A stretch of 64,000 nt of DNA from Segatella copri (GTDB lineage Bacteria; Bacteroidota; Bacteroidia; Bacteroidales; Bacteroidaceae): NCBI RefSeq assembly GCF_009494395.1, contig NZ_VZCB01000095.1, forward strand, positions 1-64,000. Direction: 5' to 3'. Made by a program: the position numbers and the translations under genes. The notes beneath the pieces were generated by a model. The model ran no database searches, was not told where the DNA came from, and saw nothing but the letters and a program-made list of their open reading frames with translations. Positions within the stretch are counted from its first letter, which is position 1. Each line of letters begins with the position of its first letter. Below are positions 1-64,000 of this stretch, in pieces.

Positions 1-267
1 CGTTCTCTTTTCCACAAGCACATCGAAAGCCTTTTGGATGGAAAGCAACAACTGCCCGATGTCCTTGTTGGTTTCCACGGCTTCCTTGCTCTTGCCCTCC
101 AATCGGCTGGCACGAGGATTCCAAAGCGATGGAGTGCAAGACAACTTGCAGGAGAACTGCGCCATAGTCCTGTTCACCGTGATGCGTCCCATGATGGGAG
201 CTTTTCCTTTCTTGTCCATTCCGCTCTTTTTTAGGTAGAGCAACACCTTGAATTTTTCGATTTTCAT
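1..267 (-). CDS. Tyrosine recombinase/integrase, N-terminal part (runs off window)
   Basis: The reverse strand reads 89 codons from an ATG at 267 to the window edge without a stop, beginning MKIEKFKVLLYLKK. The Lys-rich start, the GKAPIMGRITVNR segment and the FSCKLSCTPSLWNPRASRLEG stretch are typical of the arm-type DNA-binding domain of Bacteroidetes site-specific integrases, as found on conjugative transposons and genomic islands. The catalytic domain would lie left of the window. A TAnnTTTG element (289-296 read in reverse) sits 22 nt upstream of the ATG. Assignment to the family is good; which element it mobilises cannot be seen. Confidence 0.75.
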   Translation of the reverse strand, partial: MKIEKFKVLLYLKKSGMDKKGKAPIMGRITVNRTMAQFSCKLSCTPSLWNPRASRLEGKSKEAVETNKDIGQLLLSIQKAFDVLVEKRT

Positions 268-313
268 AACGCTTACATTTTGAGTGTGCAAATATAATCA
301 TTTTGTAAGCGTT
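268..313. promoter_or_regulatory. Inverted repeat around integrase promoter
   Basis: AACGCTTACA (268-277) is repeated in inverted orientation as TGTAAGCGTT (304-313). Between them, on the minus strand, lies TATATTTG (289-296), a good Bacteroidetes -7 element. The arms bracket the promoter of the integrase gene, as an operator or a recombinase/excisionase site would. The role is inferred. Confidence 0.5.
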
Positions 314-773
314 CCTTGATACGCAAAACATTGAGAATCAGCGCAATAAAATCCGTTGATGCACAAAGTTGCCTTTCCGCATTGTTACCTGCTTTGCATA
401 GGTAACTGTGGCTCACGATTTAGTAACTGAACTACTTCAATATTCCTCACTCGCTTGCTTTATGCCGATTTGGCAACTTTGTGCAAATCTACTCATTCCC
501 AACTGTTTACGTTCCAACCTCTCTTATTCTCCTTTGGCTGCTTTAGAGTTTTATGTTAGTTAAGATAAAACAGATTGTTAGTTTGTTCAGATAAAATAGG
601 TTGTTAATTCATAAGACATAAATAGGTTGTTAGTTGATAAAAAGATTGTTAGATTAGGTTTTTAGGTTGATAAATTTTGGTTTAACAATAAATTCGTCCC
701 AAGTGCTAGTGATAGTACTTGGGATTTTTTTTGCAGATATTATCATCATTTATTGAAGATATTTTCATAAATA
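314..773. other. Gene-free stretch with long inverted repeat, probable mobile-element end
   Basis: No convincing gene is present. A perfect 14-bp inverted repeat (TGCACAAAGTTGCC at 360-373, its complement at 472-485) encloses a second hairpin (GTTACCT 384-390 with AGGTAAC 400-406). Between 549 and 670 the motif TTGTTAG or a close variant recurs several times in AT-rich sequence (for example at about 575, 600, 626 and 646). Structured DNA next to an integrase gene suggests an attachment or transfer region, but no repeat partner of an att site is visible in the window. Confidence 0.4.
697..732 (+). terminator. Rho-independent terminator
   Basis: An 8-bp stem TCCCAAGT/ACTTGGGA (697-704 and 717-724) is followed by a run of T. 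No plus-strand gene precedes it here, so it may insulate the downstream transporter unit from the mobile element. Confidence 0.65.
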
Positions 774-805
774 TTTGGCAGATAGGAAGAAAAGTTGTAA
801 TTTTG
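774..805 (+). promoter_or_regulatory. Promoter of the yhhQ-queF unit
   Basis: TTTG (774-777), 20 nt, then TAATTTTG (798-805) matches the Bacteroidetes TTTG-N19-21-TAnnTTTG consensus. Transcription would start near 812, leaving the riboswitch fold in the leader. Confidence 0.7.
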
Positions 806-852
806 CAGCCGTTTTCGCACCAATGGATAGTTCCCATACGTGCAATTATTAA

Positions 853-886
853 CTCGAGTGCTTGGTAAACCTCGTAAAAAACAAGA
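853..886 (+). ncRNA. preQ1-I-like riboswitch
   Basis: The leader contains CGAG (855-858) pairing with CTCG (871-874), a 12-nt loop, an A-rich linker TAAAAAA (875-881) and CAAG (882-885) that can pair with loop bases CTTG (861-864). This H-type pseudoknot has the layout of the known preQ1-I aptamers. It ends four bases before the ATG of a queuosine-precursor transporter gene, so ligand binding would hide the start region (translational control). The C directly before the 3' stem strand (C870) is the candidate ligand-pairing base. P1 is only 4 bp. Structure and gene context are seen; ligand response is inferred. Confidence 0.7.
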
Positions 887-888
887 AA

Positions 889-1581
889 ATGAACAAGAAA
901 AAAACTCAAGTGAGTGTGCTGTTTATGCTTTTCAGCATTCTCTTCTGCGTTTGTCTCATTGCAGCAAACGTACTCGAAACAAAGCAAATCGCCTTCGGGC
1001 CAGTTTCCCTAACCGGTGGTCTCATCGTATTCCCAGTGAGCTACATCATCAATGATGTGGTATGCGAAGTATGGGGTTATCAAAAGGCACGTCTGCTGAT
1101 ATGGACAGGCTTCGCCATGAACTTCTTCTTCGTAGCACTCGGAGCCATCTGCGATGTCATCCCTGCCGCACCTTACTGGACCAACGATGCCGGCTTCCAT
1201 GCCATTTTCGGTTTGGCTCCCCGCATTGCAGCAGCATCATTCGTTGCCTTCATCATCGGTTCGTTTGCCAATGCATACGTCATGAGTGTGATGAAGATTC
1301 GCGATGGTGGCAAGCATTTCTCGGCACGTGCCATTCTGAGTACCATTGCCGGTGAAAGCTGCGACAGCCTCATCTTCTTCCCATTGGCTTTGGGAGGTGT
1401 GGTTCCAACATCGGAGTTGCCTTGGCTGATGCTCTGGCAGGTCATCCTGAAGACGGCTTACGAGATTGTGGTATTGCCTATCACCATCCGTGTAGTAAAA
1501 GCCATCAAAAAGCATGAGGGAGAAGACGTCTACGACGAGAACATCTCCTACAACGTATTCAAAGTGTTTAGCCTCGGCTAA
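889..1581 (+). CDS. yhhQ: Queuosine precursor transporter, YhhQ family
   Basis: This 230-residue polytopic membrane protein belongs to the YhhQ/VUT family (COG1738), inner-membrane importers of queuosine precursors such as preQ0 and preQ1. Hydrophobic segments fill most of the chain. Recognisable family stretches include NVLETKQIAFGP, GGLIVFPVSYIINDVVCEVWG and AILSTIAGESCDSLIFFPLA. The ATG at 889 is preferred over the TTG at 862, because 862 lies inside the riboswitch pseudoknot. It is followed after 54 nt by queF, and both would be controlled by the leader riboswitch. Confidence 0.88.
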   Translation: MNKKKTQVSVLFMLFSILFCVCLIAANVLETKQIAFGPVSLTGGLIVFPVSYIINDVVCEVWGYQKARLLIWTGFAMNFFFVALGAICDVIPAAPYWTNDAGFHAIFGLAPRIAAASFVAFIIGSFANAYVMSVMKIRDGGKHFSARAILSTIAGESCDSLIFFPLALGGVVPTSELPWLMLWQVILKTAYEIVVLPITIRVVKAIKKHEGEDVYDENISYNVFKVFSLG

Positions 1582-1635
1582 GCACTTTCATTTTTTAAGT
1601 AGAATAGAACATAGAAGCATTTAACAGAAAACAAT

Positions 1636-2094
1636 ATGACAGACAGAAAAGAAGATGGTTTGCAGGCTCTCGGAGCCAAGACCGAATACAGAATGGATTA
1701 TGCACCTGAGGTATTGGAGACCTTTGTCAACAAGCACCCTGGCAACGATTACTGGGTACGTTTCAACTGCCCTGAGTTCACATCCCTCTGCCCTATCACA
1801 GGTCAGCCTGACTTTGCAGAGATTCGCATCAGCTATATTCCGGATGTAAAGATGGTAGAGAGCAAGAGCTTGAAACTTTATCTCTTCAGCTTCCGCAATC
1901 ATGGCGATTTCCACGAAGACTGCGTGAACATCATCATGAAGGACCTCATTAAGCTGATGGATCCTAAGTATATCGAAGTAACCGGTATCTTTACCCCACG
2001 CGGCGGCATCAGCATCTGGCCATACGCCAACTACGGCAAGCCGGGAACCAAATATGAAAAGCTGGCTGAGCAGCGCTTTGCTACCCATGAATAA
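1636..2094 (+). CDS. queF: NADPH-dependent 7-cyano-7-deazaguanine reductase QueF
   Basis: QueF reduces preQ0 to preQ1 in the cytoplasm, a step in queuosine tRNA modification. The 152-residue length matches the short single-domain (YkvM-like) class. Cys52 in SLCPITGQ is the expected nucleophile that forms a thioimide with preQ0, with Asp59 nearby, and [22 protein letters not shown] (about 74-95) is the NADPH/substrate-binding signature. Pairing with yhhQ makes sense: a salvaged precursor is imported and then reduced. Confidence 0.95.
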
Positions 2095-2247
2095 AACGAT
2101 TAGCCAATCATATGTAGGTATAGCTTACGCCAGGTAAAATAAAAAAACGGGGACTGCCTAGAAAGTTGCCTACACGAGCAAGCCTGCCCCATTCCAAGTG
2201 ATTCCATCGCTTGGTTCCCCCTAGAGCAGGAAAGCTTCCCCAAAAAC

Positions 2248-2288
2248 ATGCCGAGCCATCTTTTTCAAGATGCGCCCGGCATTTTTTC
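2248..2288 (+). terminator. Terminator after yhhQ-queF
   Basis: ATGCCG (2248-2253) pairs with CGGCAT (2277-2282), with an inner CATC/GATG-type stem, followed by six T. Confidence 0.7.
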
Positions 2289-2354
2289 TTTCTTCCGATA
2301 GCGATTTCAAAAAAATATCCGTATCTTTGCAGCAGTTTTTAAAAACAAAGAAAA

Positions 2355-2870
2355 ATGAAAAAAGCAATATTCTCTTTGCTCCTTATGGCAGCATCTGTCA
2401 TCGGAGCCAACGCTCAGGGCAGCGCAACAACAGCCCAGAACCCACAGGATGTGGATGTACTCTATGCCAAGAATCTCCTGGCTGTAGGAACAGAGGCCCC
2501 AGCCTTCCCTGCCCTCAAGAAGGGAACATGGACGGTATTGGATTTCTGGGCTACCTGGTGCCCTGATTGCCGCAGAGAGATTCCTACCGTCAAGGAGATG
2601 TTCCTGAAGTACGGCACCCGTGCCAAGTTCATCGGCGTATCCATGGATACCGACAAGCAGAAACTCGACAACTACACCCAGGCAAACGGTGTAGAATGGG
2701 AACAGTACAGCGAGTTCAAGAAGTGGAAGGAAACCCAGATTTCCAAGGATTACAAGATTTCCTGGCTTCCTACCATGTATCTCATCAACCCGGAGGGTAA
2801 GGTTGTTTATACCACCGTACTCGCTGAGCGCATGGCAAAGAAGCTGGCAGAAATCTTCCCAGAGAAGTAA
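2355..2870 (+). CDS. Secreted TlpA-like thiol-disulfide oxidoreductase
   Basis: The 171-residue protein has a signal peptide (about 1-20, cleavage after ANA) and a thioredoxin/TlpA fold with the active-site motif WCPDC (Cys69 and Cys72) after VLDFWATW. A cis-proline motif SWLPTMYLI lies near residue 137. It should act outside the inner membrane as a disulfide reductase, for example in extracytoplasmic protein or cytochrome maturation; the partner is not evident. A promoter element TATCTTTG (2322-2329) precedes it and a strong terminator follows, so it is probably monocistronic. Confidence 0.85.
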   Translation: MKKAIFSLLLMAASVIGANAQGSATTAQNPQDVDVLYAKNLLAVGTEAPAFPALKKGTWTVLDFWATWCPDCRREIPTVKEMFLKYGTRAKFIGVSMDTDKQKLDNYTQANGVEWEQYSEFKKWKETQISKDYKISWLPTMYLINPEGKVVYTTVLAERMAKKLAEIFPEK

Positions 2871-2893
2871 AGGCATCAGAATCGGGATATCCC

Positions 2894-2936
2894 AAAAGTT
2901 TGACGCACAAGAACTGTGCCTCAAACTTTTTTTTTA
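2894..2936 (+). terminator. Strong terminator
   Basis: A 15-bp stem with one mismatch (2894-2908 with 2916-2930) around loop AAGAACT is followed by a T run. Confidence 0.85.
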
Positions 2937-3100
2937 TAGACTGATAATAAGTTTGTTTGGCTGTGGCGATGCTGAGCCTGCCTGGATGAAACTTTATCAT
3001 GTCATATAGCCTGAAAGCATGCCATTTTGCCATTTTTTCTATGACAAGAATTGACGGAAATCAAGAAATGAAGCCTTTTTCTCAATTTCTTCCAAAAATA

Positions 3101-3132
3101 TTGTGTGCGTACACAAAAAGGCATTACCTTTG
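3101..3132 (+). promoter_or_regulatory. Promoter of the twin micro-protein unit
   Basis: TTG (3101-3103), 21 nt, then TACCTTTG (3125-3132). Overlapping the -33 element is GTGT-GCGT-ACAC (3102-3113), a short palindrome-like site that could bind a regulator. Confidence 0.65.
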
Positions 3133-3183
3133 CACTCGAAAAGATAAAATAAAGAATAATAAAGTAAAGAAAGGATAACAATT

Positions 3184-3276
3184 ATGATGATGGTATTAGG
3201 AATGACATTGGCAGTTGTAGCTGCCCTTTTTGCTGAGGTTGTAAATGTCAACAAGAAGATTAGCCTCGGTAAGTAA
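3184..3276 (+). CDS. Micro-protein A (30 aa, hydrophobic)
   Basis: ATG-ATG-ATG at 3184 opens a 30-residue frame ending in TAA at 3274-3276. Residues 4-18 are hydrophobic (VLGMTLAVVAALFAE) and a basic tail NKKISLGK follows. A purine-rich GAAAGGA lies 10-16 nt upstream. Reality is supported by a dedicated promoter, a shared terminator, and a second downstream frame coding for a protein of the same plan: VLG, a hydrophobic A/V stretch, then AE. It may sit in or on the membrane. I recognise no named family; function is unknown. Confidence 0.6.
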   Translation: MMMVLGMTLAVVAALFAEVVNVNKKISLGK

Positions 3277-3370
3277 GCTGGCTTTGAGAAGCATCTCAGG
3301 ATGCTTTCAATAAAGCTTCAGTCAAAAGGTAAAATTTGGTTAACAGTTTTTTGAGAGAAAGGGAAAAATT

Positions 3371-3457
3371 ATGACAGTATTAGGAATTGTATTTGCAATG
3401 GTAGTTGCAGCTTGCGCTGAGTATGGTGCAAGAACAAACATGAAGGACTTCGCTTAA
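3371..3457 (+). CDS. Micro-protein B (28 aa), paralogue of A
   Basis: ATG at 3371 to TAA at 3457 encodes 28 residues starting MTVLGIVFAMVVAACAEYG. It aligns with micro-protein A over VLG(M/I), the A/V-rich core and AE, but has a different polar tail ending NMKDFA. A purine-rich GAGAGAAAGGGAAAAATT precedes it. The two frames lie in one unit between the promoter at 3101-3132 and the terminator at 3518. A hairpin AGCATC/GATGCT (3291-3306) lies between them. Function is unknown; a membrane-active or regulatory peptide pair is one possibility. Confidence 0.6.
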   Translation: MTVLGIVFAMVVAACAEYGARTNMKDFA

Positions 3458-3517
3458 AAGCGATGTTTTTTCTCATTTGAGAGAATTTAAACAGTAGTTT
3501 CCATATATTATAAAAAG

Positions 3518-3572
3518 GAAAGGCAGTTGTAAGCATCTTCTAGAATGCTAACAATTGCCTTTTTCTTTTTTG
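3518..3572 (+). terminator. Terminator of the micro-protein unit
   Basis: A long imperfect stem (AAAGGCAG-TTGT-AGCAT against ATGCT-ACAA-TTGCCTTT) is followed by TTTTTCTTTTTT. Confidence 0.8.
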
Positions 3573-3658
3573 ATACATGCCTATGACAGCTTTAATTTAT
3601 ATAATGCCCCTTAGAGTTTTCAAACTGTTGAGTTAAAAAGAATATTCCATCCTACTTT

Positions 3659-3690
3659 TTTGCTAAATCCAATATTTTTTGTTACTTTTG
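3659..3690 (+). promoter_or_regulatory. Promoter of ogt
   Basis: TTG (3659-3661), 21 nt, TACTTTTG (3683-3690). It puts the transcript start near 3697, which excludes the longer reading frame opening at 3679 and favours the ATG at 3760. Confidence 0.6.
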
Positions 3691-3759
3691 CAGCAAAGTA
3701 CAATATGTCTCATTCGTAAGTATGAAAATTCAAGAAGTAATGAAATAGTATTTAATACA

Positions 3760-4293
3760 ATGCAGCAAGTAAACATTCAATATTACAATTCGCCTTGTGG
3801 AGAAATCATCTTGGCATCGGTGGGTGATGAATTGTGCCTATGTGATTGGAATGAAATGCCATGTGCTGAGCGCAATAAACTTCGACTTTTGAAGTATATA
3901 AAGGCTGAGTTCAAGATAGAAACATCTTCTATCCTGGAACAGACCAAAAAGCAACTGGATGAATATTTTACTGGCAATCGCAAGACATTCGATATTCCGT
4001 TGCATCCTGTAGGAACTGATTTTCAGAAAAAAGTATGGAACGCATTGCTCGATATACCATACAGTGAAACTAGAAGCTATAAGGAAATAGCCATAAGTAT
4101 GGGTACCCCCAATGGCACAAGAGCCGTGGCAGGAGCAATCGGATCCAATGGCATCAGCATTCTCATACCCTGCCACCGGGTTATCGGCAGCAACCATTCC
4201 CTGACGGGCTTTGCCGGAGGATTGGCCACAAAGAGATTTTTATTGGAGCTTGAAGCAGAACAAAAACAACATAAAATGTTGATTTTCAAATAA
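3760..4293 (+). CDS. ogt: Methylated-DNA--[protein]-cysteine S-methyltransferase
   Basis: This 177-residue protein repairs O6-alkylguanine by suicidal transfer of the alkyl group to its active cysteine. Cys138 lies in the PCHRV signature (ILIPCHRVIG), and GTDFQKKVWNALLDIPYSETRSYKEIA is the conserved helix-turn-helix DNA-binding region. The ATG at 3760 lies downstream of a good promoter. An exporter gene and a DUF4186 gene follow closely, so the three may be co-transcribed. Confidence 0.93.
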   Translation: MQQVNIQYYNSPCGEIILASVGDELCLCDWNEMPCAERNKLRLLKYIKAEFKIETSSILEQTKKQLDEYFTGNRKTFDIPLHPVGTDFQKKVWNALLDIPYSETRSYKEIAISMGTPNGTRAVAGAIGSNGISILIPCHRVIGSNHSLTGFAGGLATKRFLLELEAEQKQHKMLIFK

Positions 4294-4323
4294 GATTAGT
4301 AAGAAAAATAAACAACAAAAGAG

Positions 4324-5571
4324 ATGAATATCAAGTCAATAGGTAACAAAATCAAGGGTAATCCCAGGATGATAGAGGGCACGGTATATTCCATGCTCAT
4401 CATCTGCAGTATTTCCCATTTTCTGAATGATATGATTCAGTCGATTATCCCTTCCATCTATCCGATTATGAAGGATAAGTTCGACTTCTCGTTTGCACAG
4501 ATAGGTATCATCACGCTGTTCTTCCAGATGACATCTTCCATCCTGCAACCTTTCACAGGACTGTATGCCGACAAGCATCCCCGTCCCTATGCGCTCTCCA
4601 TCGGTATGTGCTTCACATTGGTGGGCCTGCTCCTGCTGGCCTTCGCCGAGAATTATTTTCTGATTCTCCTGGCGGTAAGCGTCGTAGGTCTGGGTTCGTC
4701 TGTGTTTCATCCCACAGCTTCGAGAGTGGCACAGATGGCATCGGGAGGCAAGAAGAGTCTGGCTCAATCCATCTTCCAGGTGGGTGGCAATGGCGGTTCG
4801 GCAGTAGGACCGCTGCTTGCCGCCATCATCATCCTGCCTTTCGGACAGCATGCCATCTCCTGGTTTGCCCTTGCTGCCCTGCTCGCCGCCATCATCATGG
4901 TAAGATTGGGAGTCTGGTACAAGGCACGACTGGCTTACGTAGTGAACCATCCGCAGAAACAACCGCTTCTCAATACCCATATTTCTAAAAGGGTGAAATG
5001 TTGGGCACTGTTCATCCTCATCATGCTCGTGTTCTCCAAGTATTTCTATACAGCTTGCATCACAAGCTACTTCACCTTCTTCCTGATAGATAAGTTCGGT
5101 GTATCTGTACAGACTTCACAGTTGTGCCTCTTCGTATTCCTTGCCGCCTTTGCCATAGGAACAGTGGCAGGTGGCATGCTGGGCGATAAGTTTGGCAGAA
5201 AGTATGTCATCTGGTTCTCCATTCTGGGTGCAGCACCTTTCGCCATCGCCATGCCTTTCGTCAACTTCACGTGGGCCATCATCTGTACATTCCTGTCAGG
5301 ACTGATTATCGCTTCGGCATTCTCTTCCATCGTGGTATATGCCACCGACCTGATGCCCGATAAAGTGGGATTGATAGCTGGCATCTTCTTCGGACTGATG
5401 TTCGGTTTGGGAGGTTTGGGCTCCGCTTTCTTCGGCTGGCTGGCCGACAAGACAAGCATTGAATTCATCTTCCAGGTGAGTGCCTTCCTGCCATTGCTCG
5501 GCATAATCGCAGGCTTCTTGCCGAATACGCAGAAGAGAAGCGTTGAAAAAACGGATGAAAAAAGAAAATAA
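4324..5571 (+). CDS. MFS exporter, fosmidomycin-resistance (Fsr) type
   Basis: The 415-residue protein has about 12 hydrophobic segments and a major-facilitator loop motif (GGMLGDKFGRKYV). The beginning SHFLNDMIQSIIPSIYPIMK closely resembles Fsr-type drug exporters, which use the proton gradient to expel fosmidomycin and related compounds. The gene begins 30 nt after ogt and its stop is 2 nt before the next ATG, suggesting one transcript. The substrate here is not known. Confidence 0.82.
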   Translation: MNIKSIGNKIKGNPRMIEGTVYSMLIICSISHFLNDMIQSIIPSIYPIMKDKFDFSFAQIGIITLFFQMTSSILQPFTGLYADKHPRPYALSIGMCFTLVGLLLLAFAENYFLILLAVSVVGLGSSVFHPTASRVAQMASGGKKSLAQSIFQVGGNGGSAVGPLLAAIIILPFGQHAISWFALAALLAAIIMVRLGVWYKARLAYVVNHPQKQPLLNTHISKRVKCWALFILIMLVFSKYFYTACITSYFTFFLIDKFGVSVQTSQLCLFVFLAAFAIGTVAGGMLGDKFGRKYVIWFSILGAAPFAIAMPFVNFTWAIICTFLSGLIIASAFSSIVVYATDLMPDKVGLIAGIFFGLMFGLGGLGSAFFGWLADKTSIEFIFQVSAFLPLLGIIAGFLPNTQKRSVEKTDEKRK

Positions 5572-5573
5572 TT

Positions 5574-6053
5574 ATGAGAAAAAAATCAGCAGTAAACCAA
5601 CCAAAATATATTGAACTGGATTTGTTTTCTGCAGAGGAAGAGAATCATCAGAAAGACTCTATCTCTTCAGAAAGCAAGGTAAACCATACTTCTCCCGGCA
5701 AAGAGTACGACTTGACAGAGCTGTTTGCAAGACTTTCCAAATCAACTTTCCGCAGTCGATTCCATCTATCGAAGAGGGATAAGGATTATATTGCAGAAAA
5801 GGGCTTGGCTACCATCCGTAAACATGCGGAGGATTTCGTAGCCAAACGCCTTGCTCCTGCCGTGATTCCCAATGACGGCAAGCAGACGCCGATGAGAGGT
5901 CATCCAGTATTTATAGCCCAACATGCTACAGGCTGCTGCTGTCGTGGATGCTTCTTCAAATGGCATCATATACCTGCCGGAAGACAGTTGACAGAAGAAG
6001 AGCAGCAATATGCGGTAACGGTACTGATGGCTTGGATAGAAAAACAGCTTTGA
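5574..6053 (+). CDS. DUF4186 family protein
   Basis: The 159-residue protein carries the DUF4186 core: LSKSTFRSRFHLSKRDKDYI, AEDFVAKRLAPAVIPNDG, MRGHPVFIAQHATGCCCRGC and KWHHIPAGRQLTEEEQ. The conserved Cys/His positions (CCCRGCFFKWH) suggest metal binding, but no activity is established that I know of. The N-terminal 50 residues are polar and variable. Its ATG is 2 nt after the exporter stop, so translation is probably coupled. Confidence 0.85.
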   Translation: MRKKSAVNQPKYIELDLFSAEEENHQKDSISSESKVNHTSPGKEYDLTELFARLSKSTFRSRFHLSKRDKDYIAEKGLATIRKHAEDFVAKRLAPAVIPNDGKQTPMRGHPVFIAQHATGCCCRGCFFKWHHIPAGRQLTEEEQQYAVTVLMAWIEKQL

Positions 6054-6392
6054 AAAAGATTCTCTTTTTCTGCTTAAAGCAGGACCTGCTCCGTACCAAG
6101 TCTTAGTTTCTGCAAAGTTTGCAACGTTTGCTGCAAACCTTGCAAAGAACTATTATTTTTATGTCCAAAACTCTTCTTCGCCAGTGGGCTGCATCCTGCC
6201 CAAAGTAGCCATGACACACCATCCTCTTGAAGTCATGTATTCCTATATCAAAAATGACTGGTAGTTACAGCCTTAAGGTTTGACAGTTAATTTTTTATAA
6301 TTTACATCTGTGCGAAATACAACATTGCGTATTTTTCCTTAACTTTGCCACAAGTTAATAGACATTAATCACCTTTTATCGTCCGTTCGCCT
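6054..6392 (+). other. Intergenic stretch entering the Rhs locus
   Basis: No gene is seen. AGCAGGACCTGCT (6077-6090 region) is a near-perfect short palindrome, and TGCAAA/TTTGCA motifs recur at 6110-6155. A -7-like element TAACTTTG (6340-6347) precedes the next reading frame. Confidence 0.45.
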
Positions 6393-6616
6393 ATGAGTAA
6401 GTATTTTAGTATTTCTTTATTGGCATTTTTGCTTATGGTGGTGCCAAGTGCATGTTCTCAGAGTAAGCCAGACAGCTTACAGCTGGATAATCCAAGCTGC
6501 CAAGTGACAGCAATGATCCTGATAGACTTAATGAAAATAATATCAATTATATTTCTATAGAAAAAACTATAGTACAAAAAATAGATGTTATTAATTTTTT
6601 ATATCAAACTTTTTAA
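6393..6616 (+). pseudogene. Frameshifted small lipoprotein remnant
   Basis: ATG at 6393 starts a lipoprotein signal (LLMVVPSACSQ, lipobox Cys at residue 21). The open frame stops at 6560 with an odd hydrophobic tail. A shift near 6505 to the frame beginning at 6506 gives a more natural polar continuation (DSNDPDRLNENNINYIS) down to TAA at 6616, just before the next gene. I read this as a broken gene. The original family is not recognised. Confidence 0.45.
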
Positions 6617-6621
6617 TAAAA

Positions 6622-7068
6622 ATGAAAAAAAACTTAGTGCTATTTTCGGCTTCAGTCTTCTTTTTTGCAATAGGCTATTCTTGCTGTCATTTTACAAGAC
6701 AGGGTACTGATATTTCCAATAAATATATTTATATAGGAAATTGCGTTGATTCACTTATCTCAGAAAATTATAGGAGTAATTTTAACGATATTGAGTATGG
6801 GGATGGGGTGGACCCATATGGTGTGTATAATAAAAAAAATGGAATTGTTGAAAATGCAAATATGGCATATACGATTGCAAATACGATATTATCAAACATA
6901 TATGGTAGTAATCAAATAAAAAATGAATACCCACTTAAAATAACTCTTATCAACAATCGTTTTTGGGTGATAGAAGGTAGCCTAAGCAAAGGTGAGACAG
7001 GAGGAACGGCAATCATTGTAATCAAGAAAGACGATGGTCAAGTTCAATATATTAATCATGGAAAATAG
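6622..7068 (+). CDS. NTF2-fold immunity protein (secreted)
   Basis: The 148-residue protein has a hydrophobic N-terminus with a Cys-Cys lipobox-like site (FAIGYSCCHF). Its C-terminal half matches the NTF2-fold immunity family of polymorphic toxin systems: ANMAYTIANTILSNIYG, PLKITLINNRFWVIEGSL, then a Gly-rich turn GETGGTAIIVIKKDDGQV and YINHGK. Such proteins neutralise a cognate toxin tip. No intact toxin lies directly upstream, so it looks like an orphan immunity gene at the edge of the scrambled Rhs locus. Confidence 0.75.
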   Translation: MKKNLVLFSASVFFFAIGYSCCHFTRQGTDISNKYIYIGNCVDSLISENYRSNFNDIEYGDGVDPYGVYNKKNGIVENANMAYTIANTILSNIYGSNQIKNEYPLKITLINNRFWVIEGSLSKGETGGTAIIVIKKDDGQVQYINHGK

Positions 7069-7205
7069 GTTGGTATTACAATTGTTTTATTTTTGCATAA
7101 CAATATTAAATATCTATCAAATAGACAATAATACATTGTTGTGAAAAGTTGCATTGCCATAATATGATAGTATCGGCGAATTGGTACCACTGTAGTGCTG
7201 CTTTA

Positions 7206-7383
7206 GGCATTGTATTCAAGTCTGCTTCCCTACAACAGCAAGCTGGTAACAACTATCGCCAAGATTTCGATTGCTCAGGGCTGCCTTTGGGAGAGTATGT
7301 ACTTTACATCCATGTGAATGACAAAGCCTTTTCGGAAAAAGTGCACATCAAATAGCGAGGATGCAACTTCGCTTATAAATAAC
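7206..7383 (+). pseudogene. Displaced C-terminal fragment of the 8468-9541 gene
   Basis: The DNA at 7206-7383 is almost identical to 9392-9569. It encodes the last ~49 residues of the same tail (FKSASLQQQAGN, LPLGEYVLYIHVN, FSEKVHIK) plus the sequence just after its stop. No in-frame start belongs to it. It is a partial duplicate left by recombination or by loss of an older module. Confidence 0.75.
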
Positions 7384-7442
7384 AAAATAAGATTACAATC
7401 TGTTGCCCAGTATGGTTTAACTATCTTTTGGAGGGAATTAAA

Positions 7443-8126
7443 ATGAAAAAATATGTTTTTATAATATGTCTTTTTGTAAGTTGTAATATGCTTGCACAAA
7501 GTTTCTTTACTTTTCATAATGGGGAATTGATAGAAAAACGAAATTATGAAAAAGTAAAGTTACAGAGTATAGTCTGCTATGAACAGCATACTCCTAAAGA
7601 TTCTTTAGTATATGATGGCAATGATGTGTTGTGCTTTCATCTTCAAGGGGATAGTATAGCAGAAATGCCATTATATCCATATATGAAATACTATTATTGT
7701 GAATTTGATGAGTCTTTACAAAATAATTATATTTATCATATGATAAAATATAAGCAATTGCAAGAACGAATTTTGTATTTTTTAGCTACTATTGATTCTG
7801 AAATAACCGACGATGGTGCTTTTGTTGAAAAAAGACAGACAATTGTATTCAATAAGGATAGTTATCGCATCAAATATAAAAAAATCAATATGAAATTTCG
7901 TTTTTTTGCCGAATTAGAAACATATCGTTATGAACCATTGGAGAGCATGTATATAAATATACATAATGGATTCTTAACCAAAGCATTGTTTAAGGGCAAG
8001 AAGACTGATGTTAATATTATCTTTGAATATCAAGATGGAAAATTAAAGAAGGAAAAAATATTTTATAGTACTACTCGCAGAGTGTCTTCTTATGAAGAAT
8101 ATTCTTACAAAACGAATGCCTCTTAG
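7443..8126 (+). CDS. Secreted hypothetical protein
   Basis: The ATG at 7443 opens a 227-residue frame with a signal peptide (MKKYVFIICLFVSCNMLAQ). The rest is rich in Tyr, Lys and Glu with no recognised motif; repeated YEP/EYQDG/SYEEYSY segments near the end suggest a beta-rich periplasmic or surface protein. Base composition is AT-rich like the rest of the locus. Its place among immunity genes makes an immunity role possible, but nothing in the sequence proves it. Confidence 0.6.
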   Translation: MKKYVFIICLFVSCNMLAQSFFTFHNGELIEKRNYEKVKLQSIVCYEQHTPKDSLVYDGNDVLCFHLQGDSIAEMPLYPYMKYYYCEFDESLQNNYIYHMIKYKQLQERILYFLATIDSEITDDGAFVEKRQTIVFNKDSYRIKYKKINMKFRFFAELETYRYEPLESMYINIHNGFLTKALFKGKKTDVNIIFEYQDGKLKKEKIFYSTTRRVSSYEEYSYKTNAS

Positions 8127-8202
8127 TTGATTTAATTTAAGAGTAAGTTCATTTTAATGAAAAGAGAGTCATGAATTTTACAATAATACAAAAGAAATGA
8201 AA

Positions 8203-8493
8203 ATGAAAAGAAAATCATTTAAAATATTAGTGTTAATTTTAGCAGTCCTACATATTTATATTATATTAATGCGATGGGTATATTGGATGCTAGATTGGAA
8301 TTATGGCCATTTTTACTATATCGAGTTTCCTGTTAATCAAAATGATACTCATAAGGTATTAAAAGATTTACATTCAGAAATACTATTTGATATATATTAT
8401 TTGGCATTTTCCACAATAGTTACTATAATTATTGCTGTGAAATATATAAAACAACAAAAGAAAAAAAATGAAGAAGATAATCATTTACATTAG
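8203..8493 (+). CDS. Small two-TM membrane protein, copy 1
   Basis: About 96 residues with two hydrophobic segments (FKILVLILAVLHIYIILM near the start and LAFSTIVTIIIAVKYI near the end) and a charged tail KQQKKKNEEDNHLH. ATG 8203 is chosen because it matches the start of the second copy at 10455; 8197 is also possible. The 3' end overlaps the next gene by 26 nt. N- and C-terminal parts are nearly identical in the two copies, while the central loop (about 33-62) differs. The function is unknown; a membrane immunity role fits the context. Confidence 0.6.
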   Translation: MKRKSFKILVLILAVLHIYIILMRWVYWMLDWNYGHFYYIEFPVNQNDTHKVLKDLHSEILFDIYYLAFSTIVTIIIAVKYIKQQKKKNEEDNHLH

Positions 8494-9541
8494 CATCATG
8501 GTTAGCAATTGTGCCTTCTTGGGGGCACAAAGCCGCGAACTTACTGCCACTGCCAATCTCTCAAAAGGCGGTGACAGCATATACTATGACTTTATAACTG
8601 CAACAGTTCCGCAAAGTTCTAGTTTTTCGGAACAACTATGGGATTTCTCCAATTCCAAATATCTTGGGCAAGAGAAAGAGGTGTTCTTTGTTGGAAACGA
8701 TAGCAACCGCATCAAGATGATAGACAAGGATGCCATTCTCGATTTTTCACAAGATAAGGAGCATTTGCTTTTGAAGCATTTGCAAACCCCATTACTGAAC
8801 ATTGATTTTGGTAATTCTTTTGAATATCTAAAGTTTCCATTTTCCTTCAATGACTCCTTGACTTGTCAGATTGAGGGTAAGGGGATTTATTGCTCGAAGA
8901 ACAAACTTGTGTTTTCAGGTACTTGCTGCACCAAAGCCATGGCAAAGGGAAAATTAATCATGCCATGCAATGATTCTCTCAACAATACGTTATTAATACA
9001 AAGGAACATCGTTGCCAACATTGATGTTTCAAAGGACAGTCTCATGTCTGTGAGACAAGACGAACCAATGAAATTCAAAGCTGCAATCTTCGAGTGGTAT
9101 GCCATGGGATACCGTTATCCCATATTGAAAATCATCGAGGCTTCCATCAAAAAGGGAGAACACAAAGTCTTAGAGCAATCCTTTGCCTATGCTGCCAATG
9201 TTGAAGGAATGAGCCATCTAGAGGATGAACAAAACAAGGAACTGAAGGATAAAATGCGAGGCATAAGTTTGGAATCAGATACCAAGCAAGGTGACATTTC
9301 CTATAAAGTATCAGTCAATGGCAAGAAGGTATGTTTGTCCTACTCCCTAGTCTCAGATGCTCAGCTCAGACTTCTCATCTGCAATACTTCCGGCATGGTA
9401 TTTAAGTCTGCTTCCCTACAACAGCAAGCTGGTAACGATTATCGGAAAGATTTCGATTGCTCAGGGCTGCCTTTGGGAGAGTATGTACTTTACATCCATG
9501 TGAACGGCAAAGCCTTTTCGGAAAAAGTGCACATCAAATAG
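8468..9541 (+). CDS. Secreted protein with T9SS-like C-terminal tail
   Basis: The 357-residue protein has a signal peptide (1-21, ending LGAQ). An N-terminal module (about 22-155) recurs in the genes at 10723 and 13087. The middle part includes FEWYAMGYRYPILKI. The C-terminal ~75 residues (YKVSVNGKKV, LICNTSGMVFKSASL, LPLGEYVLYIHVNGK, FSEKVHIK) resemble type IX secretion sorting domains, implying export to the surface. This is the only complete copy of the family here, so it may be the parent of the two derivatives. Its function is not known. Confidence 0.65.
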   Translation: MKKIIIYISIMVSNCAFLGAQSRELTATANLSKGGDSIYYDFITATVPQSSSFSEQLWDFSNSKYLGQEKEVFFVGNDSNRIKMIDKDAILDFSQDKEHLLLKHLQTPLLNIDFGNSFEYLKFPFSFNDSLTCQIEGKGIYCSKNKLVFSGTCCTKAMAKGKLIMPCNDSLNNTLLIQRNIVANIDVSKDSLMSVRQDEPMKFKAAIFEWYAMGYRYPILKIIEASIKKGEHKVLEQSFAYAANVEGMSHLEDEQNKELKDKMRGISLESDTKQGDISYKVSVNGKKVCLSYSLVSDAQLRLLICNTSGMVFKSASLQQQAGNDYRKDFDCSGLPLGEYVLYIHVNGKAFSEKVHIK

Positions 9542-9580
9542 CGAGGATGCAACTTCGTTTATAAATAATAAGTCAAGCGT

Positions 9581-9940
9581 ATGAAAAAGAAAAAATTTTT
9601 TATCCTCCCAATCTTGTATTGTTGTATAGCAGTACAAGCACAGACCTCTTCCAAGAATTATATTCTTGAGAAGCAGATGCTTGATGCCGCTGGCAACCAA
9701 GCCTTCACAACGGTCACATATTACAATGGCCTGAGGTATCCAGTGGAAACGGCATCCAATGGACTTGTAGGGAATGGCAAGTTTGCCTATGAGTACCGCT
9801 ATGATGAACGTGGCAGGTGCATTTGGAAGAGACTTCCTAGTTGCGAGTACCAGCAACTTTGGTACAACAATGCCATAAAACCTTTGCATATAGGAAAAAT
9901 TATTCGTCGAAATAATCATTTTGAGTATGTATACGACTAA
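9581..9940 (+). pseudogene. Rhs/YD-repeat protein N-terminal fragment
   Basis: A 119-residue frame begins with a signal peptide (LYCCIAVQAQ). It continues with a stretch typical of the start of Bacteroidetes Rhs proteins (DUF6443-like): LEKQMLDAAGNQAFTTVTYY, NGLRYPVETASNGLVG, and YRYDERGRCIWKRLPS. Full proteins of this type exceed 1000 residues, whereas here the frame ends after a short unrelated tail. It is the 5' end of a toxin gene whose core has been deleted. The next gene starts inside it (9927). Confidence 0.7.
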
Positions 9941-10424
9941 AAAAAGAACTTATTACGTATTAGGAACAATAGTACTGATACTTTCTACTGTCTTATCTTG
10001 CAAAAAAGCAACTGTAAAAGAAGTTCTTACAGATGACAGTTATTGCTATTGGCATTATATAGCTGGTAGAGCTACAACAGATACCATGAATTATTATGGC
10101 TGTTGTAGAGAAGAATCTGTTTATATGTATTTTGACAAGTTTGAAAATTGTATTCAATTTGATGGGCGCAAAAAGCATTTTAGCGAATTTAATGGATACG
10201 ACTACCAATACATTCCGACATGGAATATTACAAAAGATAGCATTCTTGACATGACGGGCATTACTTATATTATAAAAAAATATACAAAAGAAATAATTAT
10301 ATTAAGTTCGCAAACCGGTAGGATAGATACATTAGAAAAAATATCAAATATTGATATTCCTAAAAATTATCGCAAGTACCAAAAATCTATCTTTTGTACA
10401 AGAAGGTTACTAAAAGACAAGTGA
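9927..10424 (+). CDS. Putative lipoprotein, candidate immunity protein
   Basis: The ATG at 9927 begins a 165-residue protein with a lipoprotein signal (VLGTIVLILSTVLSCKK, lipobox LSC). The mature part is AT-rich in coding, with Cys, Tyr and Lys residues and no recognised motif. It starts 14 nt before the stop of the Rhs fragment, the usual spot for an immunity gene behind a toxin tip. Family unknown. Confidence 0.55.
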   Translation: MYTTKKRTYYVLGTIVLILSTVLSCKKATVKEVLTDDSYCYWHYIAGRATTDTMNYYGCCREESVYMYFDKFENCIQFDGRKKHFSEFNGYDYQYIPTWNITKDSILDMTGITYIIKKYTKEIIILSSQTGRIDTLEKISNIDIPKNYRKYQKSIFCTRRLLKDK

Positions 10425-10454
10425 TAAGATTAATTTAATATACATATAACGAAT

Positions 10455-10748
10455 ATGAAAAGAAAATCATTTAAAATTTTAGTTTTAATTCTAGTAGCTT
10501 TGCATATCTACCTCATTTTTATGAGATGGATATATTGGATGTTAGACTATCATTATGGAGATTTTGACTATATATTTTTAAAATTAGTTGATGTTCCTAA
10601 TGGTTTTGAAGTTGTAGACAACCTATATAATGAGGTGTTATTTGATATATATTATTTGGCATTTTCCACAATAGTTACTATAATTATTGCTGTGAAATAT
10701 ATAAAACAACAAAAGAAAAAAAATGAAGAAGATAATCATTTACATTAG
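10455..10748 (+). CDS. Small two-TM membrane protein, copy 2
   Basis: 97 residues, paralogue of the gene at 8203. The start (MKRKSFKILVLIL) and the last ~35 residues (LFDIYYLAFSTIVTIIIAVK onward) are nearly identical, but the central loop (YHYGDFDYIFLKLVDVPNG) is different. It overlaps the next gene by 26 nt in the same way as copy 1, so gene pair 8203/8468 has been duplicated as 10455/10723. Confidence 0.6.
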   Translation: MKRKSFKILVLILVALHIYLIFMRWIYWMLDYHYGDFDYIFLKLVDVPNGFEVVDNLYNEVLFDIYYLAFSTIVTIIIAVKYIKQQKKKNEEDNHLH

Positions 10749-12081
10749 CATCATGGTTAGCAATTGTGCCTCCTTGGGGGCACAAAGCCGCGAACTTACT
10801 GCCACTGCCAATCTCTCAAAAGGCGGTGACAGCATACACTATGACTTTATAACTGCAACAGTTCCGCAAAGTTCAAGTGCTTCTGATCAAACTTGGGATT
10901 TCTCCAATTCCAGATATCTTGGACAAGAGAAAGAGGTGTTCTTTGTTGGAAACGATAGCAACCATATCAAAATGATAGACAAGGATGCCATTCTTGATTT
11001 TTCACAAGATAAGGAGCATTTGCTTTTGAAACGTTTGCAAACTCCATTGCTGAACATTGATTTTGGTAATTCTTTTGAATATCTCAAGTTCCCATTTCCC
11101 CTCAATGACTCCTTGACTTGTCAGATTGAGGGTAAGGGGACTTATTGCTCAAAGAACAAACTTGTGTTATCAGGTACTTGCTGCACCAAAACCATAGCAA
11201 AGGGAAAATATCAGTTTGAGGGTGGTTATTGCTCGTTCGACAATAACCTCAATCCTACATGCCACTATTACGAGAAAGACCATCTCGGAAGCATTCGCAT
11301 GGTGGTGAACGAGAATGGAACCATCGAGCAAGTGAACCATTACTACCCATTCGGAGGTGTATATGGTGACTTGGCATACAATAGTGAGCTACAAAAGAAT
11401 AAATACATAGGCAAGGAGTTTGACCATACTTCGGGCTTGGATTGGTATGACCATGGGGCAAGAATGTATGATGCAGCCAAGGGAAGTTGGGATAGAATGG
11501 ACAAATTGGCAGAGAAATATAAAGCAACAACCCCATATGCATATTCTATAAATAATCCTTCAAAATTCGCAGACATTGATGGTCTAGACATTGTTTATAT
11601 GCTTCAAGGAGGAATAGAACAAAAAAGAATTATTTCCAAACAAAACATAACATATGTTCAAAACCTAGCAAATCAAGGGAAAGAATCTTTCTCTAAGGAG
11701 GATTCTTTATTCCTTCAAACCTTTATTATTCACAAGACAAATATGCCAACAAAATTGCTGTTTGATAGACAAATCTATAAAATAGCAAAAAATACGAACA
11801 ATGAGAATTTTCTCAATAAAAGAAATACAAAAATAAATATTTCAGAAAGAATTATTAATAACCAAAAAGTGTACATATATGAACTTAGATACAAAAAAAT
11901 ACCACCATTAGAACAAGAATGTATATATATTCTATTTTTCCCCAATACACATGAATGCTATATTTTTTATTTTCAAAAACTTCTAATTAAAGAAAATAAC
12001 ATATGGCTTTGGTTCAATTTGCGAGGAAACTTAAGTGTTACACGTATCAATTTGGAAGAACTAAAAACAATTATCTTATGA
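10723..12081 (+). CDS. Chimeric Rhs toxin: secreted N-module fused to Rhs core and tip
   Basis: The 452-residue protein has three parts. Residues 1-160 copy the signal peptide and N-module of the 8468 gene. From about 162 (KYQFEGGYCSFDNN) it becomes the terminal Rhs core: YYEKDHLGSIRMVVNENG, YYPFGGVYGD, YIGKEFDHTSGLDWYDHGAR and INNPSKFADIDGLD. From about 290 to the end lies a unique Lys-rich ~163-residue tip, the expected toxin domain, of no recognised family. The join falls at GCAAAGGGAAAA (about 11199-11210), where the 8468 gene continues differently. The next frame overlaps its stop by ATGA. Whether the chimera is exported or active is unknown. Confidence 0.75.
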   Translation: MKKIIIYISIMVSNCASLGAQSRELTATANLSKGGDSIHYDFITATVPQSSSASDQTWDFSNSRYLGQEKEVFFVGNDSNHIKMIDKDAILDFSQDKEHLLLKRLQTPLLNIDFGNSFEYLKFPFPLNDSLTCQIEGKGTYCSKNKLVLSGTCCTKTIAKGKYQFEGGYCSFDNNLNPTCHYYEKDHLGSIRMVVNENGTIEQVNHYYPFGGVYGDLAYNSELQKNKYIGKEFDHTSGLDWYDHGARMYDAAKGSWDRMDKLAEKYKATTPYAYSINNPSKFADIDGLDIVYMLQGGIEQKRIISKQNITYVQNLANQGKESFSKEDSLFLQTFIIHKTNMPTKLLFDRQIYKIAKNTNNENFLNKRNTKINISERIINNQKVYIYELRYKKIPPLEQECIYILFFPNTHECYIFYFQKLLIKENNIWLWFNLRGNLSVTRINLEELKTIIL

Positions 12082-12440
12082 ATAACTGTATAAGAAAGGC
12101 TTTTATTTGCATCTATCTAATGACAACCTATAGCATTTCACTAAAGGCATTGAACTATTGCTTTTTAGATGACTTTAGCAAGGGCATCAGCAAGATTGAG
12201 TATGATGTGCTGGACAACCTCAGCAGCATTACCTTCAACAATGGTTTCAAGACAAAGTATGTCTATGATGCTGGTGGCAGTAAGTTGAGAACCATTCATG
12301 AGGCTCTCACAACCAATACAACGGACTATATCGGTGACTTTATATTTGAAGATGGCAAGTTGAGCAAGTATCAGTTTGAGGGTAGTTATTGCTCATTCGA
12401 CAGCAACCTCGCCCGAATGCATAAAAAAAAGCTGGATTAA
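12078..12440 (+). pseudogene. Immunity-gene start fused to an internal Rhs fragment
   Basis: ATG 12078 overlaps the toxin stop as ATGA, the arrangement of a translationally coupled immunity gene. It encodes a short hydrophobic leader (MNNCIRKAFICIYLMTTYSI). After about residue 31 the frame turns into an internal Rhs segment: SKGISKIEYDVLDNLSSITF, KYVYDAGGSKLRTIHEA, TTDYIGDFIFEDGKLSKYQF, ending at a stop soon after. The likely cognate immunity gene of the 10723 tip therefore appears to have lost all but its first residues to a recombination event. Confidence 0.65.
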
Positions 12441-12529
12441 ATCCTGGCAGAGGACTTAGACCTAAAAAGGGTGTCTATCCTAGTATAATCAAAAACAATC
12501 CCAAAAGGGAAAGTTGTGTTATTTTATAA
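12431..12529 (+). pseudogene. Toxin-tip C-terminal remnant
   Basis: In another frame, 12431-12529 reads AGLNPGRGLRPKKGVYPSII and continues to TAA at 12527-12529. This basic, Gly/Pro-rich end looks like the terminus of a polymorphic toxin tip. It is separated from the preceding Rhs fragment by a run of eight A (12423-12430); a one-base slip there would join them into one frame. Confidence 0.5.
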
Positions 12530-12555
12530 TACAAATACAAAAAAACATTATAAGT

Positions 12556-13080
12556 ATGGAAAATAAAATCAGTTTTAAAACAGAACTTTTACTTTATATA
12601 TTATTGTCATTTATAATGACAATAGATACGTTATGTTTTTATAGTCAAGATGAGGAAGACATATTATGCCTTGCTGCTATTAGTCATTTCATTATCATTG
12701 TTATTATGTGTAATTTTATTTCAATTTCAAAAAAGAAAAGAATATTCTTTTGGGGGCAACTAGCATGTAACTATTTAATTATTATTCCCAAATGTGTGTG
12801 GTTCAATTCTGGTGAAATGGATTTATACGGAATCATACTCTACATAATACCATTTTTTATCAATTTTCTATTATCTATAAATATAAAACAACTTGTAATT
12901 TTAAACATAAATTCCATGATGGTTATAGGCTTTTGTCAAAGAGAAGAACTATTACATAATGGTGGAATAAATATAGTAGAAACAGAGGGAGTTGTTACAG
13001 TAGTGACACTTTTGTCTCTAGTATTAGCATATATCTTATCAACAATTTTATTAATTCTAAAATATAATAAACAAAAGTAA
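12556..13080 (+). CDS. Multi-pass membrane protein, candidate immunity protein
   Basis: From ATG 12556 the 174-residue protein shows about five hydrophobic segments (for example LLLYILLSFIMTIDTL, HFIIIVIMCNFISI, IILYIIPFFINFLL, VVTLLSLVLAYILSTILLIL). It follows a toxin-tip remnant by 26 nt, the usual position of an immunity gene, and membrane immunity proteins are common against pore-forming or membrane-acting tips. The family is not recognised. Confidence 0.6.
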   Translation: MENKISFKTELLLYILLSFIMTIDTLCFYSQDEEDILCLAAISHFIIIVIMCNFISISKKKRIFFWGQLACNYLIIIPKCVWFNSGEMDLYGIILYIIPFFINFLLSINIKQLVILNINSMMVIGFCQREELLHNGGINIVETEGVVTVVTLLSLVLAYILSTILLILKYNKQK

Positions 13081-13086
13081 TATACA

Positions 13087-13548
13087 ATGAAAATATTATA
13101 TTTTTTTCTAATACAAATCAATAGTATTCCGATTTGGTCACAAGAATACAATTTTACAGGTAGTCCTAATTACCTAAGAGTTGGTGACAGCATACATTAT
13201 GACTTCGTGATACCTACAATATCACAAAATTCAAATGTTTCTGAGCATACATGGGATTTCTCCAATTCCAAATATCTTGGAAAAGAGAAAGAGGTGTTCT
13301 TTGTTGGAAACGATAGCAACCGTATCAAGATGATAGACAAGGATGCCATTCTCGATTTTTCACAAGACAAGGACCGTTTGCTTTTGAAACGTTTGCAAAT
13401 TCCATTGCTGAACATTGATTTTGGTAATTCTTTTGAATATCTCAAGTTTCCATTTCCCCTCAATGATTCCTTGGTTTGTCAGATTGAGGGCAAGGGGACT
13501 TATTGCTCAAAAAATAAAATGGAGCTATCAGGCACATGTTGTACGTAA
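13087..13548 (+). pseudogene. Truncated third copy of the secreted N-module
   Basis: 153 residues. The start (MKILYFFLIQINSIPIWSQE) differs, but from VGDSIHYDF onward it matches the N-modules of the 8468 and 10723 genes (WDFSNSKYLGKEKEVFFVGN, IKMIDKDAILDFSQDKDRLL, LNIDFGNSFEYLKFPFPLND). It ends with a stop directly after SGTCCT, the residue block after which the other two copies diverge. It is a 3'-truncated copy, possibly still expressed as a short secreted protein. Confidence 0.65.
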
Positions 13549-13560
13549 GAATCCACCAAA

Positions 13561-13640
13561 ATCACCAGATATTTTGGATTTTACATTTTTTTGAAGAAAA
13601 CTGAAAAAAAACGCAAAAATATTTGGTGATATCAAATATT
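13561..13640. repeat. Nested inverted repeats upstream of ssrA
   Basis: ATCACCAGATATTTT (13561-13575) recurs inverted with one mismatch at 13616-13630. An 8-bp perfect palindrome AATATTTG/CAAATATT (13618-13625, 13633-13640) overlaps the -33 element of ssrA. These may be a terminator-like structure closing the Rhs locus or an operator. Confidence 0.45.
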
Positions 13641-13653
13641 CCTTTTATCTTTG
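13622..13653 (+). promoter_or_regulatory. Promoter of ssrA
   Basis: TTTG (13622-13625), 20 nt, TATCTTTG (13646-13653); the mature RNA begins about 24 nt downstream. Confidence 0.75.
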
Positions 13654-13676
13654 CAACCTAGTATCAAAGAAATCTC

Positions 13677-14073
13677 GGGGTTGACTGGATTTGACGGCGA
13701 GATGAAATGGTATGTAAGCATGCGGAGGCTCGTTGGCTACCTCCTAAATCATAGTGAACAAAAAATTAATTGGCGAAAATAACTACGCTCTCGCTGCTTA
13801 ATCGAAGTACAGTAGGTTAACTTAATTCCGGCACAAGGTGCTGGAACGGGACATCGCTCAACGGATGTAGTTCCGAATCTTGTTGATCAAGCGGTGCAGG
13901 CAAATCGGAAATAGTTCGGGTACGCCTCGTTGCCCGGATGAAATTTTAGAGGATAAGGGTATGGTTGGTGGTCCAGGTCTTGCCATACCTCGAAAATTGA
14001 AGGCTGGAATAAGCATGTAGAAAGCATATGGTTTCCTTGTGCGGACGAGGGTTCGATTCCCTCCAGCTCCACC
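13677..14073 (+). ncRNA. ssrA: Transfer-messenger RNA
   Basis: tmRNA rescues stalled ribosomes and tags the nascent chain for degradation. The 5' end GGGGTTG pairs with the 3' CAGCTCC to form the acceptor stem, and the T arm GAGGGTTCGATTCCCTC precedes it. The tag frame at 13772-13801 reads GENNYALAA followed by TAA, a Bacteroidetes-type tag. The genome gives ACC at the 3' end, so the terminal A of CCA is added after transcription. The gene lies just right of the scrambled Rhs region. Confidence 0.95.
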
Positions 14074-14081
14074 CTAGAAAC

Positions 14082-14119
14082 AAAAAGAAGTCGCTGATTC
14101 TTCAGCGACTTCTTTTTTT
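14082..14119. terminator. Bidirectional terminator between ssrA and araC
   Basis: A perfect stem GAAGTCGCTGA/TCAGCGACTTC (14087-14097, 14102-14112) has T7 on the right and A5 on the left, so it can stop ssrA and the convergent minus-strand gene. Confidence 0.85.
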
Positions 14120-14170
14120 GCATATATGCGCCATTGAATATCCAAACTGCATATATGCTATTGAGGATTT

Positions 14171-15082
14171 TTATTTTCTCAAACTTTCACGGTATTTCAG
14201 CGGCGACATGTGGAGATGCTCCCGGACATACTTTCCGAAGAAAGAAGTGTTGGAGAAGCCCAGAATGCCCGAAATTTCCTTAATCGACTTCGTGGTAGAA
14301 CGGAGATAATAGGTGATGTCAGCAAGGGTATATTCCGTAATCCATTCTATCGCCGTCTTACCCGAATGGCGCTTGCTGATGATGGAGAGATACTTGGGCG
14401 TAATGCACAGCTGCTGGGCAAAATATTCTACAGGCTGGTGCTTGATTTCGCTCTGCTGCAACATCTTCAGAAACTTGTCGAAAAGATCACTCGTGCTGGA
14501 GACACTAGCATCCTTAGGCAAGCCCTCGAGAAGCAGATTGCTCACGGCAAGAAGCGCACTCTTGAGCAGCGTCTCTACGATTTCACGACGATATGGCTTC
14601 CAGGAACTGCGGTCGCTGAAAGTAGGGTCGAGACAGAGACGCACCAGATCGGTAAACTTGGTATAGAATACCTGGTCGGTCTCGTTCATCTTCAATACCG
14701 ACAGCTTGCTGATGTATACGGCACGGTTCCATACCGAGATATTGGACTGAAGGATGTTCATCATGCCATGATTGCTGACGCACATTGCAGTGCCCAAAAA
14801 GTCAGACGACACCTCTATGATATCGAGCATGGAATTAGGTGGACTGATAAAAATATCGCCCTTCTCTACTACTACTTCCCGTCCGTTCAGATCAGCCTTC
14901 AAAGAGCCTCTGAGACAGGATGCAATCATGTTCATCTGCAACCTCACGGGGTCGGGATTCTGCAATACCTTGAGATTGTCGATAATCAAGATATCCTCGT
15001 CGAGATAGCTAGCACTGATCTCGGCACTCTGAGCAAACTCACCTTCCTCGATGCGCTGCCTTACGTCCTTCTGTTCCTTCAT
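14171..15082 (-). CDS. AraC family transcriptional regulator
   Basis: The 303-residue protein has an N-terminal cupin-like sensing domain (about 20-180, including KADLNGREVVVEKGDIFISP). The C-terminal double helix-turn-helix of the AraC/XylS family is at about 205-303 (YFAQQLCITPKYLSIISKRH, ADITYYLRSTTKSIKEISGI, LGFSNTSFFGKYVREHLHMS, PLKYR). It would bind DNA in response to an unknown ligand. It lies 40 nt downstream of rsgA, so it may be read from the same transcript. The target genes are not evident. Confidence 0.88.
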   Translation of the reverse strand: MKEQKDVRQRIEEGEFAQSAEISASYLDEDILIIDNLKVLQNPDPVRLQMNMIASCLRGSLKADLNGREVVVEKGDIFISPPNSMLDIIEVSSDFLGTAMCVSNHGMMNILQSNISVWNRAVYISKLSVLKMNETDQVFYTKFTDLVRLCLDPTFSDRSSWKPYRREIVETLLKSALLAVSNLLLEGLPKDASVSSTSDLFDKFLKMLQQSEIKHQPVEYFAQQLCITPKYLSIISKRHSGKTAIEWITEYTLADITYYLRSTTKSIKEISGILGFSNTSFFGKYVREHLHMSPLKYRESLRK

Positions 15083-15122
15083 TAATACGTTTTTAAATTC
15101 TTCATTCTTCGTTCTTCACTTT

Positions 15123-16055
15123 CTAGAATGCTTCTCTGTACTTATTCTCGTCTTTATCCTCGAGCATAGAGAGATAGCTCTGATAGCGGCTGGCTGCGAT
15201 ATAATGCTCCTCTACCGCTTTGATGACCGCACAACCCGGTTCGTGGGTATGGGTGCAGTCGGAGAACTTGCAATCCTGTGAGAACTTGAATATCTCCTTA
15301 AAGTAACTGGTCAGCTCTTCCTTCTCGATATCAAAAGTTCCGAAACCCTTGATACCAGGAGTATCTATGAGATAGCCACCTTCCGGCAACTCCAGCATTT
15401 CGCTGAAGGTTGTGGTGTGCATACCGCTGTTGTGAGCCTCGCTGATTTCGGCTGTACGCTGTTCGGCATCAGGAATCAGCTGGTTGATGAGGGTAGACTT
15501 TCCTACTCCACTGTTGCCGCTGAGCAGCGATTTCTTCTCCTTGATGAAAGAGCGTAATTCGTCAACACCTTCACCTGTGGCTGCCGAAAGTTCAATACAC
15601 TGGTAGCCGATGGTTTCATAGAGTGTGCGCATCATCTTCTGATAGTGGAGCTCGTCTTCGGTAAGAAGATCGGTCTTGTTGAAGATGATGATGACTGGCA
15701 CTCTATATGCCTCGGCACCTGCCAGGAATCGGTCGATGAAGGTGGTAGATGTCTGTGGGTAATTCACCGTAACCACAAGCAGTGCCTGGTCTACATTGGC
15801 AGCCAGGATATGACTCTGCTTGCTGAGATTAGGCGATTTACGGATGATATAGTTTCGGCGGTCTTCGATGGAAGAGATGAAGGCGGTACCTTCCTGGTTG
15901 GTGATAAGCTGCACATAGTCGCCCACAGCCACCGGATTGGTACTGCGGATGCCCTTCAGTCGGAAATTGCCTTTAATTTTACTTTCAATCAGCTGGCCAT
16001 CGTCAGTCTTGACGGTGTACCAGCTGCCTGTATTCTTAATAACGAGTCCTCTCAT
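15123..16055 (-). CDS. rsgA: Ribosome small-subunit-dependent GTPase A
   Basis: RsgA is a circularly permuted GTPase that aids late 30S subunit assembly. From the ATG at 16055 the protein has 310 residues: an OB-fold N-terminus ([19 protein letters not shown]), NKTD near 126, the P-loop GNSGVGKST near 180, DTPG near 231, and the zinc motif C-x4-C-x-H-x5-C near 262-275. An ATG two codons earlier (16061) is possible. It lies between frr and araC, and with rsmA and frr forms a translation-related cluster. Confidence 0.95.
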
Positions 16056-16095
16056 TATCATTTATTAATAATGTTAGCCTAAAAAAGCTATTTTT

Positions 16096-16656
16096 TTAGA
16101 CTGTCATGATTTCCTTTTCCTTCTCGTCCATCAAACCTTCGAGCTGCTTGATGTACTTGTCGTGAAGCTTCTGCAAATCGTTCTCAGCATCCTTCTCCAA
16201 GTCCTCAGAAAGACCGTCCTTGATGGCCTTCTTCAGTTTTTCCTTGATTTCCTGACGTACATTGCGAACCTCAATCTTGGCACGCTCAGCAATCTTGTTG
16301 CACTGCTTAACGAGTTCCTTACGGCGCTCACCTGTAGGCTGAGGAATACCGAGGCGTACGATTTCACCATTGTTCTCAGGAGTGATACCTACGCCACTAT
16401 CCATGATTGCCTTTTCGATGTCCTTGATGGCCTTCTTGTCCCAAGGGCGAATGGCGATGGTACGGGCATCAGGAGTGGTTACGGTAGCCACCTGGTTCAG
16501 AGGAACCATACTGCCATAGCTGTTAACACGCACGCCGTCGAGGATAGCCACGTTAGCGCGACCTGCACGAATATGCGAGAGCTCTTCTGCGAGATACATT
16601 GCTGCCATCTCCATACGCTCACCTGCAGAATTCAAAGTTTCTTTTACGTCTATCAT
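16096..16656 (-). CDS. frr: Ribosome recycling factor
   Basis: RRF, with EF-G, splits post-termination ribosomes. The 186-residue length is standard. Family signatures are HIRAGRANVAILDGVRVNSYG near the start, PWDKKAIKDIEKAI, NNGEIVRLGIPQPTGERRKEL, and the helical end VRNVRQEIKEKLKKAIKDGL. It starts 12 nt after rsmA ends and is probably co-transcribed with it. Confidence 0.97.
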   Translation of the reverse strand: MIDVKETLNSAGERMEMAAMYLAEELSHIRAGRANVAILDGVRVNSYGSMVPLNQVATVTTPDARTIAIRPWDKKAIKDIEKAIMDSGVGITPENNGEIVRLGIPQPTGERRKELVKQCNKIAERAKIEVRNVRQEIKEKLKKAIKDGLSEDLEKDAENDLQKLHDKYIKQLEGLMDEKEKEIMTV

Positions 16657-16668
16657 AATAATATGTTT

Positions 16669-17478
16669 TTATTTTATTAATTCCAATCTTTTCAATTCTT
16701 CGCCCACATAGTTGGTCAGTTCTACAAACTGCTGGATAGTGAGCTGTTCCGGACGCTTGGTCATGATGTCGGTGGTGTAGAAATCCTCGCGTGGTGTTAC
16801 ACCAGGGAACATCTGCTTGAGACTCACACGCAACATCTTGCGGCGCTGGTTGAACACGGTCTTCACCAATCGCTTGAAGAGTTTCTCATCACAACCAAGA
16901 TCGGTCACCTCGTTGCGGGTCATACGGATTACTGCACTCTTCACTTTTGGCGGCGGATTGAACACACCCTCGTCTACGGTGAAGAGATACTCTACATCAT
17001 ACCATGCCTGAATGAGCACGCTGAGGATGCCATATGCCTTGTTGCCCGGCTCGGAAGCCATGCGGAGTGCCACCTCGCGCTGTATCATACCCGTACAGCA
17101 AGGAATGAGATCCTTGTAGTCGAGCATCTTGAAGAAGATCTGCGAGGAGATGTCGTAAGGATAATTGCCCGTGAGCACAAACTGCTTTCCATCGAATATC
17201 TGGTTGAGATCCATACGCAGGAAGTCCTCTCCGATGATGTTATCCTTGAGCGTCGGGAAATTCTCATGTAAATAGGCCACCGACTCAGAGTCGATTTCCA
17301 CTGCCTTTACGGGGCGAGGCTTTTCTACGAGATATTGGGTAAGAACGCCCATACCCGGTCCGATTTCCAGAACAGGTATATTAGGGCAGGCATCCACCGT
17401 GTCAGCGATGCGCTTGGCTATGTTGAGGTCAGTAAGGAAGTGCTGACCTAGATTTTTCTTTGGCTTTACAGCTTTCAT
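16669..17478 (-). CDS. rsmA: 16S rRNA (adenine1518/1519-N6)-dimethyltransferase
   Basis: RsmA (KsgA) dimethylates two adjacent adenosines in the 3' hairpin of 16S rRNA. The 269-residue protein opens with KKNLGQHFLTDLNIAKRIAD. It shows the SAM-binding loop LEIGPGMGVLTQYL and the catalytic NYPY motif (LTGNYPYDISSQI), followed by a C-terminal helical domain. It is the first gene of the minus-strand cluster rsmA-frr-rsgA. A -7 element (TATTTTTG, 17500-17507 in reverse) lies upstream. Confidence 0.97.
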   Translation of the reverse strand: MKAVKPKKNLGQHFLTDLNIAKRIADTVDACPNIPVLEIGPGMGVLTQYLVEKPRPVKAVEIDSESVAYLHENFPTLKDNIIGEDFLRMDLNQIFDGKQFVLTGNYPYDISSQIFFKMLDYKDLIPCCTGMIQREVALRMASEPGNKAYGILSVLIQAWYDVEYLFTVDEGVFNPPPKVKSAVIRMTRNEVTDLGCDEKLFKRLVKTVFNQRRKMLRVSLKQMFPGVTPREDFYTTDIMTKRPEQLTIQQFVELTNYVGEELKRLELIK

Positions 17479-17661
17479 ACGTTACAAATATATTTTTTGC
17501 AAAAATACGATTATTTTTCGAGAAATAGCCCATTGAATACATTTTTTTTTAACTTTTATAGAAAAAAGAGGGAAAGAAATGAGGGGCAAGCGTTTATTTA
17601 TGCTAAAAATATGCACTTTCGTGCGATATTGACAAGAAAAGTATTAACTTTGCATCTAATT

Positions 17662-18708
17662 ATGGATATAAAGAAGATAGCAAACAACATTTGGAAGGTG
17701 GGGCTATCGCTCGTACTGGGCGGTGCCATCCTTTATTGGATGTATCGGGGTTTCGACTTCAAGCAGGTGGAGGACGTGGTGCTCCACAAGATGAGCTGGA
17801 CCTGGATGCTGCTGTCGTTCCCCTTTGGCATTACAGCGCAGCTGTTCAGGGGATGGAGATGGAAACAGTCATTGGAGCCACTGGGCGAAAAAGCACGCAC
17901 ACATGTAAGCGTGAACTCCATCTTTCTATCATATGCACTGAGTCTCGTCATCCCAAGATCGGGAGAATTTGCACGATGTGCCGTGCTGAAACGATATGAC
18001 GGCGTATCCTTCCCTAAAGCTCTGGGAACGGTGGTTACGGAGCGAGCCATCGACTCGCTGCTGGTACTTCTCATCACCGGAATGGTGTTTCTGATGCAGA
18101 TACCGGTATTCCTGAACTTCTTTGACAAGACGGGTACCAGCATGGACAGCATCCTGGGAAAATTCACCGCCACGGGCTATTTCGTAACGGTAGTCTGCAG
18201 CATCGCCGTACTCATCCTGCTGCACTTCCTGCTGAAGAAACTCGCTATATATAATAAGGTGAAAGCTACGCTGAACGGACTGTGGCAGGGCATCATCTCG
18301 CTGAAGGGCGTGAAGAACGTACCCCTCTATATAGCCTTCACGCTGGGCATCTGGCTGAGTTACTTCTTCCACTATTATCTCACGTTCCAGTGCTTTGAGG
18401 CGACATCGCATCTCAGTCTGATGTGTGGACTGGTAACCTTCATCGTGGGCAGCATCGCAGTCATCGTACCGACTCCCAACGGAGCAGGTCCGTGGCACTT
18501 TGCCGTGAAGACTATGCTCATTCTCTACGGCATCCAGCAAAACGACGCCCTCTTCTTCGTACTCATCGTCCACTCGGTGCAGACACTGCTCGTCATCCTT
18601 CTGGGCATCTATGCCTGGATTGCCCTGGCGTTTACGAAGAAGCTAAAAGCGAAGAGTGAAGAGCGAAGAGTGAAGAATTCTCTTGCTTTAGGGCGTATGT
18701 CCAATTAA
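17662..18708 (+). CDS. Lysylphosphatidylglycerol synthase TM region (UPF0104) family protein
   Basis: The ATG at 17662 gives 348 residues with about eight membrane segments and family motifs FRGWRWKQSLEPLG, SLVIPRSGEFARCAVLKRYD, GTVVTERAIDSLLV and VPTPNGAGPWHFAV. Homologues form the flippase-like membrane half of MprF; stand-alone copies are common in Bacteroidetes and their substrate is unclear. A -7 element (TAACTTTG, 17645-17652) lies only 9 nt before the ATG, so the mRNA may be nearly leaderless. The last ~18 residues (KAKSEERRVKNS) come from a simple repeat GAAGAGTGAAGAGCGAAGAG. Confidence 0.8.
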   Translation: MDIKKIANNIWKVGLSLVLGGAILYWMYRGFDFKQVEDVVLHKMSWTWMLLSFPFGITAQLFRGWRWKQSLEPLGEKARTHVSVNSIFLSYALSLVIPRSGEFARCAVLKRYDGVSFPKALGTVVTERAIDSLLVLLITGMVFLMQIPVFLNFFDKTGTSMDSILGKFTATGYFVTVVCSIAVLILLHFLLKKLAIYNKVKATLNGLWQGIISLKGVKNVPLYIAFTLGIWLSYFFHYYLTFQCFEATSHLSLMCGLVTFIVGSIAVIVPTPNGAGPWHFAVKTMLILYGIQQNDALFFVLIVHSVQTLLVILLGIYAWIALAFTKKLKAKSEERRVKNSLALGRMSN

Positions 18709-18741
18709 ACATGAAACATTTAACATTAAAATAAAAATATT

Positions 18742-20205
18742 ATGGCTGACATTAAGAATCTGAGTCCAGTTGAAATCTGGCGCAACTTCGACAAGTTAAC
18801 ACAAGTTCCACGTCCATCAGGACATTTGGAGAAAATTCAAGCTTATTTGCTCAACTGGGCAAAGGAAGCAGGTATAGAGGCATTCCAGGATGCTGCGGGC
18901 AACATCGTAATGCGCAAGCCTGCCACTCCTGGTATGGAGAACCGCAAGGGCGTTATCCTCCAGGCTCACATGGACATGGTTCCTCAGAAAGCACCTGAGA
19001 GCAATCACGACTTTGAAAACGACCCTATCGAAACCATCATCGATGGCGACTGGGTTCGTGCTAATCATACTACCCTCGGAAGCGACGACGGTCTCGGCGT
19101 GGCTACCATCATGGCAGTCATGGAAGCTAAGGATTTGCAGCACGGTCCGGTAGAGGGTCTTATCACCGCTGACGAAGAGACAGGCATGTTTGGTGCCAAC
19201 GGTCTTCCTGAGGGCGAGTTGAACGGCGATATCCTCCTGAACCTTGACACAGAGGTTTGGGGCGAGTTCGTAATCGGCAGCGCTGGCGGTATCGACATCA
19301 CAGCAACACTCGACTATCAGGAGGTAGAGACTGACAAGGACGACGCAGCCGTTAAGGTTACCCTGAAGGGCTTGAAGGGCGGTCATTCAGGCATCGAGAT
19401 CAACGAGGGCAGAGCCAACGCCAACAAGTGCATGGTTCGCTTCGTACGCGAGGCTATCTCAGAGCTTGATGCACGTCTTGCTTCATGGCAGGGCGGCAAC
19501 ATGCGCAACGCCATCCCATTCCAGGCACAGGTAGTATTGACCTTGCCGAAGGAGAACATAGAGGCTTTGAACGACATGGTAGCCGACTGGAAGGATGAAC
19601 TCATCGACGAGTTCCAGGGTATCGAGGTAGCAGAGAACATCGAGTTCTTCACAGAGAACGTAGAGACTCCTGCCAAGGAGGTTCCTCAGGAGATTCAGGA
19701 CAACCTGGTAGATGCCATCTTTGCTTGTCACGACGGCGTACTGCGTATGGCTCCATCTATGCCAGGCATCGTAGAAACCTCTTCAAACCTCGCCATCATC
19801 GAGATTGGCGAAGGCAAGGCAGCCATCAAGATTCTGGCTCGTTCCAGCCACGAGTACTACAAGATGTATCTCGCAACCATGATGGAGAGCTGCTTCAACA
19901 TGGCAGGCATGAAGGTTGAATTCAGCGGTGCATACGGCGGCTGGAACCCTAACCCTAAGAGTGACATCCTGGAGCACGTACTGAAGGTTTACAAGGAGCA
20001 GAACGGCAAGGACGGCGTAGTTCAGGCTGTTCACGCCGGTTTGGAGTGCTCTATCATCCTGGGCAAGTATCCTCACCTCGATGTGGTTTCCTTCGGTCCT
20101 ACATTGCTCAGCCCTCATACTGCAAACGAGCGCTGCCAGATTAGCTGCGTGGCTCCTTTCTGGAACCTGATGAAGCAGCTGCTGGCTGAAATTCCAGCAA
20201 AATAA
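18742..20205 (+). CDS. pepD: Aminoacyl-histidine dipeptidase (M20 family)
   Basis: PepD hydrolyses Xaa-His and other dipeptides in the cytoplasm using two metal ions. The 487-residue length is typical. Metal-binding motifs are QAHMDMVPQK, TTLGSDDGLGVA, the catalytic DEETGMFGA, and NLDTEVWGE; GGHSGIEINEGRANA marks the lid/dimerisation domain, and the final His lies in LSPHTANERC. Codon use is that of a well-expressed gene. It stands alone and is followed by a terminator. Confidence 0.95.
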   Translation: MADIKNLSPVEIWRNFDKLTQVPRPSGHLEKIQAYLLNWAKEAGIEAFQDAAGNIVMRKPATPGMENRKGVILQAHMDMVPQKAPESNHDFENDPIETIIDGDWVRANHTTLGSDDGLGVATIMAVMEAKDLQHGPVEGLITADEETGMFGANGLPEGELNGDILLNLDTEVWGEFVIGSAGGIDITATLDYQEVETDKDDAAVKVTLKGLKGGHSGIEINEGRANANKCMVRFVREAISELDARLASWQGGNMRNAIPFQAQVVLTLPKENIEALNDMVADWKDELIDEFQGIEVAENIEFFTENVETPAKEVPQEIQDNLVDAIFACHDGVLRMAPSMPGIVETSSNLAIIEIGEGKAAIKILARSSHEYYKMYLATMMESCFNMAGMKVEFSGAYGGWNPNPKSDILEHVLKVYKEQNGKDGVVQAVHAGLECSIILGKYPHLDVVSFGPTLLSPHTANERCQISCVAPFWNLMKQLLAEIPAK

Positions 20206-20237
20206 GCAAGCAGAAAATTACAAAAAGATTAAAAAAG

Positions 20238-20268
20238 AAAGCCGGGAAAGAAATTTCTCGGCTTTTTT
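20238..20268 (+). terminator. Terminator after pepD
   Basis: AAAGCCG-GGAAA / TTTCTCGGC-TTT stem with a six-T tail. Confidence 0.8.
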
Positions 20269-20292
20269 GTCCCTTTTCTCAATTAAAATCAT

Positions 20293-20518
20293 TACCTTTG
20301 CAGGCGATTTCGCGAGGCTTGTCATACCGTAGTAACATACGATACAACGACCTTGCACAAGTTTCAATTAATTATTAACAAAAATGGACGATTATCACGC
20401 GGAGAATTTCAATAATCAGTAAGGCGTGGAGATTCAGCAACCATAAAGATCGCACCAAGGCGATTCCTCAGGCTAATCTCCATACCCAAACCTTTTATTT
20501 TGTGGAGAATAGCAAACA
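20293..20518 (+). promoter_or_regulatory. Structured leader of corA with possible leader peptide
   Basis: A -7 element TACCTTTG (20293-20300) is followed by ~215 nt of leader before corA. It holds a short frame of 12 codons (ATG 20384, stop 20420-20422, MDDYHAENFNNQ). After that comes a stem TGGAGATT/AATCTCCA (20427-20434, 20475-20482) enclosing a hairpin ATCGC/GCGAT (20449-20453, 20460-20464). Such a leader in front of a magnesium transporter suggests RNA-level control. No known metal riboswitch class is recognised. Confidence 0.45.
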
Positions 20519-21445
20519 ATGAAGACTTTTTGGAATATAGACAAGAAACTGACTGTGCTCAACGAGTGGCAGCCAAATTGCTGGATACAAGTAACATGTC
20601 CAACCGACGAAGACCAGCGCCTGCTGGAAGAAGAATTCAAGATTCCTGATTATTTCCTCTCGGACATCAGCGATACTGACGAGCGTGCCCGCTACGAATA
20701 TGACGACGGCTGGATGCTCATCATCCTGCGTATCCCTTACGTGAAGGAAATCCGAAGCCGTACGCCGTATACCACCGTGCCTCTGGGTATCATCCACAAG
20801 CGCGATGTGACCATAACCGTGTGCTATTACGAGACCAATATGATGATAGACTTCGTTAGCTATCAGCAGAAGCGCAACGAGGGATTCACCGATTATGTAG
20901 ACATGATTTTCCGTCTCTTTCTCTCCTCTGCCGTATGGTATCTGAAACGATTGAAACAAATCAACTCGCTCATCGAGAAAGCCAAGCGCAATCTGGACCA
21001 CGGAGTAAACAACGAGAGCTTGATAGGACTCAGCCGCCTGCAAGACTCTCTCACCTACTTCAACACTTCAATCCGCGGCAATGAAAACCTTCTTTCAAAG
21101 CTGAAGTTCAAGTTGCAGGTGGACGAGTTGGATGCCGATTTGATTGAAGACGTCAACATCGAGATGACACAGGCGAGAGAGACGACCAGTATCTATTCCG
21201 ACATTCTGGAATCAACCATGGACACCTACTCCAGCATCATCAACAACAACATGAATACCACGATGCGTACCTTGACCAGTATCAGTATCGTCATGATGTT
21301 GCCAACGCTGATTTCCTCTCTCTTCGGTATGAACCTGATTAACGGAATGGAAGAAAGCCCATACGGCTTCGCCTTCGCCCTGGTTCTCTCATTCGTAGTA
21401 TCAGGCCTCTCCTGGGGCTTCCTGAGATATAAGCGACTGTTATAA
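20519..21445 (+). CDS. corA: Magnesium/cobalt transporter CorA
   Basis: CorA is a homopentameric inner-membrane channel for Mg2+ and other divalent ions. The 308-residue protein has a long acidic cytoplasmic domain and two C-terminal membrane helices (SIVMMLPTLISSLFGMNLIN and FAFALVLSFVVSGLSWGFL). The diagnostic GMN motif is present (FGMNLINGMEE, about residue 276). It is preceded by an unusually long structured leader and followed by a terminator, so it is probably monocistronic. Confidence 0.93.
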   Translation: MKTFWNIDKKLTVLNEWQPNCWIQVTCPTDEDQRLLEEEFKIPDYFLSDISDTDERARYEYDDGWMLIILRIPYVKEIRSRTPYTTVPLGIIHKRDVTITVCYYETNMMIDFVSYQQKRNEGFTDYVDMIFRLFLSSAVWYLKRLKQINSLIEKAKRNLDHGVNNESLIGLSRLQDSLTYFNTSIRGNENLLSKLKFKLQVDELDADLIEDVNIEMTQARETTSIYSDILESTMDTYSSIINNNMNTTMRTLTSISIVMMLPTLISSLFGMNLINGMEESPYGFAFALVLSFVVSGLSWGFLRYKRLL

Positions 21446-21454
21446 AAATATAAA

Positions 21455-21490
21455 AAATCGAATGTCTTACAAAGATATTCGATTTTTTTA
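21455..21490 (+). terminator. Terminator after corA
   Basis: AAAAATCGAAT...ATTCGATTTTT stem with T-rich 3' end. Confidence 0.8.
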
Positions 21491-21592
21491 TTTAAGTTTG
21501 CAAATTATTAATTATAACAATGTGTGGCCGAATCGCTTTTTAGGAAACGACTACCGGCAAAGAAACTCGAATCATAAACTAAACAAAGTGAA

Positions 21593-23356
21593 ATGATGGA
21601 CTCTCTAGAAAACGCTCTGTTGCAGCAGGGCACCATGGAAGAACCTGCCAAGAAGATATACTCTTCCAAGCAGGAAGTACTCGAAAGAGTAAAAGAAATC
21701 GCACGTAGTGCAGAAGCTCCTGTGAAAGAAGAGCTTGATTTATTAAAGACAGTTTTCTACAAGTTGCACCTTGCAGAAAGAGATGCTCAGATGAAAGAGT
21801 ATCTCGCAAAAGGTGGCGACCCGGAGAAATATGTACTTCTTCCAGATGATACTGAAGAAGCCTTTAAGGCAGAAATGCAGATTATCAAGGAAAAAAGAGC
21901 TAAGATTTTCCTTGCTCAAGAAGAAGAAAAGCAAGAAAACTTAGCTAAAAAACTTGAGATTATCGAGAAGATTAAGGCAATGACTACTTCACCTGAAGAG
22001 GTTAACAAATCATACCAGGACTTCAAGGCGCTGCAGCAGGAATGGAAGGAAATCAAGGCTATCCCTGCTGACAAAGCTAACGAGGTGTGGAAGAACTACC
22101 AACTCTACGTGGAACAGTTCTACGATCTTCTGAAGCTCAACAATGAAGCACGCGAATATGACTTCAAGAAGAATCTTGAAGCCAAGACTAAGTTGTGCGA
22201 AGCTGCAGAAAAACTGGCAGAAGACACCGATGTCATCTCAGCCTTCCACCAGTTGCAGGATCTCCATCAGCAGTATCGTGAAATCGGTCCTGTAGCCAAA
22301 GAACTGAGAGAGGAAATCTGGGCTCGCTTCAAGGCAGCCAGCACCATCATCAACAAGAAGCATCAGCAGCACTTCGAGGACTTGAGAGCCAAGGAGGAAA
22401 AGAACCTTGCTGACAAGACCGCACTTTGCGAAAAGGTTGAGGCCATCAACCAGACAGAATACAAGCAGGCGTCTGACTGGGAGAATGCTACAAAGGAAGT
22501 GATTGAGTTACAGAACGAATGGAAGAAGATCGGTTTTGCTCCACAGAAAATGAACGTGAAGATCTTTGAGCGTTTCCGTATCGCCAACGATACTTTCTTC
22601 AGCAACAAGGCAGAATTCTTCAAGGGACTGAAGGAACAATATGCCAGCAATATCGCCAAGAAGCAGGAGCTCGTGGAAAAGGCTAAAGCTTTAGCCGACA
22701 GCACCGAGTGGAAGAAGACCGGCGACAAACTCATCTCACTGCAAAAGGAATGGAAGAAGACAGGTGTCGTACCTCGCAAGCAGGGCGACGTTCTGTGGAA
22801 AGAGTTCCTGACTGCCTGCAACAAGTTCTTCGATGCCCGCAACAAGCAGAATGCCGGTACACGCAGCGAGGAACATACCAACCTGGAGAAGAAGCGTGCC
22901 ATCATCGCGCAACTCAAGGAACTCATCGAAAATGCAGGCGAAGGCTTCCAGAAGAAAGTTCAGGAGTTGACCGCACAATACAATGCCGTTGGTCATGTTC
23001 CTTTCAAGGAGAAAGACAAGCTGTACGAAGAATACCACAGCGTACTGAACAAGGTATACAAGGAGTTGCGCATCAGCAACGGCAAGCGTCATCTCAACAA
23101 CTTCAAAAACAATCTGAAGAATGTTGCAGAGCAGGGCACTAATGCCTTGGACAACGAGCGTGGCAAGTTGTTGCGTCGCTACGACCAGCTGAGAAACGAG
23201 ATTACTACCTATGAGAATAACCTCGGCTTCCTCAATGCAGCCAGCAAGAAGGGCAACAGCCTCGTAGAGGAAATGAACCGTAAGGTAGAAAAACTCAAGG
23301 CTGACCTCGAGATTATCAAGCAGAAGATCAAGGCTATTGATGCCGAGAACAAATAA
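21593..23356 (+). CDS. DUF349 domain-containing protein
   Basis: The 587-residue, highly charged and mostly helical protein contains several tandem DUF349 repeats. Each has a W-K-x-I/T-G core, for example LQQEWKEIKAIPADKANEVW, LQNEWKKIGFAPQKMNVKIF and LQKEWKKTGVVPRKQGDVLW. The C-terminus is a coiled coil (YENNLGFLNAASKKGNSLVE onward). DUF349 proteins are common and abundant in Bacteroidetes, but no biochemical role is established that I can name. Two adjacent ATG codons (21593, 21596) could start it. Confidence 0.88.
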   Translation: MMDSLENALLQQGTMEEPAKKIYSSKQEVLERVKEIARSAEAPVKEELDLLKTVFYKLHLAERDAQMKEYLAKGGDPEKYVLLPDDTEEAFKAEMQIIKEKRAKIFLAQEEEKQENLAKKLEIIEKIKAMTTSPEEVNKSYQDFKALQQEWKEIKAIPADKANEVWKNYQLYVEQFYDLLKLNNEAREYDFKKNLEAKTKLCEAAEKLAEDTDVISAFHQLQDLHQQYREIGPVAKELREEIWARFKAASTIINKKHQQHFEDLRAKEEKNLADKTALCEKVEAINQTEYKQASDWENATKEVIELQNEWKKIGFAPQKMNVKIFERFRIANDTFFSNKAEFFKGLKEQYASNIAKKQELVEKAKALADSTEWKKTGDKLISLQKEWKKTGVVPRKQGDVLWKEFLTACNKFFDARNKQNAGTRSEEHTNLEKKRAIIAQLKELIENAGEGFQKKVQELTAQYNAVGHVPFKEKDKLYEEYHSVLNKVYKELRISNGKRHLNNFKNNLKNVAEQGTNALDNERGKLLRRYDQLRNEITTYENNLGFLNAASKKGNSLVEEMNRKVEKLKADLEIIKQKIKAIDAENK

Positions 23357-23361
23357 AACAA

Positions 23362-23392
23362 CAAAACCCAGGGCGCTTGCCCTGGGTTTTAT
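23362..23392 (+). terminator. Terminator after the DUF349 gene
   Basis: A perfect stem AAAACCCAGGGC/GCCCTGGGTTTT around GCTT. Confidence 0.85.
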
Positions 23393-23427
23393 TATTTATC
23401 CAAGTTTCGCATGCAAGGATTATAAAC

Positions 23428-23461
23428 AAAAAAAAAGCATCTTCCAATTCTGAAAGATGCT
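23428..23461 (-). terminator. Terminator of tRNA-Gln
   Basis: Read in reverse, AGCATCTT/AAGATGCT is followed by a run of about ten T, directly downstream of the tRNA. Confidence 0.8.
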
Positions 23462-23467
23462 AACCAG

Positions 23468-23538
23468 TTGGGATACCCGGACTCGAACCAGGAATGACAG
23501 GACCAGAATCTGTAGTGTTACCATTACACCATATCCCA
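23468..23538 (-). tRNA. tRNA-Gln (anticodon CTG)
   Basis: In reverse, TGGGATA pairs with TATCCCA (acceptor). The D arm contains GTGTAATGGTAACAC, the anticodon loop is TTCTGGT with anticodon CTG, and the T arm is CTGGTTCGAGTCCAG. The 3' CCA is not encoded. The anticodon stem has one A-C mismatch next to the loop. Confidence 0.92.
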
Positions 23539-23581
23539 ATATGCTTAGCAAAAGAATCGGTTATGATTTCATTTGCGGGTG

Positions 23582-23612
23582 CAAAGGTACAACATTTTTT
23601 TGTATCTCCAAA
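23582..23612 (-). promoter_or_regulatory. Promoter of tRNA-Gln
   Basis: In reverse: TTTG (23612-23609), 19 nt, TACCTTTG (23589-23582), an exact consensus match about 44 nt upstream of the tRNA. Confidence 0.7.
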
Positions 23613-23719
23613 ATTTTTCCCCACTTTTTTCTAAAAAAACTCAATTTTTATCGATTTTGAGTGATTTTTCATGTAATTAGCGTATCTTTGTAGCATTAAA
23701 ACAACAAGTAAAAATATAA

Positions 23720-24079
23720 ATGAACACAATTAAGCAACTCGTAGAGACAATTAAAGAAGGTATACAAGAGAAAAAAGGTCAAGATATCGTAATCGCAGAC
23801 CTCAGTGAAATAGATGGCAGCATTGCCAAATACTTCATCATCTGTCAGGGTGGCTCCCCTACCCAGGTAGAAGCCATCGCAGAATCAGTGGGCGACATCT
23901 GCCGCAAGAACTTGGGCGAAAAGCCAGTCAACGTGGCAGGACTCGGCAACGACCAGTGGGTAGCCATGGACTTCGTGGACGTACTGGTTCACATCTTCCT
24001 GCCGGAGGTGAGAGCCTATTACGATCTGGAGCACCTTTGGGCAGACGCCAAGCTTACCCATGTGCCAAACCTTGACTAA
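23720..24079 (+). CDS. rsfS: Ribosomal silencing factor RsfS
   Basis: RsfS binds uL14 on the 50S subunit and blocks joining of subunits when nutrients are scarce. The 119-residue length is standard. Signatures are DIVIADLSEIDGSIAKYFII, the GGSPTQVEAIAESVGD stretch, and WVAMDFVDVLVHIFLPEVRA. A -7 element TATCTTTG (23683-23690) lies 30 nt upstream. ftsH follows after 73 nt and cdsA after that, a common Bacteroidetes order. Confidence 0.94.
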   Translation: MNTIKQLVETIKEGIQEKKGQDIVIADLSEIDGSIAKYFIICQGGSPTQVEAIAESVGDICRKNLGEKPVNVAGLGNDQWVAMDFVDVLVHIFLPEVRAYYDLEHLWADAKLTHVPNLD

Positions 24080-24152
24080 GAGGAACAGGCTTGCAGGATA
24101 AGTACAAGCAAGGATAAAGATATACATTATATTATAATAAGCATATTAATAT

Positions 24153-26258
24153 ATGGAACAAAGCAACAACTTCAACAATCAAGGCGGAGGCAAGGGACCT
24201 AAGATGCCTAGATTTAACATGAACTGGCTTTACACCATTATTCTCATTGCTCTGATAGCTTTGTTTTTTAGTGGTGGTGGTGATGCCCTAGGCGGAGGTG
24301 CTGCCAAAGAAGCAACGTACACAGAATTCAAACAGTATGTTGACAAAGGCTATGTACTGAGCGTAGTGGCTAACAAAACAGAAAATACGCTTAAAATATA
24401 CATCAACCCGAAATATACTCGCGATGTATATAAGATGAGCGCACAGAACGTGGGACCGAACCCATACGTAAAAGTACAATTCGGTTCTGTAGACGAAGTA
24501 GACCGGTATGGCAACCAGATGGTCAAGGAGAAGAAAATCCGTTCTTTCAGTTATGACAACAAGAAAGACAACGACTTCTGGAACCTGATTATCAGCCTGG
24601 CTCCACTGCTTCTCTTCTTCCTCTTCATCTATTGGATGTCGGGCAGAATGGGCAGCGGCATGAGCAACATGGGTGGCGGAATCTTCAACGTCGGAAAGAG
24701 CAAGGCAAAGATGTACGAGAAGGGTAATGCCATCGGCATCACCTTCAAGGACGTTGCCGGACAGGAAGGAGCCAAGCAGGAAGTACAGGAAATCGTTGAC
24801 TTCCTCAAGAACCCTAAGAAATATACCGACCTGGGCGGTAAGATTCCTAAGGGCGCCCTTCTCGTAGGCCCTCCGGGAACCGGTAAGACTCTTCTGGCAA
24901 AGGCTGTAGCAGGCGAAGCAGGCGTACCTTTCTTCTCTATGAGCGGTTCCGACTTCGTAGAAATGTTCGTTGGTGTGGGCGCATCACGTGTCCGCGACCT
25001 CTTCCGTCAGGCAAAGGAGAAATCACCTAGCATCATCTTCATCGATGAGATTGATGCCGTGGGTCGTGCCAGAAGCAAAAACCCAGCTATGGGTGGCAAT
25101 GATGAACGTGAGAATACCCTGAACGCCCTCCTTACCGAGATGGACGGATTCGGCACCAACAGCGGTGTCATCATCCTGGCAGCCACCAACCGTGTAGACA
25201 TGCTCGACAGTGCCCTGCTTCGTGCGGGTCGTTTCGACAGAGAAATCCACGTAGATCTCCCAGGTTTGAACGAGCGAAAAGCTATCTTCCTGGTTCACCT
25301 CAAGCCTATCAAGATTGACGAGACGGTAGATGTAGACCTTCTGGCACGTCAGACTCCAGGTTTTTCAGGTGCCGACATCGCCAATGTATGTAACGAGGCT
25401 GCTCTTATCGCAGCCCGCCACGACAAGAAAGCTGTCTGCAAACAGGATTTCCTGGATGCCGTTGACCGTATCGTAGGCGGATTAGAGAAGAAGACCAAGG
25501 TGATGACTGCCGATGAGAAGCGCAGCATCGCCCTTCATGAGGCTGGTCATGCTACTATCTCATGGTTCTGCCAATATGCCAACCCTCTCATCAAGGTAAC
25601 CATCGTTCCTCGCGGTCAGGCTCTTGGAGCAGCGTGGTATCTCCCTGAAGAGCGCCAGATTACCACCAAGGAACAGATGCTCGACGAGATGTGCTCACTG
25701 ATGGGTGGCCGTGCCGCCGAGGAACTCTTCACGGGTCACATTTCATCAGGAGCGATGAACGACCTGGAGCGTGCCACCAAGAGTGCATACGGCATGGTAG
25801 CCTACCTGGGTATGAGCAAGACTTTGCCAAATATCTGCTTTTACAACCGGAACGAGTATTCATTCCAGCGTCCATACTCAGAGACAACAGCCCGCGAGAT
25901 AGACGAAGAAGTACTCAAGATGGTGAACGAGCAGTATACCCGTGCCAAGAACATCCTGATGGAGCACAAGGAAGGTCACAACGCCCTCGCCGAGCTGCTG
26001 ATTCAGAAGGAAGTAATCATGGCAGAAGACGTAGAGCATATCTTCGGCAAGCGACCATGGTTGAGCCGTTCACAGGAAATCATGGAAGACGAGCAGCCAA
26101 AGATTGACGATGCAGTAAAGGAACTGCCGGAAGTACAGGCTGCCATCAAAGAGCACGAAGCGGCTAAGAAGAACGCTGACGATTCTGAGGAAACTCCAGA
26201 GAACGAAAGCGACAAGGAGAATCCTAGTGAGAATAACAACGGGAAAAATAACGAATAA
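24153..26258 (+). CDS. ftsH: ATP-dependent zinc metalloprotease FtsH
   Basis: FtsH is a hexameric inner-membrane AAA protease that degrades membrane and regulatory proteins. The 701-residue chain has two membrane segments (about 25-41 and 150-167). The AAA module has Walker A GPPGTGKT near 239 and Walker [10 protein letters not shown], with the second region of homology [20 protein letters not shown]. The protease motif HEAGH is near 461. An acidic, low-complexity tail ([20 protein letters not shown]) ends the protein. Confidence 0.97.
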
Positions 26259-26269
26259 TAATCAGAACC

Positions 26270-27136
26270 ATGACTGACAAACAGAAAAATCTAGTGATAA
26301 GATCCATTACAGGCGTACTCTTCGTCGCCTGTATGGTTTCTTGCTTCCTGAATCCTAGAGCGATGGTATTTCTCTTCGCCCTCATTACAGGACTTAGCAT
26401 CTGGGAGTATTGCGGACTGGTAAACGGAAAGGAAGACGTAACCGTCAACCGCTTCATCACCACCGTGGCAGGCGTATATCTCTTTCTTGCCGTGGCAGGT
26501 TTCCGTACCGGCATCGTGACAAACTTCATCGTTTTCGTTCCTTACCTGCTCACCATCGTGTATCTCTTCATTGCAGAACTTTACACGGGCAACAAGGACG
26601 CCATCAACGACTGGGCATATACCATGCTTTCGCAGATGTATATCGCCCTGCCATTCTCAATGATTAACGTGCTGGCGTTTGAGACATCCACATTCGACGG
26701 ACAGATACATTATGACATGCTCTTGCCTTTGAGCATCTTCATCTTCCTCTGGACCAACGATACGGGTGCCTACTGTAGCGGTTCGCTCTTCGGCAAACAC
26801 AAGCTGTTTCCACGTATCAGTCCAGCCAAGAGTTGGGAAGGAAGTATCGGAGGTGGCATCTTCGTCATCATTGCAGCCATCATCATCGGCTATCTGGCAA
26901 ACGACGGTGCAGCTCATCGCCTGAGCATTCCAGGATGGGTAGGCTTGGGATTGGTAGTTACGTTCTTCGGCACCTGGGGCGATTTGGTAGAAAGTCTCTT
27001 CAAACGTACCCTGGGAGTGAAGGACAGTGGCACCATTCTTCCGGGACATGGTGGCATGCTAGACCGTTTCGACTCCTCCCTCATGGCAATCCCTGCAGCT
27101 GTAATCTATCTCTATACCTTGCAGCTTTTCGGATAA
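26270..27136 (+). CDS. cdsA: Phosphatidate cytidylyltransferase
   Basis: CdsA makes CDP-diacylglycerol from phosphatidate and CTP, the branch point of phospholipid synthesis. The 288-residue membrane protein has about eight hydrophobic segments. It carries the family signature SLFKRTLGVKDSGTILPGHG followed by GMLDRFDS, and a second motif FPRISPAKSWEGSIGG. It follows ftsH by 11 nt, so the two are likely co-transcribed. Confidence 0.95.
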   Translation: MTDKQKNLVIRSITGVLFVACMVSCFLNPRAMVFLFALITGLSIWEYCGLVNGKEDVTVNRFITTVAGVYLFLAVAGFRTGIVTNFIVFVPYLLTIVYLFIAELYTGNKDAINDWAYTMLSQMYIALPFSMINVLAFETSTFDGQIHYDMLLPLSIFIFLWTNDTGAYCSGSLFGKHKLFPRISPAKSWEGSIGGGIFVIIAAIIIGYLANDGAAHRLSIPGWVGLGLVVTFFGTWGDLVESLFKRTLGVKDSGTILPGHGGMLDRFDSSLMAIPAAVIYLYTLQLFG

Positions 27137-27170
27137 GTTTTTGAGACAACAAAAGTTTTCGATATAAAAG

Positions 27171-27214
27171 AAAAAAAATCCAAGCTAGATTTGCTCTAAC
27201 TTGGATTTTTTGTT
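27171..27214. terminator. Bidirectional terminator between cdsA and lpxB
   Basis: AAAAAATCCAAG.TAGA / TCTA.CTTGGATTTTTT, flanked by A and T runs on the two sides, between convergent genes. Confidence 0.85.
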
Positions 27215-27223
27215 TTCTATCAA

Positions 27224-28531
27224 TTATTCCATTTCTTCCTTCTGCGTCTGGCTGAGTTGCTCAGCAGCCTGTTTAGCACGTTTCGCCTCCTCTTCAGCCA
27301 ATCTTTTCGCTTCCTCCGCTTTTTTTCTTGCAGCCTCAGCAGCAGCCTCGGCCTCAGCTCTTTCCTTGGCAAGGCGGAGGAGTCGCTCTCTGCGCTTAAC
27401 CAACAAGCCATGCATGATGGTTGCTGCTTCGTCAGGAGCCATCTGATTGCCCAGACGTTCGCGCACCACCTGATATTCTGCCAACATACGTTCTCTACCC
27501 TCTTTACCTGGCAACAGCTGATAAAGCTGGTCGGCAATGGCATCTACCTTGAAACGGTCGGCAAACATTTCCTGCACCACTTCCTTATCGGCTATCAGAT
27601 TAACCAGCGAGATGTACTTGCACGACATGATATGATCAAACGCAAAGCGGACAAGACGAGGCAATGGAGTCTCGTAGCAAACCACCTGAGGCACGTTGAA
27701 AAGAGCCGTTTCCAGCGTAGCCGTACCACTCGTTACCAGAGCTGCCGTAGAATGAGAAAGCAACTGATAGGTCTTGTTACGCACCATCTTGACAGGCGTT
27801 CCCTTGACAAACTGCTCATAATACTTATCCTCAATGGAAGGCGCACCAGCCAAAACCATCTGGAAATCCTCAAACCGTTCAGCTACCTCAATCATGGCAG
27901 GCAGATTATCCTTGATTTCCTGCAACCTGCTACCCGCCAACAAAGCCAGGATTGGTCTATGAATATCAAGCTGATTCTCTGTACAGAACTCCTCAAATGG
28001 CTGCTGATATCCGGCACGGAATTCATTCACCTCTTGCGCAGTAGGATTACCTACATAATGTATCGGATAGTGATGCTTTTTCTCATAGAAAGGCACCTCG
28101 AAAGGCAGGATAGAGAACATCTCGGCAATGTCTCTCCGAATGCTACGGATTCGCCATTCCTTCCAAGCCCATATCTTAGGAGAAATATAATAATAAGCCG
28201 GGATATTCGTCTTCTTTTTCAAGAACTTAGCAATATTGAGATTAAAGCCGGGATAATCCACCAAGATAACTACATCAGGTTTCCATTTCACGATATCATC
28301 CTTACACATCTTCATGTTGGAAAAGATGGTTCCCAGATGCAGCAGAACGGGAACGAAGCCCATATAAGCCAGTTCTTTATAATGCTTCACACGAGTACCT
28401 CCCTCGGCAGCCATCAAATCGCCTCCGAAGAACCTGAACTCAGCAAATTCATCCACTTTTTTCAGTGAGCGCATCAACCTACTGGCATGCAGATCACCAC
28501 TCGCCTCACCTACTATCAAATAATACTTCAT
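27224..28531 (-). CDS. lpxB: Lipid-A-disaccharide synthase
   Basis: LpxB joins UDP-diacylglucosamine and lipid X to form the lipid A disaccharide at the inner-membrane face. Residues 1-375 hold the GT19 enzyme: YYLIVGEASGDLHASRLMRS at the start, the YYISPKIWAWKEWRIRSIRR motif, and the C-terminal PQVVCYETPLPRLVRFA region. The last ~60 residues (about 377-435) are an extra Ala/Glu/Lys-rich coiled-coil tail (AEAEAAAEAARKKAEEAKRL) that standard LpxB lacks. The GTT/CTT-rich spacer after it holds simple repeats. Confidence 0.93.
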   Translation of the reverse strand: MKYYLIVGEASGDLHASRLMRSLKKVDEFAEFRFFGGDLMAAEGGTRVKHYKELAYMGFVPVLLHLGTIFSNMKMCKDDIVKWKPDVVILVDYPGFNLNIAKFLKKKTNIPAYYYISPKIWAWKEWRIRSIRRDIAEMFSILPFEVPFYEKKHHYPIHYVGNPTAQEVNEFRAGYQQPFEEFCTENQLDIHRPILALLAGSRLQEIKDNLPAMIEVAERFEDFQMVLAGAPSIEDKYYEQFVKGTPVKMVRNKTYQLLSHSTAALVTSGTATLETALFNVPQVVCYETPLPRLVRFAFDHIMSCKYISLVNLIADKEVVQEMFADRFKVDAIADQLYQLLPGKEGRERMLAEYQVVRERLGNQMAPDEAATIMHGLLVKRRERLLRLAKERAEAEAAAEAARKKAEEAKRLAEEEAKRAKQAAEQLSQTQKEEME

Positions 28532-28670
28532 GATACTTATTTTTTTACTTTGAACTTTGAGATTTGAACTTTGAACTTTATGATTAGTTTTCTTGCTATA
28601 AATGAAAGGTCATTTCCTAGCAAAAGCACATCATAAAGTTCAATGTTCAATGTTCAAAGTTTTTAATCCA
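28532..28670. repeat. Short-period intergenic repeats (TTTGAACTT / AAGTTCAA)
   Basis: Tandem copies of TTTGAACTT (28551-28580) face the inverse series AAGTTCAATGTTCAATGTTC (28636-28655) and could form a long hairpin between lpxB and the end of surE. The last copies extend into the surE coding end. The same series returns at 30296-30330 and 36802-36832, always at gene ends. Confidence 0.6.
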
Positions 28671-29411
28671 ATCATAATCCGTGACATCAATCTTAGTTGG
28701 CGTGATGGCAATATATCCATTGTTTACAGCCCACAGATCGGTATCCGTAGCCTCAGGCTCGTCATTACGGTATTCTCCTACCATCCAATAGTAATCATAT
28801 CCGTGAGGATGCGTACGGTGAACCACCTCATTGATCCATGAGCCATGCGTCATCCGGCAAGCCTTGAAGCCCTTGAAAGGAGGCATGGCTGGAAAATTGA
28901 CATTCAGACAGGTATACTTAGGCAAGCCCTTCTCCAACACCATTTTAACCACCTTCAGCACGCCATCACGCAAAGGCATTAAGTCTGCATTTTCATCATA
29001 GTTGCAACTACTGAAGGCGATGCTTGGAATATGCTGCATGCAACCCTCTTTCGCTACCCCCATCGTGCCGGAATAATGATTGTTGACACTCGAATTATCC
29101 CCATGATTAATACCACCGATAACGAGATCGGGTCTGCGACCATCAAGCAACTGATCCAAAGCCAGTTTCACACAGTCGACCGGTGTTCCGCTACACGACC
29201 ATACCACCACATCATCGCCCATGTTATGACGTCGCTTGAGACGCAAGGGAGTAGTAGCCGAAAAGGCACAGGCGAATCCGGAACGGGCACTTTCCGGAGC
29301 CACAACTAAGAGTTCACACCAGTCCTTCAAGAAGCTGACCAGTGTCTTGATTCCATTGGCATGATAGCCATCATCATTCGAAATTAATACTAACGGTTTC
29401 CTATTTTCCAT
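28647..29411 (-). CDS. surE: 5'/3'-nucleotidase SurE
   Basis: SurE is a metal-dependent nucleoside monophosphatase linked to stress survival. The 254-residue protein begins PLVLISNDDGYHANGIKTL with the metal-binding DD motif, and has the family blocks VVAPESARSGFACAFS, SGTPVDCVKLAL and LVIGGINHGDNSSVNNHYSG. A -7 element TACTTTTG (29441-29434 in reverse) lies upstream. The gene is divergent from parA. Confidence 0.94.
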   Translation of the reverse strand: MENRKPLVLISNDDGYHANGIKTLVSFLKDWCELLVVAPESARSGFACAFSATTPLRLKRRHNMGDDVVVWSCSGTPVDCVKLALDQLLDGRRPDLVIGGINHGDNSSVNNHYSGTMGVAKEGCMQHIPSIAFSSCNYDENADLMPLRDGVLKVVKMVLEKGLPKYTCLNVNFPAMPPFKGFKACRMTHGSWINEVVHRTHPHGYDYYWMVGEYRNDEPEATDTDLWAVNNGYIAITPTKIDVTDYDWIKNFEH

Positions 29412-29510
29412 AAAAATATCTTTCTTTTTGGTGCAAAAGTACGAAAAAACCTTTAAAGTAACACAATTCTCACATTATTTTTGTATCTTTGCCGAAAATT
29501 TACTAAGAAA

Positions 29511-30275
29511 ATGGGAAAGATAATCGCATTAGCTAATCAAAAAGGCGGTGTCGGCAAGACTACCACCACGATAAATTTGGCTGCATCATTGGCCACTCTC
29601 GAGAAGACCGTTCTAGTGGTTGACGCTGACCCACAGGCCAACGCATCCAGTGGATTGGGAGTAGACATCAGCGAGGTTGATTGCTCTATCTATGAGTGCA
29701 TCATCGACCACACGGATGTCCGTGATGCCATCTACACCACCGACATCAATGGTCTGGATATCATTCCTAGCCATATCGACTTGGTGGGAGCAGAGATAGA
29801 AATGCTGAATCTTAAGAATCGCGAGAAGGTTATCAAAAATCTTCTGGAACCTATCCGCGACGAATATGATTTTATACTCATCGATTGTTCCCCATCACTG
29901 GGTCTCATCACCGTCAACTCGCTTACAGCAGCTGACAGCGTGATTATCCCTGTGCAATGTGAATATTTCGCTCTTGAAGGAATTAGCAAATTGCTCAACA
30001 CCATCAAAATCATCAAGAGTAAACTCAATCCGAAATTAGAGATCGAAGGCTTCTTGCTGACGATGTACGACAGCCGTCTTCGCCTTGCCAACCAGATTTA
30101 CGATGAGGTAAAGCGGCATTTCCAGGAGCTGGTATTCAAAACCGTAATCCAGCGCAATGTGAAATTGAGCGAGAGCCCTAGCCACGGTCTGCCTGTCATC
30201 CTTTACGATGCAGAAAGCAATGGTGCAAAGAACCATCTGGCATTGGCCAAGGAAATTATCAACAAGAATAGTTAA
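29511..30275 (+). CDS. parA: Chromosome partitioning ATPase ParA
   Basis: ParA ATPases bind DNA non-specifically when ATP-bound and move ParB-parS complexes. From ATG 29511 the protein has 254 residues, with the deviant Walker A KGGVGKTTTT at 11-20, VLVVDADPQANASSGLG, and DFILIDCSPSLGLITVNSL. The frame extends further upstream, but TATCTTTG (29484-29491) is the promoter -7 element, which rules that out. parB follows. Confidence 0.95.
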   Translation: MGKIIALANQKGGVGKTTTTINLAASLATLEKTVLVVDADPQANASSGLGVDISEVDCSIYECIIDHTDVRDAIYTTDINGLDIIPSHIDLVGAEIEMLNLKNREKVIKNLLEPIRDEYDFILIDCSPSLGLITVNSLTAADSVIIPVQCEYFALEGISKLLNTIKIIKSKLNPKLEIEGFLLTMYDSRLRLANQIYDEVKRHFQELVFKTVIQRNVKLSESPSHGLPVILYDAESNGAKNHLALAKEIINKNS

Positions 30276-30337
30276 GATTTGGAAATTGAACCTTTCAAGA
30301 AAGTTCAATGTTCAAAATTCAAAGTTCAAACTAAAAA

Positions 30338-31249
30338 ATGGCAGTACACAAGAAATATAACAACGGAACAAAAAACAATGCCCTTGGCCGCGGTCTCGAT
30401 GCCCTCATATCCACAGAGGGCGTTCGCACCCAAGGCAGCAGCACAATCAATGAAATAGCCATCGATCAGATCGAGGCTAATCCCAACCAGCCACGACGCG
30501 AATTTGACGAAGAGGCTTTGCACGAACTGGCAGAAAGCATCAAGGCAATAGGCATCATTCAGCCCATCACCCTACGTCAGGTTGCAGAAAACCATTTCCA
30601 GATTATAGCAGGTGAGCGCCGCTGGAGAGCTTCGCAGTTGGCAGGACTGACCGCCATACCTGCTTACATCCGCACCATCAGCGATGAGAACGTGATGGAA
30701 ATGGCGCTCGTAGAGAACATCCAGCGCCAGGACCTCAACGCTATAGAAATCGCCCTGGCATACGAGCATCTCCTGGAGAACGAAGGAATGACACAGGAAA
30801 AGATTTCTGAAAGAGTAGGCAAAAGCCGAGCAGCCATTGCCAACTATCTCCGATTACTCAAGTTGCCGGCACAGGTACAGATGGCACTCCAGAAGAAAGA
30901 AATAGACATGGGACACTGTAGAGCCTTGCTCGCATTGGACAGTCCGTCTCTACAGATCAAGCTCTTCAAGGAGATTCAGAAAAACGGCTATTCCGTACGC
31001 AAAGTGGAAGAAATGGTACAGCACCTGAAAAACGGTGAAGACATCGAAAGCGGCAAGAAAACGATAGCAGCAAAAGCTCAGTTGCCTGAGGAATTCACTG
31101 CCATCAAGAACCGCTTGTCACAGTTTCTTGATACTAAGGTTCAATTCACCTGCTCGCCAAAGGGAAAAGGAAAAATTAGCATTCCGTTCGCCAATGAAGA
31201 AGAACTGGAACGCATCATGAAAGTTTTCGACCAATTGAAACAAGAATAA
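30338..31249 (+). CDS. parB: Chromosome partitioning protein ParB
   Basis: ParB is a CTPase clamp that loads at parS sites. The 303-residue protein has the N-terminal ParB/sulfiredoxin domain (IDQIEANPNQPRREFDEEAL, the CTP motif GERRWRASQLAGL, and ENIQRQDLNAIEIALAYEHL). A helix-turn-helix follows (MTQEKISERVGKSRAAIANY), then a C-terminal dimerisation region. The 60 nt before it contain an AAGTTCAA-type simple repeat. No parS site was identified in the window. The stop codon abuts the next ATG. Confidence 0.95.
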   Translation: MAVHKKYNNGTKNNALGRGLDALISTEGVRTQGSSTINEIAIDQIEANPNQPRREFDEEALHELAESIKAIGIIQPITLRQVAENHFQIIAGERRWRASQLAGLTAIPAYIRTISDENVMEMALVENIQRQDLNAIEIALAYEHLLENEGMTQEKISERVGKSRAAIANYLRLLKLPAQVQMALQKKEIDMGHCRALLALDSPSLQIKLFKEIQKNGYSVRKVEEMVQHLKNGEDIESGKKTIAAKAQLPEEFTAIKNRLSQFLDTKVQFTCSPKGKGKISIPFANEEELERIMKVFDQLKQE

Positions 31250-31978
31250 ATGAGATTAGAAAATATCTGTATCACGGCTTTACTGCTGGTTAGCTCTACG
31301 CTTTCTTACGCACAGAAAAACAGAGAGAAGACCGATGTCAACGTACCTGCCATCGCCTCTGCCGACTCGGTAAAGATGCCTGTCGACTCTGTTCTCACTG
31401 CGCAAGACAGCAGCAACCTGGCAAAGCTCAACCAATCGCTCAAACCAGTTAAGAAAAAACGCGACTGGAGCACCTGGCACCCAGAAGCAAAAAGAGCTAT
31501 GTGGATGGCGCTCGTCTTGCCGGGAGCAGGCCAAATATACAATCGTAAGTATTGGAAACTGCCTATCATATACGGCGGTTTCGTAGGTTGCGCATACGCC
31601 ATCACCTGGAATAACCAGATGTATCACGACTATTCGCAAGCCTACCTTGACATCATGGACGATGATCCTAACACGCAAAGCTATAACCAGTTCTTGCACT
31701 TAGGAGCAACCATTGACGCTTCAAACATCGATCGTTACAAGGAAATATTCCGCAAAAGAAAAGATAAATTCCGCAGATGGAGAGATATGGGAGTATTTGT
31801 CATGATTGGTGTATACGCATTCTCTGTCATTGATGCCTATGTAGACGCATCGCTGTCTGAATTTGACATTTCAGACGATTTGACACTTAGAGTGGAGCCT
31901 ACGGTCATGAACGACAAACGAACCAACAATCCGTTCAAGTCAGCATCGCTCGGCTTACAATGCTCACTCAAATTTTAG
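31250..31978 (+). CDS. DUF5683 family membrane protein
   Basis: The ATG directly follows the parB stop. The 242-residue protein has a signal-like start ending SYAQ, a polar linker, and a membrane region with family motifs WHPEAKRAMWMALVLPGAGQ, IYNRKYWKLPIIYGGF and RWRDMGVFVMIGVYAFSVID, with a C-terminus like an outer-membrane beta strand (SLGLQCSLKF). DUF5683 genes sit between parB and a transglycosylase in many Bacteroidetes. The function is unknown; an envelope role is likely. Confidence 0.85.
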   Translation: MRLENICITALLLVSSTLSYAQKNREKTDVNVPAIASADSVKMPVDSVLTAQDSSNLAKLNQSLKPVKKKRDWSTWHPEAKRAMWMALVLPGAGQIYNRKYWKLPIIYGGFVGCAYAITWNNQMYHDYSQAYLDIMDDDPNTQSYNQFLHLGATIDASNIDRYKEIFRKRKDKFRRWRDMGVFVMIGVYAFSVIDAYVDASLSEFDISDDLTLRVEPTVMNDKRTNNPFKSASLGLQCSLKF

Positions 31979-32042
31979 CAAAATGAACAAAATATCTCTT
32001 ACAACAAAATAATGACGAGAAAATAGAACAGAAAAAAAAGAA

Positions 32043-33407
32043 ATGAAGAAGATTATAATCATGGCAGCCGCCTTGCTTTTGGGATTGCAGGGCATGAATG
32101 CTCAAACAGAAAACGAAGAAAACGACGACATCATCACCGTAACTGATAAAGACGGAAAATCAGAGGAAATTGAAATTCCAGAAGGAATGGAAGACAACCT
32201 CGACAGCCTCTTACATCTTTACAATACACAGACATATCTCATGCCGGATACTTCCTGCAACTATCAGGACATCAATCCCGTATTCGATAAAGAGGTATAC
32301 GTAGACCGCTTGAAGAGAATGCCTACCATCATTGAAATGCCATACAATGAAGTGGTACAGAAATTCATCGACCGCTACAGCGGTAAGCTGCGCAGATCGG
32401 TAAGCTTCATGTTGGGAGCCAGCAATTTCTACATGCCTATCTTTGAGGAAGCGCTTGAAGCATACAATCTTCCACTGGAGTTGAAATATCTCCCTGTCAT
32501 CGAATCAGCCCTCAATCCTATGGCAATATCACGCGTAGGAGCCACAGGTTTATGGCAGTTTATGTTGCCAACAGGCAAGAGATATGGACTGGAAGTAAAC
32601 ACATTGGTAGATGAGCGCCGCGATCCGGTGAAGGCATCATACGCTGCAGCACACTATCTGAGCGACCTCTACAAGATATTCGACGACTGGAGTCTTGTCA
32701 TTGCTGCATACAACTGCGGTCCAACCAATGTCAACAAGGCTATCCATCGCGCTAAGGGTAATGCTGATTACTGGAACATCTATCCATATCTTCCAAAAGA
32801 GACTCGTGGATATGTCCCAGCATTCATTGCAGCCAACTACATCATGAACTACTATTGCGACCACAATATCTGCCCAATGGTAACAGAATTGCCAGTAAAG
32901 ACAGATACCGTACTGGTCAACAAGGATATTCACCTGGAACAGATTGCCCAGGTTCTCAACATCAACATCGAGCATCTCCGCAATCTCAACCCACAGTACC
33001 GTCGTGACATCATCAACGGTCTCAATAAGCCAATGGCACTAAGATTGCCATCTACACTGATTGGTTCTTTCATCGACCAGGAAGATTCCATCTGTGCATA
33101 CAAGGCAGACGAACTGTTTCTGAAGCGTACATTTGTAGATGTAAACGACGCCGAGCCATCAGTCAGCCGCTCACGCAGCAGCTATAGCCGTCGCAGTAGC
33201 AGCAGTTCATCCCGCTCTTCACGCAGCAGCCGCAGCAAGAAGGGAAAGAACAAGAAAAAGACAAGAACAAAGAGTGTAACCATCAGAAACGGAGACACCC
33301 TTTCAGAAATAGCAGCACGCAATGGAACTACCGTTAAAAAGTTGCGCAAGCTTAACAAAATTAGCGGCAATCATATTCGTGCCGGAAAGAAACTCAAAGT
33401 AAAATAA
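32043..33407 (+). CDS. mltD: Membrane-bound lytic murein transglycosylase with LysM domain
   Basis: The enzyme cleaves peptidoglycan between MurNAc and GlcNAc, forming an anhydro end. The 454-residue protein has a signal peptide (to MNAQ). Its SLT domain has the catalytic Glu in LPVIESALNPMAISRVGATG, plus LWQFMLPTGKRYGL and AAYNCGPTNVNKAIHRAKG. A Ser/Arg-rich linker follows (SRSRSSYSRRSSSSSSRSS), then a C-terminal LysM motif (VTIRNGDTLSEIAARNGTTV). The arrangement is MltD-like. It follows DUF5683 by 64 nt. Confidence 0.92.
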   Translation: MKKIIIMAAALLLGLQGMNAQTENEENDDIITVTDKDGKSEEIEIPEGMEDNLDSLLHLYNTQTYLMPDTSCNYQDINPVFDKEVYVDRLKRMPTIIEMPYNEVVQKFIDRYSGKLRRSVSFMLGASNFYMPIFEEALEAYNLPLELKYLPVIESALNPMAISRVGATGLWQFMLPTGKRYGLEVNTLVDERRDPVKASYAAAHYLSDLYKIFDDWSLVIAAYNCGPTNVNKAIHRAKGNADYWNIYPYLPKETRGYVPAFIAANYIMNYYCDHNICPMVTELPVKTDTVLVNKDIHLEQIAQVLNINIEHLRNLNPQYRRDIINGLNKPMALRLPSTLIGSFIDQEDSICAYKADELFLKRTFVDVNDAEPSVSRSRSSYSRRSSSSSSRSSRSSRSKKGKNKKKTRTKSVTIRNGDTLSEIAARNGTTVKKLRKLNKISGNHIRAGKKLKVK

Positions 33408-33428
33408 TAATTATAGGGAGGGTACATT

Positions 33429-35711
33429 ATGGATGACCAGAACTTGAAAGACCTAGAAAGAGAGCAAGCTGATAATGAATTGATAGGCAATGCCTTTCAA
33501 CATCTGCTCAACACCTACCTCAGTTCAAGACACAGAAAAAAGGTAGATATTGTAACCAAGGCGTTCAATTTCGCCCGCCAGGCGCACAAAGGGGTGCGCC
33601 GATTATCGGGCGAGCCATATATCATGCACCCTATCGCAGTGGCACAGATCGCTTGCGAAGAAATGGGATTGGGCTCTACCAGTATCTGTGCAGCCCTGCT
33701 GCATGACGTAGTGGAAGACACTGACTATACGGTAGAAGACATCGCCAATATCTTTGGCACCAAAATAGCCCAGATCGTTGATGGACTCACCAAGATCAGT
33801 GGTGGAATCTTCGGCGACAAGGCTTCTGCACAGGCTGAAAACTTCAAGAAACTGCTGCTTACCATGAGCGATGACATCCGCGTTATCCTCATCAAGATTT
33901 GCGACCGTCTGCACAATATGCGCACCCTCCAGTCGCAGCCAGCCAACAAGCAGTACAAGATTGCGGGCGAGACCTTATATATATATGCACCACTCGCCAA
34001 CCGTTTGGGACTGAACAAGATTAAAACCGAGTTGGAAGATCTCAGCTTCAGATACGACCATCCACAGGAATATGCCAACATAGAGCATAAGCTTGCGGAT
34101 ACAGAAGCACAACGAGATATCCTCTTCGATAATTTTACCCGTCCTATCCGTGAAGAGCTTGACAAACTGGGTGTAGAATACAAGATCAAGGCACGTGTAA
34201 AGAGTCCGTATTCCATCTGGAACAAGATGCAGAACAAGCACGTATCCTTCGATGAAATCTACGATATTCTTGCGGTTCGCATCATCGTGACACCAAAGAA
34301 CAGAGCCAACGAAGTAAACGAATGCTTCAATGTCTATGTTGCCATCAGCAAGATATACAAGAGTCATCCGGACCGTCTCCGCGACTGGCTCAACCATCCA
34401 AAGGCAAACGGCTATCAGGCGCTTCACGTTACCCTGATGAGCAAACTGGGTAGATGGATTGAAGTGCAGATCAGGAGCGACCGCATGGACGAGGTGGCAG
34501 AGAAAGGCTTTGCTGCTCACTGGAAGTACAAGGAAGGTGGTGAATATACCGAGGACGAGAACGAATTGAACGACTGGCTGAGTACCATCAAGGAGATTCT
34601 AGACGATCCGCAACCAGACGCCATGGACTTCCTCGATGCCATCAAGCTGAACCTCTATGCTTCAGAAATCTTCGTATTTACTCCTAAGGGAGAAATCAAG
34701 ACAATGCCGGCAGGATGTACGGCGCTCGACTTTGCCTTCCAGATACATACCTTCCTGGGAAGCCACTGTATAGGAGCCAAGGTAAACCACAAGCTGGTGC
34801 CATTGAGCCACAAGCTGCAAAGTGGAGACCAGGTAGAAATCCTCACATCCAAGAGTCAGCATGTACAGCAGGCATGGGTCAATTTTGTCAGCACAGCCAA
34901 GGCAAAGAGCAAGATTCAAGCTATCCTGCGCCGCGATTCCAGAGAAATCCAGAAAAAGGGCGAAGGCATTCTCCTGGATTGGCTGAACAAGAACGGCATG
35001 GAAATGACAACATCGGTCATCGACCGTCTCTGCGAATACCATAATATCCAGAAGCATGAAACCTTTTTCCAGTCTCTTGGCGACCATTGCATCATTTTGG
35101 GCTACAAGGATTTGGATGAGCTCTTAGGAAAAAACAAAAAGCCAAAGCAAACCTCCAGCTGGCGCAACTATATTCCATTCCTTGGCAAAACCAAAGACAA
35201 GGAACAAGCTGAAGGAACTGTCAAGCCGCAAGAGTTGTTTATTGTAGGCAAGGATTTCAATAAGAAGAAACCGCTCATCATTACAGAAGAGAACATCAAT
35301 CAGTTTATCTTCACAGACTGTTGCCATGCTATTCCAGGTGATGATATCATGGGATACATTGACAACAAGAACCGCATCGAGATACACAAACGCTCATGCT
35401 CTGTGGCTGCAAAACTGAAGTCCAGCTACGGCAACCGCATCGTTGATGCGAAATGGGATATGCACAAGAAGCTGCTCTTCGATGCAACCATTGAAATCAA
35501 GGGTATCGACCGCAAGGGTATGCTGCTTGATGTGAGCAAGGTTATCAGCGACCAGCTCGGCATCAATATCCATAAGCTCACTATCAGTAGCGACAATGGT
35601 ATCTTTGATGGTACCATAGAACTCCGCATCCACGATCGTGAGGAGGTAAAGATCATCATGGATCAGCTCAAAAAGATTGAGGACTTGCAGGAAGTACAGA
35701 GAATCCTATAA
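33429..35711 (+). CDS. rel: Bifunctional (p)ppGpp synthetase/hydrolase
   Basis: This RelA/SpoT homologue makes and removes (p)ppGpp in the stringent response. The 760-residue protein contains the HD hydrolase (YIMHPIAVAQIACEEMG, ALLHDVVEDTDYT), the synthetase domain (DILAVRIIVTPKNRANEVNE, NGYQALHVTLMSKLGRWIEV), a TGS domain (VFTPKGEIKTMPAGCTALDF) and a C-terminal ACT domain (DRKGMLLDVSKVISDQLGIN). An intact HD motif suggests both activities. It follows the transglycosylase by 21 nt. Confidence 0.95.
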   Translation: MDDQNLKDLEREQADNELIGNAFQHLLNTYLSSRHRKKVDIVTKAFNFARQAHKGVRRLSGEPYIMHPIAVAQIACEEMGLGSTSICAALLHDVVEDTDYTVEDIANIFGTKIAQIVDGLTKISGGIFGDKASAQAENFKKLLLTMSDDIRVILIKICDRLHNMRTLQSQPANKQYKIAGETLYIYAPLANRLGLNKIKTELEDLSFRYDHPQEYANIEHKLADTEAQRDILFDNFTRPIREELDKLGVEYKIKARVKSPYSIWNKMQNKHVSFDEIYDILAVRIIVTPKNRANEVNECFNVYVAISKIYKSHPDRLRDWLNHPKANGYQALHVTLMSKLGRWIEVQIRSDRMDEVAEKGFAAHWKYKEGGEYTEDENELNDWLSTIKEILDDPQPDAMDFLDAIKLNLYASEIFVFTPKGEIKTMPAGCTALDFAFQIHTFLGSHCIGAKVNHKLVPLSHKLQSGDQVEILTSKSQHVQQAWVNFVSTAKAKSKIQAILRRDSREIQKKGEGILLDWLNKNGMEMTTSVIDRLCEYHNIQKHETFFQSLGDHCIILGYKDLDELLGKNKKPKQTSSWRNYIPFLGKTKDKEQAEGTVKPQELFIVGKDFNKKKPLIITEENINQFIFTDCCHAIPGDDIMGYIDNKNRIEIHKRSCSVAAKLKSSYGNRIVDAKWDMHKKLLFDATIEIKGIDRKGMLLDVSKVISDQLGINIHKLTISSDNGIFDGTIELRIHDREEVKIIMDQLKKIEDLQEVQRIL

Positions 35712-35766
35712 TCAGATAGTTAGAAGTTAGGAGTTGGAAGTTTTCACTTCCAGCTTCTAACTTCCA
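35712..35766 (+). repeat. Heptad repeat hairpin after rel
   Basis: AGTTAGA-AGTTAGG-AGTTGGA-AGTTTTC is a 7-nt tandem series. GTTAGAAG (35719-35726) and GGAAGT pair with the inverse ACTTCC and CTTCTAAC (35754-35761), giving a hairpin that may stop transcription, although no T run follows. Confidence 0.6.
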
Positions 35767-35800
35767 TCATATTTAATCATAAACAACAAACTTAAAAACA

Positions 35801-36790
35801 ATGAAAAAATTATTCTTATCATTTTTGATGATGTTGACCCTGTTGCCTTTGGCTGCAGCCAACAAGTATGATAATCCTGACACTATCGTAGTTTCCCGTG
35901 ATGGCACAGGCGAATTCCGTACCATTGACGAAGCTATCGAAGTTTGTCGTGCCTTCATGGAATACACCAAGGTAATCTATGTAAAGAAAGGAGTTTATAA
36001 GGAAAAGCTCATCATCCCTTCATGGCTCACCAACATCATCATCTGCGGTGAAGACCGTGACCAAACCATCATCACATGGGATGATCACGCCAACATCAAG
36101 ATGCCAGTAGGCGGACTCGATTCTGAAGCAGCCGTCAAGGGTAAGCCTATGGGAACCTTCCGTACTTATACACTCAAGGTACAGGGCAGTTACATCACCC
36201 TGAAAAACATCACCATCGAGAATAATGCCGCAAAATTGGGACAAGCAGTTTCCCTACATCTGGAAGGCGATCATATCCTGGTGCAGAACTGCCGATTGCT
36301 GGGCAATCAGGATACAGTCTATACAGGCATTGCCAACAACCGCTCTGCCTTTTACGACTGTTATATCGAGGGAACCACCGATTTCATCTTTGGTCCAGGA
36401 AGAACATGGTTTGAGAATTGTGAGATTCATAGCAAGGCCAACAGCTACATTACTGCTGCCTCTAGCCCAGCCGGTCAGGAATATGGCTATGTATTCAACA
36501 AGTGCAAACTTACCGCCGAGCCAGGCGTAGACAAGGTTTATCTGGGCAGACCATGGCGCCCTTATGCAGCTACCCTCTTCATGAATTGCGAAATGGGTAG
36601 TCACATCCGTTCTGAAGGATGGCACAACTGGGGCAAGCAGAGCAACGAACAGACAGCCCGCTACAGCGAGTACAACAACCATGGTGCTGGTGCAGCAACC
36701 AAGGGCAGAGTAGCCTGGAGCCATCAGCTCACCAAGAAAGAAGCAGCTAAAGTTACCATCAAGAATGTCTTCGGTGAAGAAGCGTGGTAA
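35801..36790 (+). CDS. Pectinesterase (carbohydrate esterase family 8)
   Basis: Pectin methylesterase removes methyl groups from polygalacturonate so that lyases and hydrolases can act. The 329-residue protein has a signal peptide (to AAA) and the right-handed beta-helix signatures of CE8: the Gln of GQAVSLHLEG, NQDTVYTG and the catalytic Asp of TDFIFGPGRTWF, then YLGRPWRPYAATLF. It stands alone, between rel and merR, without a pectin lyase neighbour. It implies plant-fibre use. Confidence 0.92.
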   Translation: MKKLFLSFLMMLTLLPLAAANKYDNPDTIVVSRDGTGEFRTIDEAIEVCRAFMEYTKVIYVKKGVYKEKLIIPSWLTNIIICGEDRDQTIITWDDHANIKMPVGGLDSEAAVKGKPMGTFRTYTLKVQGSYITLKNITIENNAAKLGQAVSLHLEGDHILVQNCRLLGNQDTVYTGIANNRSAFYDCYIEGTTDFIFGPGRTWFENCEIHSKANSYITAASSPAGQEYGYVFNKCKLTAEPGVDKVYLGRPWRPYAATLFMNCEMGSHIRSEGWHNWGKQSNEQTARYSEYNNHGAGAATKGRVAWSHQLTKKEAAKVTIKNVFGEEAW

Positions 36791-36831
36791 CCCTAGCTAA
36801 TCATAAAGTTCAATGTTCAAAGTTCAAAGTA

Positions 36832-37179
36832 CTACACCAGCCCATCGAGCTGCTTTTTGAGTTCCTTGAGCTGATCTCTCACAGATATAAGGGTGTCGAG
36901 AACGTCAGATGACTTCTCGGCACCCGCTCTGTTTTGACTCAGATACTTACGTGCCGCAGCAATCTTCAATCCCTTCACCTTAATGAGGTTATAGATCAGC
37001 TTTACCTGTTCAATATCCTTCTCGGTATATTGACGAACCTTGTTTCCGGAAACCTTTGGTTTCAGAAAAGGGAACTCCTTCTCCCAATATCTCAAAGAAG
37101 ATTCATTAACACCTATTTCTTCTGCCACTTCCTTGATTGAATAGTATAATTTTGCTGGTTTATCTGAATTTATAGCCAT
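36832..37179 (-). CDS. MerR family transcriptional regulator
   Basis: The ATG at 37179 gives 115 residues; an earlier TTG (37200) is less likely. The winged-helix start KLYYSIKEVAEEIGVNESSL, RYWEKEFPFLKP, then VRQYTEKDIEQVKLIYNL and KGLKIAAARKYLSQNRAG define a MerR DNA-binding domain followed by a short coiled coil. No metal-binding cysteines are present, so the signal is unknown. It is divergent from alaS with interlocking promoters. Confidence 0.88.
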   Translation of the reverse strand: MAINSDKPAKLYYSIKEVAEEIGVNESSLRYWEKEFPFLKPKVSGNKVRQYTEKDIEQVKLIYNLIKVKGLKIAAARKYLSQNRAGAEKSSDVLDTLISVRDQLKELKKQLDGLV

Positions 37180-37215
37180 TTTTTCCGTCTTTAATTTCAA
37201 AAATAATTAATTTAG

Positions 37216-37250
37216 TTGCAAAATTAAACAATTCTTCTTATCTTTGCAAA
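37216..37250. promoter_or_regulatory. Interlocked divergent promoters of merR and alaS
   Basis: Plus: TTG (37216-37218), 20 nt, TATCTTTG (37239-37246). Minus: TTTG (37250-37247), 20 nt, TAATTTTG (37226-37219). Each -33 element abuts the other promoter's -7 element, so the two polymerases exclude each other. Confidence 0.7.
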
Positions 37251-37288
37251 GAATTTCGAAAAAAAATAAAGATAAAGACAAAAATAAT

Positions 37289-39952
37289 ATGATGACAGCT
37301 AATGAAGTGCGCGAATCCTTCAAGAAATTCTTCGAAGGTAAGGGCCACAAAATTGTTCCATCAGCACCTATGGTTATCAAGGATGACCCAACGCTGATGT
37401 TTACAAACGCTGGTATGAACCAGTGGAAAGACATCATCCTCGGTACAAAAGACCCAGGCAAGGATGTTCGTCGTGTTGATACTCAAAAATGTCTCCGTGT
37501 AAGCGGTAAGCACAACGACCTCGAAGAGGTAGGTCATGATACTTACCACCACACCATGTTCGAGATGCTCGGTAACTGGAGCTTCGGCGACTACTTTAAG
37601 GAGGGTGCCATTGATTTGGCATGGGAGTATCTTACTGAGGTTTTGAAGCTCAACCCTGCCGACCTCTATGTTACCGTATTCGAGGGTTGCAAGGAGGAAG
37701 GTCTGGAACGCGACAACGAGGCAGCAGGTTACTGGGCTAAGCACGTGCCAGCCGACCACATCATCAATGGTAACAAGCACGACAACTTCTGGGAGATGGG
37801 CGATACAGGTCCTTGCGGTCCTTGCTCAGAGATTCATGTGGATTCACGTACTCCAGAGGAGAAGGCTCAGGTGCCAGGCCGCGAATTGGTAAACAAGGAT
37901 AACCCACAGGTCATCGAAATCTGGAACATCGTGTTCATGCAGTACAACCGCAAGGCTGATGGTTCTCTCGAACCACTCCCAATGCACGTTATCGATACAG
38001 GTATGGGCTTCGAGCGCTTGGTTCGCATGTTGCAGGACAAGCACTCTAACTATGATACAGATATCTTCCAGCCGATCATCAAGGAAATCGAGGCTATCTC
38101 TGGCAAGAAGTATGGCTTCACTACTCCTACAGGTGAGAATGGTGAGGGCAAGGATGAGCAGGAAAAGATTGACATCGCTATGCGTGTCTGCGCCGACCAC
38201 CTCCGTGCCGTAGCCTTCTCTATCGCCGATGGCCAGTTGCCAAGCAACGCCAAGGCAGGTTACGTAATCCGCCGTATCTTGCGCCGTGCCGTACGTTACG
38301 CTTACACATTCCTCGGTCAGAAGCAGGCATTCATGTACAAGCTCGTCAATGTATTGGTAGAGCAGATGGGTGCAGCCTTCCCAGAGTTGCCAGCTCAACA
38401 GGAACTCATCACCCGCGTGATGAAAGAGGAAGAGGATTCATTCCTCCGCACCTTGGAGAAGGGTATCAACCTCCTCAATGGCGATATGGACGAGCTCAAG
38501 GCTCATGGCGAGATTCAGCTCGACGGCGTGAGCGCATTCCGCCTCTTCGATACCTACGGTTTCCCTCTCGACCTTACAGAGCTTATCTGCCGTGAGAATG
38601 GTTACACAGTAGATGCTGCAGGCTTCGACGAGGAGATGAAGAAGCAGAAAGAGCGTGCCCGCAATGCTGCTGCCGTAGAGAATGGCGACTGGGAGGTTTT
38701 GAAGGAAGGCGACCAGAACTTCGTGGGTTACGACTATACAGAATATGAGTGCCACATCCTGCGCTACCGCAAGGTGACTCAGAAGAAGAACTCTTTCTAT
38801 GAGTTGGTACTCGACAACACTCCATTCTATGGTGAAATGGGTGGACAGGTTGGCGACAAGGGTGTACTCGTTAGCGAGGATGAGACTATCCAGGTTATCG
38901 ACACCAAGCGCGAGAACAACCAGAGCATCCACATCGTAAAGGAGTTGCCAAAGGATGTAAATGCTGACTTCATGGCTTGCGTCGATATCGAAAGCCGCGA
39001 GGGAAGCGCTGCCAACCATACAGCTACCCACTTGCTCGACTACTGTCTGAAGCAGGTTTTGGGCGAGCACGTAGAGCAGAAGGGTTCTTATGTAGATAAG
39101 GATACATTGCGTTTCGACTTCTCTCACTTCCAGAAGGTAACTGATGAGGAGCTCCGCAAGGTAGAGCACATGGTAAACGAGATGATCCGTGCCGACTACG
39201 CACTGGATGAGCACCGCGATACTCCTATTGAGGAGGCTAAGGAGCTTGGCGCTATCGCCCTCTTCGGCGAGAAGTATGGCGACAAGGTTCGTGTGGTTCG
39301 CTTCGGTCCATCTGCTGAGTTCTGTGGTGGTATTCACGCCAAGAGCACCGGTAAGATTGGTTTCTTCAAGATTATCTCTGAGAGCAGCGTAGCTGCCGGC
39401 ATCCGCCGTATCGAGGCTTTGACAGGCAAGGCTTGCGAGGAGGCTATCTACGGCTTGCAGGATACCATCGTAGCCTTGAAGGGCTTGTTCAACAATGCCA
39501 AGGATCTTGAGGGTGTCATCAGAAAGTACATCGACGAGCACGATGCCTTGAAGAAGGATGTTGAGAAATTCCAGGCTCAGGCTGTGGAGCGTGCCAAGGA
39601 TAAGCTTGTAGAGAATGCAAGAGAAATCAACGGCGTGAAGGTTGTTACAGCCGTATTGCCAATGGAGCCAGCAGCTGCCAAGGATTTGGTATTCAAGGTT
39701 CGCGAGGCATTGCCAGAGAACATGATCTGCGTAGTAGGTTCTGTTTATAACGACAAGCCTATGCTCAGCGTAATGTTCAGCGATGATATGGTAAAGGATC
39801 ACGGTTTGAACGCTGGTAAGATGATTCGCGAAGCTGCCAAGTTGATTCAGGGTGGCGGTGGCGGTCAGCCTCACTATGCTCAGGCTGGCGGTAAGAACAA
39901 GGACGGCTTGAGCGCTGCAGTAGATAAGGTTGTAGAGTTGGCTCAGCTGTAA
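37289..39952 (+). CDS. alaS: Alanine--tRNA ligase
   Basis: AlaRS charges tRNA-Ala and edits Ser/Gly mischarging. The 887-residue protein begins [20 protein letters not shown]. It has the class II catalytic core ([40 protein letters not shown]), the editing-domain zinc motif ([11 protein letters not shown] and [11 protein letters not shown], then [15 protein letters not shown]), and a C-terminal Gly-rich region ([15 protein letters not shown]). The second ATG at 37292 is an alternative start. A strong terminator follows at 40009. Confidence 0.97.
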
Positions 39953-40008
39953 TAAGCCTCCTCAAAGAAGTATATGATAGAGTTATCTTAACTCTTATAT
40001 ATAATAAG

Positions 40009-40053
40009 GTATAAAGGGTTGCAATCCATCTTTTCGAGGATTGCAACCCTTTT
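40009..40053 (+). terminator. Terminator after alaS
   Basis: A perfect 15-bp stem (AAAGGGTTGCAATCC with its complement) is followed by T5. Confidence 0.9.
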
Positions 40054-40129
40054 TCTGTAAAATGCTGCGTATGATTTCAATATTTTTATTACCTTTGCAC
40101 CCGAATTGTAAAACATATACATATTTAAT

Positions 40130-40639
40130 ATGGCTATCATAAAGACAGTAGAGGGAAAGACTCCCCGTTGGGGAAAGAATTGTTTTATCGCTGAGAACGC
40201 CGTACTGACAGGTGACTGTATTCTTGGTGATGACTGTAGCATCTGGTATAGTGCAGTATTGCGCTCTGACGTGGATGTCATCAGATGTGGAAACAGGGTA
40301 AATGTGCAGGATTGCGCCTGCATCCATCAAACCGGTACGATGCCTTGCATTCTGGAGGATGATGTATCTGTGGGACATGGGGCCATCGTCCACGGAGCCA
40401 CAGTCAGAAAAGGCGCACTCATCGGCATGAATGCCACCGTGCTAGACAAGGCTGATATCGGCGAAGGAGCTATCATTGCTGCAGGTGCTGTGGTTACCCA
40501 TGGCACTAAAGTTCCAGCACATGAGATTTGGGCAGGTATTCCAGCCAAGAAGGTGAAAGCCTGCGCTCCCGGCCAAGCCGAGGAGTTTGCCAAGCATTAT
40601 TCCGGATATATCAAGGACTGGTATCTGAAGGAAGATTGA
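40130..40639 (+). CDS. Gamma carbonic anhydrase family protein
   Basis: The 169-residue left-handed beta-helix (hexapeptide repeat) protein has the metal-site motifs of the gamma class: NVQDCACIHQTG and VSVGHGAIVHGATV, with repeats such as LIGMNATVLDKADIGEGAII. Members hydrate CO2 or act in unknown reactions; activity cannot be read from sequence. A -7 element (TACCTTTG, near 40090) precedes it. The stop codon overlaps the first two bases of the ATPase remnant that follows. Confidence 0.88.
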   Translation: MAIIKTVEGKTPRWGKNCFIAENAVLTGDCILGDDCSIWYSAVLRSDVDVIRCGNRVNVQDCACIHQTGTMPCILEDDVSVGHGAIVHGATVRKGALIGMNATVLDKADIGEGAIIAAGAVVTHGTKVPAHEIWAGIPAKKVKACAPGQAEEFAKHYSGYIKDWYLKED

Positions 40640-40735
40640 TAGAAAGGTATCTTGGTAAGGAGACTATCATCGTATTAGTAGGTTAACGACGTGTAGTAAA
40701 AGCAGCATGATGAAGATGATTCGTGACCGTAAAAC
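40638..40735 (+). pseudogene. Dead 5' fragment of an AAA/DUF4143 ATPase gene
   Basis: These ~98 nt are over 90% identical by eye to 48067-48165, the P-loop end of the ATPase gene at 48032. The copy is dead: the Gln codon before the P-loop is TAA, and one G is missing in the P-loop codons (GTAGTAAAAGC for GTAGGTAAAAGC). The rest of the gene is absent, and the fragment runs directly into the same terminator that follows the intact gene. Confidence 0.85.
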
Positions 40736-40737
40736 AA

Positions 40738-40776
40738 AAATGCGCCCGCACAATACGGACGCATTTCTGTTTTTAT
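40738..40776 (+). terminator. Terminator, twin of the one at 49283
   Basis: AAATGCG-C-CCG / CGG-A-CGCATTT with loop CACAATA, then TTTCTGTTTTT. Nearly the same sequence follows the intact ATPase gene. Confidence 0.75.
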
Positions 40777-40895
40777 AAAATTACCACCAACAGCAGAACA
40801 GCAGTGATACTCCCTTCTTCAGCTTCTTTCGAGGCTTCCTGTTCTGTTTGTTCTAGGCGATGGCAGGAGAAAGCACTCCCATAGAAGATAGAGCT

Positions 40896-42641
40896 CTATC
40901 TTTCCACCATGAATATGGCGGCACTTATGCCTGAAACTTTAATCACATCAGTCTTTCTTCCTGATTTATACACAACCTTTCCTGTGGAAAGAACAGAAAC
41001 TGCCTTACCACCTACGGAGCTGATATTGAGAGAGGCTGCCTTGGCACCAGGATTCACGACAACAACATACTCCTCCTCACCCAAAGTGCGCTCATATACC
41101 ATCGGATATTCCTGCCCCTTCCGGTTCAGGAGCTTCCAATCACCCTCATTGTCAAGAGCCTTTGCAGAATGACGCAAAGCGGTCAACTTACGGGTATATG
41201 ACAACAGAGAATTCTGATCTCCCTGCTGAGCTTCAACGGTCAACTTTCCGTTTTCCGTATCTACAGGGAAGTAAAGCTTATCGGGTGCACTCGTAGAGAA
41301 TCCGGCATTCTTGCCCTTGGTCCACTGCATCGGAGTACGAGTACCAGAGCGCTCATTGCTACCCTCCTTGTTAGGGAGATTCATCTGATACTTCATACCA
41401 ATCTCATCACCATAATAGATAAACGGAATACCTGGCATGGTGAGGAAGAAGGTCATCGCCACCTTCAACTGGTCAGGCGTATTGCGGGTACCGATGTTAG
41501 GGCGCTGGTAATCATGGTTGGCAGATGGAACAGCAATGTAGCCGAGATTCTTGGTGGCATTGAAAGCCTTGGTATAGTTCTCGCTAAATTCCTTAAGCGA
41601 ACCCTTTCCCTGCTTGTCGAAATAGCAGTTCTTATAGCTCTGCTCCCATTTGCCCCATGGAGTCTTACGGTCGAAGAACAGAGAGGCATAGCCCTTAAGA
41701 CCGAAATGGATGTAGAAATCGATGTTGAAGCCGGCAGGAATGGCTTGCTGCGGATTAGCCCACTCTGAAATCAGGACGGTCTCAGGATAATACTTATCCT
41801 TCCAGGCACGCATCTCCTTCCAGAGCTTGGAAACCTCCTTCTTGTCGGGGTCGTTCTTGATAAGCGATGATGCCATATCTACACGGAAGCCATCCACACC
41901 CTTATCAAACCAGAAAGCCATAATGTTACGTATTTCCCTGCGGACAGCCTGTGGTCCTGGAGCATCCACGCCCTGCTCCCAAGGATGATTTGGATCTGGA
42001 TGAGCAAAACCATAGTTCAAGGCAGGCTGGCACTCGAAGAAATTCTTCTCATAATACTTGGCACGAGGAGCATTAGCCTCCACATATCTGCCTCGGGTAC
42101 TAGACTCCGGACTTGCTTCCTGATGACGGGCTTCTATTTCTTTCTTCTCACTCTCAGGGATATCATTCATCCAGATATAATAGTCGCTGTAACGCTGGTT
42201 AGGATCTTTCTCGGAAGACTCCTTAAACCAGGAACACTTGGTGCTGGAATGTCCTGCCACCAGGTCGAGACAAACCTTGATGCCACGCTTATGGGCCTCA
42301 TTGACCAAAGTAACCAAATCGGTATTGGTACCGAATCGAGGATCCACCTTGTAGAAATCGATGACATCATAACCACCATCAAACCATCCCGACTCAAAGA
42401 TTGGATTGAGCCAGAGGGCGTTCACACCCAGAGACTTGATGTAATCCAACTTGGAAGTGATACCCGGCAGATCGCCAATACCGTTGCCATCAGTATCCAT
42501 ATAGGAAGATGGATAAATCTGATAGAAAAGTGCATCACTCAACCAAGCCGGTCCCTTCTTCTGTTCTGCCTGAACAGAAAGTGTGGTTGCCGCCAAAGCA
42601 GCAACCAACAGCATTTTATTCATTCTTTTCATAAGCAACAT
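40896..42641 (-). CDS. Secreted alpha-amylase family (GH13) glycosidase
   Basis: The 581-residue enzyme has a signal peptide (MNKMLLVAALAATTLSVQA) and a GH13 barrel with all catalytic positions: the nucleophile Asp in GVDGFRVDMASS, the acid/base Glu in TVLISEWANP, and the stabilising Asp in PSANHDYQRP. Region I is KVCLDLVAGHSS. The overall build (FYQIYPSSYMDTDGNGIGDL, then LDYIKSLGVNALWLNPIFES) is like oligo-1,6- or alpha-glucosidases acting on starch fragments in the periplasm. Several in-frame ATGs exist; 42641, 42632 and 42623 are close together. Confidence 0.92.
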   Translation of the reverse strand: MLLMKRMNKMLLVAALAATTLSVQAEQKKGPAWLSDALFYQIYPSSYMDTDGNGIGDLPGITSKLDYIKSLGVNALWLNPIFESGWFDGGYDVIDFYKVDPRFGTNTDLVTLVNEAHKRGIKVCLDLVAGHSSTKCSWFKESSEKDPNQRYSDYYIWMNDIPESEKKEIEARHQEASPESSTRGRYVEANAPRAKYYEKNFFECQPALNYGFAHPDPNHPWEQGVDAPGPQAVRREIRNIMAFWFDKGVDGFRVDMASSLIKNDPDKKEVSKLWKEMRAWKDKYYPETVLISEWANPQQAIPAGFNIDFYIHFGLKGYASLFFDRKTPWGKWEQSYKNCYFDKQGKGSLKEFSENYTKAFNATKNLGYIAVPSANHDYQRPNIGTRNTPDQLKVAMTFFLTMPGIPFIYYGDEIGMKYQMNLPNKEGSNERSGTRTPMQWTKGKNAGFSTSAPDKLYFPVDTENGKLTVEAQQGDQNSLLSYTRKLTALRHSAKALDNEGDWKLLNRKGQEYPMVYERTLGEEEYVVVVNPGAKAASLNISSVGGKAVSVLSTGKVVYKSGRKTDVIKVSGISAAIFMVER

Positions 42642-42698
42642 TATTAATTCAAAAAAAACTTTCTTTCATAATAACTCAAAATTCTGCATTTTATTGTG

Positions 42699-42830
42699 TT
42701 ATTGTGCAAGAATGCTAATTGCAAATCCGCCACCTGCAACAGAGTTCAACTTCAAGACAGACTTGCTGGTCACAGTCTTCTTGGTGATGACATAAGCCTG
42801 AGAATTGGTCTTGTAGTTGGCATTTTTGCG
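42699..42830 (-). pseudogene. C-terminal remnant of a GH97-like glycosidase
   Basis: In reverse, 42830-42699 reads RKNANYKTNSQAYVITKKT, then a basic linker and NSVAGGGFAISILAQ followed by TAA. The strand-rich NYKT-QAY pattern and the Gly-Gly-Gly-Phe end resemble the last residues of SusB-type GH97 alpha-glucosidases. An in-frame stop lies just upstream (42840-42842), so only the tail is left. It lies directly upstream of the GH13 gene on the same strand, as if a susB-like partner had been deleted. Confidence 0.5.
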
Positions 42831-42842
42831 ATTGCAAATTTA

Positions 42843-43243
42843 ATAGTTTTTTTCGAGTTATCCTAACCTCATTAATAGAATAGTGGAACAAAAACGACCC
42901 AAGAATGCAATAACAACCTCATTAACAACAGGTTTTCATAATCTTCCATACCATTGAAAGTGGATGGAATAAAAATTGTATTTTGCACCCTTTTTATCCA
43001 TCAATTATTTCTACAACGCTTTCTTCATTTTCATTTACTACCACTTTTAGCCACATTTCTACTTTTTATACCTCACTCTTTATCAAGCACTTATAAAAAA
43101 ACACAGATAATATTTTTCCACTTTTTCTTTGCAAGCACTAGGTTTATACCTTATTATTTCATAACTTTGCATCCGAAAATGACAGATACGCATTTTCATA
43201 ACTAACAATTTAATATTCATAAGAAATAATATTCACAAGAAAC
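42843..43243 (+). other. Intergenic leader of the GH3 pair
   Basis: No gene is seen in ~400 AT-rich bases. A -7 element TAACTTTG (43162-43169) stands 74 nt before the first GH3 gene, without a clear -33 TTTG at the right distance, which suggests an activator-dependent promoter. Confidence 0.5.
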
Positions 43244-45505
43244 ATGAAACACTTCATTCTATCCTGCGCACTGTCGATGGCGGCTATAGCCTCCTCCAGC
43301 GCACAACAAACTGGTCAGTTGCCCGTCTATCTCGACAACACCAAACATGTAGAACAACGCATCGATGATGCCATCTCTCGCATGACACTTCAAGAGAAGA
43401 TTCGCATCATTCATGCACAGAGTAAGTTTTCCTCTGCTGGAGTTCCCCGTTTGGGATTTCCTAACTTCTGGACAGATGACGGTCCTCATGGTGTTCGCCC
43501 TGATGTATTGTGGGACGAATGGGAGCAGGCTGGCCAAACCAATGACTCCTGCGTTGCCTTCCCAGCCCTCACCTGCCTGGCAGCATCCTGGAACCCACAG
43601 ATGAGCAGAATCTATGGAGAAGCATTAGGCGAAGAGGCACTGTATCGAGGAAAAGACATGATTCTAGGTCCTGGCGTGAACATCTATCGCACCCCATTGA
43701 ACGGACGCAACTTCGAATATATGGGTGAAGATCCTTACCTGGCAAGCATCATGGTTGTACCTTATATCCAAGGATTACAGTCTAAAGGAGTATCAGCCTG
43801 CGTAAAGCATTACTGCCTCAATAACGAGGAGGAATACCGTCATCAGGTAAACGTCATCGTGAGCGACCGTGCCCTCCACGAAATCTATCTTCCAGCCTTC
43901 AAGGCTGCTGTAGAGAAAGGTAAGACTTGGGGAATCATGGGTGCTTATAATCTCTACAAGAACGAACACAACTGCCACAACCAGTGGACACTGAACAAGA
44001 TTCTGAAGGGCGACTGGAAATATGACGGCGTAGTGGTAAGCGACTGGGGAGGCGCACACGATACCGACCAAGCCGTGAAGAACGGGCTCGACATAGAGTT
44101 CGGCACATGGACGAACGGATTGACTATGGGTGCCAGCAATGCCTACGATAATTACTACCTTGCCGTACCATATATAAAAGGTATCCAGGAAGGTAAATAC
44201 ACCACCAAGGAATTGGATGAAAAGGTGCGCCGCGTATTGCGCCTCTTCTATCGCACCACCATGAATCCGAACCGTCCTTATGGTTTTCTCTGTTCTGACA
44301 GCCACTATGCAGCAGCCAGACAGATTGCCGAAGAAGGCATCGTACTGCTCCAGAACAAGAACCATGTGCTTCCTATCAATACCCAGAAAGCACAACGTGT
44401 TTTGGTAGTAGGAGAAAATGCCGTGAAGATGATGACCGTGGGTGGAGGCAGCTCTTCTCTCAAGGTACAGCGGGAGATTTCGCCACTCGACGGATTAAAA
44501 TCACGACTGGAAAAAGATAATGTGGAAGTGGAGTTTGCCCGAGGTTATGTAGGCGATGTAAGCGGAAATTACAATGGCGTAACTACCGGACAGAATCTGG
44601 ATGACAAACGCAGCGAGGCAGAGCTGATAGCCGAAGCCGTAGAAAAAGCCAAGCATGCTGATTACGTGGTGATGTTTGGCGGCTTGAACAAGAGTGATTA
44701 TCAGGATTGCGAAGGTCACGACCGCAAACAGCTTGAATTGCCATACTCTCAAGACAAGCTCATCGAGGCTTTGACTAAAGCCAACAAGAACTTCATCTAT
44801 GTGAATATCTCGGGTAATGCTGTGGCTATGCCTTGGAAAGAAAAAGTGGCTGGCATCATTCAGGGATGGTATATCGGTAGCGAAAGCGGTGAAGCTCTGG
44901 CTTCTATCCTCACCGGCGACAAGAATCCTAGCGGCAAATTACCATTCACATGGGTAAACTCATTGCAGGAAGTGGGTGCCCACGCATTAAATACCTATCC
45001 GGGCACCTGGCGCAAGGAAGGTGGAGCCAAGACTGAGGGCAACATCATTGATGAGGAGTATAAGGAAGGCATCTATGTAGGCTACCGCTGGAATGATAAG
45101 AAAAACATCAAGCCAGCATTCGCCTTTGGTCATGGATTGAGCTACACCCAGTTTGCCATCTCTAATCTTCGCAGTGATAAGAATCTGATGAATCAGAATG
45201 ACTCTATCACCTTTACCGTGAATATAAAGAACACTGGCAAACGTGCCGGTGCAGAAACCATCCAACTCTATATCCATGATGTAAAGGCTTCTGTCGATCG
45301 CCCTTACAAGGAGCTGAAGGGATTCCAGAAGGTTTACCTGCAGCCGGGAGAGAGCAAGGATGTAAACATCACCATCAATAAGCAGGCACTCAGCTTCTAT
45401 GATGAAACAGCTGCATCCTGGAAGGCAGAAGCAGGCAAGTTTGAGGCACTCGTCGGAAATGCTTCCGATCAGCTGAAACTTAAAAAGGCGTTTGAACTGA
45501 AATAA
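43244..45505 (+). CDS. Glycoside hydrolase family 3 beta-glycosidase
   Basis: The 753-residue secreted enzyme (signal peptide to SSSA) has the GH3 barrel with the nucleophile Asp in YDGVVVSDWGGAHDTDQA, the substrate-binding KHYCLNNEEEYRHQ, the second alpha/beta sandwich domain (VVGENAVKMMTVGGGSSSLK), and a C-terminal fibronectin-like domain (GAETIQLYIHDVKASVDRPY). It most likely releases beta-linked glucose or xylose from oligosaccharides. The second GH3 gene follows after 38 nt. Confidence 0.92.
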   Translation: MKHFILSCALSMAAIASSSAQQTGQLPVYLDNTKHVEQRIDDAISRMTLQEKIRIIHAQSKFSSAGVPRLGFPNFWTDDGPHGVRPDVLWDEWEQAGQTNDSCVAFPALTCLAASWNPQMSRIYGEALGEEALYRGKDMILGPGVNIYRTPLNGRNFEYMGEDPYLASIMVVPYIQGLQSKGVSACVKHYCLNNEEEYRHQVNVIVSDRALHEIYLPAFKAAVEKGKTWGIMGAYNLYKNEHNCHNQWTLNKILKGDWKYDGVVVSDWGGAHDTDQAVKNGLDIEFGTWTNGLTMGASNAYDNYYLAVPYIKGIQEGKYTTKELDEKVRRVLRLFYRTTMNPNRPYGFLCSDSHYAAARQIAEEGIVLLQNKNHVLPINTQKAQRVLVVGENAVKMMTVGGGSSSLKVQREISPLDGLKSRLEKDNVEVEFARGYVGDVSGNYNGVTTGQNLDDKRSEAELIAEAVEKAKHADYVVMFGGLNKSDYQDCEGHDRKQLELPYSQDKLIEALTKANKNFIYVNISGNAVAMPWKEKVAGIIQGWYIGSESGEALASILTGDKNPSGKLPFTWVNSLQEVGAHALNTYPGTWRKEGGAKTEGNIIDEEYKEGIYVGYRWNDKKNIKPAFAFGHGLSYTQFAISNLRSDKNLMNQNDSITFTVNIKNTGKRAGAETIQLYIHDVKASVDRPYKELKGFQKVYLQPGESKDVNITINKQALSFYDETAASWKAEAGKFEALVGNASDQLKLKKAFELK

Positions 45506-45543
45506 AATGAGTGGAGTTAATACATAACAAAAACATCGTAAAT

Positions 45544-47895
45544 ATGAGAACAGCATTCATATCACTATCATTTCTGCTGGCTGGCTCGCTGATGGTTCCT
45601 GCCATCGCCCATACACCCGCCAGCAAGAAGAAAGTTGCTACAACAACTCAAAAAGGTAAAATCCTGCCGATGAAGGAGTATATCGACCAGCTGATGGCAA
45701 AGATGACTCTGCAGGAGAAAATCGGTCAGCTCAACCTGATGGTGGCTGGCGATATCACTACCGGTGGAGCCCTGGACACCCAGGTGGGTGGCGACATTGC
45801 AAAAGGCAACATGGGCGGCGTATTCAACATCAAGGGACTCGACAAGATCAAGGCTCTCCAGGACATCGCCATCAAGAACAGCCGTCTGGGCATTCCGCTG
45901 CTGGTGGGCATGGACGTAATCCATGGTTACGAGACGATGTTCCCTATCCCTCTCGCCCTCTCCTGCTCCTGGGATACAGAAGCGATGAAGAAGGTAGGCG
46001 AAGTATCGGCTAAGGAAGCCAGTGCTGCAGGAATCAACTGGACTTACTCGCCCATGGTAGATATTGCACTCGATGCCCGATGGGGACGAATCAGCGAGGG
46101 CAACGGAGAGGATCCTTACCTGAGCGGCGTGATGGGTGCCGCACTCACACAGGGTTACCAGGGTGTTGACATGCGCACAGAGGAGATTTTGAGAGCAGAT
46201 AGAATCATGGCTTGCCTCAAGCACTTTGCCCTCTACGGAGCCGTGGAGAGCGGAAAGGAATACAACACCGTGGATATGAGTCGCATACGCATGATGAACC
46301 AATACCTGCCTCCTTACGAAGCCGTGGTAAAGGCTGGCGTAGGCAGCGTAATGTCTTCGTTCAACCTGATAGATTACACCCCTGCCACCGCCAACCACTG
46401 GATGATGACTGATGTTTTGAGAAAACAATGGGGATTCAAGGGATTCGTGGTAACCGATTATGCATCTATCGCCGAGATTCTGAACCACGGCACAGCCAAG
46501 AATCTGAAAGAAGCATCAGAACAGGCACTCCTGGCTGGTACGGATATGGATATGTGCTCCAATGCCTTCGTCAAGCATCTGGCACAAAGCGTGGCAGAGG
46601 GCAAGGTGACGGAGGAAGACATCAACACTGCCTGCCGCCGCATCCTCGAGGCAAAATACAAACTGGGATTGTTCAGCAATCCTTACCGTTATTGCAACGC
46701 CAAGCGAAACAAGACCGACATCTACTCTGCCGAAAACCGACAGATAGCTCGCGACGTAGCAGCCGAGACCTTCGTGCTTCTGAAAAATGAAGGAAATCTT
46801 CTTCCTCTGAAGAAACAGGGAAAGATAGCGCTGATTGGTCCTCTTGCAGATACCCGCAACAATATTGCCGGCACATGGAGTGTAGCTCAGGCTCCAGAGA
46901 AATATACTACTATCAAGGAAGCCATGGAGAAAGCGCTCGATGGCAAAGCCACCTTATTATATGCACAGGGCAGCAATATCTGGCGCGATAGGGAACTTCA
47001 GAAGAACGGCGAACAGGGTAAGTCTATTGCCTGGGGAGATGAGGTAAAGATGAAGAACGAGGCACTGCAGATAGCAAAGGAAGCAGATGTGATTATCTGC
47101 GCCATGGGCGAAACTGCCGATATGAGCGGGGAATGCGCAAGCCGCACTAATCTGGAAATGCCTGATGTACAGCAGGAACTTCTGGCAGAACTCGCAAAGA
47201 CGGGAAAACCTGTCGTATTGCTCAACTTTGCCGGTCGCCCTACGGTTTTGTCATGGGAGAATGAACACATTCCTACCATCATGAACGTATGGTTTGGTGG
47301 TTCTGAAGTGGGAGATGCACTTTGCGATGTTATCTTCGGCGACAAGGTTCCATCAGGTAAGCTCACCACTTCCATGCCAAAGACAACCGGACAGGAGCCT
47401 CTCTACTACAATCATCAGAATACGGGAAGACCAGTACCTGATGACAATCAGAAATTTGCCAAGTTTGCCAGCAATTGTCTGGACGTAAGTAATGGTCCTC
47501 TCTATCCATTCGGCTATGGATTGAGCTACACCACTTTCGAGTATGGCGATTTGAAGCTAAGCAGCCATGAAGTCAATATGGATGACTGGAAGATTACTGC
47601 CACCATCAACGTAAAGAATACAGGTAGCCGAGATGCCGACGAGGTAGTTCAGCTTTATATCCGTGATATGGTTGCCAGCATCTCTCGCCCTGTCAAGGAG
47701 CTGAAAGGTTTCCAGCGCATCCATCTGGCTGCAGGAGAAAGCAGGGAAATCTGCTTCGACATCACTCCTGAAATGCTCAAATTCTATAACGCAGAATTAA
47801 AGCATGTGATAGAACCTGGCGACTTCCAGATTATGGTGGGAGGAAACAGTAAAGAGGTAAAGACCCAGAATCTTACTGTTAAGAAGCACCCATAG
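45544..47895 (+). CDS. bglX: Beta-glucosidase, BglX-like (GH3)
   Basis: The 783-residue enzyme has a signal peptide (to AIAH). Its GH3 motifs are MTLQEKIGQLN, IPLLVGMDVIHGYETMFPIP, SPMVDIALDARWGRISEGNG, CLKHFALYGAVE, and the nucleophile Asp in GFVVTDYASIAEIL. The order matches periplasmic BglX beta-glucosidases. A C-terminal fibronectin-like domain follows (EVVQLYIRDMVASISRPVKE). The upstream frame extends to 45511 without a better start. It forms an operon with the preceding GH3 gene and probably acts on the same glycans. Confidence 0.92.
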   Translation: MRTAFISLSFLLAGSLMVPAIAHTPASKKKVATTTQKGKILPMKEYIDQLMAKMTLQEKIGQLNLMVAGDITTGGALDTQVGGDIAKGNMGGVFNIKGLDKIKALQDIAIKNSRLGIPLLVGMDVIHGYETMFPIPLALSCSWDTEAMKKVGEVSAKEASAAGINWTYSPMVDIALDARWGRISEGNGEDPYLSGVMGAALTQGYQGVDMRTEEILRADRIMACLKHFALYGAVESGKEYNTVDMSRIRMMNQYLPPYEAVVKAGVGSVMSSFNLIDYTPATANHWMMTDVLRKQWGFKGFVVTDYASIAEILNHGTAKNLKEASEQALLAGTDMDMCSNAFVKHLAQSVAEGKVTEEDINTACRRILEAKYKLGLFSNPYRYCNAKRNKTDIYSAENRQIARDVAAETFVLLKNEGNLLPLKKQGKIALIGPLADTRNNIAGTWSVAQAPEKYTTIKEAMEKALDGKATLLYAQGSNIWRDRELQKNGEQGKSIAWGDEVKMKNEALQIAKEADVIICAMGETADMSGECASRTNLEMPDVQQELLAELAKTGKPVVLLNFAGRPTVLSWENEHIPTIMNVWFGGSEVGDALCDVIFGDKVPSGKLTTSMPKTTGQEPLYYNHQNTGRPVPDDNQKFAKFASNCLDVSNGPLYPFGYGLSYTTFEYGDLKLSSHEVNMDDWKITATINVKNTGSRDADEVVQLYIRDMVASISRPVKELKGFQRIHLAAGESREICFDITPEMLKFYNAELKHVIEPGDFQIMVGGNSKEVKTQNLTVKKHP

Positions 47896-47965
47896 AAGTT
47901 CCCCTATGGGTGCTGAGTAGTTACATGACACCATCTATAAGTTATAAAAACTAAAAATAGACAAA

Positions 47966-48029
47966 TTTTATCACTTATAAATGAAACTTTTCGTATATTT
48001 GCAAAAAGTTTCATTTATAAGTGATAAAA
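47966..48029. promoter_or_regulatory. 64-bp palindromic promoter/operator of the ATPase gene
   Basis: A perfect 26-bp arm (47966-47991) is repeated inverted at 48004-48029. The 12-nt spacer CGTATATTTGCA holds the -7 element TATATTTG (47994-48001). The right arm ends two bases before the ATG. The RNA start would fall at about 48008, inside the right arm. An operator for a symmetric repressor is the simplest reading. Confidence 0.7.
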
Positions 48030-48031
48030 AT

Positions 48032-49237
48032 ATGGCAACTATTATTCGTCAATCATATATCGACAAGATAGAAAGGTATCTTGGCAAGGAGACTATCATC
48101 GTATTAGTAGGTCAACGTCGTGTAGGTAAAAGCTACATGATGAAGATGATTCGTGACCGAAAAACGGCAGATGACGGAAACAATATTATCTATATAGACA
48201 AGGAGAAAAGAGAGTTTGACTACATTCAGACCTACCAGGATCTCAACGACTATATCGGACAGCACTTTTTATCCGATAAACATAATTATATCCTTATCGA
48301 TGAGATACAAGACATCAAGGAATTTGAACGATCCATCCGAAGTTATCGCACAGAACCCAACACCGACATCATTATAACTGGTAGCAATGCCCGTATGCTG
48401 AGCAATGAACTGAGCACACTCATCGGTGGCAGATATAAGGAAATCTATATCCAATCGCTGAGCTATAACGAGTTTTTGGAATTTCATCAACTATCAGATA
48501 ATGACGAAGCACTTGCTCTGTACATTCAGTATGGCGGTTTGCCTGGTCTGGCAAAGATAGGTCTGGAAGAGGATGATGCACGTGAATACCAGATGGATAT
48601 TTACCATACCGTTTTGCTTAAGGATGTCATCATGCGCAACCAGATAAGAAACGTGCCATTCTTAGAGAACCTGGTGCGTTTCCTTGCTGATAATACAGGT
48701 AAACTCATCTCAGCCAACAGCATCTCCAAATATATGAAATCTCAAGGAGAATCCATCGCTTCGGCAGCTATCACCAATTACATATCCTTCCTTTGCGAAG
48801 CCTATATCCTGCACAAGGTGAACCGCTATGACATCCACGGCAAACGTATCTTTGAAACCAACGATAAGTTTTATTTTGAAGACAACGGCATTAGAAATGC
48901 CATTGCCGGAGGTACACGTGAAGGAGACATTGAGAAAGTGATAGAGAATATCATCTATCAGCACCTCATACGATTGGGCTATCAGGTATATGTAGGACAA
49001 TTGCAAGCTGGAGAAATCGACTTTGTATGTACCAAACCAGGAGGCGAACGCATCTACGTGCAAGCTTCCTACATCATAGCCGACAATGCAACCAGAGAGC
49101 GGGAGTTTGGCAATCTCCGTGCCATCAAGGACAACTATCCGAAATACGTTATCTCCATGACTCCTCTGCTCACCAAGAATGATGATGACGGCATCACGCA
49201 TCTGCATCTTCGCAAGTTCTTGAAAGAAGGAATATAA
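48032..49237 (+). CDS. AAA ATPase with DUF4143 domain
   Basis: From ATG 48032 the protein has 401 residues. An AAA_14-type P-loop (IVLVGQRRVGKSYMMKMIRD) is followed by Walker B YILIDEIQDIKEFE and sensor IIITGSNARMLS. A linker AALD-like region follows (SLSYNEFLEFHQ), then the C-terminal DUF4143 nuclease-like part (NKFYFEDNGIRN-type NDKFYFEDNGIRNA, then GYQVYVGQLQAGEIDFVCTK). Such genes occur in many copies in Bacteroidetes; their role is unknown, with defence or toxin-like functions suggested. The E-D-C/K pattern (GEIDFVC...VQASY) fits a PD-(D/E)XK fold. Confidence 0.85.
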   Translation: MATIIRQSYIDKIERYLGKETIIVLVGQRRVGKSYMMKMIRDRKTADDGNNIIYIDKEKREFDYIQTYQDLNDYIGQHFLSDKHNYILIDEIQDIKEFERSIRSYRTEPNTDIIITGSNARMLSNELSTLIGGRYKEIYIQSLSYNEFLEFHQLSDNDEALALYIQYGGLPGLAKIGLEEDDAREYQMDIYHTVLLKDVIMRNQIRNVPFLENLVRFLADNTGKLISANSISKYMKSQGESIASAAITNYISFLCEAYILHKVNRYDIHGKRIFETNDKFYFEDNGIRNAIAGGTREGDIEKVIENIIYQHLIRLGYQVYVGQLQAGEIDFVCTKPGGERIYVQASYIIADNATREREFGNLRAIKDNYPKYVISMTPLLTKNDDDGITHLHLRKFLKEGI

Positions 49238-49282
49238 AAGTTCAAGCAGATTCGCAGAGTTGCAACTATGTTATAAAACCAG

Positions 49283-49320
49283 AAATGCACCCGCACAATA
49301 CGGACGCATTTTTTATTTTA
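49283..49320 (+). terminator. Terminator after the ATPase gene
   Basis: AAATGC-A-CCCG/CGG-A-CGCATTT, loop CACAATA, then TTTTTTATTTTA; twin of 40738-40776. Confidence 0.75.
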
Positions 49321-49406
49321 TAATTCTCCCGAGAAACTATGTAAATATTATTCTAAACGAGTAAAATACTTCTCAAGCACCCGTAAAATGGGTAAAGAAG
49401 AGATTC

Positions 49407-49495
49407 TATATTTTCCCTTAAGGTTTTTTGTATTTTCCTTTAAGGGAAAATATATTTTCCTTAAGGGTTTGAAAATTTCTCCTTAATGGATTTTT
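49407..49495. repeat. TTAAGGG palindrome and direct-repeat cluster
   Basis: TATATTTTCCCTTAA (49407-49421) is matched by its exact complement at 49440-49454. ATTTTCC(C)TTAAGG-like units recur directly at 49410, 49432, 49453 and in weaker form at 49475. No gene overlaps. The cluster could be a binding array or a hairpin region. Confidence 0.6.
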
Positions 49496-49525
49496 ACGAA
49501 GCTTTCAACTTGTAAAGATAAGTAC

Positions 49526-49551
49526 AATATCGCTTACTCCATACACTCCAT
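49526..49551. repeat. 26-bp direct repeat, left copy
   Basis: The 26 bases starting AATATCGCTTACTCCATACA are identical to 59972-59997. The two copies bracket the whole GH78-SusD-SusC-FecR-sigma locus. Confidence 0.8.
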
Positions 49552-49615
49552 AAGTGCAAAGTCTGAGATTATAAAAAGTGAGGTTCACCAGCCAGGACAA
49601 AAACGGAGTTATAAG

Positions 49616-49668
49616 ATAAAAAAGAGCGTAAAGAGATAAGATGCCTATGCTTCTTATACTCTTTACGC
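49616..49668 (-). terminator. Terminator of the GH78 operon
   Basis: In reverse, GCGTAAAGAG-TATAAGA pairs with TCTTATCTCTTTACGC and is followed by CTCTTTTTTA, directly after the minus-strand operon. Confidence 0.75.
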
Positions 49669-49675
49669 ATAAGAT

Positions 49676-52600
49676 TTAGTTTTCGCAGACAGTAAACTGA
49701 TATTGGCCTGAGGCCAATTCCAAAACGTATTTATTTCCTATTAGCTTATATTGATTCTTCTTTAATTTCTTTCCATCCAGTAAAACAGACTTCTGAGAAG
49801 CTGCAGGTAAACTTACCGTAGCAGATGTGTTTGCTGGAATGACAAATGAATAGACAAGTCTATTGCCCTTTCGTTCCCATTTGCTTTCGATCCTGCCATA
49901 CATACTATCATAGAATCCGGAAGCATACTGCAAGCCACCTGGCTCATCAGGCTCGGGTTGCAACAGAAAATGCTTAAATCCAGGGTTCTCCTCGTCGCGC
50001 TGAATACCCAAAGAAAAGTTATACATCCAAGCTGCCACAGCTCCAAAAGAATAGTGATTGAAGGAGTTCATGCGGTTGTTGCCTCCAAAACCTCTCTCAT
50101 GTGTATAGGAATTGAGACGTTCCCATATTGTTGTTGCTCCCTGAGTTACTGGATATAGCCAGGATGGATAAGTTTTTTGGCGAAGCAGTCGATAAGCCAA
50201 GCTATCTTGCCCAGCATCCGACAAGGCTTTGCTAATCCAGGCAGTACCAATAAAACCTGTCATCAGAGAATAAGGTGGACAATATTCTCCTTTGTCTGTT
50301 TTGTTGGAACGTATGAGAGTTGACTTCAGGTTTTCTATAAACTTTGTTCTCAATGCTGGTTTGATGATATCAAATACCAGTGGAAGTACGTAAGATGTTT
50401 GTGTATCTACCAACTTGCCCTTTTGTTCTTTATTGAATGAGGAAGCTATCGTTTTACCCGAAGAAGGATTCACGTAGGAGGCGTTGAACAGCTCAACCCG
50501 TTCCTTGTGCAAATTCCCATAATAGGCTACATCATCAGGAAAGCCCAATATTCCTGCCATCTTCTGCATCAATTCCAAATCATAGATATAATAACACTCC
50601 CAAAGAAGAGATTTGTCATTCCGTTCATCTTCCAGTCCCAGCCAGTCACCAAGATCTCCCCACTGCCGTTTCTGAACAATGATGTCTGTGGTACTATCTA
50701 TATAATGGCTCTTCACATATTCTATATATTTCTTCATTGCAGCATAATGTTCCCTGATCAAGGTAGTATCATTATATTGCTGGTAGCACTCCCATGGAAC
50801 AGTAATGCCGGCACTTCCCCACAGCAACCCACCAAAACCACCACCTATAGGGGCAATGTCTTGAAATCTTCCCTCAGGGGTTTGTACATCTCTCATTGCC
50901 TGCAAGTAGCTACGAAGCATGACAGCGGCATCAGTCATATAAGTTGCTGTACGGGAAAACACAGAGATGTCACCCGCCCAACCCATACGCTCATTACGCT
51001 GAGGGCAATCCGTTGGTATGGAGAGGAAATTTCCCATTGAGGACCATTTCACATTTTCCCAGAGACGATTGATATTGTCATCGGAAGTCTGATACGCTGA
51101 GGAAATCTTCTTGATAGAACTCAAGACGATTCCTTTGACATTTTCCAATGGAAGTGGAGCTTCCAAACCGGTGATTTCAATATAGCGGTAACCGTGATAG
51201 GTGAATCGGGGGGTAAAAACTTCGATACCACCTTTGGCGACATAGATATCCTGAGCCATCGCTGCACGGATGTTCTCCATCATCATCATTCCCGCATCAC
51301 CAGCATATTCCGGAAGATTTGGATACAATACCTCTGCGTATCTCATCGTGACTTGCGTAGAAGGTGAAAGACCGCAGAATTTGATTTTTGGAACACCCAC
51401 CATGTTCTGCCCCATATCATAAATGAATACCCCTTTTCGCACTTCCTTAACCGATTTTGCAGGGAGTTCACAGACAGGAAGTATGGTGTTTTCATTTTGC
51501 CCCACCAGTTTGAAAAAGCTATAATCATCGGGAGCCATTGCCGTTCCCCATCCGTCATGGCTTACATGTTCGGTCAACGGGATTTCAACACAATCTCTCC
51601 ATTTGCCAGCATCATAAGAAGGAAGAGACCATCCTTCTACATCACCCTCACGGCAAGCATCATATACTTCTCCCTGGAAAAGACTTCCGTATTTCACAGG
51701 TCCTTCATCGTAGTATTGCCACAGAGAAGGAGATGTTACAACATCCTGGCTGCTGCCATCCTTATACCTAATATATAATCTGGCCAATAGTGACTGACGG
51801 TCACCGAAATAATTCCAGTTCTCACCTTGAAAGGTAAGACCGCCACTCCACCAGCCTTCACCCAAAATAGCACCTATTGCATTCTGACCATACAGTAAAT
51901 GCTCAGTAACGTCATATGTCTGATAAGTATGTGTCTTGTTATATTGCGTTATACCTGGATTTAGATATTCCTCATTGACACGCTTGCCATTCATATAAAC
52001 ATCATATACACCACGTGCAGTAACATAGAGGCGAGCAGAGGCCACCTCCTTATCCACCTTGAAACTAGTACGAAGCATCGGCATAGACTTCTGGCTAGGA
52101 TTAATGATAACCTGGCGTGAGGACTTCCTGCCATCTAAAGTCATTTGGAGCTTATCTACTTTTACGATAACATTACCTGGACTTCGAAATGCTCTCACTT
52201 CGGCTTCCGAAAAAGTAGCCATTTGAGATTTGTTGACTGCTATTCCCAGATCAGCCAATACTGGAAAAGCCAGGAAGTCTCCACCTTGCCCTATAGGATT
52301 CAATGACTGTATTCCAAGACTTTGACCATCCACGAAGATTTCCGTATACCCCAGGTTGACTGCCACTTCAAAATGATGCTTGAGATAACGGTTACCTTGA
52401 TTGATGACACTCGCCGGTATGGATATAACCTTTAGAGGAACATCCTGCTTGTCCTCTTTGGCATATCCTACTCTATAAACTGCAACTGTTGCTTCCTTTT
52501 TATCATCTATTCCCTGAGTATTCAGTTCTAACTTTATATAGGAAGCATCCTGATGATTCTGCAGATGATAGATGTTTTTGTTGGCATCCATCAATCTTCT

Positions 52601-53155
52601 GTCATTGACACCAAGCAAGAAGGATGCTTGTTTTGATTTGCTGCGTTTGTCTAATTGAAGAGAAATGGAGAATCTGAATACAGGCAGGTATTGACTATGA
52701 AGCACATTGCAGGATTCCGGTAAACCAACCCATTTGGCACCTTTCCAGGCTTCGCTCTTATCCGAATGGTTCATTAAACCCATCTCAAACCAGGAAGTTT
52801 GACTCATTGGACAGTCATCCTGATTCCAAACGGTCAAATTCCATTGATACCTTTTCTGAGGCATCAATTTCTTACCTGCGTAACGTACATTCAAGGACTT
52901 TGAATTGGCAACTTTTCCAGAGTTCCACAATACCTTTCCCTGCACGTCGGTTACAGTAATGGCATAAGCTTTCTGATAGCAATTCCTGGAATGATCATCA
53001 GATAGCATTTGCCAACTGAATCTAGGATGCTCCTCTTCAAGAGCAATTGGAGTTTTCTGATACTCCACCTTCATCTGCGCTATCGATGTTGTACGTTTGG
53101 CGTAAGAAGCGCCAGCCAACATGCAAAAGAAAAAAAAGACAATACGATGTTTCAT
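49676..53155 (-). CDS. Alpha-L-rhamnosidase (GH78)
   Basis: The 1159-residue secreted enzyme has a signal peptide (to ASYA) and the multi-domain build of Bacteroidetes GH78: an N-terminal fibronectin-like domain (VEYQKTPIALEEEHPRFSW), beta-sandwich domains (VYMNGKRVNEEYLNPGITQY, GAILGEGWWSGG), the helical catalytic barrel (IPTDCPQRNERMGWAGDISV; WGDLGDWLGLEDERNDKSLL; GATTIWERLNSYTHERGFGG) and a C-terminal domain. It would remove terminal rhamnose from pectin side chains or plant glycosides. It is the only enzyme in this utilisation locus. Confidence 0.93.
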   Translation of the reverse strand: MKHRIVFFFFCMLAGASYAKRTTSIAQMKVEYQKTPIALEEEHPRFSWQMLSDDHSRNCYQKAYAITVTDVQGKVLWNSGKVANSKSLNVRYAGKKLMPQKRYQWNLTVWNQDDCPMSQTSWFEMGLMNHSDKSEAWKGAKWVGLPESCNVLHSQYLPVFRFSISLQLDKRSKSKQASFLLGVNDRRLMDANKNIYHLQNHQDASYIKLELNTQGIDDKKEATVAVYRVGYAKEDKQDVPLKVISIPASVINQGNRYLKHHFEVAVNLGYTEIFVDGQSLGIQSLNPIGQGGDFLAFPVLADLGIAVNKSQMATFSEAEVRAFRSPGNVIVKVDKLQMTLDGRKSSRQVIINPSQKSMPMLRTSFKVDKEVASARLYVTARGVYDVYMNGKRVNEEYLNPGITQYNKTHTYQTYDVTEHLLYGQNAIGAILGEGWWSGGLTFQGENWNYFGDRQSLLARLYIRYKDGSSQDVVTSPSLWQYYDEGPVKYGSLFQGEVYDACREGDVEGWSLPSYDAGKWRDCVEIPLTEHVSHDGWGTAMAPDDYSFFKLVGQNENTILPVCELPAKSVKEVRKGVFIYDMGQNMVGVPKIKFCGLSPSTQVTMRYAEVLYPNLPEYAGDAGMMMMENIRAAMAQDIYVAKGGIEVFTPRFTYHGYRYIEITGLEAPLPLENVKGIVLSSIKKISSAYQTSDDNINRLWENVKWSSMGNFLSIPTDCPQRNERMGWAGDISVFSRTATYMTDAAVMLRSYLQAMRDVQTPEGRFQDIAPIGGGFGGLLWGSAGITVPWECYQQYNDTTLIREHYAAMKKYIEYVKSHYIDSTTDIIVQKRQWGDLGDWLGLEDERNDKSLLWECYYIYDLELMQKMAGILGFPDDVAYYGNLHKERVELFNASYVNPSSGKTIASSFNKEQKGKLVDTQTSYVLPLVFDIIKPALRTKFIENLKSTLIRSNKTDKGEYCPPYSLMTGFIGTAWISKALSDAGQDSLAYRLLRQKTYPSWLYPVTQGATTIWERLNSYTHERGFGGNNRMNSFNHYSFGAVAAWMYNFSLGIQRDEENPGFKHFLLQPEPDEPGGLQYASGFYDSMYGRIESKWERKGNRLVYSFVIPANTSATVSLPAASQKSVLLDGKKLKKNQYKLIGNKYVLELASGQYQFTVCEN

Positions 53156-53242
53156 AATAAAAGGCTTTTTATTAAGCTAAGAAGGGTGTCATCCTCCTAT
53201 ATCTGAGCTCAGAAATAGACTAATGCCCCCTCCTGATGTGAA

Positions 53243-54700
53243 TTAAAAATATGTAGTCAAAGCGGCTTCTGCTGCAGGTAACGGGAATAAAATTCTGATA
53301 TCTGTATAAGACTGTGGAGCTACACCATAACCTTCTGGGAAATAGTAATCTTGTGGATTGGCCTTTACCCGATTGCCATAAGCCTTCATGACAGATTCTA
53401 CCTTGCCGGAATGAATCAAATCGAGCCAGCGTTTGTTTTCAAATGCTAACTCTACTCTTCTCTCATTCAATATGGCTTCACGCAACAGACCTTGATTAGT
53501 AACCTCGCAGTCATTCAAGCCTGCTCTTTTACGTACTTGGTTCAAATAAGTCAATGCTTCATCCGTCTTACCCTGTTCATTCAAAGCTTCAGCAATAAAC
53601 AATAAAGTTTCTGCATATCTATATACAGGCCAATTGTCATTGGTGATTCCAGAAACGGCATGTGTATGGCAATACTTCTTGATATAAGGGTATTCCACCC
53701 CATGAGCAGTAAGCATGCCGATAGATGCATCTTTTCTCAAGTCACCCTCTTCATAAGCCTTGATGATGTCAGGTGTTGGAATGTTATATCCTTCTACTAT
53801 TCTAGCCACTTCTGGAATTCCAGTGATTGCTGTAACTTCTTCAGCAGTAATAGGCTGAGCCAGGAATACATAGAAGAAGTTGCTGGCATATCCATCATTA
53901 CCTTCCTTGAATTGTACTTCAAACAAAGACTCTTCATTGTTTTTGTTGGCAGGATCAAAGACATCTGCATAGTTATCCAGGAGACGATAACCGCTTATCT
54001 CCTTTAAAACCTTCTCAGCATCAGCCCATTTTCTTTGATTGATATAGACGTTGCCAAGTAACATCTTAGCTGTACCCATACTGACTCGTCCACTTTCTTG
54101 AGCCATTTTGTCAGGTAACAGTTCTGACGCCAGCTTGGCATCTGCTATGATCTGGTCATATACGGAATCAACGCTTGCCAAAGGCTGGGTAGCATCGCTT
54201 AACTTTTTGACGGGTGTCAGGTGAAGAGGAACCTTTCCAAAATACTGTACCAGATCAAAATATGCAAATGCCCTAAGGAACAGAGCTTGTCCCTTGATGT
54301 TGTTTTTAGCCTGCTGGTCAAAACTTACATTATCGATATTTTCCAACAGATAATTGGCATTGGAGATAATACTGTAATCATCTGCATACTTATGATAGGA
54401 AACAGAGTTATTGGCATCATCCTGGAAATTCTTCACAAACTCAGCAGAGATTGTACCTCTGTCATTGGGATTGAATGCATAAGTGGTGTTGTCAGAGCGA
54501 AGTTCACCCATCGCCCAAGCACCGTCACTGCCGCTATACAAGCTGCGAAGGATGGAATAAACACCATTCAGTCCCTGTTCAAAGTCTTCCTTTGATTGGT
54601 AATATACATCTGTACTTAATGTTGTCTTGGATGGAATATCCAAGAAATTATCACAAGAAGCAAACAATAAGCCAAATAATAATATCTTAAAGTATTTCAT
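53243..54700 (-). CDS. susD: SusD/RagB outer-membrane glycan-binding lipoprotein
   Basis: The 485-residue lipoprotein has signal and lipobox FGLLFASCDNFLDIPSKTTL. Its SusD helical repeats include FLRAFAYFDLVQYFGKVPLH and the C-terminal RagB signature (RRVELAFENKRWLDLIHSGK). With SusC it forms the outer-membrane TonB-dependent import complex. It lies 18 nt after the SusC end and 88 nt before GH78, all on one strand. Confidence 0.93.
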   Translation of the reverse strand: MKYFKILLFGLLFASCDNFLDIPSKTTLSTDVYYQSKEDFEQGLNGVYSILRSLYSGSDGAWAMGELRSDNTTYAFNPNDRGTISAEFVKNFQDDANNSVSYHKYADDYSIISNANYLLENIDNVSFDQQAKNNIKGQALFLRAFAYFDLVQYFGKVPLHLTPVKKLSDATQPLASVDSVYDQIIADAKLASELLPDKMAQESGRVSMGTAKMLLGNVYINQRKWADAEKVLKEISGYRLLDNYADVFDPANKNNEESLFEVQFKEGNDGYASNFFYVFLAQPITAEEVTAITGIPEVARIVEGYNIPTPDIIKAYEEGDLRKDASIGMLTAHGVEYPYIKKYCHTHAVSGITNDNWPVYRYAETLLFIAEALNEQGKTDEALTYLNQVRKRAGLNDCEVTNQGLLREAILNERRVELAFENKRWLDLIHSGKVESVMKAYGNRVKANPQDYYFPEGYGVAPQSYTDIRILFPLPAAEAALTTYF

Positions 54701-54718
54701 AACTGTGTCGTTTAAATG

Positions 54719-57700
54719 TTACAATGATAAGTTCAAGCCGAGAGTGAATATTCTAGGCACTGGATATGTTGAATAATCTATGCCCTGCAGCAAAGAGCTA
54801 GGGGTACTTCCATCAAAGTTAGTGCCCACCTCTGGATTGCCATACTTGTACTTGCTAAATACAAGAGGCTGCTGGATGCTTGCATATACTCTCAGCGAGT
54901 TGACAAACTTAATGGTATTCTTTGGCAAAGTGTATCCCAAAGTGATGTTCTTTATCATGAAATAACTGCCATCCTTTACAAATCTGGAGTGGAACTGGTC
55001 ACGTTCTCTACCTGTACCACCTGTTGTCTTACCATATTTTCCGGCACCAGGATTTTCCGGTGAACGCCATCTGTCCTTCACTTCCTTCAAGACGTTGAAC
55101 AAACCGTCCAGGTTGGTCATACCCTGTTCCATTGGAGTGGCAATCTTGTTGCCATAGGAACCTGTTGCCAGGATTGACAAGTCAAAATTCTTATAGTAGA
55201 ATGTATTGGTCAATCCATATGTGAACTTTGGTAATGGATTTCCTATTTATGTTTTGTCACCACCCACTTCATCGTAGGTAATCACCTTGTCACCGTTTAC
55301 ATCACGGAACTTAATGGTACCCACCTCTGAATCCACGGCTTTAGGTGAGTTGTCATAATCTGTCTGATCCTTATAAACTCCATCCTGTATCATGCCATAG
55401 AATTGACCGATACGTCCTCCCACTTTTGTTATGGTGGAAACGAAACCAGTATAAGCAACCAATTGGTCTGATAGTCCAGACAATGCCAATACCTTGTTGT
55501 CGCTGAAGGAGATGTTGAAATTGGTATCCCATCTGAATTCTCCTGTCAGATTATGGGAGTTGATACTGAACTCATGTCCCCAAAATCTCAGCTTTCCGAC
55601 ATTGCCCATGAAGTTGGAAAAACCGGATTCTCTTGGTACAGAGAGGGAATAAAGCAAATCTCTTGTTGTCTTATTGTAATAGTCGTAAGTGAAAGTGATA
55701 CGATTATTCCAAACAGAGAGATCCACTCCAAAGTCTGCCTCAGTAGTCTTTTCCCATCCTAATTCCACATTTCCCAAGTTAGTTACACGAATGCCACTGG
55801 CAACGTTAGAGCCAAAGACCGCAATTGAATTGGAGATTACATTATACTGAGTATAGTTGCCGATATTATTGTTACCGGTTACTCCATAGCTGGCACGGAT
55901 CTTGAACATGGATAACCAATCCAATGACTTCATAAATTTCTCTTCGTTGACCAGCCAACCTGCAGATATAGCCGGGAAATTACCCCAACGATTCTCTTTG
56001 CCGAATCGGGATGAGCCATCACGACGGATACTGGCACTCAAGAGATATTTTTCCTTATAATTATAGTTGATGCGTCCCAGGAAAGAAACCATGCTCCACT
56101 CCTGAATATCTTGAGTTGGATTGTTCTTGACCAAGGCAGCATCGATGGTCTGAACTCTGTCGTCTGCGAAATTGCTTCCACTTATTGCACTATAATCGCT
56201 TCTGAATCTCTGGACAGTGAAACCTCCTAAAATATCCAGCTTATGATTTCCGAATGTCTTGGTGTAAGAGGCTGTATTTTCCCACAACCAGGAGTAATAT
56301 CTGTTGTTGGCATCAAATAGGTTGGCATTGATGGCACTAGGTGCCGCAGCAAAAGCTCTACCTGCAGTGGACGGCTGGAATGTGAAATGATATTCAGATC
56401 CGATATCAGTACCCAATGATGTCTTGAGCAACATGCCTTCAATAGGCTTTACCTCCAAGGAAGTATTGGCGAGAAGTCGCTTGATAGTGCGACGATTCTT
56501 GATATCCCTGATGGAACGTACCCAGTTAGGAGTATCTACGGAAGTGATACCCGGGGTTGTCACAGAAATAGGATAATTGCCGTTTTCATCTTGATACTTC
56601 AAGATAGGAGATGTAATGGCGGCATTAGCCAAAAGACCACTACCACTGAAGAATGCACCATCCGTAGATGGTCGGTTCTCAAAACTATAGGTTGGGGCTA
56701 CACTAAATGTAAGTTTCACCTTTTTGTTGATATTGAATTCTGAATTTGAACGGATGGAAAAACGATTGTAATCTGAGTTCAGTACAATACCATCTTGATT
56801 GAAGTATCCTAATACCAATGATGTAGAAAAACGTTCAGATCCCCCGCGTATGGCAACATTGTAATCCTGGATGACCGCATTGCGCAACATAGCATCATAC
56901 CAATCGGTACCCTTACCATATTGGGCAGGATTCTGATATACCTCAGGTACAGCCACACCTAAATCTTCATAAGATTCTTTCTTGAACTGTGCCCATTCTT
57001 CACCATTCATCATGTCAGGTCGTCCCTTCTGAGGAACACTCTGAATACCCATATAGGCATTGACATCCACATTCACCTTTCCGGTTTTTCCTTTCTTGGT
57101 AGTAATCATAACCACACCAAAGGCGGCGCGTGAACCATAAAGTGCTGTAGCTGAAGCATCTTTCAAAATAGACATTGATTCGATTTCATTAGGGTTGATG
57201 TTGTTGATATCACCTACAATAGGAAATCCATCAACCACATATAAAGGAGTTGCACCTGTAGAAAGAGAGGCTGCTCCGCGAATCTTGATGCTCATTCCCT
57301 GTCCAGGAACACCTGTCCCCTGACTAACCTGCACGCCTGCCAGCTTACCTTGTATTTTCTGTGAGAATTGTCCTGCCGGAATATCGCTTAAATCGTCAAA
57401 ATCAATGGTTCCGATAGATCCCGTGATATCTCGCTTGGTCTGAGTACCATAGGCCATCACCACGACATCATTAATCTGCTTGACGTTTTCCACCAGGGAA
57501 ACATGGATTTGCTTTTGCCCTCTTACAGCTACTTCTTTAGTAGTGTAACCGATATAGGATATGATAATCTTGGCATTTTCAGAAGCATCCAGGCTGAAAT
57601 TGCCATCCAGGTCTGTTATAGCACCAGCACCCTTAACGCCTTCCACTTGTATGGTTGCACCAATAATAGGCTCACCTTCTATATCTGTTACCTTACCCGT

Positions 57701-58087
57701 AATTTTTGTTTTCTTCGTAGAGCCAACGTTATCAGGAGTAGCAGTTCTATTATTCTTTTGGTCCTTTATACTTAAGACTATTGTCTTGTCGATGATCTTA
57801 TAAGAAACGTTGGTTCCGTCAAACAATCGTTTTAAAACAGAAGTGAGATTCTCATTTTTAGCCTTGATAGACACCATTCTGCTTAGATTAACCTGATTAT
57901 TATAGAAAAACTTATAACCGGTTTGTGATTCAATAAGCGTCATCACTTGGTGAACCGTAGATGATTTTCCATCAACATGTACTTTTTGGGCTATGGCCGG
58001 AACCACATACAATACGTTCATTAGCCAAAAAAGCATAAAAAACGTTACACAGTGACTAAAAGTCATTTTTTTAAATTGAAATTCCAT
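54719..58087 (-). pseudogene. susC: SusC/RagA TonB-dependent transporter interrupted by one in-frame stop
   Basis: The gene reads as one frame from ATG 58087 to 54719 except for a TAA at 55249-55247. Before it lie signal peptide, STN domain (about 45-95, SSTVHQVMTLIESQTGYKFF), carboxypeptidase-regulatory-like domain (ITGKVTDIEGEPIIGATIQV), TonB plug (GTQTKRDITGSIGTIDFDDL; ATALYGSRAAFGVVMITTKK) and most of the barrel. After it the barrel resumes in the same frame with IGNPLPKFTYGLTNTFYYKN and ends in FTLGLNLSL. One base change would make it whole (about 1122 residues). The last ~175 residues, including the barrel-closing strand, are lost if the stop is real. Confidence 0.85.
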
Positions 58088-58258
58088 AATTTTGCATTGG
58101 TTTAGAAATAAAACATTCATTTGCTTCGTGCAAATGATGATTGCACAAACTGATGCAGGATGATATGGCAGTATCATTCTGCATTTTCTTTTCTGGTTTC
58201 ATGGAGATTCTTCGTTCATATTACTTTGTTTTTAAATGAATTATTAGTTGTTTATTGA

Positions 58259-59275
58259 TCAATATACTTCTATCAGTTGACGTCCTTGAGAAATATCCGG
58301 ATTCTTTATATACTTGAATCTGATATCGGATGATAACTCCAGGATTTCCAAAATGCGATCCAGAGGTTGTTTTTCCAAGGTTCCAGTGAAGGCATTGGAA
58401 TATACCTTTTTGTTCTTTACCTTGAAAGCTATGTCATATCTCTTGGACAGAGTATTGAGTACTTCTTCTATGGAGGTATTTCTGAAAATGAGTTTTCCGG
58501 AAGTCCACGACATAGCTACTTCTACATCCGTTTTCTCTACGTTCACAGACTTGCTGAAATCGGAATAAACGACTTTCTCACCAGGAACAATCTTTTGTTC
58601 ACAATCCTTTTGCATCTTATTCTTGTACTGCATAGCGATACTTCCTTCCTGCAAGGTGGCAGTTATAGTAGGGGCCTCTGGATAGGCTTCTACATTGAAT
58701 TTGGTACCATATACCTTGATAGCTGTAGCATTTGGGGTAGAAACAATAAAAGGATGCTCAGCATCTTTCGTAACAGAGAAATAAGCTTCTCCCTGCAAGC
58801 TAAGTCTTCTTTCTTTGCCAACAAACTCTGCGGGGTATGTCAATACAGAGTTGGAATTCAAGGTAACCTCAGTTCCATCAGGCAATGTAGCCTCTGTAGT
58901 CATACCTGGATTAGTGCGGATGGTCAGCATGCTTGGTGTTTTGGCATGATTGTTCATCATAAATTGAGCAATAACCACTATCAAGAGAGGAACTACCATG
59001 ATGGCAGCTACTCTTTCCATGTAATGCAGTAACTTCCTTATCTTAGCCTTGTGCATCTTGTTATGAGTAGCTTCCAATGCCTGTTCTACATCAATATCTT
59101 TCATGACATAGAGAGAATCTGTGTCACGAAACAGAGCCATTTCCGTTTCATATATTTCACGGTGGCTTTCATCTTCTGCCAGCCAGCTTTCTACCATAGC
59201 GGATTCTGCTTGGTTGGTTTTCCCATCTATATACCGAGGCAGGAGTTTTTCTATGTTGTTTTCTTGTTTATTCAT
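58259..59275 (-). CDS. FecR family anti-sigma factor
   Basis: The 338-residue protein has an N-terminal sigma-binding helical region (LLPRYIDGKTNQAESAMVES), one membrane segment (about 88-106, VAAIMVVPLLIVVIAQFMM), the periplasmic FecR domain (RTNPGMTTEATLPDGTEVTL, NSNSVLTYPAEFVGKERRLS, LQGEAYFSVTKDAEHPFIVS), and a C-terminal DUF4974 region (SIEEVLNTLSKRYDIAFKVK). It would hold the divergent ECF sigma factor until the SusC STN domain signals substrate. It is transcribed with SusC, SusD and GH78. Confidence 0.93.
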   Translation of the reverse strand: MNKQENNIEKLLPRYIDGKTNQAESAMVESWLAEDESHREIYETEMALFRDTDSLYVMKDIDVEQALEATHNKMHKAKIRKLLHYMERVAAIMVVPLLIVVIAQFMMNNHAKTPSMLTIRTNPGMTTEATLPDGTEVTLNSNSVLTYPAEFVGKERRLSLQGEAYFSVTKDAEHPFIVSTPNATAIKVYGTKFNVEAYPEAPTITATLQEGSIAMQYKNKMQKDCEQKIVPGEKVVYSDFSKSVNVEKTDVEVAMSWTSGKLIFRNTSIEEVLNTLSKRYDIAFKVKNKKVYSNAFTGTLEKQPLDRILEILELSSDIRFKYIKNPDISQGRQLIEVY

Positions 59276-59351
59276 TTTATCGCTTTTTTATAAGTATGAC
59301 AGTTTAAAATCAAGTGTTCCTAAACAAAAACCTTTTTTTTTTGCATTTTTT

Positions 59352-59382
59352 TTTGGATTTACATCAAAATACGTTAACTTTG
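59352..59382 (+). promoter_or_regulatory. Promoter of the ECF sigma gene
   Basis: TTTG (59352-59355), 19 nt, TAACTTTG (59375-59382): a housekeeping-type promoter 22 nt before the start codon. Confidence 0.7.
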
Positions 59383-59403
59383 CCCCCAAAAATCTCATTC
59401 TGC

Positions 59404-59973
59404 ATGGAAAATCTAATAAATTTTGATGACTCTGATTTGTTATCTCTATTGAAAGAAGGTAACATGGAGGCTTTTAATACTCTATTCAAAAAGTATTATC
59501 AGCCACTGTGCGCCTATGCACATAGATACGTTGGGCATGAAGATTTGGAGGAGATTGTTCAGGACCTGTTCTTATGGTTGTGGAATAACCATGATGATCT
59601 TGATATTCACACCTCTTTATCTTCATACCTTTTCCGTGCCACTCATGCTCGCTGTCTCAATAAAATTGCTAAAAATGAGGTTAAACAGCGTATTGAAACC
59701 ATCTATTGGAAAAATTATACAGGCAATGATACCATTGAGTATTATCAAATCGAAGAATTGACGAATCGTATTCATGAAGCCATTAACCGTTTGCCTGAGA
59801 GTTATCGTGAAGCCTTCGTTATGCACCGTTTCAATGACAAGAGCTACAAGGAGATTGCAGAGAGTTTGAATGTTTCAACCAAGACCATTGACTATCGAAT
59901 CCAGAAAGCGCTTAAGCAGCTTAGAGAGGATTTAAAGGATTATCTCCCACTTATTACATTTCTTCTAGTTTAA
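59404..59973 (+). CDS. ECF RNA polymerase sigma factor
   Basis: From ATG 59404 the 189-residue protein has sigma region 2 (FNTLFKKYYQPLCAYAHRYV, EEIVQDLFLWLWNNHDDLDI) and region 4 (INRLPESYREAFVMHRFNDK, SYKEIAESLNVSTKTIDYRI). It belongs to the Bacteroidetes ECF group paired with FecR and should switch on the divergent SusCD operon. Earlier in-frame codons lie upstream of the promoter and are rejected. The stop codon overlaps the right 26-bp direct repeat. Confidence 0.93.
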   Translation: MENLINFDDSDLLSLLKEGNMEAFNTLFKKYYQPLCAYAHRYVGHEDLEEIVQDLFLWLWNNHDDLDIHTSLSSYLFRATHARCLNKIAKNEVKQRIETIYWKNYTGNDTIEYYQIEELTNRIHEAINRLPESYREAFVMHRFNDKSYKEIAESLNVSTKTIDYRIQKALKQLREDLKDYLPLITFLLV

Positions 59974-59997
59974 TATCGCTTACTCCATACACTCCAT
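59972..59997. repeat. 26-bp direct repeat, right copy
   Basis: Identical to 49526-49551; the first two bases belong to the TAA stop of the sigma factor gene. Its CGCTTACTCC core resembles a unit of the neighbouring 22-bp array. Confidence 0.8.
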
Positions 59998-60293
59998 CAT
60001 AGCCATCAGTATATCAGCCTATCAGATACTGCACAACACTTGGGCTACAAGTGCACAACACCTGATGTGCATCCGCACAACAGCTGATATGCAAGCGCAC
60101 AACAGCTGTTGTGCGGTTTATGAAAGCAACAGTTCCAAAGACAGACATTATATCTTCCAACAACTACCATTATATACTCCGACAACTTCTCATATTGTTT
60201 TCCATCGCTTATCCTATTACTTACGACCGCTTATCCTATTACTTACAACAACTTAACCTATTACTTACAACAACCTACGATACTTGCCGGAAT
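59977..60293. repeat. Degenerate 22-bp periodic repeat array
   Basis: Four units begin GCACAACA at exact 22-nt steps (60031, 60053, 60075, 60097); the last contains the 18-bp perfect palindrome GCACAACAGCTGTTGTGC. A second series of 22-nt units runs from about 60140 to 60293, including CGCTTATCCTATTACTTACG (60206), the same with ACAAC ending (60228) and AACTTAACCTATTACTTACA (60250). No gene is present. The units diverge gradually, unlike a CRISPR with constant repeats and unique spacers. Confidence 0.75.
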
Positions 60294-60543
60294 TAATCTG
60301 CCTACTTGCCACCGTGTGGCATTAGGTGACATTAGGTGGCAACAGAAACAAGCCTTATTGCCACACTTAAACATCTAAATATCAAACTATTATTTCGCAG
60401 TGTGGTAATAGTGGCATTAATTGAGAGAAAACAAATTCTCCAAACCGTATTAAAAACCACTATTTCGAAAACAGAACAGATACACCAATAAATAAAAAAG
60501 CTTAAATCAAGCAGCAAACAATCTGATATTCAATTATTCTTAG
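60294..60543. other. Gene-free stretch between array and M3 peptidase
   Basis: Around 60305-60365 the words GTGGCATTAGGTGACATTAGG and TTGCCAC alternate as short direct and inverted repeats (60308-60315 region with 60334-60345 and 60357-60363). The remainder is AT-rich and shows nothing recognisable. Confidence 0.4.
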
Positions 60544-60606
60544 TACCTTTGCATTTGAAACCAACGTTTCAGAAACAGCAGTTTCGAAAACAGTAGTTTC
60601 AAGAAA
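60544..60606 (+). promoter_or_regulatory. Promoter and triple mini-hairpin leader of the M3 peptidase
   Basis: The -7 element TACCTTTG (60544-60551) is followed by three ~15-nt units of the form GAAAC-NNNN-GTTTC (GAAACCAACGTTTC, GAAACAGCAGTTTC, GAAAACAGTAGTTTC, then GAAAC). Each can form a small stem or pair with its neighbour in the 5' leader. Confidence 0.55.
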
Positions 60607-60638
60607 CAACAGGAAATCAATACTAAAAATAATAAATA

Positions 60639-62777
60639 ATGAATTTCAACAAGACATTTCTTACACTCGGTTTGGCTGCAACACTCTTGCAGATGCCAAC
60701 CTCATCGTTTGCCCAGAATGCAGGCGGCAAGCGTCAGAACCCTCTCCTGGTAAAGAGCAGCCTTCCTTTCGGCGCTCCTGATTTCAGCAAGATTCAGGAG
60801 AGCGACTATCTCCCTGCCTTCGAAGCAGGTATCAAGGAACAGCGTGCCAACATCCAGAAGATTATCAGCAACAAGAAGAAGCCAACCTTCCAGAACACCA
60901 TCCTCGCTTACGAGAACAGCGGTAGGTTGCTGGATCGTGTTTCCAATGTATTCTTCGGTCTTACCAGCGCACACAAGACTCCTGGAATCGCTGAGGCCCA
61001 GAAGAAGGTGATGCCTTTGCTCACCGACCTCGACAACGAGATTTCATTCAATCAGAAACTCTTCGAACGTATCAAATACGTTTACGACCATGAGTTCAAC
61101 AAGCTCAAGGGCGAGGACAAGCGACTCACCGAAGTTATCTACAAGGGCTTCGTTCGCTCAGGTGCCCTGCTCTCTCCAGAGAAGATGGAGCGCATGAAGC
61201 AGATCAACACCCGCATCTCAGACCTCCAGGAGCAGTTTGGTAATCTTCTTCCTGCAGCTACCAACAACGCCGTGGTTTGGGTGAACAGCAAGGAAGAACT
61301 TGCCGGACTCAGCGACGCCGACATCGCACAGTGCAAGAAAGACGCAGAAAGCCTGGGCAACAAGGCTCCATACTGCATCGTCATCGTGAACACTACCCAG
61401 CAGGCTATCCTCACCAATCTCCAGAACCGTGAGCTCCGCCGCAAGGTTTATATGGCAAGCATCCACCGTGCCGATGGTACCGACCCTAAGTTCAACACCT
61501 TCCCTATCGTAACCGAGATTGCCAAGCTCCGTGCCGAGAAGGGACAGTTGATGGGCTACAGCACCTATGCCGATTATTCACTGGAGAAGACGATGGCAAA
61601 GACTGCCAAGAACGTAAACAACTTCCTGCTGAGCCTCATCAAGGAATACGCTCCTAAGGCAGATGCCGAGACCCGCGAAATCGAAGCTTACGCACAGAAG
61701 AGCGAGGGCAAGGACTTCAAGCTCCAGCCATACGACCGCTTCTACTATTCTGCCAAGATGAAGAAGGAGATGCTCAATATCTCTGACGATGAAATCAAGC
61801 CTTACTTCAATGTGGATAGCGTTCAGATAAACGGTGTATTCTATGCTGCTCATCGCGTATATGGCCTGAACTTCAAACAGCGCAAGGATATTCCTACCTA
61901 TCACCCGGACATGAAGGTATTCGAGGTAAGCGACAAGAACGGCAAGCCTATCGCCCTTTTCTATAGCGACTACTTCCGCCGTCCTACCAAGCGTGGCGGT
62001 GCCTGGATGAGTGCTTTTGCCAAGCAGAGCGACAAGTGGGGACAGTTGCCTATTATATATAATGTATGCAACAACGCCAAGGCTCCAGAGGGTCAGCCTA
62101 CGCTGATTACATGGGATGAGGTTTGTACCCTTTTCCATGAGTTCGGTCACGCCCTCCACGGCATGTTGTCAAAGTGCGGCTACAATACACTTTCAGGAAC
62201 AGCCGTGGCTCGCGACTTCGTGGAGATGCCTTCTCAGTTTAACGAGTCGTTCGCCAGCATCCCTGAAATCTTCGACCACTATGCCCGTCATACACAGACC
62301 GGAGCAGCCATGCCAGCCGACCTGAAGGAGCGCATGCTGAAGAGCATCAACTTCCAGACAGCCTATTCGCTGGGTGAGAACCTGGCAGCTACCTGCCTCG
62401 ACCTGGCTTGGCACGAGTTGACACCAGATGAGATTCCTTCTCCATACATGGCAGGCGCCTTCGAGAAGGAAGCCCTAAACAATGTAGGTTTGCTCAATTC
62501 GCAGATTCCTCCTCGCTACAGCACCACCTATTTCAACCATGTATGGGGCGGCGGTTATGCAGCAGGTTACTACAGCTATCTCTGGACAGAGGTGCTCGCC
62601 GTGAATGTGGCAGATTACTTTGCCAAGCATGGTGCTTTGGATCCAGCCGTGGGTCAGGCATTCCGTGATAAGGTTCTGAGCCGTGGTAACACCAAGGACC
62701 AGATGGAAATGTTCACCGACTTCACCGGCATGAAGCAGCCAGATGCTTCCGAATTGTTGAAAGCAAGAGGAATGTAA
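60639..62777 (+). CDS. M3 family metallopeptidase (Dcp-like)
   Basis: The 712-residue protein has a signal peptide (to SFAQ) and the M3 zinc signature LFHEFGHALHGMLSK near residue 498, with the third ligand in FNESFASIPEIFDHY. Other family blocks are TFQNTILAYENSGRLLDRVS and AGYYSYLWTEVLAVNVADYF. It resembles peptidyl-dipeptidase Dcp, which removes dipeptides from peptide C-termini, here in the periplasm. A terminator shared with the next convergent gene follows. Confidence 0.93.
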   Translation: MNFNKTFLTLGLAATLLQMPTSSFAQNAGGKRQNPLLVKSSLPFGAPDFSKIQESDYLPAFEAGIKEQRANIQKIISNKKKPTFQNTILAYENSGRLLDRVSNVFFGLTSAHKTPGIAEAQKKVMPLLTDLDNEISFNQKLFERIKYVYDHEFNKLKGEDKRLTEVIYKGFVRSGALLSPEKMERMKQINTRISDLQEQFGNLLPAATNNAVVWVNSKEELAGLSDADIAQCKKDAESLGNKAPYCIVIVNTTQQAILTNLQNRELRRKVYMASIHRADGTDPKFNTFPIVTEIAKLRAEKGQLMGYSTYADYSLEKTMAKTAKNVNNFLLSLIKEYAPKADAETREIEAYAQKSEGKDFKLQPYDRFYYSAKMKKEMLNISDDEIKPYFNVDSVQINGVFYAAHRVYGLNFKQRKDIPTYHPDMKVFEVSDKNGKPIALFYSDYFRRPTKRGGAWMSAFAKQSDKWGQLPIIYNVCNNAKAPEGQPTLITWDEVCTLFHEFGHALHGMLSKCGYNTLSGTAVARDFVEMPSQFNESFASIPEIFDHYARHTQTGAAMPADLKERMLKSINFQTAYSLGENLAATCLDLAWHELTPDEIPSPYMAGAFEKEALNNVGLLNSQIPPRYSTTYFNHVWGGGYAAGYYSYLWTEVLAVNVADYFAKHGALDPAVGQAFRDKVLSRGNTKDQMEMFTDFTGMKQPDASELLKARGM

Positions 62778-62802
62778 GACAAGAAAATCATATAAGAAAA
62801 AA

Positions 62803-62839
62803 GCGTCTCCCTGAGAAATCAGGAGGACGCTTTTTCTTT
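62803..62839. terminator. Bidirectional terminator
   Basis: AAAAAGCGTC-TCCCTGA / TCAGGAGGACGCTTTTT flanked by A and T runs, between convergent genes. Confidence 0.85.
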
Positions 62840-62855
62840 TATAAGACTTTATCAA

Positions 62856-63356
62856 CTATTTTACCGCCTTAGGAGTCCAGTTCTTCAAGAAGCGGAGAAC
62901 CTTCTTCTCATCATAGCCTTTGCCTTCTTCCAGGAAGCTGGAGTCCTGGATATGGAGAACAGTTCCCTTCTCATCCAAAACCACGAAGACAGGGAAACCG
63001 AAACGCTGAGGATTGTTCAGGCACTTCATCAATGACTCTGCCTTCTTCAAAGCCTCAGCACCCGCAGCTTTGCGAGGATTGTAATTCACGTGGATGTACT
63101 CGAAGTTATCATTCACCACCTTGTTTACCGCAGTATCCTTCTCTACGAAATCGGCAAACTTCAAGCACCAAGGGCACCAGTTGCCACCCACCTGACAAAT
63201 CACGAACTTGCCGTCAGCCTTCGCCTTGACCAAGGCCTCATCAATCTGAGTCATCGGATCAATGCTCTCATTATACACTTTCTTCAATGCTCCCTGAGCA
63301 TGCGCCATCACAACAACCATGGTCATCATGAAGGCAAGAGTTACGAGTCTTCTCAT
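62856..63356 (-). CDS. Secreted thioredoxin-fold protein
   Basis: The 166-residue protein has a signal peptide (to AHAQ) and a thioredoxin fold with the redox motif WCPWC (Cys61, Cys64) after FVICQVGGN and a cis-Pro in FGFPVFVVLDEKG. WCPWC and the DpbA/DsbD-tail-like layout suggest a periplasmic thiol reductase. The substrate is unknown. It shares little with the TlpA-like protein at 2355 beyond the fold. Confidence 0.85.
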   Translation of the reverse strand: MRRLVTLAFMMTMVVVMAHAQGALKKVYNESIDPMTQIDEALVKAKADGKFVICQVGGNWCPWCLKFADFVEKDTAVNKVVNDNFEYIHVNYNPRKAAGAEALKKAESLMKCLNNPQRFGFPVFVVLDEKGTVLHIQDSSFLEEGKGYDEKKVLRFLKNWTPKAVK

Positions 63357-63460
63357 ACGAAATACTAATTATTGTTTCTCTAAATTATTGTTTCTCTATT
63401 ATTGTTCTAATTCATCCTTTCGTTTGATCTCTTTAAAAGGGGCAACACTCCAGGAAGGAA

Positions 63461-64000
63461 TCAACCCATGTCAAACGGAGTTAATACATTCCTGAGCTTT
63501 TCGAAATCAGCCTTCGTGATGCGCCTGCCCCGAAGACTGCGCACCTGCGGGAAATCAGCGAAATAAGACTCCTGCGTAGTGTACCAGTTATGCGAACTTA
63601 ACTCACTGACCGTCAAAAGCTGGCGCTCCAGGCTGCGGGCGAACCTGGGACTTACCCTAGAAAGGAAATGCTTGCCATCCTTCAGTTCTACAGCCAGAAT
63701 CAGATAGGTCTGAGGTCCTGCAGCCTTCTTCCTAGCCACCACATTCTCGCTCACCTTCCAGCCTTTGGTAGAAGTCATCACCCGAATATCCCAACCGTGT
63801 TTACGATTCAGACTGTCCATCATGCCCCGGAACACGACACCATGAGGAGCCGTATCCTTCAGTCCCGTATAACCGATGATATAATGTATCATCTCATGCA
63901 GAAGCACACTCTTTGCCTGCTTGTCGGTCATATCATAATAGGTAGACATGGAGAGTTTGAAATCGTAAAGCTTGGTACGTCCCCATCGGGAAGAACGCTT
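63461..64000 (-). CDS. SprT-like zinc metallopeptidase domain protein (partial)
   Basis: The frame runs in from the right edge without a start (180 codons seen). It begins KRSSRWGRTKLYDFKLSMST and holds the zinc motif VLLHEMIHYIIGYTG, with a third His in APHGVVFRGMMDSLN, as in SprT-like proteins. The C-terminal half is beta-rich with RGRRITKADFEKLRNVL. An internal ATG at 63949 is not the true start. The N-terminal part lies outside the window. A proteolytic role is likely but unproved. Confidence 0.75.
   Translation of the reverse strand, partial: KRSSRWGRTKLYDFKLSMSTYYDMTDKQAKSVLLHEMIHYIIGYTGLKDTAPHGVVFRGMMDSLNRKHGWDIRVMTSTKGWKVSENVVARKKAAGPQTYLILAVELKDGKHFLSRVSPRFARSLERQLLTVSELSSHNWYTTQESYFADFPQVRSLRGRRITKADFEKLRNVLTPFDMG

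Follow-up and report, generated by a model that had tools for sequence, protein, structure and literature searches.

The window, i.e., the whole stretch of 64,000 nucleotides that was analysed, belongs to a 3.93-Mb genome of Segatella (Prevotella) copri, a species that is abundant in the human gut and about whose regulation little is known. The window carries a unit of two tandem microprotein genes, ORF A and ORF B, the features of which are collected in Table 1; the unit is bounded upstream by a thioredoxin-like gene (2355-2870) and downstream by a 6-O-methylguanine DNA methyltransferase gene (approximately 3757-4293; Pfam). A preliminary description had placed two frames of 30 and 28 amino acids here, flanked by a promoter with a palindrome across its -33 position and by a strong terminator, and this layout was confirmed in coordinates and parts; it had overlooked the FNR-type box further upstream, the genus-wide family of the proteins, the paralogous units elsewhere in the genome, and the putative wider regulon. 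The -7 box conforms to TAnnTTTG, the Bacteroidetes-type motif. None of 200 shuffled sequences was as stable as the terminator, and none of 100 was as stable as the full transcript of the unit (fold z -4.6). A generic scan, restricted to sigma-70 hexamers and short stems, listed neither the promoter nor the terminator of the unit and was set aside as uninformative, as it addresses the wrong promoter type. Rfam models searched over the window returned only a tmRNA and a tRNA (13677-14074 and 23468-23538).

Table 1. Features of the microprotein unit (window positions) and RNA-like units elsewhere in the same genome (contig positions)
Feature	Position	Strand	Remarks
FNR-type box TTGACGGAAATCAA (consensus TTGAYNNNNRTCAA)	3051-3064	+	60 nt before the -7 box
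Palindrome TTGTGTGCGTACACAA (pattern TGTKTNCGNAMACA)	3101-3116		overlaps the -33 position
-7 box TACCTTTG	3125-3132	+	assigned from sequence; Bacteroidetes type
5' leader, ending in GGATAACAATT ahead of ATG	3141-3183	+	start context common to the family
ORF A, 30-aa single-helix microprotein, family A, MMMVLGMTLAVVAALFAEVVNVNKKISLGK	3184-3276	+	
Inter-ORF spacer with GAAGCATC-GATGCTTT hairpin	3277-3370	+	poorly conserved; fold z -1.65
ORF B, 28-aa microprotein, diverged paralogue of A, MTVLGIVFAMVVAACAEYGARTNMKDFA	3371-3457	+	
Intrinsic terminator, hairpin and T tract	3520-3571	+	fold z -6.6
RNA-like unit L009	C16:65535-65900		contains GATTGTTTATTCAAGGACGACA
RNA-like unit L012	C23:5016-5450		contains GATTGTTTATTCAAGGACGACA
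RNA-like unit L199	C90:34929-35011 region		

Selection of the kind expected for translated sequence is evident in both frames. Compared with four copies in S. copri Indica (genome G042), ORF A differed by 14 synonymous and 2 non-synonymous substitutions (pooled dN/dS 0.038), and ORF B differed from three Indica copies by 23 synonymous and 22 non-synonymous substitutions (pooled dN/dS 0.19); with A and B pooled, the window gave a dN/dS of 0.161 against two Indica units. The Indica copies are not independent of one another, since they are paralogues within one genome. For 24 non-overlapping pairs of family members, dN/dS was likewise 0.161 and rose to 1.21 and 2.2 when the frame was read one or two bases out, with 60, 25, and 166 substitutions at the three codon positions (third position 166 of 251); between the window and Indica, 25 of 38 substitutions fell at third positions. 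ORFs A and B are protein genes. The selection on the proteins that the preliminary description had suspected was thus borne out, and the findings it had named as a refutation, i.e., frames not conserved in related genomes or substitutions without codon bias, did not materialise. In the footprint against two Indica copies, identity was 0.92 for ORF A and 0.83 for ORF B, compared with 0.86 for the 5' leader, 0.64 and 0.58 for the inter-ORF spacer, 0.67 and 0.61 between box and palindrome, 0.77 and 0.68 for the terminator, and 0.39 and 0.43 for the 3' flank; non-coding sequence outside the box, palindrome, promoter core, and 5' leader was hence retained at 0.39-0.77, below both ORFs. The start context GGATAACAATT-ATG recurs throughout the family: of 62 members, 58 have A at -3, 52 have T at -2, and 57 have T at -1. 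That the RNA itself is the product, either as a small regulatory RNA with incidental peptides or as a dual-function RNA, would agree with the folding of the whole transcript beyond that of shuffled sequences and with apparently non-coding units under the same promoter type (C16:65555, C23:5036, and C90:34929). We consider this very unlikely in view of the third-position substitutions, the low dN/dS, the retention of the spacer at only 0.58-0.64, and the contribution of the terminator, which supplies much of the fold excess; a dual function of the transcript is not excluded.

ORFs A and B are identical at 50 of 84 nt in frame, which was reached by none of 5000 codon shuffles. Against a family profile built without B-type rows, ORF B scored 12.6 bits (reached by 2 of 2000 composition-keeping shuffles) and the B-type relative in genome G045 scored 26.4 bits. 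A and B are diverged paralogues, as the preliminary description had proposed. Its further statement that the core is kept and the tails differ holds for the comparison of A with B but not for the family as a whole, because the tail of A (VNVNKKI..GK) is conserved across species and is among the more conserved parts. Searching with ORF A alone recovered a paralogue on contig C11 of the same genome at an E-value of 0.03. Further units in this genome encode a B-type protein (C61) and, on C11, an A-type protein with a cationic protein of 39 aa behind it; on C100, the same kind of promoter serves an unrelated protein of 46 aa. In Indica, the nearest genome found, the unit occurs in three places (L058-L060), once in the order A-A-B, and A-type copies number five in the genome; the A-A-B operon (L060, G042:C8:37700-38500) stems from a recent tandem duplication. 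Tandem pairs were also present in G275 (L098) and G161 (L105), the second copy of the latter scoring only 14.9 bits. The B-type profile A2 retrieved convincing copies only in G000, G042, and G045; matches in the other 14 of 17 matching genomes were dropped as weak and mostly inside longer frames. The B-type copy on C61 scored 4.2 bits on the family profile, and its membership rests on its likeness to B. The 46-aa protein on C100, the first G045 protein, and four other microproteins were not counted as members because they obtained no score on the family profile.

Proteins of family A comprise about 29 amino acids (about 25-31) with one hydrophobic helix followed by a polar tail, and follow the consensus M-M/V-T-x(4)-L-A-V-V-A-x(3)-A-x-A-V/I-N-V-N-N-K-I-x-x-G-K (core AxAVNVNNKI). 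ORF A matched profile A1, which includes ORF A itself, at an E-value of 7e-16. Within its own GTDB genus, A-type profiles matched in 65 of 297 genomes (E-value ≤ 0.05), the weakest of these matches being doubtful and including pieces of long frames (254 and 214 aa). In the family-level sample, 27 of 298 genomes matched (E-value ≤ 0.01), all of them from the own genus out of 22 genera, and in the order-level sample of 392 genomes from 204 genera, which contained few genomes of the own genus, the only match was in the own genome (E-value ≤ 0.001). Neither the family- nor the order-level profile search hence gave a match in any other sampled genus, and at the thresholds used the family went undetected in most sampled genomes of its own genus. 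Carriers among 14 loci were S. copri, S. paludivivens, S. baroniae, S. maculosa, Hoylesella nanceiensis, H. oralis, and other Prevotella. Matches at the DNA level alone were not used to define the family, because some of the weak DNA matches, which were spread over 91 of 200 genomes, are merely generic cores of strong promoters (e.g., L061, a tRNA-Arg promoter). Scanning of 40 members against Pfam and NCBIfam gave no match over curated cut-offs, only isolated matches in one or two members (best sub-threshold E-values 0.018 in NCBIfam and 0.02 in Pfam), in keeping with the earlier remark that no named family was known; the A5 profile matched no PDB chain at an E-value ≤ 1, and the titles and abstracts listed in literature searches, which did not extend to small-protein catalogues and supplements, yielded nothing on family A. 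Judged by sequence alone, family A is an unnamed microprotein family, seen in one genus among the samples.

In part of the family, the genomic neighbourhood recurs. Of 62 loci, 19 are followed by the gene ksgA and 19 have an LPG_synthase_TM gene nearby (18 of them divergent upstream); both were found in 13 loci, either one in 25, and neither within the flanks examined in 37, the window unit being flanked by neither. These counts are based on flanks of unequal length and on gene families named on one representative each. The place beside ksgA and LPG_synthase_TM is an old, vertically inherited location for part of the family. A neighbour in 16 loci resembles an aminoacyl-histidine dipeptidase, an identity for which a fragment gave no confirmation in Pfam.

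All 62 members carry a net charge of zero before the hydrophobic stretch, which has a mean Kyte-Doolittle value of 2.77 over 15 residues, and an average net charge of +1.15 in the tail after the helix (negative in 4 and neutral in 9 members). Among random short ORFs in family loci, 13% are as hydrophobic as the least hydrophobic member; hydropathy alone hence proves nothing, and it is conservation that does. AlphaFold2, run on the single sequence, predicted one helix spanning residues 3-28 (mean pLDDT 85, pTM 0.38). Compared with a typical membrane span, the hydrophobic stretch is short, most of all in ORF B, and there are no localisation data; A and B are probably membrane-embedded. According to the positive-inside rule, by which a positively charged tail faces the cytoplasm, the tail of the family is inferred to be cytoplasmic. 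A rival reading takes the proteins for precursors of secreted peptides, in which signal peptidase I would cut after A-x-A and free an extracellular signal of about ten residues (e.g., INVNNHIEMGK): in 35 of 40 aligned members, position 17 is A or S and position 19 is A, just before the polar tail, and the tail is conserved. Signal sequences normally need basic residues near the N-terminus, and K, R, or H occurs before residue 14 in none of the 40 members; moreover, the window proteins themselves break the A-x-A motif (AEV in A, AEY in B), and none of the recurring neighbours stood out as a gene for a receptor or for processing. We rate this explanation as improbable.

Single-helix microproteins of about 30 residues are often small subunits of membrane complexes, and several from Escherichia coli that are induced by stress or nutrients (CydX, AcrZ, MgtS, KdpF, and similar; approximately 30-50 residues with one hydrophobic helix) are regulated and often missed by gene callers. 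Family A resembles these in being tiny, single-helical, overlooked, and apparently regulated. It differs from them in the absence of a Pfam or NCBIfam match over cut-off, in its tandem paralogues, in having its own promoter outside the operon of a complex, and in its restriction to one genus in the samples. A rival to the conditional modulator is a small subunit that is made constitutively for a respiratory or transport complex, in the manner of CydX or KdpF, which purifying selection and size would suit; promoters of their own with two control sites each, a patchy distribution, and changes in copy number are unlike an obligate subunit, and no genes of such a complex were seen among the recurring neighbours, which leaves the constitutive subunit unlikely in our assessment.

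The control region was compared across family promoters. From 77 members with at least 20 bits, 69 had a -7 box in range (the 8 excluded include second genes of tandems), 64 remained after removal of 5 near-duplicates, and 62 after removal of 2 with less than 100 nt of upstream sequence. The FNR-type box TTGAYNNNNRTCAA was present in 54 of these 62 promoters, compared with an average of 0.11 and a maximum of 1 in 200 shuffles, and each of the 8 promoters without an exact box showed, on inspection by eye, an imperfect box in the corresponding position. As the members were gathered mainly by protein profile and not by promoter, this count is largely independent evidence; a few loci had entered by DNA similarity. 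The position of the box is fixed: it lies 60-62 nt before the -7 box in 49 of 62 promoters, and 14 boxes, many as part of tandem boxes, lie at 78-80 nt. In the window unit, the centre of the box is about 80 nt ahead of the expected transcription start, and in each of two Indica copies 12 of its 14 bases are kept, both copies fitting the consensus. The promoter core (3117-3140) is identical at 24 of 24 positions in each of the same number of Indica copies. The palindrome TGTKTNCGNAMACA was recognised in 34 of 62 promoters when at least 9 of the 10 scored letters had to agree and in 35 at a cut of 8 (shuffles at the latter cut: average 0.83, maximum 4); it is kept at 16 of 16 and 14 of 16 positions in two Indica copies, and the pattern TTGTGTNCGNACACAA has only three places without mismatch in the genome, one of the others being the promoter of the B-type paralogue. 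The palindrome is probably a second operator, and its central CG is reminiscent of LacI-type operators.

These control sites also bear on membrane-damaging toxins of the type I toxin-antitoxin kind. Such toxins, e.g., Ibs and Ldr, are tiny, hydrophobic, and multi-copy, as is family A, with its tandem duplications (C11 and C61 units of the own genome, five A-type copies and A-A-B in G042), and 1 of 40 members weakly matched the NCBIfam model CD_typeI_toxin (E-value 0.076). In contrast to Ibs and Ldr, there is no antisense promoter signal: an antisense TANNTTTG over the ORFs was found in 6 of 62 loci, compared with 8.45 in single-letter shuffles, and none of this type, the only one looked for, lies over the ORFs of the window unit. 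The sense promoter carries an activator-type box, part of the family is syntenic, and searches with window ORF A against plasmids, with one Hoylesella member against phages, and with alignment A4 against viral contigs gave no match. We give little credence to a toxin.

At least three Crp/Fnr proteins are encoded in the own genome (C19, C79, and C111). The C79 regulator is regarded as HcpR-like because it lies beside a gene that we take, from a look at its sequence, to be hcp; the C19 regulator is closest to PDB entry 2gau (CrpPg of P. gingivalis; E-value 4e-50) and the C111 regulator to PDB entry 1zyb. A fourth match to HTH_Crp_2 over cut-off, a 498-aa frame on C29, was set aside since, by reading, it is not built like a Crp/Fnr regulator. 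In an alignment by eye, the FNR-type recognition residues were in none of the three proteins. Boxes of the FNR/DNR/HcpR type in the Crp/Fnr superfamily (TTGATnnnnATCAA and TTGACnnnnGTCAA; PMC1274295) share spacing and half-sites with TTGAYNNNNRTCAA. In contrast, the motif reported in the same source for HcpR2, which is the HcpR branch that accompanies hcp in Bacteroides (GTAACnnnnGTTAC), and the operator reported for BT4338 of B. thetaiotaomicron in PMC6989115 (TATGTTnTAnAACATA) differ from the family A box. By reading, neither the HcpR2 operator nor the BT4338/Cur operator from that source (wwwTATGTTnTAnAACATAwww) occurs in 3000-3183, where the box reads TTGAC-N4-ATCAA; other family promoters were not counted for the latter. 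HcpR and BT4338 were rejected as regulators of the box on the grounds that the reported motifs do not fit, the motif of the own HcpR-like protein being undetermined. The CrpPg-type regulator on C19 is no clear fit either, because CrpPg is reported to prefer an E. coli Crp-like box (PMC12040651). C19 remains, weakly and without binding data, the first candidate. Control of the unit by a Crp/Fnr protein is an inference, drawn without binding data from the box, from the constancy of its position, and from the presence of three regulators that are candidates. A related setting is the nitrite-responsive HcpR/SnoA RNA locus of B. thetaiotaomicron, which targets hcp and nrfA (PMC13370916): it likewise combines a Crp/Fnr regulator with RNA outputs in a gut Bacteroidales species but has other target genes, and the term "small protein" is absent from that text.

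The reading we favour, with a confidence only slightly better than even, is that the membrane microproteins are switched on only under certain conditions and then tune a complex in the inner membrane. A Crp/Fnr-family activator would bind TTGACGGAAATCAA about 80 nt upstream of the transcription start and switch on the strong Bacteroidetes promoter, and another protein, bound to the palindrome that overlaps the -33 position and probably acting as a repressor in the window unit, would add further control; both the class of the regulator and activation as its effect are inferred. The mRNA would be translated into A and B, which would insert as single helices into the inner membrane, the inferred topology being N-terminus probably out and positively charged tail in. 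The conserved junction of helix and tail (A/S-x-A-V/I-N-V-N-N-K-I) may then bind an inner-membrane protein complex and adjust it under the inducing condition. This last step is a guess, and no partner for A or B was found among the recurring neighbours. If the proteins do act on a membrane complex, they would add a lineage-specific layer of envelope or energy control.

The box is not confined to family A. In the own genome, the combination of box, 50-72 nt, and TANNTTTG gave 10 matches versus 0 when read backwards. Four of them precede microprotein units, one an exported protein of about 115 aa, one a frame of 38 aa, and three RNA-like units; the remaining one, with a spacing of 71, may be due to chance. 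The three RNA-like units contain AGGTTTTTAGGTT-like repeats and no evident gene; they are likely RNAs and possibly conserved small RNAs. An Rfam search of five RNA-like or related loci gave nothing at threshold, and its lone sub-threshold match, a picornavirus IRES model, was taken as chance. In 16 genomes chosen by hand (14 with a family A match, plus G229 and G059), a tighter box and promoter pattern gave at least 156 matches versus 2 in the control. Ninety promoters were read, 30 among the matches listed and 60 fetched, a sample that under-counts family A because its promoters were mostly left out. By reading, 1 of these promoters precedes a family A gene, 9 precede other single-helix microproteins, 7 cationic amphipathic proteins of 31-39 aa, 11 an exported protein of about 120 aa, and the other 62 RNA-like stretches, longer genes, or nothing nameable; no selection test stands behind the small frames other than family A. 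The palindrome has preferred offsets from the box of about -19, +23, +48, and +55. We see an even chance that bacteria of the Prevotella type have a regulon not yet described, recognisable by TTGAYNNNNRTCAA at about -80 and in many cases also by TGTKTNCGNAMACA; its main outputs would be several membrane microproteins that are unrelated, together with cationic amphipathic peptides, one small exported protein, and small RNAs, and it would form a dedicated envelope-adjusting programme of mostly overlooked genes. The sharing of one control site by tiny-protein and sRNA-like genes suggests an undescribed membrane response, and the conserved box in its fixed place makes it easy to compile a set of overlooked microproteins and RNA-like units across the genus.

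Several groups recurred among the box-marked genes. The cationic amphipathic proteins of 31-39 aa stand as second gene after family A in L003, L067, L130, and L146 and alone under the box in L216, L245, L252, L254, L274, L276, and L293, and many of them end in YGEALxx or YNYGRVNxA. The exported protein of about 120 aa (MKK..., with a signal-like start; loci L192, L210, L217, L223, L225, L227, L228, L236, L253, L255, L269, and L290) had no Pfam family for the one representative searched, and its palindrome often lies 22-24 or 48 nt from the start of the box. In L249, L261, and L288, another single-helix protein of 29-31 aa (ETxxML...) has a lipoprotein-like gene (SSCL..DD...DTAIT) after it on the same strand. 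Units resembling L009, L012, and L199 lie, in other species, ahead of genes that read as MATE-like and glycosyltransferase-like. Among the longer genes with a box promoter (L207, L239, and L271) are those for a PAD_porph (agmatine deiminase-like) protein, an NhaD-like antiporter, and a LysO-like exporter.
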